A program made the translations under genes and the position numbers. Of a stretch of DNA of 32,108 nucleotides, positions 1 through 32,108 are shown one piece after another (the first letter of the stretch is position 1; each line of letters starts with the position of its first letter). The DNA comes from Thermoplasmatales archaeon SW_10_69_26 (GTDB lineage Archaea; Thermoplasmatota; SW-10-69-26), in the NCBI GenBank assembly GCA_003009755.1, contig PXUB01000005.1:25460-57567 (forward strand), given 5' to 3'. Below the pieces are notes generated by a model. The model saw only the letters and a program-made list of their open reading frames with translations. It had not been told where the DNA came from and did not search any database.

Positions 1-221
1 CCTTCGACCGCACCGCCGAACCCGAGGACGTCGACAGCACGATGGAGTGGGGCACCACGCGCGCCCTGAAAGCCACCGACGCCGACCACGTCGACGTCGT
101 CACCGACGAGGGCGCCCAGGGCAAGGAACCGATGATGCGCCTGTTCGCCACCGACCCGGACGATCTCGTCGCCAAGGTCACCGCGATCCAGGACCAGCTC
201 TCGCGACGCGATCACGGCTGA
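1..221 (+). CDS. thiN: ThiN-type thiamine-phosphate synthase domain protein, 3' end only
   Basis: This is the C-terminal 72 codons of a gene entering from the left edge; the reading frame starts at base 3 and ends in TGA at 219-221. The peptide begins FDRTAEPEDVDS, continues MEWGTTRALKA and ends with GKEPMMRLFATDP before a last helix. I read this as the end of the archaeal ThiN fold, where an R-x-E-P segment, a WG motif and a GKEPMIR-like segment are typical. ThiN joins the thiazole and pyrimidine halves of thiamine as thiamine phosphate. In archaea it is either fused to the kinase ThiD or attached to a DNA-binding domain as a repressor (ThiR). The N-terminal part lies outside the window, so I cannot say which form this is. 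The family call comes from memory of its motifs, not from a search. Confidence 0.65.
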   Translation, partial: FDRTAEPEDVDSTMEWGTTRALKATDADHVDVVTDEGAQGKEPMMRLFATDPDDLVAKVTAIQDQLSRRDHG

Positions 222-227
222 GAGGGA

Positions 228-255
228 ACACGCAGAGGAGCAGGGAAGCAGAGGA
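228..255. repeat. CACAGAGG-type intergenic repeat, copy 1 (diverged)
   Basis: ACACGCAGAGGA (228-239), then GCAGAGGA again at 248-255, directly after the ThiN gene. It is loosely related to 659-676 (complement) and 16599-16619. The remaining bases up to 329 hold nothing I recognise. Confidence 0.35.
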
Positions 256-329
256 AAGCAGCCCTCGGGGCGGAACTGCCGGCCCCCCTGCTTCTCCTGC
301 GCGCTTCCCATCCACCGCGTTCGTGCCGG

Positions 330-599
330 CTAATCGAAGCGCTTCTTCACGAACACGACCAGGAAGGCGCCGCCGACGAAGACCGTGAACACCAACGGGA
401 ACGCGGTGCGCGGCGCCTGCACGAGCACGTCGCGCAGCAACCAGGCGACGAGCGTGGTGACGGCGGCGAGCCCGATCGCGATGGCGGCCGTCGGGCCGTG
501 GACGTTCCAGCCGATGGCGGGCCAACCCCGAGCCCAGGCAAAAGCCTCCGCGTCCCAGGCCGGTGGAAGACGAGCCTCTCCGGTCCTCGTCCCCTCCAT
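330..599 (-). CDS. small two-helix membrane protein, unknown function
   Basis: This codes for an 89-residue protein with a soluble N-terminal part of about 35 residues containing several Trp (AWDAEAFAWARGWPAIGW). Two hydrophobic segments follow, about residues 37-55 and 66-84, and it ends in the basic tail VKKRFD. This is the layout of a small integral membrane protein with a positive cytoplasmic end. A possible Shine-Dalgarno AGGTGA lies about 9 nt before the ATG. It is downstream of the SDR gene at 727-1704 on the same strand with a 127-base gap, so it may have its own promoter. A longer overlapping reading frame on the same strand (178-612) has the Arg-rich, low-complexity composition of a shadow frame and was not chosen. 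I do not recognise the family. Confidence 0.6.
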   Translation of the reverse strand: MEGTRTGEARLPPAWDAEAFAWARGWPAIGWNVHGPTAAIAIGLAAVTTLVAWLLRDVLVQAPRTAFPLVFTVFVGGAFLVVFVKKRFD

Positions 600-658
600 C
601 GGTGCTGTTCACCTGCCTATGTCGGCTCGTCCGCCGAGCACCTGTTCCCTCCGTGGGA

Positions 659-676
659 TCCTCTGAGCCTCTGTGT
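659..676. repeat. CACAGAGG-type intergenic repeat, copy 2
   Basis: Plus strand TCCTCTGAGCCTCTGTGT; its complement ACACAGAGGCTCAGAGGA matches copy 3 at 16599 except for the spacer. It lies between the SDR gene and the small membrane-protein gene. Confidence 0.4.
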
Positions 677-726
677 CTTGTGGTCGGGTTCGATGCTCTT
701 TGCCCTCCTCCCCCCTGCCTGGCCCT

Positions 727-1704
727 CTACCGGCTCTGCAGCTGGGCGAAGTCCGAGGGCAGCCGCTCCTCCATCGCCGGCTCCCAGCCCAGCTCGTCGC
801 GGGCCCGCCGGCTCGAGTACGTGAGCGGCACCTCGAGCGCCTCGATCATCTCGACCGACAGCGGGGGCACCTTGCCCGCCAGCTTGTAGGGTGCCTGCAC
901 GACGTGGGCCAACAGCTTGGCGGCCCACAGGGGCGCGGTGCGGTCGGGCGCCGGCTGCCCGCTGGCCTCGGCGAAGGTGTCCCAAAGCTCCCCCAGCGTC
1001 AGGTTGCGGTCGTTGAAGATGTAGCAGCCCTCGCCGTGCTCGAGCGCGCCAAGCGTGCCCTCGACCACGTCCTCGACGTGCACGAACCCGGTCGGGTTGT
1101 CGCCCCTCATGCGCCACACGTTGCCCTCGAGGAAGGCCTCCATCAGGCCTTGGAACCCGCTGCCGACGCCGAGCACGACGCTGGGCATCGGCACCACGAG
1201 CCGCATCCCGCCGTGGTTCTCGAGCACGTGCTCGTGGGCGGCGTGCTTGGTCTCGGCGTAGAGGTTCTGGAACTCGGGGTAGCGCTTCTCGACGGCGCGT
1301 TCCTCCGGGTACAAGCCCCCGGGCGTGGGTCCGATCGCGGCCACGCTGCTCACGTGGCAGAACACGTCGACGCCGGCGTCCTTGGCGGCCGCCAGCACGT
1401 TCTCGGTGCCCGCCACGTTCGTCGCCCGGAACAGTTGCTCCTTGCTCGACGGGATCCCGAAGGCGATCCAGGCGGCGGCGTGGATCACGGTGTCGGGGTC
1501 GCCGATCGCGAACCCGTCCGGATCGGTGATATCGCCCTCCTGGACCTCGGCGCCGGCCGCAGCCAGGTCCTCCCCGCGGTTGGCCTCGCGGGTCAGCACG
1601 GTCACGTCGGCGCCGGCCTCGAGGATCTCGCGCACCAGCCGACCGCCGATGAACCCGGTGGCGCCGGTCACGAAGACGTCCCGCCCCTCCCAGAACCCAG
1701 ACAT
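727..1704 (-). CDS. NAD(P)-dependent epimerase/dehydratase, extended SDR family
   Basis: The product is about 325 residues. A Rossmann nucleotide-binding motif VTGATGFIGG lies near residues 11-20, followed by the acidic/basic loop of the extended SDR class. A Ser-containing strand (HVSSVAAIG) precedes the catalytic Tyr-x-x-x-Lys at Y149/K153 (LYAETKHAAH). The overall pattern, including NVAGTENVLAAA and a VHVEDVVEG segment, resembles dihydroflavonol-4-reductase/3-beta-hydroxysteroid dehydrogenase-like SDRs, which act on ketone/alcohol or nucleotide-sugar substrates. The substrate cannot be told from sequence. I chose the ATG at 1704 (MSGFWEGRDVFVTG) because it places the dinucleotide motif at the usual distance from the N terminus; an in-frame ATG ten codons upstream at 1734 is also possible. 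It is divergent from topA with about 130 bases between the two starts. Confidence 0.85.
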   Translation of the reverse strand: MSGFWEGRDVFVTGATGFIGGRLVREILEAGADVTVLTREANRGEDLAAAGAEVQEGDITDPDGFAIGDPDTVIHAAAWIAFGIPSSKEQLFRATNVAGTENVLAAAKDAGVDVFCHVSSVAAIGPTPGGLYPEERAVEKRYPEFQNLYAETKHAAHEHVLENHGGMRLVVPMPSVVLGVGSGFQGLMEAFLEGNVWRMRGDNPTGFVHVEDVVEGTLGALEHGEGCYIFNDRNLTLGELWDTFAEASGQPAPDRTAPLWAAKLLAHVVQAPYKLAGKVPPLSVEMIEALEVPLTYSSRRARDELGWEPAMEERLPSDFAQLQSR

Positions 1705-1780
1705 CGGCGCCGGATGCCCGGCTTGGGGTTTCAACGTCGCGGAACCGCTCGCGGCGTGCTTCCGGCGGCCCGACCCGAAC

Positions 1781-1792
1781 GCTTTTCATTCA
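1781..1792 (+). promoter_or_regulatory. possible TATA-like element upstream of topA
   Basis: CTTTTCATTCAT is the only AT-rich patch in the GC-rich gap between the divergent SDR and topA genes. It lies about 50 bases before the topA ATG, so transcription would start near 1812 and leave a short leader. It resembles an archaeal TATA region only loosely. Confidence 0.3.
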
Positions 1793-1809
1793 TCCGGGCC
1801 CGATAGGGT

Positions 1810-1828
1810 CCCGGCCCCCGCAGCCGGG
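1810..1828 (+). other. hairpin next to the topA ribosome-binding region
   Basis: CCCGGC (1810-1815) pairs with GCCGGG (1823-1828) around the 7-base loop CCCCGCA. The hairpin ends inside the purine run GGGGAAGGGA (1826-1835) that precedes the start codon, so it could limit ribosome access. The pairing is seen directly; a regulatory role is inference. Confidence 0.35.
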
Positions 1829-1835
1829 GAAGGGA

Positions 1836-4800
1836 ATGCCCGTGACCAAGCTCGTCATCGTCGAGTCGCCGGCCAAGGTCGACACGGTCCAGCAGTACCT
1901 CCCCAGCGAGTACGAGGTCGACAGCTGCGTCGGCCACGTGCGGGATCTGCCGCGCAACGCCGACGACGCCCCCGCCCACGTCCAGGACGAGGACTGGGCC
2001 GACTACGGCGTCAACGTCGACGACGGCTTCGAGCCGATCTACGTCACCGTGGACGGCAAGCGCGACGTGATCCAGCGCTTGCGCAAGCGGCTGCGCGAGG
2101 CCGACGAGCTGTACCTGGCCACCGACGAGGACCGCGAGGGCGAGAGCATCAGCTGGCACCTCGTCGAGGCGCTGGATCCCGACGTCCCCGTCAAGCGGAT
2201 GGTGTTCAACGAGATCACGAAGAACGCCGTCGAAGCCGCCCTGGAGGACCCCCGCGACCTCGACATGGACCTCGTCGAGGCCCAGGAGACCCGCCGCATC
2301 CTCGACCGGCTGTACGGGTACACGATCTCGCCGCTGTTGTGGGACAAGGTCGACGCCGGCAACGAGTGGCTGTCCGCCGGCCGCGTCCAGTCGCCGGCGG
2401 TCCGCCTCGTCGTGATGCGCGAGCGCGAGCGCCGGGCCTTCACCAGCGCCGAGTACTGGGACCTGCAGGCCCTGCTGTCCGACCAGGGCGAACGCTTCGG
2501 CGCGACGTTGTTCGCGCTCGACGGCACGCGGCTGGCGACCGGCGAGGACTTCGACCGCTCGACGGGCGAGCTCGAGCCCGGCGCCGACCGGATCGTGCTC
2601 GACGAAGACCAGGCCCGCGACCTCGTCGACGAGCTCGAGCCGCTGCCCTGGGAGATCGCCGACGTGAACGAGCGGCCACGCCAGTCCAGCCCGCCGGCCC
2701 CGTTCAAGACGAGCACGCTGCAGAAAGCCGCCAACTCGCGGCTGAACATGAGCCCCGGCCACGCGATGAGCGTCGCCCAGGACCTCTACGAGGACGGGCA
2801 CATCACCTACATGCGCACCGACAGCACCCACCTCTCCGAGGAGGGCGTCGAGGGTGCGCGCAAGGCGATCGCCGACGAGTGGAGCACCAACCTCTACGAG
2901 GGCCCCCGCTCGCATGGCGGATCCACCGCCGACGAGGCCGAGGAGGCCCACGAGGCGATCCGCCCCGCCGGCTCGACGTTCGAGGCCCCCGACGACACCG
3001 GGCTCACCGGCCGCCACGAGCAGCTGTACGATTTGATCTACCGCCGCACGCTGGCCAGCCAGATGCCCAACGAACGCTACACCAGCAACACCGCGTTCGT
3101 CGACGCCGGCCGGGCCCGGTTCAAGGCGACCGGCAAGCAGGTCGACGTCGCCGGCTACCGGCTGGCCTGGCCCACCAAGTCCGACGCCAACCAGCTACCC
3201 GAGCTGACGCCCGGCGACCAGGTCACGCTCGAGAACCTCGAACCCGACGGCCACGAGACCAAGCCGCCCAAGCGCTACACCGAGGCCAGCCTCGTCGACG
3301 CGCTCGAGGAGGAGGGCATCGGCCGACCCAGCACGTACGCCTCGATCATCTCCCGCATCCAGGAGAAGGACTACGTCGACAAGCACGGCCGCTCGCTCGT
3401 GCCGACGCTGACCGCCTTCGCCGTCGTCACCTTCCTCGAGGAGCACTTCCCCCACCTCGTCGAGATGGGCTTCACCGCCGACATGGAGCAGACCCTCGAC
3501 CGGATCGCCACGGGCGAGGCCGAGGCCCGCCCCTACCTGGAGGCGTTCTTCCTCGGCGACGACGGCCTGCAGGCCCGCGTGGACGCCAAGGACGAGGAGG
3601 TCGACGGCTCCCAGGCCCGCGCCATCACGTTCGAGGACCTCGACTACACGATCAAGCTCGGCCGCTATGGCCCCTACGTCGAGCACGATCCCCCCGACGG
3701 CGAGACGGTGCGCGCCAACCTCCCCGACGACCTTACCCCCGACGAGATCGACGAGGACCTCGTCCAACGCGTCATCGAGGAGGAGGCCCACACCGCCCAG
3801 GACCTCGGCGAGGACCCCGCCACCGGCGACGAGATCCACCTCCTCGACGGCCGCTACGGCTACTACGTCCAGCGCGGCCACCCCGAGGAAGTCGACGATC
3901 CCGACCGCGCCTCGCTGCCGGAAGACCTGTCCCCCGACGAGGTCGACCGCGAGCTCGCCAGCTGGCTTCTGTCCTTGCCGGCGGAGATCGGCGACCACCC
4001 GGACGGCGGCGAGGTGCTGGTCGGCATCGGGCGATACGGTCCCTACGTCCGCCACGACGACCCCTCCGGCGATCAGACGTACGAGAACGTCGACGACTGG
4101 CGCCAACTGCAAGATCTCAGCCTCGAGGCGGCGCTCGACGTGCTCGAGGAACCCGCGCTGGGCTCCCACCCGGACACGGGCCAGCCGGTGTTCCTCCGCG
4201 ATGGCCGCTATGGCCCCTACGTCCAACTCGGCGACGCCGACGAGGTCGAGGGCAAGCCGCCCCGCGCCTCCCTGCCCGAGGACCTGGACCCGGACCAGGT
4301 GGACGTCGAGCTGGCGGCCTGGCTTCTGTCCTTGCCGGCGGGGATCGGCGACCACCCGGACGGCGGCGAGGTGCTCGTCGGCATCGGCCGGTACGGTCCC
4401 TACGTCCGTCGCGACGACCCCTCCGGCGATCAGACGTACGAGAACGTCGACGACTGGCGCCAGCTGCGCGGCCTCGAGCTCGAGGAGGCGCTGGCCGTCC
4501 TCGGCGACGGCGCAGACGACACCAGCCCGTTCGGCAAGCTCGGCTCCCACCCCGACACGGGCCAGCCGATCGAGCTGCGCGATGGCCGCTATGGCCCCTA
4601 CGTCAGCCACGGCGACGACAACAATAGCCTCCCCGACGAGATGACGCCCGACGAGGTCACGCTCGACGACGCCGTGTTCCTGGTCGGGCTCCCCGAGACC
4701 CTCGGCGAGGCCCCCAACGGCGACACGCTGCTCAAGGACCTCGGCCGCTACGGGCCCTACGTCGCGCGCAAGGACGCGGGCGGAGACCGAACCTACGTCA

Positions 4801-5039
4801 GCCTCGTCGACTACCGGGACCTGGTCAAGACACAGCGCGAGGACGCCCTGTTCTGCCTGGACCTCCCCGAGCGGCTCGGCGACCACCCCGAGGGCGGCAC
4901 CGTGCACGTCGACAGGGACCGCGATGGCCTCTACCTCGAGCACCGCGACGAGGGCGGCCAGACGCTGAAGGAGGTTCGCGGGCTGCGGGCACCGGCGCTC
5001 CGCGAGATGGCGCTGGCCGAAGCCCTCGCCCACCTGTAG
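1836..5039 (+). CDS. topA: DNA topoisomerase I (type IA) with eight C-terminal GRYGPYV repeats
   Basis: The product is 1067 residues and relaxes negatively supercoiled DNA by cutting one strand through a Tyr-DNA bond. The N-terminal Toprim domain shows LVIVESPAK (E9) and the metal-binding D97-E-D99-R-E-G-E. The catalytic Tyr is Y325 in ITYMRTDST. The conserved GIGRPSTYASII follows in the gate region. From about residue 600 the protein carries a series of glycine-rich repeats centred on GRYGPYV, GRYGYYV or a degenerate RDGLYLE; I count eight. No Cys4 zinc ribbon is visible, so these repeats take the place of the usual C-terminal DNA-binding fingers, as in actinobacterial TopA. The repeats are very acidic, which is unusual for a DNA-binding tail. 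The ATG at 1836 is adjacent to the purine run; a GTG at 1842 (giving MTKLVIVESPAK) is better spaced from it and may be the true start. Confidence 0.93.
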   Translation: MPVTKLVIVESPAKVDTVQQYLPSEYEVDSCVGHVRDLPRNADDAPAHVQDEDWADYGVNVDDGFEPIYVTVDGKRDVIQRLRKRLREADELYLATDEDREGESISWHLVEALDPDVPVKRMVFNEITKNAVEAALEDPRDLDMDLVEAQETRRILDRLYGYTISPLLWDKVDAGNEWLSAGRVQSPAVRLVVMRERERRAFTSAEYWDLQALLSDQGERFGATLFALDGTRLATGEDFDRSTGELEPGADRIVLDEDQARDLVDELEPLPWEIADVNERPRQSSPPAPFKTSTLQKAANSRLNMSPGHAMSVAQDLYEDGHITYMRTDSTHLSEEGVEGARKAIADEWSTNLYEGPRSHGGSTADEAEEAHEAIRPAGSTFEAPDDTGLTGRHEQLYDLIYRRTLASQMPNERYTSNTAFVDAGRARFKATGKQVDVAGYRLAWPTKSDANQLPELTPGDQVTLENLEPDGHETKPPKRYTEASLVDALEEEGIGRPSTYASIISRIQEKDYVDKHGRSLVPTLTAFAVVTFLEEHFPHLVEMGFTADMEQTLDRIATGEAEARPYLEAFFLGDDGLQARVDAKDEEVDGSQARAITFEDLDYTIKLGRYGPYVEHDPPDGETVRANLPDDLTPDEIDEDLVQRVIEEEAHTAQDLGEDPATGDEIHLLDGRYGYYVQRGHPEEVDDPDRASLPEDLSPDEVDRELASWLLSLPAEIGDHPDGGEVLVGIGRYGPYVRHDDPSGDQTYENVDDWRQLQDLSLEAALDVLEEPALGSHPDTGQPVFLRDGRYGPYVQLGDADEVEGKPPRASLPEDLDPDQVDVELAAWLLSLPAGIGDHPDGGEVLVGIGRYGPYVRRDDPSGDQTYENVDDWRQLRGLELEEALAVLGDGADDTSPFGKLGSHPDTGQPIELRDGRYGPYVSHGDDNNSLPDEMTPDEVTLDDAVFLVGLPETLGEAPNGDTLLKDLGRYGPYVARKDAGGDRTYVSLVDYRDLVKTQREDALFCLDLPERLGDHPEGGTVHVDRDRDGLYLEHRDEGGQTLKEVRGLRAPALREMALAEALAHL
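3963..4234 (+). repeat. topA internal duplication, copy 1
   Basis: First copy of an in-frame repeat inside the C-terminal part of topA. It holds two GRYGPYV units and is nearly identical at DNA level to the stretch beginning at 4320. The offset between copies is 357 bases at the left end and 381 at the right, the difference being a 24-base insertion in copy 2. Confidence 0.85.
4320..4618 (+). repeat. topA internal duplication, copy 2
   Basis: Second copy of the repeat at 3963-4234. Long runs are unchanged, including synonymous sites (for example the CGACGACCCCTCCGGCGATC segment), so the duplication is recent or kept alike by gene conversion. It carries an extra eight codons (residues around GADDTSPF) before its second GRYGPYV unit. 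Confidence 0.85.
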
Positions 5040-5109
5040 CCTCGCCGGTCAGCTCGAGCACGTCCAGGCCCTCGTCACCCGTCGGGCGGGCAGCCGGTGC
5101 CTGGATAAC

Positions 5110-5133
5110 AGGCGTTCGTCAACGCCTCTTAAC
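5110..5133 (+). promoter_or_regulatory. hairpin and TATA-like CTTAAC upstream of the tasA-like gene
   Basis: AGGCGTT (5110-5116) and AACGCCT (5121-5127) form a perfect 7-bp stem with loop CGTC, 70 bases after the topA stop. TCTTAAC (5127-5133) follows at once. The hairpin may end topA transcription, and the CTTAAC could be the TATA element for the next gene, placing a start near 5155. Both roles are inferred. Confidence 0.35.
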
Positions 5134-5154
5134 CCCCACCAGGAGAGCAACTCA

Positions 5155-5183
5155 CGCGCCCTTCGGCGCGAGGTGTTGCCACC
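5155..5183 (+). promoter_or_regulatory. leader hairpin and Shine-Dalgarno of the tasA-like gene
   Basis: CGCGCC (5155-5160) and GGCGCG (5165-5170) make a perfect 6-bp stem with a CTTC loop. The Shine-Dalgarno-like AGGTG (5171-5175) begins directly after it, 8 bases before the ATG. A stable stem touching the ribosome site could protect the message or tune translation. Confidence 0.4.
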
Positions 5184-5777
5184 ATGAACCCATCCGATCT
5201 CCGCAAGGGTCTCGTCACCAGCCTGCTCACGATCGCGCTCGCGACAGGCGTAGGTGCCTACGGGACCTTCGCGTACTTCAACGACACCGAGGAAAGCACG
5301 TCGAACGTCTTCTCCAGCGGAACGCTGGACCTGGCGCTGGACAGCCCCGACAGCGTCGACGCGTTCGTTGGCGCCGACAACTTCGCGCCCGGCGACGCCG
5401 AGAACGGCACCCTGTTCCTCGAGAACAAGGGATCGATCTCCAGCTACGACGGCGACGGCCACAACGTCAGCCTCTCGCTGGCCGTCTCCCTGGACCAGCA
5501 GGACGCCGACGGCGCCACCACCGACATGGCCAGCTACCTCGAGCTGACCGAGCTCACCTACGGCGCGAACGATCTCACCAGCGAGGTCGCCGACGCCAAC
5601 GAGAACGGCCGCACCGACCTCGCCGACCTGGCCGCCAGCAACGTGACCGACCTCGAGGACCCCGGCAGCGCGGGCCGCGACCTCGCCGTCACCGTCGACT
5701 TCGCCGAGGACGCCGGCAACGACCTGCAGGGCGACAGCGTCGACGCGACGTTCGCGTTCACGCTCGAACAGCGCTGA
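5184..5777 (+). CDS. TasA/camelysin (CalY)-like secreted fibre subunit
   Basis: This is a 197-residue exported protein. The N terminus has a Lys/Arg start, a hydrophobic segment (about residues 11-28) and then GTFAYFNDTE, followed shortly by FSSGTLDLAL. That combination is the hallmark of the TasA/CalY (M73) family, whose signal peptides are cut by SipW-type peptidases just before the aromatic-F-N/S-D segment. TasA forms matrix fibres in Bacillus. Archaeal homologues such as AbpA of Pyrobaculum calidifontis form bundling pili by donor-strand exchange. The rest is a beta-rich, Asp/Ala-rich domain with an FAPGD segment. It has its own ribosome site and leader hairpin, and a hairpin follows its stop. 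The next gene encodes the matching signal peptidase. Assignment as a fibre subunit is by family; polymerisation here is inference. Confidence 0.8.
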   Translation: MNPSDLRKGLVTSLLTIALATGVGAYGTFAYFNDTEESTSNVFSSGTLDLALDSPDSVDAFVGADNFAPGDAENGTLFLENKGSISSYDGDGHNVSLSLAVSLDQQDADGATTDMASYLELTELTYGANDLTSEVADANENGRTDLADLAASNVTDLEDPGSAGRDLAVTVDFAEDAGNDLQGDSVDATFAFTLEQR

Positions 5778-5791
5778 CCCGCCCGACGGCC

Positions 5792-5822
5792 ACGGGGGCT
5801 GGGCCCCCGTCTCCCTTCTCTT
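5792..5822 (+). terminator. hairpin with pyrimidine tail between tasA-like and signal peptidase genes
   Basis: ACGGGGGC (5792-5799) and GCCCCCGT (5803-5810) form a perfect 8-bp stem with loop TGG, followed by CTCCCTTCTCTTC. It starts 14 bases after the tasA stop. It could end most transcripts there, or protect the 3' end of the fibre mRNA, giving more subunit than peptidase. Confidence 0.5.
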
Positions 5823-5826
5823 CATC

Positions 5827-6396
5827 ATGCTCACGAACCGGCGATGGATCGTCGGCCTGCTGGCCGCCCTCACCCTGGCCGCAGCCGCTCCCATCGCCGT
5901 GTACGCTCAACCGGGCTTGGTCGGCGACGACGAGGCCCGCATCGTCCTCACCGGATCGATGGAGCCGGCGGTCTCGCCCGGCGACGTCGTCCTTCTCGAC
6001 ACCGACGTCACCGTCGACGAGGTACGCGTCGGCGATGTCGTCACCTTCCGCGGGCACGCCGACGCCGGGACCACCTACACCCACCGTGTCGTGGACGTCA
6101 GCGAGAACACCGGCGGCACCGTGCTCGTCACCAAGGGCGACGCCAACGAGGACCCCGACCCGATGCGGGTCGACGACGCGATGCTCGTCGGCGCGGTGGA
6201 CCACCAGATCCCCGTCTACGGTAAGGCCGTCGACGGGGCCCACTCGCTGCCGCTGGCTCCCCTGTTGGTCGGGCTCAGCATCGTCACGATCGTCCACGAG
6301 CTCGTCCGCCTGCGCTCGCGCCCCGCCGAGGGCGTCGGCTTCGACCCCGTCGAGGGCCAGACCCCCGAGGGGGCCACGTTCGAGGTGGTCCGATGA
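5827..6396 (+). CDS. sipW: signal peptidase I, Sec11/SipW type
   Basis: A 189-residue membrane-bound peptidase that removes signal peptides from exported proteins. It has an N-terminal membrane anchor (about residues 8-28), then the catalytic Ser in GSMEP (S44), the His that replaces the bacterial Lys (H86 in TYTHRV) and the Asp in KGDANEDPDP (D105). Ser-His-Asp is the ER/archaeal/SipW form. A second hydrophobic helix lies near residues 140-158 and the C-terminal tail is cytoplasmic. The family also includes general archaeal Sec11 enzymes. Its position right behind a TasA-like gene argues for a dedicated SipW role, while its motifs alone do not separate the two. No Shine-Dalgarno is visible before the ATG. 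The stop overlaps the next gene as ATGA. Confidence 0.87.
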   Translation: MLTNRRWIVGLLAALTLAAAAPIAVYAQPGLVGDDEARIVLTGSMEPAVSPGDVVLLDTDVTVDEVRVGDVVTFRGHADAGTTYTHRVVDVSENTGGTVLVTKGDANEDPDPMRVDDAMLVGAVDHQIPVYGKAVDGAHSLPLAPLLVGLSIVTIVHELVRLRSRPAEGVGFDPVEGQTPEGATFEVVR

Positions 6397-6812
6397 TGCG
6401 CACCCTGCTGGTGGTCGCCCTCGTCGCCACCGCCGGCTTCCTGGCGCTGGAGACCGTGCCCACGCTGGCCGGCCTCGCCGACGAGGAGCAGGCCGCAGGA
6501 TCCTTCACCGTCGACCTCTGCCACGAGCGCGACTGCAAGATCGCGCACGCTGACAGCCTCGAGGACCACGACTGCGAGGAGGATCGCTGGAAGTTCGTCA
6601 TCACGCGGGTCGACACCGACCGGGCGCCCTCCAGCATCCACGTCACCTGGGAAGGCGGCGCCGACGCCACCGTCGGCCTCGACCGCGCCAGGGGCAAGAC
6701 CGCCCACTACACGACGTCTTCGTACACGGACCGCCCCGTCGAGGACGCGACAGCCCGCATCTACGAGGCGTGGGACGGCAACTTCAGGCTCGGCGAAGGT
6801 CCGTGCTCGTGA
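6393..6812 (+). CDS. small secreted Cys-containing protein, third gene of the tasA/sipW set
   Basis: A 139-residue product with a signal peptide (RTLLVVALVATAGFLALE, then a Thr/Ala region). The mature part has four Cys: two in DLCHERDCKI, one in DHDCEEDRW and one at the C terminus (GPCS), which could form two disulfides. The middle (WKFVITRVDTDRAPSSIHVTW, here shortened to its pattern of alternating hydrophobics) suggests a small beta-sandwich. It overlaps the signal peptidase gene by 4 bases (ATGA). GAGGTGG at 6382-6388 fits a start at 6393 or, slightly better, at the adjacent ATG 6396. I do not recognise the family. Tight coupling to a TasA/SipW pair suggests an accessory, anchor or assembly factor for the fibre, in the position that TapA holds in Bacillus, but there is no visible TapA similarity. 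Confidence 0.7.
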   Translation: MMRTLLVVALVATAGFLALETVPTLAGLADEEQAAGSFTVDLCHERDCKIAHADSLEDHDCEEDRWKFVITRVDTDRAPSSIHVTWEGGADATVGLDRARGKTAHYTTSSYTDRPVEDATARIYEAWDGNFRLGEGPCS

Positions 6813-6813
6813 A

Positions 6814-8209
6814 TCAGTCGTCGACGTCCCGGTAGTCGACGGTTTCGCTCCCGTCGTGGGCGTGGAACTCGCCGCCGTCCTCGTCGGTGTCGCACACGAT
6901 CGGGGTCCGGACCTCGATCGCCGCCCGCGGCGTGCTGGGGGCCGGCGTCGAACGTCCGGGGGTTGTGGGCGTGCGAGTTGCCCGCCGCCGCGTCGGGCTG
7001 CGGGTTCTCGCCCTTGCCGTGGCGAACGTCGGTCTCGCGGATCTCGTCCTCGCTGTCGGTGGGGCCGTTGTCGAAGGCCGCGAAGTCCACCGCGAGCAGG
7101 AAGTTGTACTCGATCGAGCACTCGTAGGAGGCCCGCTGATCGGTCTTGCATCCCTCGTAGGCCTCGTCGAAGGGGTTCTCCGTGATCGGCATCCCCTTGA
7201 CGTCGCTGCCGTCCTCGTACGTCCACGGCGCCTGGTCGACGTAGCCCATGCCGGACGAATCGACCTGCAGGTGGACGGCGAACAGCGGCTCGACGAGCAC
7301 CGCGTCTTGGGTCTCGTTGTGGCAGGCCTCGCCGTCCGAGCAGTCGTGGTTGCCCTGGTCGGACCGGTCGTCGCACCGGTCGTGGTGCGGGTAGCTATCG
7401 CGCGGGTCCGACACCGGGACCGTCCCGTCGTCGCTCTCGCAGCTCCCGTCGTTGCCGATGTTGTCCTCGCCCTCCTGGAAGAGGTTGCCGAGGACCGACA
7501 CCGGGTACACCATCTTGTCGACGATCCAGCTGACGTCCTCGAAGGTGTCCGGCATGTTCGGGTCGGAGATGAAGAACGAGCTCTGGTACTCGAAGATGCA
7601 GCCGGCGCAGGCCTGGTCGAGGTCGATCAACCGCTTCACGAGGTCCATGTTGTCGTCCAGCGGACCGCAGTTGCCCGCGGTCGCGTTGCCCTCGTAGCCG
7701 TTGTCCGCGGCGCTCGCCCGTGCCTGCTCGCAGCCCTCCCGGCCGGTCGCGTTCGCCGTCTCGTCGCTGGCGAAGACCGGCCCCGCACCGTAGGGGTCGT
7801 CCTTGCCGATCGCGAACGCGAACCCGTCGGGCGTGTAACAGCCACCCCAGCGCCCGGTCTCGCCGTTGGGCTTCTTGAGGTCGTTGTCCTCGGGGTTGAC
7901 ACCGAGCGCGCTCTCCGGCGTCTCGTTGCGGACCTGCTCGTTGTTCTTCTCACCGAAGAGGAACTGGTCGTTGAACCACAGGACTGCGTTGTCGAAGACG
8001 TTGCGGACGCGCTTGCACTTCTTGATCAGGCCAACCACGGCCGCGAACTTGTGCACCTCCTCCTCGCCGTCCTTGTCCTCGACGATGATCTCCACGAACA
8101 CCGAGTGCTGTTGCACGCCCGTGACGCCGCTGGCCTCCGCCTCGTCGCCGTTGAAGATCCGCTCCTGGGTCACGGCGAGAGCCGAGCCCGTGAGGGCCAG
8201 GACGAGCAT
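6814..8209 (-). CDS. secreted Cys-rich protein of unknown family, probable frameshift near 6937-6941
   Basis: The reading frame codes for about 450 residues after a signal-like region ARRRLVAVMLVLALTGSALA. The mature protein is acidic and Cys-rich (CAGC in DQACAGCIFEY, several CxxxxxxC pairs) and ends with a His-containing segment. The open frame continues past 6937 as Arg/Pro-rich nonsense that runs 52 bases into the convergent gene. Dropping one base from the G-run at 6937-6941 restores an acidic tail (STPRAAIEVRTPIVCDTDE and then EFHAHDGSETVDYRDVDD) with a stop at 6814-6816, one base beyond the convergent stop. I therefore place the true end at 6814. The start is uncertain: AGGGAGG (8244-8250) points to codon ATC at 8234-8236 or ACG at 8237-8239, while the first ATG (8209) leaves a signal peptide without basic residues. 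No family recognised. Confidence 0.65.
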
Positions 8210-8295
8210 GACGGCGACCAGGCGGCGTCGAGCGATCGTGGTGCCTCCCTCGCCCGCGACCGAGCGAGCGTGGTCCAGCCGTTGGCTCGAAACAG

Positions 8296-8302
8296 CATAA
8301 GG
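8296..8302 (-). promoter_or_regulatory. possible TATA-like box for the 6814-8209 gene
   Basis: On the minus strand this reads CCTTATG in a GC-rich setting. A start site about 25 bases downstream (near 8273) would give a short leader that still contains the AGGGAGG at 8244-8250. Confidence 0.3.
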
Positions 8303-8395
8303 TCGATGCAGTAACCCTCGGTGGGAACACACCGCCACGGGCCTCCCGTCTCCACTCGGGTCGCGAGAGGCCGTCGTTCACAACGTTTCCGAGGG

Positions 8396-8410
8396 CCCAA
8401 AGATTTATTC
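8396..8410 (+). promoter_or_regulatory. archaeal-type promoter of the giant surface protein
   Basis: CCCAAAGATTTATTC is a good match to a BRE plus TATA arrangement and is among the most AT-rich spots in the window. Transcription should start near 8430, leaving a leader of about 35 bases. The leader carries GGGAGG at 8453-8458, 8 bases before the ATG at 8467. Confidence 0.6.
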
Positions 8411-8466
8411 AACTACGCGGTATCGAATTGGTTGAGGGGCCCACCCCCCTGTGGGAGGCAGTCGAT

Positions 8467-11400
8467 ATGTCGATTCCAACCCCGGCCGAGTCGAAGCAAG
8501 ATAGCAACGGGACAGATGCGTTGCTCGGATCGCGAGTTTGGGCCGTTCTGCTGGCTCTCGTGGTCGCGGGTGCTGGCTTGGCGATGCTGGCCTCGCCCGC
8601 CGCCGCAAATCACGGTGGTGACGCGATCGTGGTGGACGACGCCGGCGATGGAGACTTCACCACCATCGACGACGCCACCGCTCACGCGAGCCCCGGCGAC
8701 ACCATCGAGGTGCGCTCGGGCACGTACAACGAGGCGATCTTCGTCAGCACGAACGACACCGGCGCCGAGCTCGACGGTCTCACGATCGCCGCCGAGACCG
8801 CCGACGGCGGGAACGCCGACGTGACCGTCGACGCGACCGGCAACGCGAAGACCGTCGCCGACATCCGAGCCAACAGCGTCATGCTGCAGAACCTGACGCT
8901 CACCTGGGACGGCGAACAATCCGACAACGTGCACGGCGTGCACGTCCAAGCCGCCGGCGCCCAGCTCACCGACCTCTCGATCGAGCTCCCCGCCGGCTTC
9001 TGCTCGGTGCAGAACGGAAATTGCAGCGGACCCGACGGCACCGGTGTCCAGGCCGACGCCGGCGTCACGATCGACAACCTCGACATCTCCGCGGATCTGG
9101 TCAACGCGACCGATCAACGCGCCGCGGCCACGCACGGTGTGAACGCCAACACCGAGGACCCCGTCGTCGTGAACGAGACGACGGTCGAAGGCTTCGGCAT
9201 GGGCGTCGTGACCTGGGGCGAGGACACCACCGTCCTCGACTCCACGTTCACGCAGAACGTCCGCGGCGTCCAGGTCGCCGCCGACGGCGTCGAGGTCCGC
9301 GGCTCCGCCTTCACCGGCCACGTCCGCGCCGTCTACATCGCGGGCACCTCGCCCTTCTCCCCGCAAGACGTCACCCTGCGCCAGAACGACTTCGACCTCT
9401 CGAACACCGAGGCGCTCGCCTTCGAGGATCTCGAGGACGACACCGTCGAAGACGCCGTGATCGACGCCGAGCTGAACTTCTGGGGCGTCGTCAAGGAGGA
9501 GCTCATCGAGGAGTCCCGGATCGGCTGGACCGCCGGCAACCGCGTCAACGACGTCGACTTCCACCCCTACCTCAACGCGAATGGCGCCCAGATCCCGCCC
9601 AAGCCCGCCGTCAACTGCATCATCGACGAGAACCGCAACGTCACCTCCGTCACGCAGACGCGCACGCTGCAGGCCGCGGTCGACGTCTCCCTCGACAGCG
9701 AGTGCAAAGACTACGACGAGGACGGCACGGTCGAGCGCATCATCGTGCTCGATCCCAGCTTCGAGGAGTACGAGGGCGCCGTGATCGACACCCAGGTCCG
9801 CCTCGAATCCAGCGCCACGGAGGGCGTGGACGACGGCTCCGAGGCCACCCAGGGCGCGGTCGACTTCGGCGCTCGCATCCAGGCCCAATCCGGCGAGCCC
9901 GGTCTCCGCTTCGTCGACGGCAGCCAGAACTCCCACGTCGAAGGCATCGGCATCCAAGGCGAACCCGTCGGCACGACCGCGATCCGCGCCGAGGACATCT
10001 CCGGCGACAGCGGCATCACGATCGAGGACGTCGGCACCGGCAGCCGCAACGACGAGAGCACGCAAGCGCTCGCCGTCCGCGAGGTAACCAACCTCACCGT
10101 CACGTCCAGCACGTTCCTCAGCGGCGACACGACGGTCACGCTCGAGGCCACGACCGACACGACGATCGAGGACTCCCGCATCGCCGTCCAGGCGCCCCGC
10201 GACGCGCCCGGCGGAGACGCCACGGCCGTCGCCATCCAGGGCGCCGAGGGACCCTCGCTCGACGACAACACGATCTTGGGCAACGCCGTCGAAGGGTCGA
10301 CGGCCATCGAGATCGTGGACGCCAACGAGCCCGTCGTCTTCGACAACGTCGTTGCCAACACCATCGAAGGTATCGTCGTCGAGACGTCGACCGAGGCCAC
10401 GATCGAGAACAACACGCTGGCCTTCCCCGCCGTGACCAGCGCCTCCGACACCATCGGCATCGAGCTCGTCGACGGCGCGAACGCGACGGTCGACCGGAAC
10501 ACCATCCAGGTCGCCGAGACCGGCCTCGGCATCGACGGCACGACCGGCGTCGAGGGCGACCTCAACCGCTTCAACGGCACGACGACCGGCGTCAACGTCG
10601 CCAACCTGGCCGAGGACGAGCTCGACGGCGTCACCGACCTGGCGCTCAACAACGGCACGAAGGCCGCCACGCTGCGCGCCCTCGTGCTCGAGGACACGAC
10701 CGCCAACCTCGACGTCAACGTCGAGTGCAACGACTGGGGTGTCTACCAGCGCGACCTGATCCACGCCCAGCGCATCTTCGACGGTGGCGAGAACAACGAC
10801 GTCGACGCCCAGCCGTTCACCAGCCCGAACAAGAACAGCGGCGAGGTCGAGTGCCTCGTCCCGCCGAAGGCCGAGTTCTCCTTCGCGCCCGAGGAGTCGA
10901 TCACTCGCCTCGACGAGATCGACTTCATCGACGAGAGCGAGTCGGGCACCTACGACATCGATGATTGGGCCTGGGACTTCGACAACGGCAACACCAGCAC
11001 CGAGCAGAACCCCACGATGTCCTACGACAGCGTGGGCACCTTCTTCGTCGAGCTGACCGTCTCCGACAGGGTCAACATGTCGAGCTCCAAGGTGCACAAG
11101 GTCCAGGTCGAGAACCTGGAGCCGGAGCTGTCCGCGGTCCCCGACCCCACCTTCGAGCACAACGACGAGCTCTCCTTCGACGTCGAGGTCTCCAACTTCG
11201 ACATCCAGCAGTCCGAGGGCGACAACGTCACGATCGAAGCCTACGAGCTCGAGAACGGCGAGGAGACCCCCCTGCCGGCGAACGCCCAGTTCCAGATGGT
11301 GGACAACAGCACGGGCACGTTCACCTTCTCGCCCAACGCCGACCAGGACGACAGCTACGACATCCTGTTCCGGGCCGACGACGGCTACAACACGACGACG

Positions 11401-13935
11401 GCGGAGTCCACCGTCACCGTCGTCAACCAAGCCCCCGTCTACGACCCCGAGCTCCCCGACCTCGTCGGCGGGGTCGAGGGCGACAACGTCACGATCGAAG
11501 CCAACGCCCTGGACCCCGACGACGGCGACGAGGTGGATAGCCTCGCGGTCGACATCTCCGAGCTGCCGGGGAACGCGACCGTCACCGGCACCACCGACAA
11601 CACGACCCGCACGGTCGAATGGCCGACCGAGACCGACGACGCTGGCAGCTACAACGTCAGCTTCACGGCGACCAGCCCCGCCAAGTCGACCACCGAGGAG
11701 GTCACGATCGAGATCCGCGAGACCAACGCTCCGCCCTCGCTCACGATCTCGGGCGAGACGACCCAGGTCGACGGCGAGATCGCCACGCTGGAAGCTCAGG
11801 CCGACGACCCCGAGAACGACGACATCAACTGGAGCCTCGAGACCGACCCGGCGATCGACGGTGACTCGCTGCAGGTCCAAGGCAACGAATCCCAGTGGGT
11901 GTGGGACGTCCCCGCCGGCACGAACGGTACCTACAACGTGACCTTCTCCGCCGCCGACACGTTCGACGGCGAGGTCAGTGCCACGGAGACGGTCACGATC
12001 AAGGCCACCCCGTACCTCGACACCCTGCTGCCGCGAGAGACGGAGACGGACACGTTCACGCTCGAGCCGCTCGTCGGCTCGACGACCGAGTTCGCGTTCT
12101 GGGCCGAGGACCCCGACGGCGTGCTGACGTCCTCCGAGCTGTCGGTCGAGATCGGCTCCGCCTCCGGCAGCCAGACGTTCACGCCCGAGGTCGTCGATGC
12201 CAGCGCGGAGGAGCCCCGCAAGTGGGCCGTCCAGACCCCGCTGACGGAGACGGGCCCCCACTACGTGAACGTCACCGCGGTCGACGACGAGGGCTACGAG
12301 ACCTTCGAGAACACGACCTTCATCGTGCAGGAGAACGAGGCCCCCAACATCACGCTCGAGCAGGAGGTCGTCTGGGCCAACGCGACCGACCCGTTCGGCG
12401 CAACGGTCACGCTCGAGGCCGACGCGGTCGACCCCGAAGGCCGCTCGATCGACGACGAAAGCTTCGTCTGGTCGGTCGAATCCGGCCCGACGCTCAAGGA
12501 TCCGTCCGTGAACGTCACGCTGCCCGTCGGCACCCACAACGTCCAGCTCGAGGTCACCGACCCGATCGGTGTCTCGGCGACCGAGACCGTCGTCGTCAAC
12601 GTCGACGACACGATCGCGGTCGACGGTGCGCTGGACGCCACCGACCAGGGTGACTTCTACCAGGTCGACCCGACGCAGCGCGCGCTCGAGGAGCTCACCG
12701 GTACCGCAACCGTCACCAACGATCTGGGCAACGGTGTCGACAGCTCCATCGTGACCGGCACGGTCATCTACTACGGCGCCGAAGCCAACGATCAGGGCGT
12801 CGGGGTCGGTAGCTTCGAGGTCACCACCAACGCCAGCGGCGTCGCCGACTTCTCCTTCGACCAGGAGATCGCCGGCGCGGCCGGCGGCCAGAGCATCCTC
12901 TCGGCGCCCGGCTGGCACGAGATCGCGCTGACCGCCGACGCGGCCAGCCGCGATCAGGCCCCCGACAACGACCAGGAGGTCGACCGGGACTCGATCCTCT
13001 ACTTCGTCTCGCCGAACGTCCCGCCCGAGGGCCCGGACACGACCGGTGCCCACGCCGAGGCGGCCTGCTACGACGCACCCGCCAGCGAGGACAACCGCAG
13101 CGGGGCCCAAGACGAGGCCCGCGTGGCTGTCGAGGACGGCGCCCCGACGGCGAGGGCGCCCGCGCCGGGCAACGTCGCCGAGGGCGCGCAGACGTTCGCC
13201 GAGCAAGGTGCCGACTGCAAGCGCGGCTACGCGCAAGCGACCCTGCTCGCGCTGGGCACCTACGTCCAAGCCTGCTACGACGGCGAGGTCCACATCCAGC
13301 TGAACGAGGGCCAGTGCCCCACCAGCGAGGAGAGCACCTTCGACCCGCCCGCGATCCCCGGCGGCAACGCCGGGCAAGCCCTCGCGGCCGGCCTCCAGGC
13401 GGAAGGCGCCTGCTTCTACAAGGACGACGGCGGCGAGGACACCGTGCAGGCGACCGCCGACCTGGAAGGTCTGGACGCGACCCAGCCCGACCTCGAGGCC
13501 GCGCAGTCCGCGCTGATCGCGTGCGCGAGGGGCCTCACCAGCGGCGAGCTGCCGCAGGGCGGCAGCTACCTCGCGGTGACCGGCACCGCCGGCGACGAGG
13601 CCGTGGTCGTCACCGTGAACACGGTGCCGGCGTCGGACCTCGTGACCGGTGAGGACGAGAACGCGACGATCGCGGCCGTCGAAGGCCAGGGCGCCTGCTA
13701 CTACGGCGGCCAAGGTGCCGAGGACGAGGCCAGCGTGTTCCTAGGCCCGCCCGCGCCCGACACGACCACGCCCGCGGCCGAGAACGTCGCCGCGGCGCTG
13801 ACCGCGTGCGGCTCGGCCGCCACCGACGGCTCCATGCCCGAGGGTGGCAGCTATGCTCGCTTCACGGCCACCATGGCCGGCAGCACGGTTGCGGTCTCGG
13901 TCGACACGGTCCCGCTCTCGGACGCCCTGACGTGA
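8467..13935 (+). CDS. giant secreted surface protein: two beta-helix modules, PKD, Ig/cadherin-like domains, Cys repeats
   Basis: A 1822-residue exported protein. The signal peptide ends near residue 48 (LAMLASPAAANHGG). Residues about 50-375 form a parallel beta-helix module (DAGDGDFTTIDDAT; short turns with D/N-T/I repeats) closed by a W-G-V cap that ends NDVDFHPYL. Residues about 385-795 form a second module ending with the same kind of cap (DWGVY to NDVDAQPF). A PKD domain follows (WAWDFDNGNTSTEQNP near residue 834). Then come several Ig/cadherin-like beta domains opened by NQAPV, NAPPS and NEAPN, and two or three C-terminal Cys-containing repeats from about residue 1525. Many N-x-S/T sites suggest N-glycosylation. 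No C-terminal membrane helix or PGF-CTERM-like signal is visible. I chose 8467 because of the Shine-Dalgarno; the upstream ATG at 8428 lies close to the predicted transcript start. Likely an S-layer-associated or adhesive protein; exact role unknown. Confidence 0.85.
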   Translation: MSIPTPAESKQDSNGTDALLGSRVWAVLLALVVAGAGLAMLASPAAANHGGDAIVVDDAGDGDFTTIDDATAHASPGDTIEVRSGTYNEAIFVSTNDTGAELDGLTIAAETADGGNADVTVDATGNAKTVADIRANSVMLQNLTLTWDGEQSDNVHGVHVQAAGAQLTDLSIELPAGFCSVQNGNCSGPDGTGVQADAGVTIDNLDISADLVNATDQRAAATHGVNANTEDPVVVNETTVEGFGMGVVTWGEDTTVLDSTFTQNVRGVQVAADGVEVRGSAFTGHVRAVYIAGTSPFSPQDVTLRQNDFDLSNTEALAFEDLEDDTVEDAVIDAELNFWGVVKEELIEESRIGWTAGNRVNDVDFHPYLNANGAQIPPKPAVNCIIDENRNVTSVTQTRTLQAAVDVSLDSECKDYDEDGTVERIIVLDPSFEEYEGAVIDTQVRLESSATEGVDDGSEATQGAVDFGARIQAQSGEPGLRFVDGSQNSHVEGIGIQGEPVGTTAIRAEDISGDSGITIEDVGTGSRNDESTQALAVREVTNLTVTSSTFLSGDTTVTLEATTDTTIEDSRIAVQAPRDAPGGDATAVAIQGAEGPSLDDNTILGNAVEGSTAIEIVDANEPVVFDNVVANTIEGIVVETSTEATIENNTLAFPAVTSASDTIGIELVDGANATVDRNTIQVAETGLGIDGTTGVEGDLNRFNGTTTGVNVANLAEDELDGVTDLALNNGTKAATLRALVLEDTTANLDVNVECNDWGVYQRDLIHAQRIFDGGENNDVDAQPFTSPNKNSGEVECLVPPKAEFSFAPEESITRLDEIDFIDESESGTYDIDDWAWDFDNGNTSTEQNPTMSYDSVGTFFVELTVSDRVNMSSSKVHKVQVENLEPELSAVPDPTFEHNDELSFDVEVSNFDIQQSEGDNVTIEAYELENGEETPLPANAQFQMVDNSTGTFTFSPNADQDDSYDILFRADDGYNTTTAESTVTVVNQAPVYDPELPDLVGGVEGDNVTIEANALDPDDGDEVDSLAVDISELPGNATVTGTTDNTTRTVEWPTETDDAGSYNVSFTATSPAKSTTEEVTIEIRETNAPPSLTISGETTQVDGEIATLEAQADDPENDDINWSLETDPAIDGDSLQVQGNESQWVWDVPAGTNGTYNVTFSAADTFDGEVSATETVTIKATPYLDTLLPRETETDTFTLEPLVGSTTEFAFWAEDPDGVLTSSELSVEIGSASGSQTFTPEVVDASAEEPRKWAVQTPLTETGPHYVNVTAVDDEGYETFENTTFIVQENEAPNITLEQEVVWANATDPFGATVTLEADAVDPEGRSIDDESFVWSVESGPTLKDPSVNVTLPVGTHNVQLEVTDPIGVSATETVVVNVDDTIAVDGALDATDQGDFYQVDPTQRALEELTGTATVTNDLGNGVDSSIVTGTVIYYGAEANDQGVGVGSFEVTTNASGVADFSFDQEIAGAAGGQSILSAPGWHEIALTADAASRDQAPDNDQEVDRDSILYFVSPNVPPEGPDTTGAHAEAACYDAPASEDNRSGAQDEARVAVEDGAPTARAPAPGNVAEGAQTFAEQGADCKRGYAQATLLALGTYVQACYDGEVHIQLNEGQCPTSEESTFDPPAIPGGNAGQALAAGLQAEGACFYKDDGGEDTVQATADLEGLDATQPDLEAAQSALIACARGLTSGELPQGGSYLAVTGTAGDEAVVVTVNTVPASDLVTGEDENATIAAVEGQGACYYGGQGAEDEASVFLGPPAPDTTTPAAENVAAALTACGSAATDGSMPEGGSYARFTATMAGSTVAVSVDTVPLSDALT
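13043..13932 (+). repeat. tandem C-terminal Cys repeats of the giant surface protein
   Basis: Repeat openings are EAACYDAPASED (near 13060), EGACFYKDDGGED (near 13405) and QGACYYGGQGAED (near 13690). The last two copies also share a second half: LIACARGLTSGELPQGGSY against LTACGSAATDGSMPEGGSY, then a VVTVNTVPASDL against VAVSVDTVPLSDAL ending. Each of these two has one Cys in each half, fitting one disulfide per repeat. The first copy is more diverged. Confidence 0.7.
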
Positions 13936-13951
13936 GGCCGATCCCCGCTTA

Positions 13952-13995
13952 GGGAGCCCTCGGGCTCCCCTCCCCCGCTGCCTTTCTTCTCTCCG
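13952..13995 (+). terminator. terminator-like hairpin after the giant surface protein
   Basis: GGGAGCCC (13952-13959) and GGGCTCCC (13962-13969) pair perfectly around TC, followed by a C/T-rich run including CTTTCTTCTCTCC. It begins 17 bases after the stop codon. Confidence 0.55.
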
Positions 13996-14054
13996 TTCTC
14001 GGATCGTCCAGCGTCCGGTCTCGACCGGTGCCCAGCAGGCGGCCGGCCGATCGA

Positions 14055-14076
14055 GGCCGGGGGCCGGCCCCCGGCC
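14055..14076. repeat. perfect 22-bp palindrome between convergent genes
   Basis: GGCCGGGGGCC is followed directly by its reverse complement GGCCCCCGGCC. It lies 16 bases past the stop of the leftward gene ending at 14093 and about 120 bases past the end of the rightward giant gene. A hairpin from it could end transcription from the right, but unlike other gene ends here it is not followed by a pyrimidine tract. Confidence 0.6.
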
Positions 14077-14092
14077 CGTCGGCTCGGACACC

Positions 14093-14995
14093 TTACGTCG
14101 CGTCCGCAGGGACCTCGGTGGCAAGCTCCCCGGGGCCGTCGACCGGCGCTGACCCCGGCTGGGCCTCGCCGTCGGCCTCGGCCCCGGCCCGGGGCTCGTC
14201 GGCCGGGGACAGGCCCAACGCCGCGCCCAAGCGGGTCACCTGGTCGCCGACAGCCGCCAGGCCGTCCTGCAGGCCGGCCTGGGTCGCCTGCATCGCCCCA
14301 ACGGTCACCGACCGGGTCCAGCCGGTGGCGCCCTGGACGCCCGCGAGCGCGCCGTGCGTCCCGCTGGCCAGGCCCTGCCCCGTGGCCGAGGCGGCCTGAC
14401 CGGTGGCCGTTGCGGCCGTGGCGAGGCCCTCGCCAGCCAGACGCAGCCCGTCGACCGGGAGGCTGGCCACGTCCTGGACGATGGCGAGGGTGCGGTTGAG
14501 GAAGATCGCCGTCCGCTCGAGGAACGTCTCGAGGTGGGAGGGCGCCTGCTCGGGTTCCTCGCTGGTGGCCTCGACGAACGCCTGCGCGGCCGCGACCTCG
14601 TCGCGGGCCGCCTGTTCGGCGTCGTCCTCGGCCTCCTCGGCCCGAGCCGTCTCCTCCTCGGCCTCCTCGGCGTCCTGGTTTTCGCCGGCGCGCTCGGAGG
14701 CCGGCGGCACGCAGTCCAGCGCCTGGCCGGCGGCCTCGCCACCGCGCTCGTCGACGGCGTAAGCGCTGTCGCACGTCCAAGCCTCCGTCCAGTTGGCCTG
14801 CTCGCCCTGCCAGGAGGCGTTCGTCGCGTTCGCCGCCGCCTGGGCCGGGTCGCTGGCGGCGTCCTCGGCCACGCCCTGGGCGTGACCGGCGGCCTCGGTC
14901 GCCTGCTCCTCGAGGCTCTGAGCCGCGGCCGAGGCGGGCAACAGGCTCAGGGCCAAGACGACGGCCAGCGGCACCGCGAGCCGATCAGCGTTCAC
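14093..14995 (-). CDS. secreted Ala/Glu-rich coiled-coil protein
   Basis: A 300-residue exported protein. It starts at a GTG (14995) preceded 5 bases upstream by GGGAGGAGGA (15001-15010). The signal peptide is clear (ADRLAVPLAVVLALSLLPASAAAQ). Two Cys (WTCDSAYAV and ALDCVPP) may pair. A strongly charged Ala/Glu segment (EEAEEETARAEEAEDDAEQ) predicts a coiled coil or single alpha helix at about residues 90-130. It is followed by an amphipathic region (TFLERTAIFLNRTLAIV) and a Gly/Ala/Thr repeat stretch (ATATGQAASATGQGLAS) that looks like a membrane- or surface-lying helix. The C terminus is acidic and Pro-rich. Its start overlaps the end of the beta-helix gene by 11 bases, so the two are translated together and probably act together at the cell surface. 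No family recognised. Confidence 0.75.
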   Translation of the reverse strand: MNADRLAVPLAVVLALSLLPASAAAQSLEEQATEAAGHAQGVAEDAASDPAQAAANATNASWQGEQANWTEAWTCDSAYAVDERGGEAAGQALDCVPPASERAGENQDAEEAEEETARAEEAEDDAEQAARDEVAAAQAFVEATSEEPEQAPSHLETFLERTAIFLNRTLAIVQDVASLPVDGLRLAGEGLATAATATGQAASATGQGLASGTHGALAGVQGATGWTRSVTVGAMQATQAGLQDGLAAVGDQVTRLGAALGLSPADEPRAGAEADGEAQPGSAPVDGPGELATEVPADAT

Positions 14996-16487
14996 GGCGA
15001 TCCTCCTCCCGGGCGTCGAACCGGTTGGCTTCGAGCACGACGGGCGTGTTGTCCCGCACGTCGTCGAGCGTGACCCCGTAGGTCGCGTTGGCGCCCTCGG
15101 TCGCCTGGATCTGCACCCGGCTGGCGTTGACGTCCTCGAAGAGGAACGCCGTCGTGTCCGCGGGATCGCCACCGTCCACCCAGCCATAGCCCTCCGGCGC
15201 CGGGCTGGAGGGCCGCTGGAACGCGAAGCGGTTGCCCTCGGCGTGCAGCGTGGCGCGGTCGGCGGTCTCGGCCTCGAAGGCGGGCACGAGACCGGCCCCG
15301 CGTGGCGCCGGGCGCGTGAGATGGTTGCCGGTCAGGTCGATGCGGGCCTCCTGGGTGAGCCCCTCGTGGCGATCGTTCTCGGCGTTCACCACGTCGAACG
15401 CGAGCGAACCGCCGTCGATGTCGTTGCCGTGCACCCGCAGGTAGGCGTGGTGCTCGTGCTTGTCCTCGAGGTAGGGGTTGGGCTCGCTGTCGGCGGTCTG
15501 GTCGTCGCCGGCGTGGGCTTCGTCGTAGAACCGCAGGGCGCGGTCGGCGCCCTCGACCTCGATCGTGTTGTTCTCGAAGTCCAGCACGTGGTAGCGGTAG
15601 GAGTGCCGGCTGCGGGGCTCGCCGCCCTCGATCGTGTCTGCCGGGAAGTCCTCGGGGTCTTGGTGGGCGTGGGCCGGGCACGCGGAGCAGGAGCCGTGGA
15701 AGTGGCCGTGCAGCTTGACGTCCACGCGGCCCTCGACAGTGTTGTTGTGGACGTGCGCGCCGTGGTAGCCGTCGAAGTTCCACACGACGTCCTCGTCCAG
15801 CTCGGCCGGCCCGGTGTCCGAGAGGTAGGTCTCGACGACGCCGTCGGGGCGCGGGCCGACGTCGTTGTGCTGGAACGTGCCGCCGAAGTGGCGGATCTGC
15901 CCGATGTAGTCGATCTCGTTGTGCTCGAAGAGGCCGGCCGTCGTCGGCCCCTCGCGCTCGACGTTCTCGTTCACCCGCAAGTCGCGCACGTGGTTGTGGT
16001 GGACGTAGACCTCCTCGCCGACGAAGTTCAGCGTGAGCTGGCCGTCGATGTAGCTGTTCTCGACGACGAGCGGGCGGCTGGTGTCCTCGATCGTCAGCTC
16101 CTCGTCGACGCGGAAGCCGTCGATGACGTAGGGGTTCGAGAGCGTGCCGTTGCCAGTGATGTAGCCCTTCTCAGCCATCTCGACCAGGCCGTCGTCGCCC
16201 CGGACGACGAACTCCTCGAAGTGGTGGGGCAGCTCGCTGGCCTGGGCGCGAGAGGGGACCTCGCCCTCGCGGTCGCTCAAGGCGTGGTCGTGGCGGGGCT
16301 GGTGGGCCAACGTCGTCGCCGAGGAACCGTTGGCCTCGTGGTCGTGGTCCTCGGCTTCGTGGCTGGCCGTTCCAGGGTCGGTCTCGTCGGCGCTCGGAGC
16401 CTCGTCCGGGATCAGGCCGACGGCGAGCGTGGCGACCAACAGCGCGGCACCCAAGGCGGCCAAGAGACGGAGGGCTGTCCCTCGCAT
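14985..16487 (-). CDS. secreted right-handed beta-helix (NosD/CASH-like) protein with a His/Cys cluster
   Basis: A 500-residue exported protein with signal peptide RLLAALGAALLVATLAVGL. After an acidic, His-containing linker it has YITGNGTLSNPYVIDGF (about residues 110-126), the entry motif of archaeal NosD/CASH beta-helix proteins, and then many turns of the type VENSYIDGQLTL or VHHNHVRDL. Such helices bind or cut carbohydrates or act as surface scaffolds; no catalytic set can be singled out. Near residues 259-276 lies HGHFHGSCSACPAHAHQD, with five His and two Cys in 18 residues, which could hold a metal ion. Another His-rich patch (DHDHEANG) precedes the helix. The C terminus REEDRRER overlaps the start of the coiled-coil gene. 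A TATA-like CTTAAG about 24-31 bases before the ATG suggests a leaderless transcript. Confidence 0.8.
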   Translation of the reverse strand: MRGTALRLLAALGAALLVATLAVGLIPDEAPSADETDPGTASHEAEDHDHEANGSSATTLAHQPRHDHALSDREGEVPSRAQASELPHHFEEFVVRGDDGLVEMAEKGYITGNGTLSNPYVIDGFRVDEELTIEDTSRPLVVENSYIDGQLTLNFVGEEVYVHHNHVRDLRVNENVEREGPTTAGLFEHNEIDYIGQIRHFGGTFQHNDVGPRPDGVVETYLSDTGPAELDEDVVWNFDGYHGAHVHNNTVEGRVDVKLHGHFHGSCSACPAHAHQDPEDFPADTIEGGEPRSRHSYRYHVLDFENNTIEVEGADRALRFYDEAHAGDDQTADSEPNPYLEDKHEHHAYLRVHGNDIDGGSLAFDVVNAENDRHEGLTQEARIDLTGNHLTRPAPRGAGLVPAFEAETADRATLHAEGNRFAFQRPSSPAPEGYGWVDGGDPADTTAFLFEDVNASRVQIQATEGANATYGVTLDDVRDNTPVVLEANRFDAREEDRRER

Positions 16488-16510
16488 CGGGTGCCACGTC
16501 CTGCCAGGGC

Positions 16511-16518
16511 CTTAAGAA
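16511..16518 (-). promoter_or_regulatory. TATA-like box for the beta-helix/coiled-coil operon
   Basis: On the minus strand TTCTTAAG sits 24-31 bases before the ATG at 16487 with no Shine-Dalgarno in between. That spacing fits a leaderless archaeal transcript beginning at or next to the start codon. Confidence 0.45.
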
Positions 16519-16598
16519 GAGGGTGGATGGCGCGTTTGAGGGTTCCACGCGGTGTCCACGGGGGAGGGAAGAGAGGGGTCGGAAATCACCGAGCCCTT

Positions 16599-16619
16599 AC
16601 ACAGAGGATGCGCAGAGGA
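16599..16619. repeat. CACAGAGG-type intergenic repeat, copy 3
   Basis: ACACAGAGGATGCGCAGAGGA. It shares the core ACACAGAGG, a short spacer, then CAGAGGA with the complement of 659-676 and more loosely with 228-255. All three copies lie between genes. Confidence 0.4.
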
Positions 16620-16653
16620 AGAAGTCGGGGGAGAAGAGGACGGAGAGGAGCCC
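16604..16653 (-). terminator. pyrimidine-rich tract after the acylphosphatase gene
   Basis: On the transcript strand the 50 bases after the stop are almost all C and T (for example CTCCTCTCCGTCCTCTTCTC). This matches the C/T tails behind hairpins at other gene ends here, although no clear hairpin precedes it. It may mark the end of the addB-addA-acyP transcript. Confidence 0.4.
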
Positions 16654-16965
16654 TCAGCCGGTCGGCGAGGGGCCCCCGCCCTCGGCGGGCGTGGGGCGGA
16701 CCTCGAAGGTGTCGAAGGTGCCCAGGTCCTCGGCCGGCTCGACCTCGACGCTGTCCACGCGTGCGGCCGAGGACCCCTCGTGGCAGAACTCGACCATCGC
16801 GTCCACGGCGTCCGGCTCCCCCTGGAACACCGCCTCGACGCGCCCGTCCGGCAGGTTGCGCACCCAGCCGTCGACCCCGTGCTTGGCTGCGGTCTTGCGC
16901 GTCGTGTCCCGGAAGTACACGCCCTGCACCTTGCCCGTGACGAACACGTGCTTCGTCACCGTCAT
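16654..16965 (-). CDS. acyP: acylphosphatase
   Basis: A 103-residue cytoplasmic enzyme that hydrolyses acyl phosphates. The signature GKVQGVYFR carries the phosphate-binding Arg (R19), and the second motif GVDGWVRNLPDGRVEA supplies the catalytic Asn (N37). Length is slightly above the usual 90 or so because of a Gly/Pro-rich tail (PAEGGGPSPTG). It starts 39 bases after the addA-like stop on the same strand and may be the last gene of that transcript. The link to DNA repair is positional only. Confidence 0.93.
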   Translation of the reverse strand: MTVTKHVFVTGKVQGVYFRDTTRKTAAKHGVDGWVRNLPDGRVEAVFQGEPDAVDAMVEFCHEGSSAARVDSVEVEPAEDLGTFDTFEVRPTPAEGGGPSPTG

Positions 16966-17004
16966 GGCCCTCGCAGCCGGTCCCGGCCCGTTGGATGTTG
17001 GGGT

Positions 17005-19950
17005 CTAGCCTGCCTCGCCGTCGGGCCCCCGCTCGTGGAGCAGGCGGCGCACCTCCTCAGACGCCATCGGCTCGACCTCGACGCGTTCGCCCTCGGGCGT
17101 GTACACGATCGAGGCGTGCACGGTCTTGTCCTCGTGCACCTGGCCGACGATCGCCGCGTACAGCCCGACCTGGCGAGCGTAGGCCTCCAGGCCCTCGCCG
17201 GCGGCGGCCGTCTTCCAGTCAACGATGTCGACGCGGTCCTCGCGGACGGCGACCAGGTCGACCTTGCCCTCGAGCACGTAGCGGACGCCCTCGACCGTGA
17301 GGGACCACCGGCAGGGGACCTCGGGCTCGAGGTTCGCCGTCTCGGCGAGCTCGTCCACGATCGCGGCGACGTGGTGCTCGTCCTCGTTGCCCGGCTCGAC
17401 CGGGCGCCCCATCGCGTAGCGGGCGGCGAAGGAGTGCAGCCGCTGCCCGAACCGCCGGCCGCGGCCGCCGACGACCTCGGGCTCGGTCACCAGCTCCCCG
17501 ACCGGGACCGCTCGGGGAGCCCGGCTGTCCGGCGTGTCGATCGCGAGCGGGTCGGGCGGGTCCTGCTCCTCGGCCGAGCGCGGCTGGGGGTCGGGCTCGA
17601 TCGTGGCCGGATCGTCGGCGACGTGCTCGAAGAACGGGCTGGCGCGGTCCTCCTCGGCGGTCAACACGAGGTGCTGTTCGGCGCGGCTCATCGCGACGTA
17701 GAACAACCGGCGCTCCTCGTCGTGGTCGGTGCCGGGCAGACAACTGCGGAGCACCACGTCCTGCCAGTCGTCGTAGACGTAGGCGGGCCCGTCCTGGGGC
17801 TCGGCGAACACCTTGGAGCGGCGGAGACCGGCGCGCTCGTCGAAGCGGACGACGCCGGGCGGGCCGCCGCCGGTGGACGGGAACCGGCCGCGGTTGAGGT
17901 CGGCGACGATCACGATCGGGTACTCCAGGCCCTTGGCGGCGTGGATCGTCTGCGCGGTCACGACGTTGCCGCCGGGATGGTCGTCGATCGGTTCCGTCGT
18001 CGCGGCCTCGAGGTTGTCCTCCAGGAAGGCGGCCATCTCGGCCGGCGTGCGGCCGCTGGCCTCGAAGGAGCGCTGCAGCGAGGCGACGAGGGCCTCGGTG
18101 ACGCCGTCCCGCAGCCCGTAGCGGTCGAACACGGCCCGGGCTCTGGCGCCGATCGTGTCGAGGTTCGCCAGCTGGCGGCGGAAGCTCCACATCTGTTCGG
18201 GGAAGCTCGCCTCGTCGAGGATCGCCTCGGTCTCGTCGAACGTGTAGCCGGCCTCCTCGAGCACCACGGCCCAGCCCTCCCGCGAGCGCGGGTCCTCGAG
18301 GATGCGCAGCCAGGCCAGCAACAGCTTGGCCGCGTCCGAGCGGTAGACCTCCACGCCGCCCTCGAAGGCCATCGGCAGGGCCAGCTCGCGGGCGCGCTGC
18401 TGCAGCCGCAACGCGAAGTCGCGGGTGCGGGTGAGGACCGCGATGTCCTCGAACCGCGGCGAGCGCGTCGCCACGCGCTCGTCGGTCGTGGCCTCCTCGT
18501 CGACGAGCTCGTGACCCTCGCCGTCGACGATCGCCTCGATGCGATCGAGCACGAGCTCGACCTCGTCCTCGGCCGTGAAGGCGCCCAACCGCGAGTCCTC
18601 GAGGCGGGCGTTGCTCGACAGCTCGACGATCTCGCCGCGCGCGCTCGGGTCCTCGCCCTGCTTGCCGGGAGCGTCCAGCGCTCGCCGCGCGCGGTCGAGG
18701 ATCGCCTGCGTGGAGCGGTAGTTCTCGACGAGGTCGATGCGCGTCAGCTCGCCGGCGAAGGCCTCGGCCGCCGGCACGCGGGCCCGCTGGGGGGAGCGGT
18801 CGGCGTTGAGGTGGTCGGCGTAGCCTCGCACGCGGTCCTCGAAGGCGAGGATGTTGTCGACGCTGGCGTACTGGAAGCTGTAGATCGACTGCTTCCAGTC
18901 GCCCACGCAGCAGAGGTTGGGCTCCTCGCAGAACAAAAGCGCCAGCTCGAGCTGGATCTCGCTGGTGTCCTGGAACTCGTCGATCATGACGTAGGGGGCG
19001 GCCAGCTGCTCGCGCAGCTCGTCGTCCTCGACCAGCAGCACGAACGCCAGCACGAGCAAGAACGGGAAGTTCAGGACGTTGCGATCGAGGGCGTAGGTGA
19101 GGTAGGCGGCGTAGACGTCCTGGACGAACTCGATCAGCTGTTGGCGGTCCTGGTCGAACACGCGGGCGCCCAGCTCATCCTCGCACCGCTTGGCCCCGTC
19201 GGGGCCCCGCAGCTCGTCGACGTCGGGCGCGTGGGGGAGCACGAGCTTGTGCTTGTACCGGCGCAGGTCCTCGCGCAAATCCGATTGCCGGCTGCCGTCG
19301 GTTTCGTTGGCCTCCCGGAACGCCTCGAGGAAGGCCTCCCGGTCGCCGCGGATCTCCCGCGAGCCCTCGCGGTAGAAGCCCTCGCTGGTCGGCACGATGC
19401 CCTTCGAAGCCAGCGCCTTGACCAGGCCGAGCAGGTTCACCGGATCGTGGAGGGCCTGGAACATCGCCCGGTGCTCGGGGTGGTCCTGGCGGAAGGAGCG
19501 AAGGAAGTCCTCGAACAGCTCGCGCTCGCGGACCTCGTTCTCGATCAGGGAGACGTTGGGGGCCAGCTCGGCGTCCAGGCCCAGGTGGCGGGGCGCCTGG
19601 AAGCCGTGGTTCTCGAGGATGCGCTTGGCGAGCGCGTGGAACGTCGAGATCGGAGCATCGCGCAGCTGGCTGGGCGACACCGAGGGACCGCCGACGCGCA
19701 GGATGCGTTCGCGCATCTCCTCGGCGGCGTTGTTCGTGAACGTGATGAGCAGGATGTCGCGGGGATCGAGGTCGCGGGCCTCGAGGATGTGCAGATAGCG
19801 GTGGGCGATCGTGAACGTCTTCCCGGTGCCGGCGCCGGCGTCGACGAGGACCGGGCCCTCGATCGTCTCGATGAGTTCGCGCTGCTCGGCGTTGGGCTCG
19901 ATCGCCTCCTCCTGGCCCGGCAGCCGGGTCTGGGCGGTCTCCTCACCCAT
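17005..19950 (-). CDS. AddA/UvrD-like ATP-dependent helicase with C-terminal PD-(D/E)XK nuclease
   Basis: A 981-residue superfamily 1A helicase-nuclease. The helicase part shows a Q-motif region (NAEQRELIE), Walker A AGAGTGKT (38-45), motif II IDEFQD (D324-D328), motif III GDWKQSIYSFQYA, motif IV ENYRST, motif V QTIHAAKGLEYPIVIV and motif VI FYVAMSRAEQHLVL. The C terminus has a RecB/AddA-type nuclease: FGQRLHSFAARYAMG, GKVDLVAVREDRVDIVDWKT with D911/K913, and the QVGLYA motif. This matches AddA, which unwinds and trims double-strand DNA ends for recombination. It is shorter than Bacillus AddA (about 1230). Its ATG overlaps the upstream nuclease gene by 8 bases, and together they form an AddAB-like pair. 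Similar pairs occur in haloarchaea and are usually annotated only as UvrD/REP helicase plus PD-(D/E)XK nuclease. Confidence 0.88.
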   Translation of the reverse strand: MGEETAQTRLPGQEEAIEPNAEQRELIETIEGPVLVDAGAGTGKTFTIAHRYLHILEARDLDPRDILLITFTNNAAEEMRERILRVGGPSVSPSQLRDAPISTFHALAKRILENHGFQAPRHLGLDAELAPNVSLIENEVRERELFEDFLRSFRQDHPEHRAMFQALHDPVNLLGLVKALASKGIVPTSEGFYREGSREIRGDREAFLEAFREANETDGSRQSDLREDLRRYKHKLVLPHAPDVDELRGPDGAKRCEDELGARVFDQDRQQLIEFVQDVYAAYLTYALDRNVLNFPFLLVLAFVLLVEDDELREQLAAPYVMIDEFQDTSEIQLELALLFCEEPNLCCVGDWKQSIYSFQYASVDNILAFEDRVRGYADHLNADRSPQRARVPAAEAFAGELTRIDLVENYRSTQAILDRARRALDAPGKQGEDPSARGEIVELSSNARLEDSRLGAFTAEDEVELVLDRIEAIVDGEGHELVDEEATTDERVATRSPRFEDIAVLTRTRDFALRLQQRARELALPMAFEGGVEVYRSDAAKLLLAWLRILEDPRSREGWAVVLEEAGYTFDETEAILDEASFPEQMWSFRRQLANLDTIGARARAVFDRYGLRDGVTEALVASLQRSFEASGRTPAEMAAFLEDNLEAATTEPIDDHPGGNVVTAQTIHAAKGLEYPIVIVADLNRGRFPSTGGGPPGVVRFDERAGLRRSKVFAEPQDGPAYVYDDWQDVVLRSCLPGTDHDEERRLFYVAMSRAEQHLVLTAEEDRASPFFEHVADDPATIEPDPQPRSAEEQDPPDPLAIDTPDSRAPRAVPVGELVTEPEVVGGRGRRFGQRLHSFAARYAMGRPVEPGNEDEHHVAAIVDELAETANLEPEVPCRWSLTVEGVRYVLEGKVDLVAVREDRVDIVDWKTAAAGEGLEAYARQVGLYAAIVGQVHEDKTVHASIVYTPEGERVEVEPMASEEVRRLLHERGPDGEAG

Positions 19951-22579
19951 GGCGAGCCTCCCGGCGATCGCGGTGGGTGGACAGGTCCCGCAGCACGAGG
20001 TCGCGGTGCTCGACGTCGTCCATGTCCACCTCGTCGGGGACGGGGAACCGCGAGCTGCGCCAGGTGGCCGAATCGGCCAGCACGTCGTCGACGTGGTCGG
20101 CCAACCGATCGAGGTCCCCGGCCGACAGGGTGCGCTCGCGCAGGCGGACGAGCTGTTTGACGACGCCGCGAGCGGCGTCCTCGCACTTGACGAGGTCCCC
20201 GCGCTTGCGCTTGGCGAGGTCGATCAGGCCCTCGGTGAACGGGTGCGCCAGGGCCGCCTGCTTGTCCTCGAAGTCGGGCAGCTGGGCGCCCTCGACGTAG
20301 CTGCGGTAGGCCTCGTAGCCGACGGCCGCGAACACGTCCTCGCGCTTGTTGCTGGACTGCGTGGCGTGTTCGTAGGCGGCCTCGCTGGCGACGTGCTCGG
20401 TGAAGGGCTCGGCGGTGTACCGCAACCGGCGCGTGAACTCGCGGGGCTCGAGGCCGCCCTGGATGGCCTGCGTGCGCTCGGCGAGCAGGTCCACGAACGC
20501 GAACTCGAGGTCCTCGGCCGGCCGCGTCGACCGGTGGTGCAACAGGTACACGCTGGGCTGGAAGCGCGGCACGTCCTCGGGCTCGTCGACGCGGGCCCGG
20601 CGCACCGTCTTGGGCAGGCTGTCGGGGTTGCGGGCCGACTTCCAGTCGACCAGGCGCGTGGGTGCGTGCACCAGGTCGACCTTGCCGTGGACGCCCAGCG
20701 CGGGCGAGCGGAACCAGCGTTCGCTTCGCTCGCGCTCGAGGGGGACCTCGAGGTGGTCGGCGAAGAGGTTGTCGGCCTGCCGGTCGGGGGGAGGCGGCTG
20801 GTAGCCCTCGGGGACGGCGCCCTCGGGCGGGTTCACGGCCAGCCAGTTCCGGATCGCTCGGAAGGCCAGCTCGAGCTCGGTCCGATGGGCGGGGCGCTCG
20901 TCGGGGTCGACGAGGTCGGCCATCGCCGCGAGCCCGACGTCGGCGAGCTCGGCGATCGTGTCCTCGTCGAGCCTGTCGGTGTGTTGGGCGGCCAGCTCGG
21001 CGAAGGCGTGGACGATCCGCCCTCGCCGCAGCCACAGCGTCTCCGTCGTCGGCACGAGCTGATCCATGAACCACTCGCGCGGGCAGTGCGTGAGCCGGTC
21101 GAGGTCGCTGCTGGACAGGGTCTCGACCGGCTCGGGGTCCACGTCCACGAGGTCTCGGTCGGGCTCGAACCCGTCGCCGGGCGCCGTCGAGGGCTCGGGC
21201 GCGCGCCGGCGGTCGTGGGGGAGCTCGGCGAAGCGCTCAAACGTCCGGTCGAGGATCTCGTGCAGGTGGAAGCAGGGCGTCACGGGTTTGCCCCGCCGGG
21301 TGTCCTGGACGAGGTAGGCCCGCCGGCGCCCGCTTTGCAGCAGCCGCCCGAAGCGGGCCAGGTCGCGGGCTTCGCGCTGTCGACGCTGCTCGGGCGTGGT
21401 CCAGGCCTCGTCGGGCACGGTCTGGGCCCACCCGGTGCCGAGGCCGACGTGGAACACCAGCGGTCGGTCGACGTAGGCGTTGTCGCGCCCGGAGGCCAAC
21501 AGCACGCCTTCACGGCTGTAGTCGCGCTCGATCGGGTACGTCTCGAGGTAGAAGGCCAGCGCATCGAGCAGCTCCCGCGTCAGCGGTGCGTCGCCGAGCC
21601 CGAGCTCGTCCACGAGCGTCGTCAGCTCGCGCGGGGCGTCGGCGATCTCGCGGAACCGCTCGAGGGCCTCGCCCAGGCGCAGGCCGTCCATCGCGTCCCA
21701 CAGCTCGGTGAGGCCGCCCAACCGGCGCTCCTCGAGCTGGCTGACGAGCTTGTCGTCGTCGCGGCGGCGGCCGGGCAAGCCCAACTCGGCGACGAGACCG
21801 CGAACGTCGCGGGCCCGCAACCCCTCGCGGGTCATGCCGAGGCGGACCGCGCGCAGGAACGAGCGCAGCCCGGGGTGCTCGGCGAGCTCGTCCTCGGTGT
21901 GGTAGGGGATCGAGCGCGCCTCGAGCGTGGCCTCGACCAGCGGCCGCACGGGTCCGGCCGGGTCGAGCACGACGCCGACGTCGCCGGCGTTGTCGGCCGT
22001 GATGTGGGCTTCGAGCGTGTCGGCGATGCTCACCGTCGAGGGGAGCAGGTCCACCGAGCCCAGTTCGAAGGTGCCGGCGTCGGCGAAGGCGTCCACCTCG
22101 TCGTAGGTGTCCGGCAACACGGCCCGGTCCAGCGCCGACAACCCGTCGGCGTCGATGACCGCCAGGTCCAGGCTCTCGGGCGCGGTGACGTCCTCGCGGA
22201 GGCTGTAGGCGCTCTCGATGCCGGTCACGATGTCGACGACGGCCCGCATCTCCTCGCTGGCGTAGCGATCGTGCTCGAGGATCGCCTCGGCCGAGCCGGT
22301 GTCCTCCCAGCATCGGAGCACGCGATCGAGGTAGGTGGCGGCGCGCTTGAACGAGAGATCCCTCGCTTGCACGACCTCGTGGAACATCTCCCGCCGGTCG
22401 GCGACCTCCAGGCCCTGCTTGGCGTAGTTGCGCGGCGTCGTCGCGACGTCGCCCAGGCGGGCGCCGCGGGCCCGGCGGTTGAGGGCCAAGGCTAGGGGAG
22501 CATCGGCGGTGACGACGAGGTCGTGGTCGGCGACGAGCGTGTGCAGACGATCGATCGAGCGCGCCCGGCGAAGCGCCAC
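19943..22579 (-). CDS. AddB-like protein: degenerate helicase fold plus PD-(D/E)XK nuclease
   Basis: About 878 residues. The C-terminal third is a RecB-family nuclease: SSSDLDRLTHCPREWFMD, then GRIVHAFAE, then HGKVDLVHAPTRLVDWKSAR with the catalytic Asp and D645-x-K647, then QPSVYLL. The N-terminal two thirds have no intact Walker A or DEAD-like box but keep a helicase-like layout (DRAVLPDTYDEVDAFADAG; RPLVEATLEARSIPYH), as in AddB, whose motor is inactive. AddB enzymes usually hold an iron-sulfur cluster with four Cys around the nuclease. Only the CPREW Cys and one C-terminal Cys (VKCEDA) are in suitable places, so the cluster is probably absent. I prefer the GTG at 22579 because a TATA-like CTTACG lies 25-30 bases upstream; an in-frame TTG at 22663 would add 28 residues. 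Expected partner: the AddA-like product of the overlapping next gene. Confidence 0.78.
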   Translation of the reverse strand: MALRRARSIDRLHTLVADHDLVVTADAPLALALNRRARGARLGDVATTPRNYAKQGLEVADRREMFHEVVQARDLSFKRAATYLDRVLRCWEDTGSAEAILEHDRYASEEMRAVVDIVTGIESAYSLREDVTAPESLDLAVIDADGLSALDRAVLPDTYDEVDAFADAGTFELGSVDLLPSTVSIADTLEAHITADNAGDVGVVLDPAGPVRPLVEATLEARSIPYHTEDELAEHPGLRSFLRAVRLGMTREGLRARDVRGLVAELGLPGRRRDDDKLVSQLEERRLGGLTELWDAMDGLRLGEALERFREIADAPRELTTLVDELGLGDAPLTRELLDALAFYLETYPIERDYSREGVLLASGRDNAYVDRPLVFHVGLGTGWAQTVPDEAWTTPEQRRQREARDLARFGRLLQSGRRRAYLVQDTRRGKPVTPCFHLHEILDRTFERFAELPHDRRRAPEPSTAPGDGFEPDRDLVDVDPEPVETLSSSDLDRLTHCPREWFMDQLVPTTETLWLRRGRIVHAFAELAAQHTDRLDEDTIAELADVGLAAMADLVDPDERPAHRTELELAFRAIRNWLAVNPPEGAVPEGYQPPPPDRQADNLFADHLEVPLERERSERWFRSPALGVHGKVDLVHAPTRLVDWKSARNPDSLPKTVRRARVDEPEDVPRFQPSVYLLHHRSTRPAEDLEFAFVDLLAERTQAIQGGLEPREFTRRLRYTAEPFTEHVASEAAYEHATQSSNKREDVFAAVGYEAYRSYVEGAQLPDFEDKQAALAHPFTEGLIDLAKRKRGDLVKCEDAARGVVKQLVRLRERTLSAGDLDRLADHVDDVLADSATWRSSRFPVPDEVDMDDVEHRDLVLRDLSTHRDRREARHG

Positions 22580-22602
22580 GCGCCCGCAGGCCCCGGCCTG
22601 GA

Positions 22603-22609
22603 CGTAAGG
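22603..22609 (-). promoter_or_regulatory. TATA-like box of the addB-addA operon
   Basis: On the minus strand CCTTACG is centred 27 bases before the GTG at 22579. No Shine-Dalgarno lies between, so the transcript may be leaderless. This supports the GTG over the upstream TTG start. Confidence 0.35.
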
Positions 22610-22675
22610 CCATCGGCCGATGGTTCGGTGCCCAGGCGAACACCGGTCTCTGGGGGTCGACAAGAAAGAGACGTT

Positions 22676-22717
22676 GGAGAGGGAGGGAGAGGGGGAGGAG
22701 GGCCCCCTGGGAGGGCC
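22676..22717 (-). terminator. hairpin plus pyrimidine tract after the 837-residue secreted protein
   Basis: On the transcript strand GGCCCTC pairs with GGGGGCC (22701-22717, one G-T wobble, loop CCA), followed by a C/T-only run CTCCTCCCCCTCTCCCTCCC (to about 22676). It begins 6 bases after the stop. Confidence 0.5.
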
Positions 22718-22723
22718 GGGCGC

Positions 22724-25237
22724 TTATCCGACGAAGCCTTCCTGGATGATGCCGGAGTCGGGGGCCGGCGGGGCGTCCTCCTGATCGTCGTTGCGGCTGG
22801 GGTCGTTGTCGAAGGGGTCGACGTCGAACCACGTGTGCTGGCCCTGGCCGAACGGGTAGGGATCGTCCCCGGGCTGGAAGGTGGGGAACATCTCGCTGCC
22901 CTGCAGCGTGCCGTCGCTCGAGGGCACCCGGAAGGTGTACATCGTGACGATCGTGTCGCCCTTGCAGTCGGACGAGCAGTCGTGCAGGAACTGCAGGCTG
23001 CTGTCGAAGTTCCCGCTGGGGCCGCTGCACTGGCCCTGGAACGTGGCCCGGTTGAGGTTCTCGCCGGGGACGACGACGCCCGGGGCATCGCGGCCGAGCT
23101 CGTCCGTGACGTAGCTCCCGAGCTCGTCGACGAGGACGTCGACCTCGGTGTCGAGCGGGTTGGCGTTCGCCTGATCGGGCTGGTATAGCTCGCGGGCCGC
23201 GTGGCTCATCATCAGGTAGATGTTGTTCCCGTCGGCGTAGGGCACGGTCTGGCCCGTGGAGGGCTCGACGAAGGTCGTCGGCTCGTTGAGGTACACGGCC
23301 TGCACGAGGCCGGTCTCGACACCGTAGCCGAGCGATGCCATGCCTTGCGGCATCCGGCGCTCGCCGATCTCGCAGCCCTCGCTCTCGGCGGGCTCGTAGC
23401 TGTCACCGTCCTCCTGGGCCCACATGTTCCAGATCATCGGGTAGGCCCCGCTCTGGACCGGATCCTGGTCGTTGTACTTGACGCCGGCCTCGAGCTGGTC
23501 GTACTCGCCGTCGTCGTCCTTGTCGGTGAAGATGCCGACCTTGCCGTTCGTCTGGTAGAGGCTCGGACCCGGTCGGTTGCTGGCGTCCTGGCTGTCGTCC
23601 GAGGTGCCGTAGGGACCGACGCGGCGCTCGATGCGCTCGTCGCTCACGTACGTGAGGCTCGCGTCCGCGTCCTGGACGGCCTGAGCGCGGCTGTCGAGGT
23701 AGTCGATCCACGGGTCGACAGTCTCCGGCTCCTCCTGGGCGAACAGCTGCTCGCACGCGCCCGTCAGGTCGCGCTTGAGATCCTCGGTCGGGAGGTTCCC
23801 GTCCTCGAAGGTGCGGCTGGTGTCGTCGACGGAGCCGATCGGGTCGGCGTTGTTCGGCTCGAGCGTGTCCTCGCGGACGACCGCGCTGGTCTCGGCCGGC
23901 ACGGGCAGGTCGCTGGGGAGCTGGCTCGTGGGATCACCCAGCGCCTCGGCAGCTTGGCCGGTGCGCTTCTCGGCGACCGCGTCCGCGTAATCCCACGCCT
24001 CCGGCACGGCGGCACCGGCCTGGGCGGAGCTCACGGACCCCGCCGTCGTGAACACGTCGAGCTCGTGGGCCAGGAACGGGTGCTCGAAGGGCCCGTCGGG
24101 GCTGAACGAGAAGCCGGGCTCCTGGGCGCCCGAGCACTGGGAGTTGTGCGGTGCGATGACCCAGTGGAAACGGATGTAGTCGGTCTGCCCCTCGGGGCCG
24201 GCGAGCGTCGAGCCCGGTACGACGGGCGCGCTGTTCCCGCCGGGGATCTCCGGGTCGGTCAGGCCGAGGCAGAAGCAGGCCTCGTAGTACCAGGCCGGGC
24301 CGTTGGACTGACCGCAGACGTAGGTCGGGGACTCGCACTCGTCCTCGTAGCTGTCGAACGTCAGGTCGCGTTCGCTATCCGTGCTGTAGAAGTTGAAGGC
24401 GAACTCGCAGTTCAGGCCGGCGGCGCCGGGGCCGACAGTCGTGAACCGGAAGTCCGGCGTGTAGCCGCACACGGCGGGCTCGCTGGCGGGGTTGAGCTTT
24501 CCGTTCTTCTCCTTGGTCTTGACGATCTGGTTGAGGTTCTCCTGCGTGATCGTGTTCCCTTCGCCGTCCTCGATGTAGGCGATGAAGGACGTGGAGAGGG
24601 TCGGGACCCACCAACCGTTCATCTCCCAGACCCCGGTGTTCTGTTGGACCGTGCGGCCGGGGTCGGCGTAGTGGGCCCGGACATCGTGCTCGCGGCCGCG
24701 GTCGGAGGGTTCCTTGTCGTCGGCATCGTTCGGCCGGTCAGTCAGGCCGGCCGCAGCGCCAGCGGTGTGGACGGCCTCGAAGGCTAGGTCGCCGCCCGCG
24801 GGCTGGCCCTCGCCGTCCGGGCAGAACGGCACACAGGTGCCTGCTGCCGAGCCGACGGTGTTCGCCCGGATCACGTCGAAGCTATCGATCGCCGGGATTC
24901 GCAGATCTTGGTCGGGCGGGCTGGTCTGCGTGAGCTCGTTGTTGTCCTCGTGGTAGACGAGCATCCCGCAGAACCCGTCCGCTGAGAGCGCAGCTTGCGC
25001 CTCCTCGGTGGAGACCTCGCTACTGGGGTCGTGACACTTCTCGGAGGGGGTCGTTCCCACACCGTAGGGGGTCTCCCAGGTGTCTGTGGAGGTCCCGGGG
25101 ACGGTGCGGCTGTCGGTGGTCTCCTGTGGGGACGTCCCGATGCTGTCCCGCGCGCCGGCGCTGAAGTGGTTCGCCATCGCGGCGGGCATCGATCCGATGA
25201 CTAGCGCTAGACAGACGACAAGAGCGAGTCTCTTCAT
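22724..25237 (-). CDS. large secreted Cys-rich protein, unknown family
   Basis: An 837-residue exported protein. It starts at an ATG with GGAGG 8 bases upstream (25246-25250). The signal peptide is typical (KRLALVVCLALVIGSMPAAMA). The mature protein is acidic and has many Cys, often close together (CVPFC, YEACFCLG, HDCSSDCKG), suggesting a disulfide-stabilised extracellular protein. A Ca-binding-like acidic loop, FTDKDDDGEYDQLEAG, resembles a single dockerin/EF-type loop. The segment FHWVIAPHNSQC and the C-terminal PDSGIIQEGFVG are distinctive, but I know no family with them. No membrane anchor is visible at the C terminus. It stands alone between two apparent terminators or promoters. A weak paralogy to the 6814-8209 protein is suggested by similar composition and Cys/acidic patches but is not demonstrated. 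Confidence 0.75.
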   Translation of the reverse strand: MKRLALVVCLALVIGSMPAAMANHFSAGARDSIGTSPQETTDSRTVPGTSTDTWETPYGVGTTPSEKCHDPSSEVSTEEAQAALSADGFCGMLVYHEDNNELTQTSPPDQDLRIPAIDSFDVIRANTVGSAAGTCVPFCPDGEGQPAGGDLAFEAVHTAGAAAGLTDRPNDADDKEPSDRGREHDVRAHYADPGRTVQQNTGVWEMNGWWVPTLSTSFIAYIEDGEGNTITQENLNQIVKTKEKNGKLNPASEPAVCGYTPDFRFTTVGPGAAGLNCEFAFNFYSTDSERDLTFDSYEDECESPTYVCGQSNGPAWYYEACFCLGLTDPEIPGGNSAPVVPGSTLAGPEGQTDYIRFHWVIAPHNSQCSGAQEPGFSFSPDGPFEHPFLAHELDVFTTAGSVSSAQAGAAVPEAWDYADAVAEKRTGQAAEALGDPTSQLPSDLPVPAETSAVVREDTLEPNNADPIGSVDDTSRTFEDGNLPTEDLKRDLTGACEQLFAQEEPETVDPWIDYLDSRAQAVQDADASLTYVSDERIERRVGPYGTSDDSQDASNRPGPSLYQTNGKVGIFTDKDDDGEYDQLEAGVKYNDQDPVQSGAYPMIWNMWAQEDGDSYEPAESEGCEIGERRMPQGMASLGYGVETGLVQAVYLNEPTTFVEPSTGQTVPYADGNNIYLMMSHAARELYQPDQANANPLDTEVDVLVDELGSYVTDELGRDAPGVVVPGENLNRATFQGQCSGPSGNFDSSLQFLHDCSSDCKGDTIVTMYTFRVPSSDGTLQGSEMFPTFQPGDDPYPFGQGQHTWFDVDPFDNDPSRNDDQEDAPPAPDSGIIQEGFVG

Positions 25238-25345
25238 TCCGACATCCTCCCTGCGTCGACCTCCCGTGGGTCGAGCTGCCGAGGGAGGCCTCGACGGGTA
25301 CTTACGCGTTGGGGTTCAACTCGAGGGGTCAAAGCGTCGAGCTGG

Positions 25346-25403
25346 GAGGGAGAACGGGCGGAGAAGGAGGAGCGGAGGCCGCGGGCCCGGGAAGGACCCG
25401 CGG
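25346..25403 (-). terminator. hairpin plus pyrimidine tract after the 482-residue secreted protein
   Basis: CCGCGGG (25379-25385) and CCCGCGG (25397-25403) form a perfect 7-bp stem with an 11-base loop. On the transcript strand it is followed by a C/T-rich run (CCTCCGCTCCTCCTTCTCC). The hairpin begins 27 bases past the stop at 25431. Confidence 0.5.
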
Positions 25404-25430
25404 CGGTTGGAGAGGGACCGGACCGGCCCC

Positions 25431-26879
25431 TCAGCGGACGTAGTGGACGATCTCGACGTCGGTCTGACCGCCGATCCCGTTGCCGTCCATCGTGACCTCG
25501 AGATCGCCGTCCGTGAACGCCTCGGGGTAGACCGCGTGCTCGCTGTACGTCGTGGCGCCGAAGCTGTTGAACGACTGCTCGTAGTGAAGCACCGTGCCGG
25601 CATCACCGGTGGCGGTCACGTTGCGCTCCATGCCGGCCACGTCCCGCGTGTAGGCCGAGATCTCGACGAGCGCGCCGTCCATCGTCGTGTTCCAGGCGTC
25701 CTCGTTGCCGTCGAGCGTGGCCTGCTGGGTCTTTACCTCGAGCTCCTCGGCCGCGGGGGCGTCGGCGGCGGGCACGAACACGTTCACGGGGGCCTTTTCG
25801 GGGGAGACCTCGTCGGCGTAGACCACGTAGGTGCCCGCCGAAGGCAGCTCGACCGTGGTCACGGTCGCGTTGGAGCGCTCCTCGCCCTCGTTTCGCTCGC
25901 CCCAGTCGTAGTCCTCGCTGTGGCCGATCTCGACCTGCTCGACGAGACGGTCGCTATCGTTGTACACCATCAGGTCGGCGTCCGTCCGGGCGTCCGTGAG
26001 GAACACCAGCTCGGAGCTGGAGGCCGTGCCCACCTCGACGGCTTCGCCCTCGGTGACCTCGGCGACGACCTCGCCATCGTTCTCGTCGGTGTAGGTGGTC
26101 ACGTTCTCCTCGGTGGGCTCGGGCTCGGCCGGCGTCTGTTGAGGCTCGAACGTCTGCTCGACGAACACGAGCTCGCCGTCGAACTCCCCGGCGCTGGCCT
26201 GCACGTCGTAGGTGCCGGCCGCGAGGTTGCTCGAGGTGAACGTCGCCTCGCCGCCACGGACCGTCTCGTCGCCGGTCGTGTTGGCGCGAGCGTCGCTCAG
26301 CTCGTACACCGCACCCTCGTCGCTGGCCACGGTGGCTTCCAGGCCCTCGATGTCGCCGCTGTACTCGAGGAACACCGCGGCCGGGCGCTGATCGACGCGG
26401 AAGGCCACCTGCTCGTCGAGCGCGCCGCCGTCCTGGTCGGCGACCACGGTGCGCTCCTCCTCGACGGGGATCTGCTCGAGCTGGGCGTCCTCGGCGTCCT
26501 CGCCCTCGTATTGGACGGTCAGCTCGGCGTTGTTGCGATCGGTCACGAAGAGGACCCAGGGCCCGGGCTGGTCCAGGATCGCCTCGGCGTCGTCGCCGTC
26601 GCCGGCGAGCGCGAACTCGGTGAAGAACTCACCGGAGGCATCGTACAGCGCGAAGCTGGCCGTCGGCTCGTCGGCCGTGGCCTGGTCGGCGTCGAGCGCG
26701 AACCGCACGCGCTGGTCCTCCTCCTCGACGGGCATCTGGAAAGCTTGGCTGTCGGACACGGTGCCGACGGTCGCGTACTCGGCGCCGCTCGTGCCCGCCG
26801 CCACCAGGAAACCGGCGATGGTGCCGATCACCAGGATGGCTGCGAGGCCGAACGAGCGCTTGCGTGTGTTACCGGTCAT
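25431..26879 (-). CDS. secreted acidic multi-domain beta-rich protein, unknown family
   Basis: A 482-residue protein with an N-terminal basic-hydrophobic export segment (NTRKRSFGLAAILVIGTIAG, then FLVAAGTSG), which could be a cleaved signal or a retained anchor. The remainder is very rich in Glu, Asp, Ala, Val and Thr. It shows repeated beta-sandwich-like patterns such as ELTVQYEGEDAED, SNLAAGTYDVQASAG and VELPSAGTYVVYADE. The two AGTYxVxA segments suggest at least two related domains like bacterial pre-peptidase or FlgD-type beta folds. Few or no Cys, in contrast to the neighbouring secreted proteins. GGTGA (26886-26890) serves as the ribosome site and contains the stop codon of the upstream ceramidase-like gene, so the two are translationally coupled. 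Function unknown. Confidence 0.75.
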   Translation of the reverse strand: MTGNTRKRSFGLAAILVIGTIAGFLVAAGTSGAEYATVGTVSDSQAFQMPVEEEDQRVRFALDADQATADEPTASFALYDASGEFFTEFALAGDGDDAEAILDQPGPWVLFVTDRNNAELTVQYEGEDAEDAQLEQIPVEEERTVVADQDGGALDEQVAFRVDQRPAAVFLEYSGDIEGLEATVASDEGAVYELSDARANTTGDETVRGGEATFTSSNLAAGTYDVQASAGEFDGELVFVEQTFEPQQTPAEPEPTEENVTTYTDENDGEVVAEVTEGEAVEVGTASSSELVFLTDARTDADLMVYNDSDRLVEQVEIGHSEDYDWGERNEGEERSNATVTTVELPSAGTYVVYADEVSPEKAPVNVFVPAADAPAAEELEVKTQQATLDGNEDAWNTTMDGALVEISAYTRDVAGMERNVTATGDAGTVLHYEQSFNSFGATTYSEHAVYPEAFTDGDLEVTMDGNGIGGQTDVEIVHYVR

Positions 26880-26885
26880 CCTCTC

Positions 26886-28412
26886 TCACCACGCCGGGCA
26901 TCGGCGGGGGAGGGTATGAACAGATTGGAGACGTTGTTGAAATGGCGGGAGTGGCCGGCCAACCCCGGGGTTCATGTCCTTGCCGGGGTCGAGGTCGAGC
27001 CCGATCTCGGCCGCGCTGTCGACGGCCGCGCAGGCGAGGTGGTCCCCAGCGGTGATGTCGATGTTGAACAGCGCGTTGTCCGAGGCGGCAGCGTTGGCGG
27101 CCACGGTGGGCCAGGCTTCGCTCGGAGCGACGATGTACCCGAGCTGGTCGTTGGTCAGGCCTTGGATGAAGTGGGCGCGGGCGTCCACGTGCTCTTGAAC
27201 GAAGAAGTGGGCCTCGGGATAGATCTCGCCGGGGGCACCCCAGAGCAGGACGTCACCGACGCTTGCGGTCGTGACGAGGGTCCGCAGCACGTTGCCTGCC
27301 TGCCAGGGCGGGAGCGGGTCACGCTGGATCGGTACACACGTGAACGTGAGTACCGGCACCTTGCAGCCTTGCTCGCCGGCGGCGGTGAGGCCCGTGAGCG
27401 CGACGTTCCAGCCTGTCAGCGTGACCATGTCGGTGTCCGAGTCGACCTCGGGCTCGACGATCGGATCGCCGTGCTCGATGGCGAGCACGACGCGGTCGGT
27501 GAGCGCCTCGACCCACTCCTCGTCAGTGTCGATCCCTCGCGGGTGTTCGACCTCCTGCGTTCGCCCGATGGCACCGACGGCCACGACGGCGGGGGCGTTG
27601 ACGCGCTCGCTGACCTCCTCGGCGACCATCCCGGGCCAGTCGGGGTGGATGCCGTTCGCGCTTCCCTTGAGGACGGGGTGCGCAGCGAATTCACCGTAGA
27701 CGCCCTCGATCTCGCCGGTCTCGGCGTCCTCGGCGGCCAGGACGCGGATCGGGCGATCGAGGCTGTTGACGAGAGGGGAGGAGAACTCGCTGTACTGGAA
27801 CTTGCCGCCGTCCTGGATGCCGACTGTGACGTGGTCGGGGTCGTCCTCTGCGATCTTGGTGTCGGCCTGCTCGTAGGCTGCCTCGATCGCGGCCTGCGTC
27901 TGGTTGGCGACGTACCAGGCGTACTCGTCCGGGACGAACCCCCAGGCTCCGACGGTGTCCGGGGAACGGTGGCTGTGGTCGCTGGAGATCATGACATCGT
28001 CGCGCGTCAGGTCTGTGTTGTCGCTGACGCGCTCGATGACGTCCCACGAGCCGTAGTCGCCCGCGCGGTAGGAGGAGAACATCCCCTGGACCTCTACGCT
28101 GGCCAGCGCGACCGCGTCCTCGCCGTCGGAGATCACGGCCGCTCGGGCACTGATGGGCGACGAGATACCCTCGGACAACCGCCCGGGACCGAGCCCGAAG
28201 CCGCCCAGGTAGACGTTGCCGTCGCCGTCCTCGCCGATCCCAGGGTAGGGGCTGATGTCCCGGACCGCGAACCCGGTGTAGAGGTCGGCGGCCTGGGACC
28301 CCTCGTCCCCGGTCGGATCCGCATCGACGGTCGCCTGTCCGAGCGCAGGGATGGGGGCAACCGACAAACTGACGGCGAGGACGATGCAGACGGCTGTCTG
28401 ACAGCGGACCAT
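26886..28412 (-). CDS. secreted neutral/alkaline ceramidase-family protein
   Basis: A 508-residue exported protein. It starts at an ATG with GGGGAGG 6 bases upstream (28419-28425); the signal peptide is RCQTAVCIVLAVSLSVAPIPA. The mature part follows the N-terminal domain of neutral/alkaline non-lysosomal ceramidases: GFAVRDISPYPG, YLGGFG, the zinc-site-like D145-H-S-H148 in SSDHSHRSPDTVGAWG, a GEFAAHPV segment, GIHPDWPG and GAPGEIYPE. Ceramidases cut N-acyl sphingosine, a lipid not expected in archaea. The region where the nucleophile Ser of the G-D-x-S-P motif should lie reads VGAIGRTQEVE, so the classical catalytic Ser appears absent, and another amide or lipid substrate, or lost activity, should be considered. 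The C-terminal immunoglobulin-like domain of full-length enzymes (total about 650 residues) is missing. The coupled downstream secreted protein may be a partner. Confidence 0.7.
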   Translation of the reverse strand: MVRCQTAVCIVLAVSLSVAPIPALGQATVDADPTGDEGSQAADLYTGFAVRDISPYPGIGEDGDGNVYLGGFGLGPGRLSEGISSPISARAAVISDGEDAVALASVEVQGMFSSYRAGDYGSWDVIERVSDNTDLTRDDVMISSDHSHRSPDTVGAWGFVPDEYAWYVANQTQAAIEAAYEQADTKIAEDDPDHVTVGIQDGGKFQYSEFSSPLVNSLDRPIRVLAAEDAETGEIEGVYGEFAAHPVLKGSANGIHPDWPGMVAEEVSERVNAPAVVAVGAIGRTQEVEHPRGIDTDEEWVEALTDRVVLAIEHGDPIVEPEVDSDTDMVTLTGWNVALTGLTAAGEQGCKVPVLTFTCVPIQRDPLPPWQAGNVLRTLVTTASVGDVLLWGAPGEIYPEAHFFVQEHVDARAHFIQGLTNDQLGYIVAPSEAWPTVAANAAASDNALFNIDITAGDHLACAAVDSAAEIGLDLDPGKDMNPGVGRPLPPFQQRLQSVHTLPRRCPAW

Positions 28413-28443
28413 GTCAAGCCTCCCCACAGGGAACGGCGCGGTC

Positions 28444-28453
28444 TCAAATAAGC
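28444..28453 (-). promoter_or_regulatory. TATA box of the ceramidase-like operon
   Basis: On the minus strand GCTTATTTGA is an AT-rich island in GC-rich DNA, 32-41 bases before the ATG at 28412. It implies a start near 28424 and a very short leader that just includes the Shine-Dalgarno. Confidence 0.5.
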
Positions 28454-28476
28454 ATACCGGGCCGTAAAGAGAGCCA

Positions 28477-29106
28477 TCAAGCCTTGCGCCCGTACACGTG
28501 CAGGCTGCCGTGCTCGGCTCGCCAGCTCTCGCCCTCCCCCGAGCGGACGCGCGCGGTGCCGACGTCGGTGAACCCGGCCTCGGTCAAGCGTGCCTCCCAG
28601 CCCTCCGGCGACAGCCGATGCATGTCCACGCCCGTCTTGTCCGGCCAGCCCTCGCTGGCCGGGTTGCCCTCGTAGTAGTCGACGAGCGCGTGCAGCTCGC
28701 CGCCGGTTTCGGCGACACGGAAGGCCTCGGCCAGGGCCTGGTCGAGGTCCTCGGCGTAGTACAGCGCCTCCATGCTGAACAGGAACGCGAACGATCGATC
28801 GGCGAAGGGCAACCGCTCGAAGCTGGCCTGCACGAGGCCCGGCGCCGGCTGGGCCTCCCGGGCCCGAGCCAACATCTCGGGGCTCACGTCGACGGCGACG
28901 GCGCGAGCGCCGGCGGCCTGCGCCCATCGGGCGGCCCAGGCGTTGCCGGCGCCCAGGTCGAGGAAGCGATCGTCCGCTGCTGGGGTCAGCTCCTCGAGCA
29001 CCGGGCGCGCGCTGAGCCCGTGCCGGTCGGCCATGCCCTCGTCGCGGCCCGCCTGGGCCCACTCGTCGAAGACGCGAGCGACCTCTTGGGAGTGCTCGGT
29101 GCTCAT
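28477..29106 (-). CDS. class I SAM-dependent methyltransferase
   Basis: A 209-residue cytoplasmic enzyme of the UbiE/type 11 group. The SAM-binding motif I is FLDLGAGNAWAARWA (near residues 46-60), followed by the acidic end of beta-2 (AVAVDVSPEMLARAR) and motif SMEALYYAEDLDQALAEAFR, which is motif III of small-molecule methyltransferases. Substrate unknown. It starts 8 bases after the stop of the small 125-residue gene and is the last member of the vWA operon. It could modify a product of that system or be an unrelated passenger. Confidence 0.87.
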   Translation of the reverse strand: MSTEHSQEVARVFDEWAQAGRDEGMADRHGLSARPVLEELTPAADDRFLDLGAGNAWAARWAQAAGARAVAVDVSPEMLARAREAQPAPGLVQASFERLPFADRSFAFLFSMEALYYAEDLDQALAEAFRVAETGGELHALVDYYEGNPASEGWPDKTGVDMHRLSPEGWEARLTEAGFTDVGTARVRSGEGESWRAEHGSLHVYGRKA

Positions 29107-29114
29107 GGCAAGCC

Positions 29115-29492
29115 TCAGGCGTCCAGCAGGCCGGCGACCTCGGTGGGATCCTCGCCGCGGCGCAGCTCGTCCACCCGGTCCCGGATCTCGTCCAGCCCAG
29201 CCACTCCTTCCGGGCCGGCGACGACGACCGTCTCCTCGATCGAGGCCTGCGAGCGGACGCCGACGAAGCAGACGTGGTGCTCGCGGCTCTCGTAGGCGTG
29301 CTGGGCGTAGGCGACGTCGTCCAGGGCCTTTCGGATCCGTTCCCGCACCGGTTCGGGCAGCGCCTGCGGCTCGGCCGTGCTGGGTCCCGACCCTCGCGGC
29401 GTCGGCGACCCGGTGCGCAGCTCGTCGACGGCGGCCTGCACGCTGCCGGGCTCTTCGGGGGTCGGGCTCGCCTCGTCGCTGCTCGTGCTCAT
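29115..29492 (-). CDS. small protein of unknown function, partner of the vWA protein
   Basis: A 125-residue protein. The first 45 residues are Pro/Ser/Glu-rich and probably disordered (SSDEASPTPEEPGSVQAAVD). The rest forms a compact predicted domain with KALDDVAYAQHAYESREHHV, a central beta part with one Cys (CFVGVRSQASIEETVVVAG), and a final acidic helix. It starts inside the stop codon of the vWA gene (ATGA overlap at 29489-29492). The same frame stays open far upstream, but that extension is antisense-like shadow coding over the vWA gene. The central VCFVG...EETVVVAGPEG could be a small ligand-binding or protein-binding fold. I know no family for it. Confidence 0.65.
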   Translation of the reverse strand: MSTSSDEASPTPEEPGSVQAAVDELRTGSPTPRGSGPSTAEPQALPEPVRERIRKALDDVAYAQHAYESREHHVCFVGVRSQASIEETVVVAGPEGVAGLDEIRDRVDELRRGEDPTEVAGLLDA

Positions 29493-30325
29493 GAGTGGTC
29501 CTCCATCGTCTCGATCACGGTCTCGAACTCGGGGTCGCTGGCGACCTCGGCCGGGTCCGGAGGGGAGCGCCAGCGGCCGCGGGCACCGGCGACCTGGGCC
29601 AAGGCGTCGAACACGCTCTCGGCGTCGGCGCTGGCCTGCCCACCGGTGTGCCGGCAGGCCTCGTCGAGCGCCGGCAGGCCGCGCTCGGCGACGGCGAACA
29701 GGTGCGCGCCGGCGCGGGCGACGTGCAGCGCCGATCCCAGCGGGTCCTCCACGATCAGGTCGCCGTCGGTCACGAGCACGATCGCTCGCGGGCCCTCGTC
29801 GGCGACCTCCAGCAGGTCCAAGGCGCGGTCGAGGCCCTGCGAGGGGTCGAAGGTCCCCTTGGGCTCCACGCGGTGGATCACCGCCCCGGACAGCGTCTCG
29901 GGCGAGGCCAGCTCCTCGATGTGCCGGGTCTCGCCACCTTGGACGACGATGCCGGCCGAGGCCAGAAACGAGCGGCCGTTCATCAGGAACGCGTCGATCA
30001 AGCTGGCGGCGCGTTGGTAGGCCGTCGGCTCGCCGTCGGTCCCCATCGTGAGCGAGGCGTCGACGACGATCGCCAGGTGCAAGGGACCCTCGCCCGTGGA
30101 GGGCGGGACGGTGACCTCGACCTCGGTCCCCTCGCCGACCTCGCCACCCGGCGGGTCGACCGACTCGACCGTGAACCGGGGCCAACCCGGCAAGGCCACT
30201 CGCTGCCCGGCCCGCAGCTGGCGGCCGACGAGGTGGCGGGCTAGAACGTCGGCGAACCCCTGGCTGGCCGTCGGCAGTTCGCCGGGCCGGAAGACGAGGG
30301 AGACGGCGCGCGCCCGCTCGACCAT
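29489..30325 (-). CDS. von Willebrand factor A domain protein with CDC48 domain-2-like N terminus
   Basis: A 278-residue cytoplasmic protein. The N-terminal 85 or so residues contain VLARHLVGRQLRAGQRVALP, then RFTVESVDPPG and GTEVEVTVP. That order, a G-R-x-(V/L)-x-x-G-x-x-V hairpin, an FxVxSVxP strand and an acidic closing strand, resembles the second N-terminal domain of archaeal CDC48/VAT. The rest is a vWA domain beginning HLAIVVDASLTMG, with metal site D-x-S-x-T, and a VLVTDGDLI second motif. vWA proteins without membrane anchors often work with AAA+ ATPases (as in CoxE, BchD or MoxR systems), and a CDC48-type domain would fit adaptor use with a CDC48 ATPase. No AAA+ gene is in the window. 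The fusion reading is mine from memory of motifs. It heads a three-gene operon. Confidence 0.75.
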   Translation of the reverse strand: MVERARAVSLVFRPGELPTASQGFADVLARHLVGRQLRAGQRVALPGWPRFTVESVDPPGGEVGEGTEVEVTVPPSTGEGPLHLAIVVDASLTMGTDGEPTAYQRAASLIDAFLMNGRSFLASAGIVVQGGETRHIEELASPETLSGAVIHRVEPKGTFDPSQGLDRALDLLEVADEGPRAIVLVTDGDLIVEDPLGSALHVARAGAHLFAVAERGLPALDEACRHTGGQASADAESVFDALAQVAGARGRWRSPPDPAEVASDPEFETVIETMEDHS

Positions 30326-30379
30326 CTTCCCCCGCGTAGGGTTGCAGGCTCAAGGGCTTACCGGTCGCGGCCCCGGGAC

Positions 30380-30973
30380 TCAAGCCTCGCGGCGGAGCTC
30401 GACGAGGCCCAGCGTCTCGAACCGGCCCACGGCGACCTCGTTCACGCGGTGCCAGGCGAGGGCGGCTCGGCGCGCGCGGGCCTCCAGCTCGTCGACGGGT
30501 TGGCGCGAGGAGACGACCAGCCATGCCCGGCCCTCGGCGGCCAACAGGTCCGGCAACCGATCGAGGAACCGCTGCGTCAGGGCGGTGCCCCGTCGGCCGC
30601 TCTCCAGGGCCCGCCCGATCGGACCCCCGAGGTGGTCACCGCCGGCGGGCAGGTAGGGAGGGTTGCAGGCGATGCGATCGAAGCGCGCGGAGACGCCGGC
30701 CGCGAGGTCCGTGCAGACGACGGCGAGATCCAGATCGTTGGCGCGGGCGTTGCGTCGGGCCAGCCGGCAGGCGACGGGGTGGACGTCGGTCGCCACCGTC
30801 GCGGCGCCCCCCCGAGCCAACCGCAGCGCAGCCAGCCCGGTCCCGGTGCACACCTCGAGGGCCCGGTGCTCGGCGCTGGCGGTCACGTTGCTGGCCAGCA
30901 ACATCGAGTCCTCGGCCGGACCGTACACCCGCTCGTCGCCGTGGATCGTCAGGCCCAGCAGCTCGCGAGCCAC
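30380..30973 (-). CDS. HemK2/PrmC-like class I methyltransferase (probable aRF1 glutamine methyltransferase)
   Basis: A 197-residue enzyme. GDERVYGPAEDSMLL near the N terminus is the typical entry of archaeal/eukaryotic HemK2 (Mtq2). Motif I is ALEVCTGTGLAALRLA, followed by ATDVHPVACRLARRNA and the catalytic NPPYLP. The family methylates the glutamine of the GGQ loop in release factors with SAM. I chose the GTG at 30973, with GAGGAG 8 bases upstream (30982-30987); a TTG at 30979 overlapping the ksgA stop is possible. The much longer open frame upstream is a shadow of ksgA. The gap from the ksgA stop is only 2 bases, and order DUF655-ksgA-hemK2 is a conserved archaeal operon, so coupling with ribosome maturation and termination is expected. 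Confidence 0.88.
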   Translation of the reverse strand: MARELLGLTIHGDERVYGPAEDSMLLASNVTASAEHRALEVCTGTGLAALRLARGGAATVATDVHPVACRLARRNARANDLDLAVVCTDLAAGVSARFDRIACNPPYLPAGGDHLGGPIGRALESGRRGTALTQRFLDRLPDLLAAEGRAWLVVSSRQPVDELEARARRAALAWHRVNEVAVGRFETLGLVELRREA

Positions 30974-30975
30974 GG

Positions 30976-31716
30976 TCAACGCTCCTCGAGGATCCGATCG
31001 GCCAGCGTGGGCCAGGCCTCGATCGGGACCCGGCCCGGGCGGGCCTCGGCCAGGCCCAGGGCTTCCAAGGCCGGACGGGCGCCCTCGACCTCGGAGAGGC
31101 TCGAGCGCAGCATCTTTCGCTTCTGCGTGAAGACGTGATCGAGCACGCTCTCCAGCAGCTCGGGATCGCGCACGGAGGGCGGCTGGTGGGGCTCGATGCG
31201 GACGCATGCCGAGCGCACATCGGGCGGGGGATCGAAGGCGCCGGGCGGGATCGCGAACGCGATAGCGGGGTCGGCGCGCAGCTGGACGCCGACGGTCAAC
31301 CGCGAGACCTCCTCCTCGCCTGGATCGGCGACCAGGCGCTTGGCGAAGGCCCTCTGCAACGTCAACACGGCAACCTCGAGGTCGCTGGCGAGGAACCGCT
31401 CGATCGTGGGCGAGGAGATCTGGTAGGGCAGGTTGGCCACGAGCTTGTGCGCCTGCGGCCAGTCCACGTCGGCGGCGTCGCCTTGGACGAGCGCGAGATC
31501 GTCGTGGCCGCCGAGCTCGCGGTCGAGCTCACGCCGGAGGTCGCGGTCGAGCTCGATCGCCGTCACGCGGGCCCCGCGGTCGAGCAGGCGCTCGGTGAGG
31601 TGACCGCGGCCGGGCCCGATCTCGAGCACGTGCTCGCCGACGGCCACCTCGGCCGTCTCGACGACACGCTGGAGGTAGGAGGGATCGGTCAGGAAGTGCT
31701 GGCCCAGGCGGGGCAT
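30976..31716 (-). CDS. ksgA: 16S rRNA dimethyladenosine transferase (KsgA/Dim1)
   Basis: A 246-residue enzyme that dimethylates two adjacent adenosines near the 3' end of 16S rRNA during small-subunit maturation. The N terminus RLGQHFLTDPSYLQRVV, motif I VLEIGPGRGHLTERLL, motif II AIELDRDL, and motif IV NLPYQISSPTIERFL are all characteristic, and the C-terminal helical domain (RKMLRSSLSEVEG) follows. Length is normal for archaea. It begins 9 bases after the DUF655 stop. Confidence 0.96.
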   Translation of the reverse strand: MPRLGQHFLTDPSYLQRVVETAEVAVGEHVLEIGPGRGHLTERLLDRGARVTAIELDRDLRRELDRELGGHDDLALVQGDAADVDWPQAHKLVANLPYQISSPTIERFLASDLEVAVLTLQRAFAKRLVADPGEEEVSRLTVGVQLRADPAIAFAIPPGAFDPPPDVRSACVRIEPHQPPSVRDPELLESVLDHVFTQKRKMLRSSLSEVEGARPALEALGLAEARPGRVPIEAWPTLADRILEER

Positions 31717-31725
31717 CGGCTCGCC

Positions 31726-32108
31726 CTACCGTCGGTCCGCGTCCTCGGGCGGCCGGGCGAAGAGGTGGTACTTCTCGGTGGGATCGTTGATCTCGGTCTC
31801 GATCCGCTTGGCGATGATCTTCGTCGGGTTGTGGAGGGAGGGCACGCGTTCGTCGAGGTCCGCGAAGCTGGCGAACTCCTCCTGCCCGCGCTCCTCGAGC
31901 ACCTGCTTCATGAGCTTCTTGCCCAAGCCGGGCAGCAGCTCGAGCACGTGCATGCGGGTGCTGATCGCGCCGCCCTCGTTGTACACCGCCAGGAACCGCT
32001 CCTCGTTGTCCTCGACGATCTCCTCGAGGACGAACGGGAGCTCGTTCTGGGCGTTGTGGGTCATGTCTTCGAACGCGATCCGTCCCCGGACCTGTTCGAC
32101 CTCGTCCC
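31726..32108 (-). CDS. DUF655 protein, 5' end cut by the window edge
   Basis: The visible 126 codons are the C-terminal two thirds of a conserved archaeal DUF655 protein. The frame is open through the right edge: before the internal Met at 32064 it reads DEVEQVRGRIAFED, which continues naturally into MTHNAQNELPFVLEEIV, so that Met is not the start. ELLPGLGKKLMKQVLEERG is a helix-hairpin-helix-like motif, suggesting nucleic-acid binding; the end is YHLFARPPE. In many archaea this gene lies after rpl21e and rpoF and before ksgA, and a role with ribosome biogenesis or translation is inferred from that context. The exact function of the family is unknown to me. Confidence 0.88.
   Translation of the reverse strand, partial: DEVEQVRGRIAFEDMTHNAQNELPFVLEEIVEDNEERFLAVYNEGGAISTRMHVLELLPGLGKKLMKQVLEERGQEEFASFADLDERVPSLHNPTKIIAKRIETEINDPTEKYHLFARPPEDADRR

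Follow-up and report, generated by a model that had tools for sequence, protein, structure and literature searches.

How TasA-type fibres are started and ended outside Bacillus subtilis is a question raised by TapA, which is not conserved even within Bacillus. In B. subtilis, mature TasA subunits are linked via their N-terminal region, which acts as a donor strand, and TapA, the N terminus of which is nearly identical to that strand and which has a complete Ig-type domain, is able only to start the filament (PMC9674648, PMC10151520). A three-gene locus of Thermoplasmatales archaeon SW_10_69_26 brings this question to an archaeon. The locus occupies positions 5184-6812 of the stretch of DNA analysed here (32,108 nucleotides of contig PXUB01000005.1, hereafter the window), and the original prediction read it as a compact matrix-fibre or pilus system comprising a TasA-like subunit, a SipW-type peptidase of its own and a new accessory protein in the position that TapA takes in Bacillus.

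Rereading of the sequence reproduced every coordinate, gap, overlap, motif and cysteine count that had been given for the locus. The three genes form an operon on the plus strand, located between topA, with its stop at 5039, and a convergent minus-strand gene, the likely true stop of which is at 6814-6816 (the window lies at a contig end, in a 95%-complete assembly). The tasA-like gene (5184..5777, plus strand), encoding a putative fibre subunit of 197 residues, is followed after 49 bases (5778-5826) by the ORF of a signal peptidase of 189 residues (5827..6396, plus strand), the stop of which overlaps the start of the third gene by four bases, ATGA (6393..6396, plus strand, as read from the sequence). 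The third gene (6393..6812, plus strand) encodes a secreted protein of 139 residues, a putative accessory. As judged from profile homology, the three-gene observation is more than chance, with PF12389, TIGR04088 and TIGR02228 all scoring above their curated cut-offs.

Large secreted proteins, both beta-helix/PKD-like and acidic surface proteins, occupy much of the window (8428-13935 and 14985-16487), so the operon sits in a region rich in surface proteins. The convergent minus-strand ORF (6814-8338, 525 residues) has an apparent one-base frameshift near 6930, which may mean either that the gene is broken or that the assembly is wrong at this point; its alternative frame reads ...AIEVRTPIVCDTDEDGGEFHAHDGSETVDYRDVDD and ends at the stop at 6814-6816, one base from that of the third gene. 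Comparison of its product (8338..6814) with a large secreted protein encoded at 25237..22724 revealed them to be unrelated, and both were set aside.

With respect to the first gene, sequence homology identifies its product as a member of the TasA/CalY/camelysin family. The protein matches PF12389 over profile positions 2-191 of 196 (54.1 bits, cut-off 22.5, E = 2.3e-14), a family that all seven of its archaeal relatives also match and that, among 14 control genomes, was found in B. subtilis only (1/14). Its leader matches the SipW-type leader model TIGR04088 over residues 15-48 (33.4 bits, cut-off 19, E = 3.5e-8). The motif GTFAYFNDTE...SGTLDL lies at residues 27-50, within the segment that spans the end of the leader and the mature N terminus (residues 27-52, GTFAYFNDTEESTSNVFSSGTLDLAL; 5262..5339, plus strand; TIGR04088 and alignments A3 and A6), i.e. 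the region that constitutes the donor strand in mature B. subtilis TasA (PMC9674648). A single-sequence search of solved structures with the subunit gave the TasA filament chain 8aur at E = 0.35; a profile built on the seven archaeal relatives (A6) gave 8aur at E = 4e-7 and a second TasA structure, 5of1, at E = 1e-6, with a C-terminal GNxxQG...LxQ motif likewise aligned. Together with the two family matches, these results bear out the assignment of the subunit to an archaeal TasA family. An AlphaFold2 model of the subunit, made from the single sequence with no alignment, had a pLDDT of 36 and did not reproduce a jelly-roll, and a scan of viral contigs found no TasA relatives.

The Pfam title of PF12389, 'camelysin metallo-endopeptidase', taken literally, would imply a protease, and would suit a protein that is monomeric, either secreted or of the spore-coat type, and that forms no fibre. 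We consider this very improbable, given that its characterised relatives, TasA and the archaeal bundling proteins, assemble into filaments through donor strands (PMC9674648, PMC10151520) and that the archaeal protein conserves both the segment corresponding to the TasA donor strand and the QG...LxQ motif at the C terminus.

The second gene product has Ser44 in TGSMEP, His86 in YTHRV and Asp105 in KGDAN, which we take to be its signal-peptidase boxes. Its score against the model for archaeal signal peptidase I, TIGR02228, is well above the cut-off (83.6 bits, cut-off 51.85, E = 1.3e-23), whereas that against the SipW equivalog model, NF046067, is 65.2 bits and below the cut-off of 190. By these profile scores the protein is an archaeal signal peptidase I that is SipW-like but under the SipW equivalog threshold, and it is therefore named SipW-like here rather than SipW. 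As an enzyme of the SipW/archaeal type, the predicted peptidase is borne out.

Is this peptidase part of a fibre module, or does the organism use it as an archaeal signal peptidase I for secretion in general, its adjacency to tasA being incidental and no dedicated processing module existing? A general role would be in line with the pattern of the archaeal model passed and the SipW model failed, and with the protein being the sole TIGR02228 match in the 95%-complete genome of the window. We nevertheless regard it as improbable. The pairing of tasA with a SipW-like gene is retained in a sister genus (genome G001), in another family of the same class (G003) and across further families of the phylum. 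Furthermore, G003 carries a second signal-peptidase candidate, and no protein of genome G002 (98% complete) matches TIGR02228, which indicates that the model misses housekeeping peptidases in these organisms. The proposal that the system has its own peptidase is too strong as worded: the enzyme may be dedicated to the module, but no other protein in the assembly matches TIGR02228.

We then consider whether the arrangement as a whole recurs. TIGR04088 was run against 390 genomes of the phylum and matched in 16 of them, the loci of which were then read. The order tasA, sipW-like gene, third gene, with a four-base overlap of the latter two, is present in seven genomes representing six genera and five families, namely that of the window (G000), G001, G003, G086, G099, G212 and G241; hence the module of subunit, peptidase and third secreted protein is one that relatives share. 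The third gene starts inside the end of the sipW-like gene at GTGA in G001 and at ATGA in G003. The bodies of the third proteins vary: that of G001 resembles filamentous-haemagglutinin repeats (sub-threshold PF13332), that of G003 is beta-helix-like by eye (sub-threshold DUF7305), that of G086 is kelch-like by eye, and those of G099, G212 and G241 are unassigned. Among the 390 genomes, no other tasA has as its neighbour a protein with the body seen in the window. Recurrence of the third gene next to tasA and sipW, as anticipated, therefore applies to the slot and its identical four-base overlap at the seven loci, but not to the body of the protein.

The main rival to an accessory role for the third protein is that tasA and the peptidase build the fibre, with the third gene encoding a surface protein that shares the peptidase and has no part in assembly. 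Bodies that are unrelated to one another are what such a cargo slot might be expected to contain. Four-base overlaps, moreover, are frequent in prokaryote operons and do not necessarily imply functional coupling. The retention of both the slot and the exact overlap at seven loci in five families argues in the other direction, and overall we view a cargo slot as possible, though unlikely.

A different layout is seen in one further family (four genomes, G047, G104, G233 and G266), which has at least two TasA-like genes; the final one has a weaker leader and adjoins or overlaps sipW, and is followed by a regulator-like gene or by nothing. In G003, G004, G005 and G006, all of the window's class, a signal-peptidase gene is flanked by secreted proteins with motifs such as AFNxAxxxxRxVxAxVVxDxxAYL; these four loci have no convincing TasA leader and were set apart as a second peptidase-linked cluster. 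Genome G384, from the same phylum, has, at three loci, at least six very large frames (over 700 residues) that open with a SipW-type leader, and no SipW-like gene within the stretches read around them.

The leaders of the third proteins provide evidence on their relationship with the fibre. When the mature N terminus of TasA, in the form of a position-specific matrix, was scored against the third proteins, with 5000 shuffles each, no shuffle was as good as the leaders of G099 and G086 (0/5000), the leaders of G001 and G212 gave P values of 0.015 and 0.017, respectively, and neither the G003 nor the G241 leader reached significance. A profile HMM of TasA leaders, searched against 1716 ORFs, matched the third proteins of G001 (E = 6e-4), G086 (E = 1e-3) and G099 (E = 1e-4); both leader models were trained on TasA leaders from the same set of genomes as the loci tested. 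On these comparisons the leaders of several third proteins are TasA-like, clearly in two cases and more weakly in two. A likeness to the TasA mature N terminus in four of the seven leaders would be needless for plain cargo, and thus favours an accessory role. At E values up to 10, NCBIfam gave no SipW-leader match for the G000, G001 or G003 third protein.

The leader of the window's own third protein includes a juxtamembrane segment at residues 24-42 (TLAGLADEEQAAGSFTVDL; 6462..6518, plus strand). In an ungapped comparison with the TasA leader it was not significant (P = 0.69), and the proposal that this protein has a directly TasA-like leader was dropped; on this point the protein favours the cargo interpretation. 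The leader does resemble that of the third protein of G001 (TLAGFTDTGTGTGNFTAN): the pair scored 40, whereas shuffles averaged 14.6 and none of 3000 did as well, this being one of 21 pairs compared; the stretches compared were TLAGLADEEQAAGSFTV of the window's protein and TLAGFTDTGTGTGNFTA of the G001 protein. Its link to TasA is consequently indirect, as it is tied to TasA solely through this sister genus. All of the leader tests, this last one included, were devised once the loci had been seen.

Following the leader, the window's third protein consists of a single copy of an all-beta domain (residues 46-139; 6528..6809, plus strand; alignments A4 and A5). Residues 46-137 match another protein encoded in this genome (E = 1.4e-18) and one from a further member of the class (E = 9e-17), and because of these matches to domains in two other proteins the third ORF is regarded as a real gene. 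An AlphaFold2 model made with nine homologues has seven beta strands, with a mean pLDDT of at least 90 in each ten-residue block from residue 51 and with residues 1-40 at low confidence. A Foldseek search of the model against solved structures in the PDB gave nothing below E = 0.001, Ig V domains reaching a TM score of only about 0.36, and we therefore claim no fold name. Searches of Pfam and NCBIfam gave no family over cut-off for either the third protein or its domain, including no match to TapA or to any other curated accessory family. For this reason, and given the leader result above, the third protein is not filed as TapA. The protein has exactly four cysteines, at positions 43, 48, 61 and 138; Cys61 and Cys138 are common to most members of the domain, whereas Cys43 and Cys48 are extra in the window's protein.

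As a query against GTDB contigs the third protein alone found no match, and a profile of the domain found few loci. The consensus, DHxCxxxEWHFVI...AHYxT...WxGxFNLSHGPC, is drawn from the window (6528-6809) and ten further loci (L004, L019-L022, L063-L066 and L074). The protein in the same genome (L004) is a beta-helix protein, with Beta_helix and NosD over cut-off, of which the domain forms the C-terminal half; that in the same class (JAJPHT010000029.1) has the domain at the C terminus of a repeat protein resembling it, and at another locus the domain is at the C terminus of a PKD-type protein. On five bacterial and IMG/VR contigs (L020, L021, L063, L065 and L066) the domain, 85-90 residues long, lies near the N terminus of secreted proteins, before long Thr/Pro-rich stretches, and in one case (L064) it lies between two such stretches; one copy is on the megaplasmid of Thermomicrobium roseum. 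Thus, in contrast with its location before Thr/Pro-rich stalks in bacteria, or at the end of beta-helix and PKD proteins in archaea, the domain in the window stands alone after a short leader and adjoins tasA-sipW. That it also occurs on surface proteins of unrelated kinds, at loci with no tasA nearby, is a further point in keeping with cargo. The third protein, proposed to be new, has a body that is not confined to this locus: it is a widespread surface domain, common to archaea and bacteria, that is undescribed in that it has no Pfam or NCBIfam entry.

Taking the evidence on both sides of the cargo question together, we think it probable that the three genes together, as an operon, specify an extracellular fibre of the TasA type, with a SipW-processed accessory encoded by the third gene. 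The first gene product would be the major subunit, exported via Sec with a SipW-type leader. Cleavage by the SipW-like peptidase would then expose a new N terminus that, by analogy with B. subtilis TasA, would serve as the donor strand completing the next subunit. The third gene, tied to that of the peptidase through the four-base overlap, would add another secreted protein, one that this peptidase probably also processes and that may start, anchor or cap the fibre via its own N terminus, so placing the beta domain at the cell surface or at the fibre end. Extension of this proposal to the whole phylum is more tentative: the sipW-coupled slot may hold an exchangeable end-piece, in which a short TasA-like leader is joined to a lineage-specific surface domain (beta-helix, haemagglutinin-like, kelch-like or the EWHFVI domain) that acts as a starter or tip adhesin. 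If this is correct, a fixed sipW-adjacent slot with varied secreted proteins would provide a simple rule for finding fibre partners across archaea, and it would suggest that the leader, rather than the body, couples the accessory to the fibre. The results also place TasA-type fibre genes, together with a peptidase gene, in several families of this archaeal phylum, which has been little studied, and point out a surface domain that archaea and bacteria share.

Comparison with known systems reveals both similarities and differences. With the archaeal bundling pili (AbpA of Pyrobaculum calidifontis; AbpX, structures 9rhp and 9sj2), the locus has in common an archaeal TasA-like filament subunit family, although the match of profile A6 to AbpX (E = 0.03) is weak and confined to the first strands. 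The tapA-sipW-tasA operon of B. subtilis likewise combines a TasA-family subunit, a SipW-type peptidase and a secreted accessory, the gene for which overlaps sipW; a leader resembling TasA is present on the accessory there and in some of the archaeal relatives. The order differs, being tasA-sipW-accessory in the archaeal locus. In B. subtilis tapA is upstream of sipW, with overlapping stop and start codons (PMC10151520), so that the overlap is on the other side of sipW and the third gene, downstream, is not in TapA's position as had been proposed. The archaeal accessory also has a body that is not that of TapA and that differs by lineage, and in the window its leader is tied to TasA only indirectly; perhaps it is TapA-like in its working, but it is not a TapA homologue. 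The sipW-tasA/capP/calY system of B. cereus and sipW-bsaABC of C. perfringens similarly combine SipW-dependent subunits with lineage-specific secreted accessories, albeit with other accessory proteins, in another gene order and in other organisms (PMC13082335, PMC7395162). In B. cereus the accessory CapP is processed by SipW and is required for TasA/CalY filaments (PMC13082335), and in C. perfringens bsaB and bsaC mutants have fragile pellicles and less BsaA polymer (PMC7395162). The archaeal layout fits the plan of these three bacterial systems in comprising a subunit, a peptidase and a lineage-specific accessory that is made together with the peptidase.
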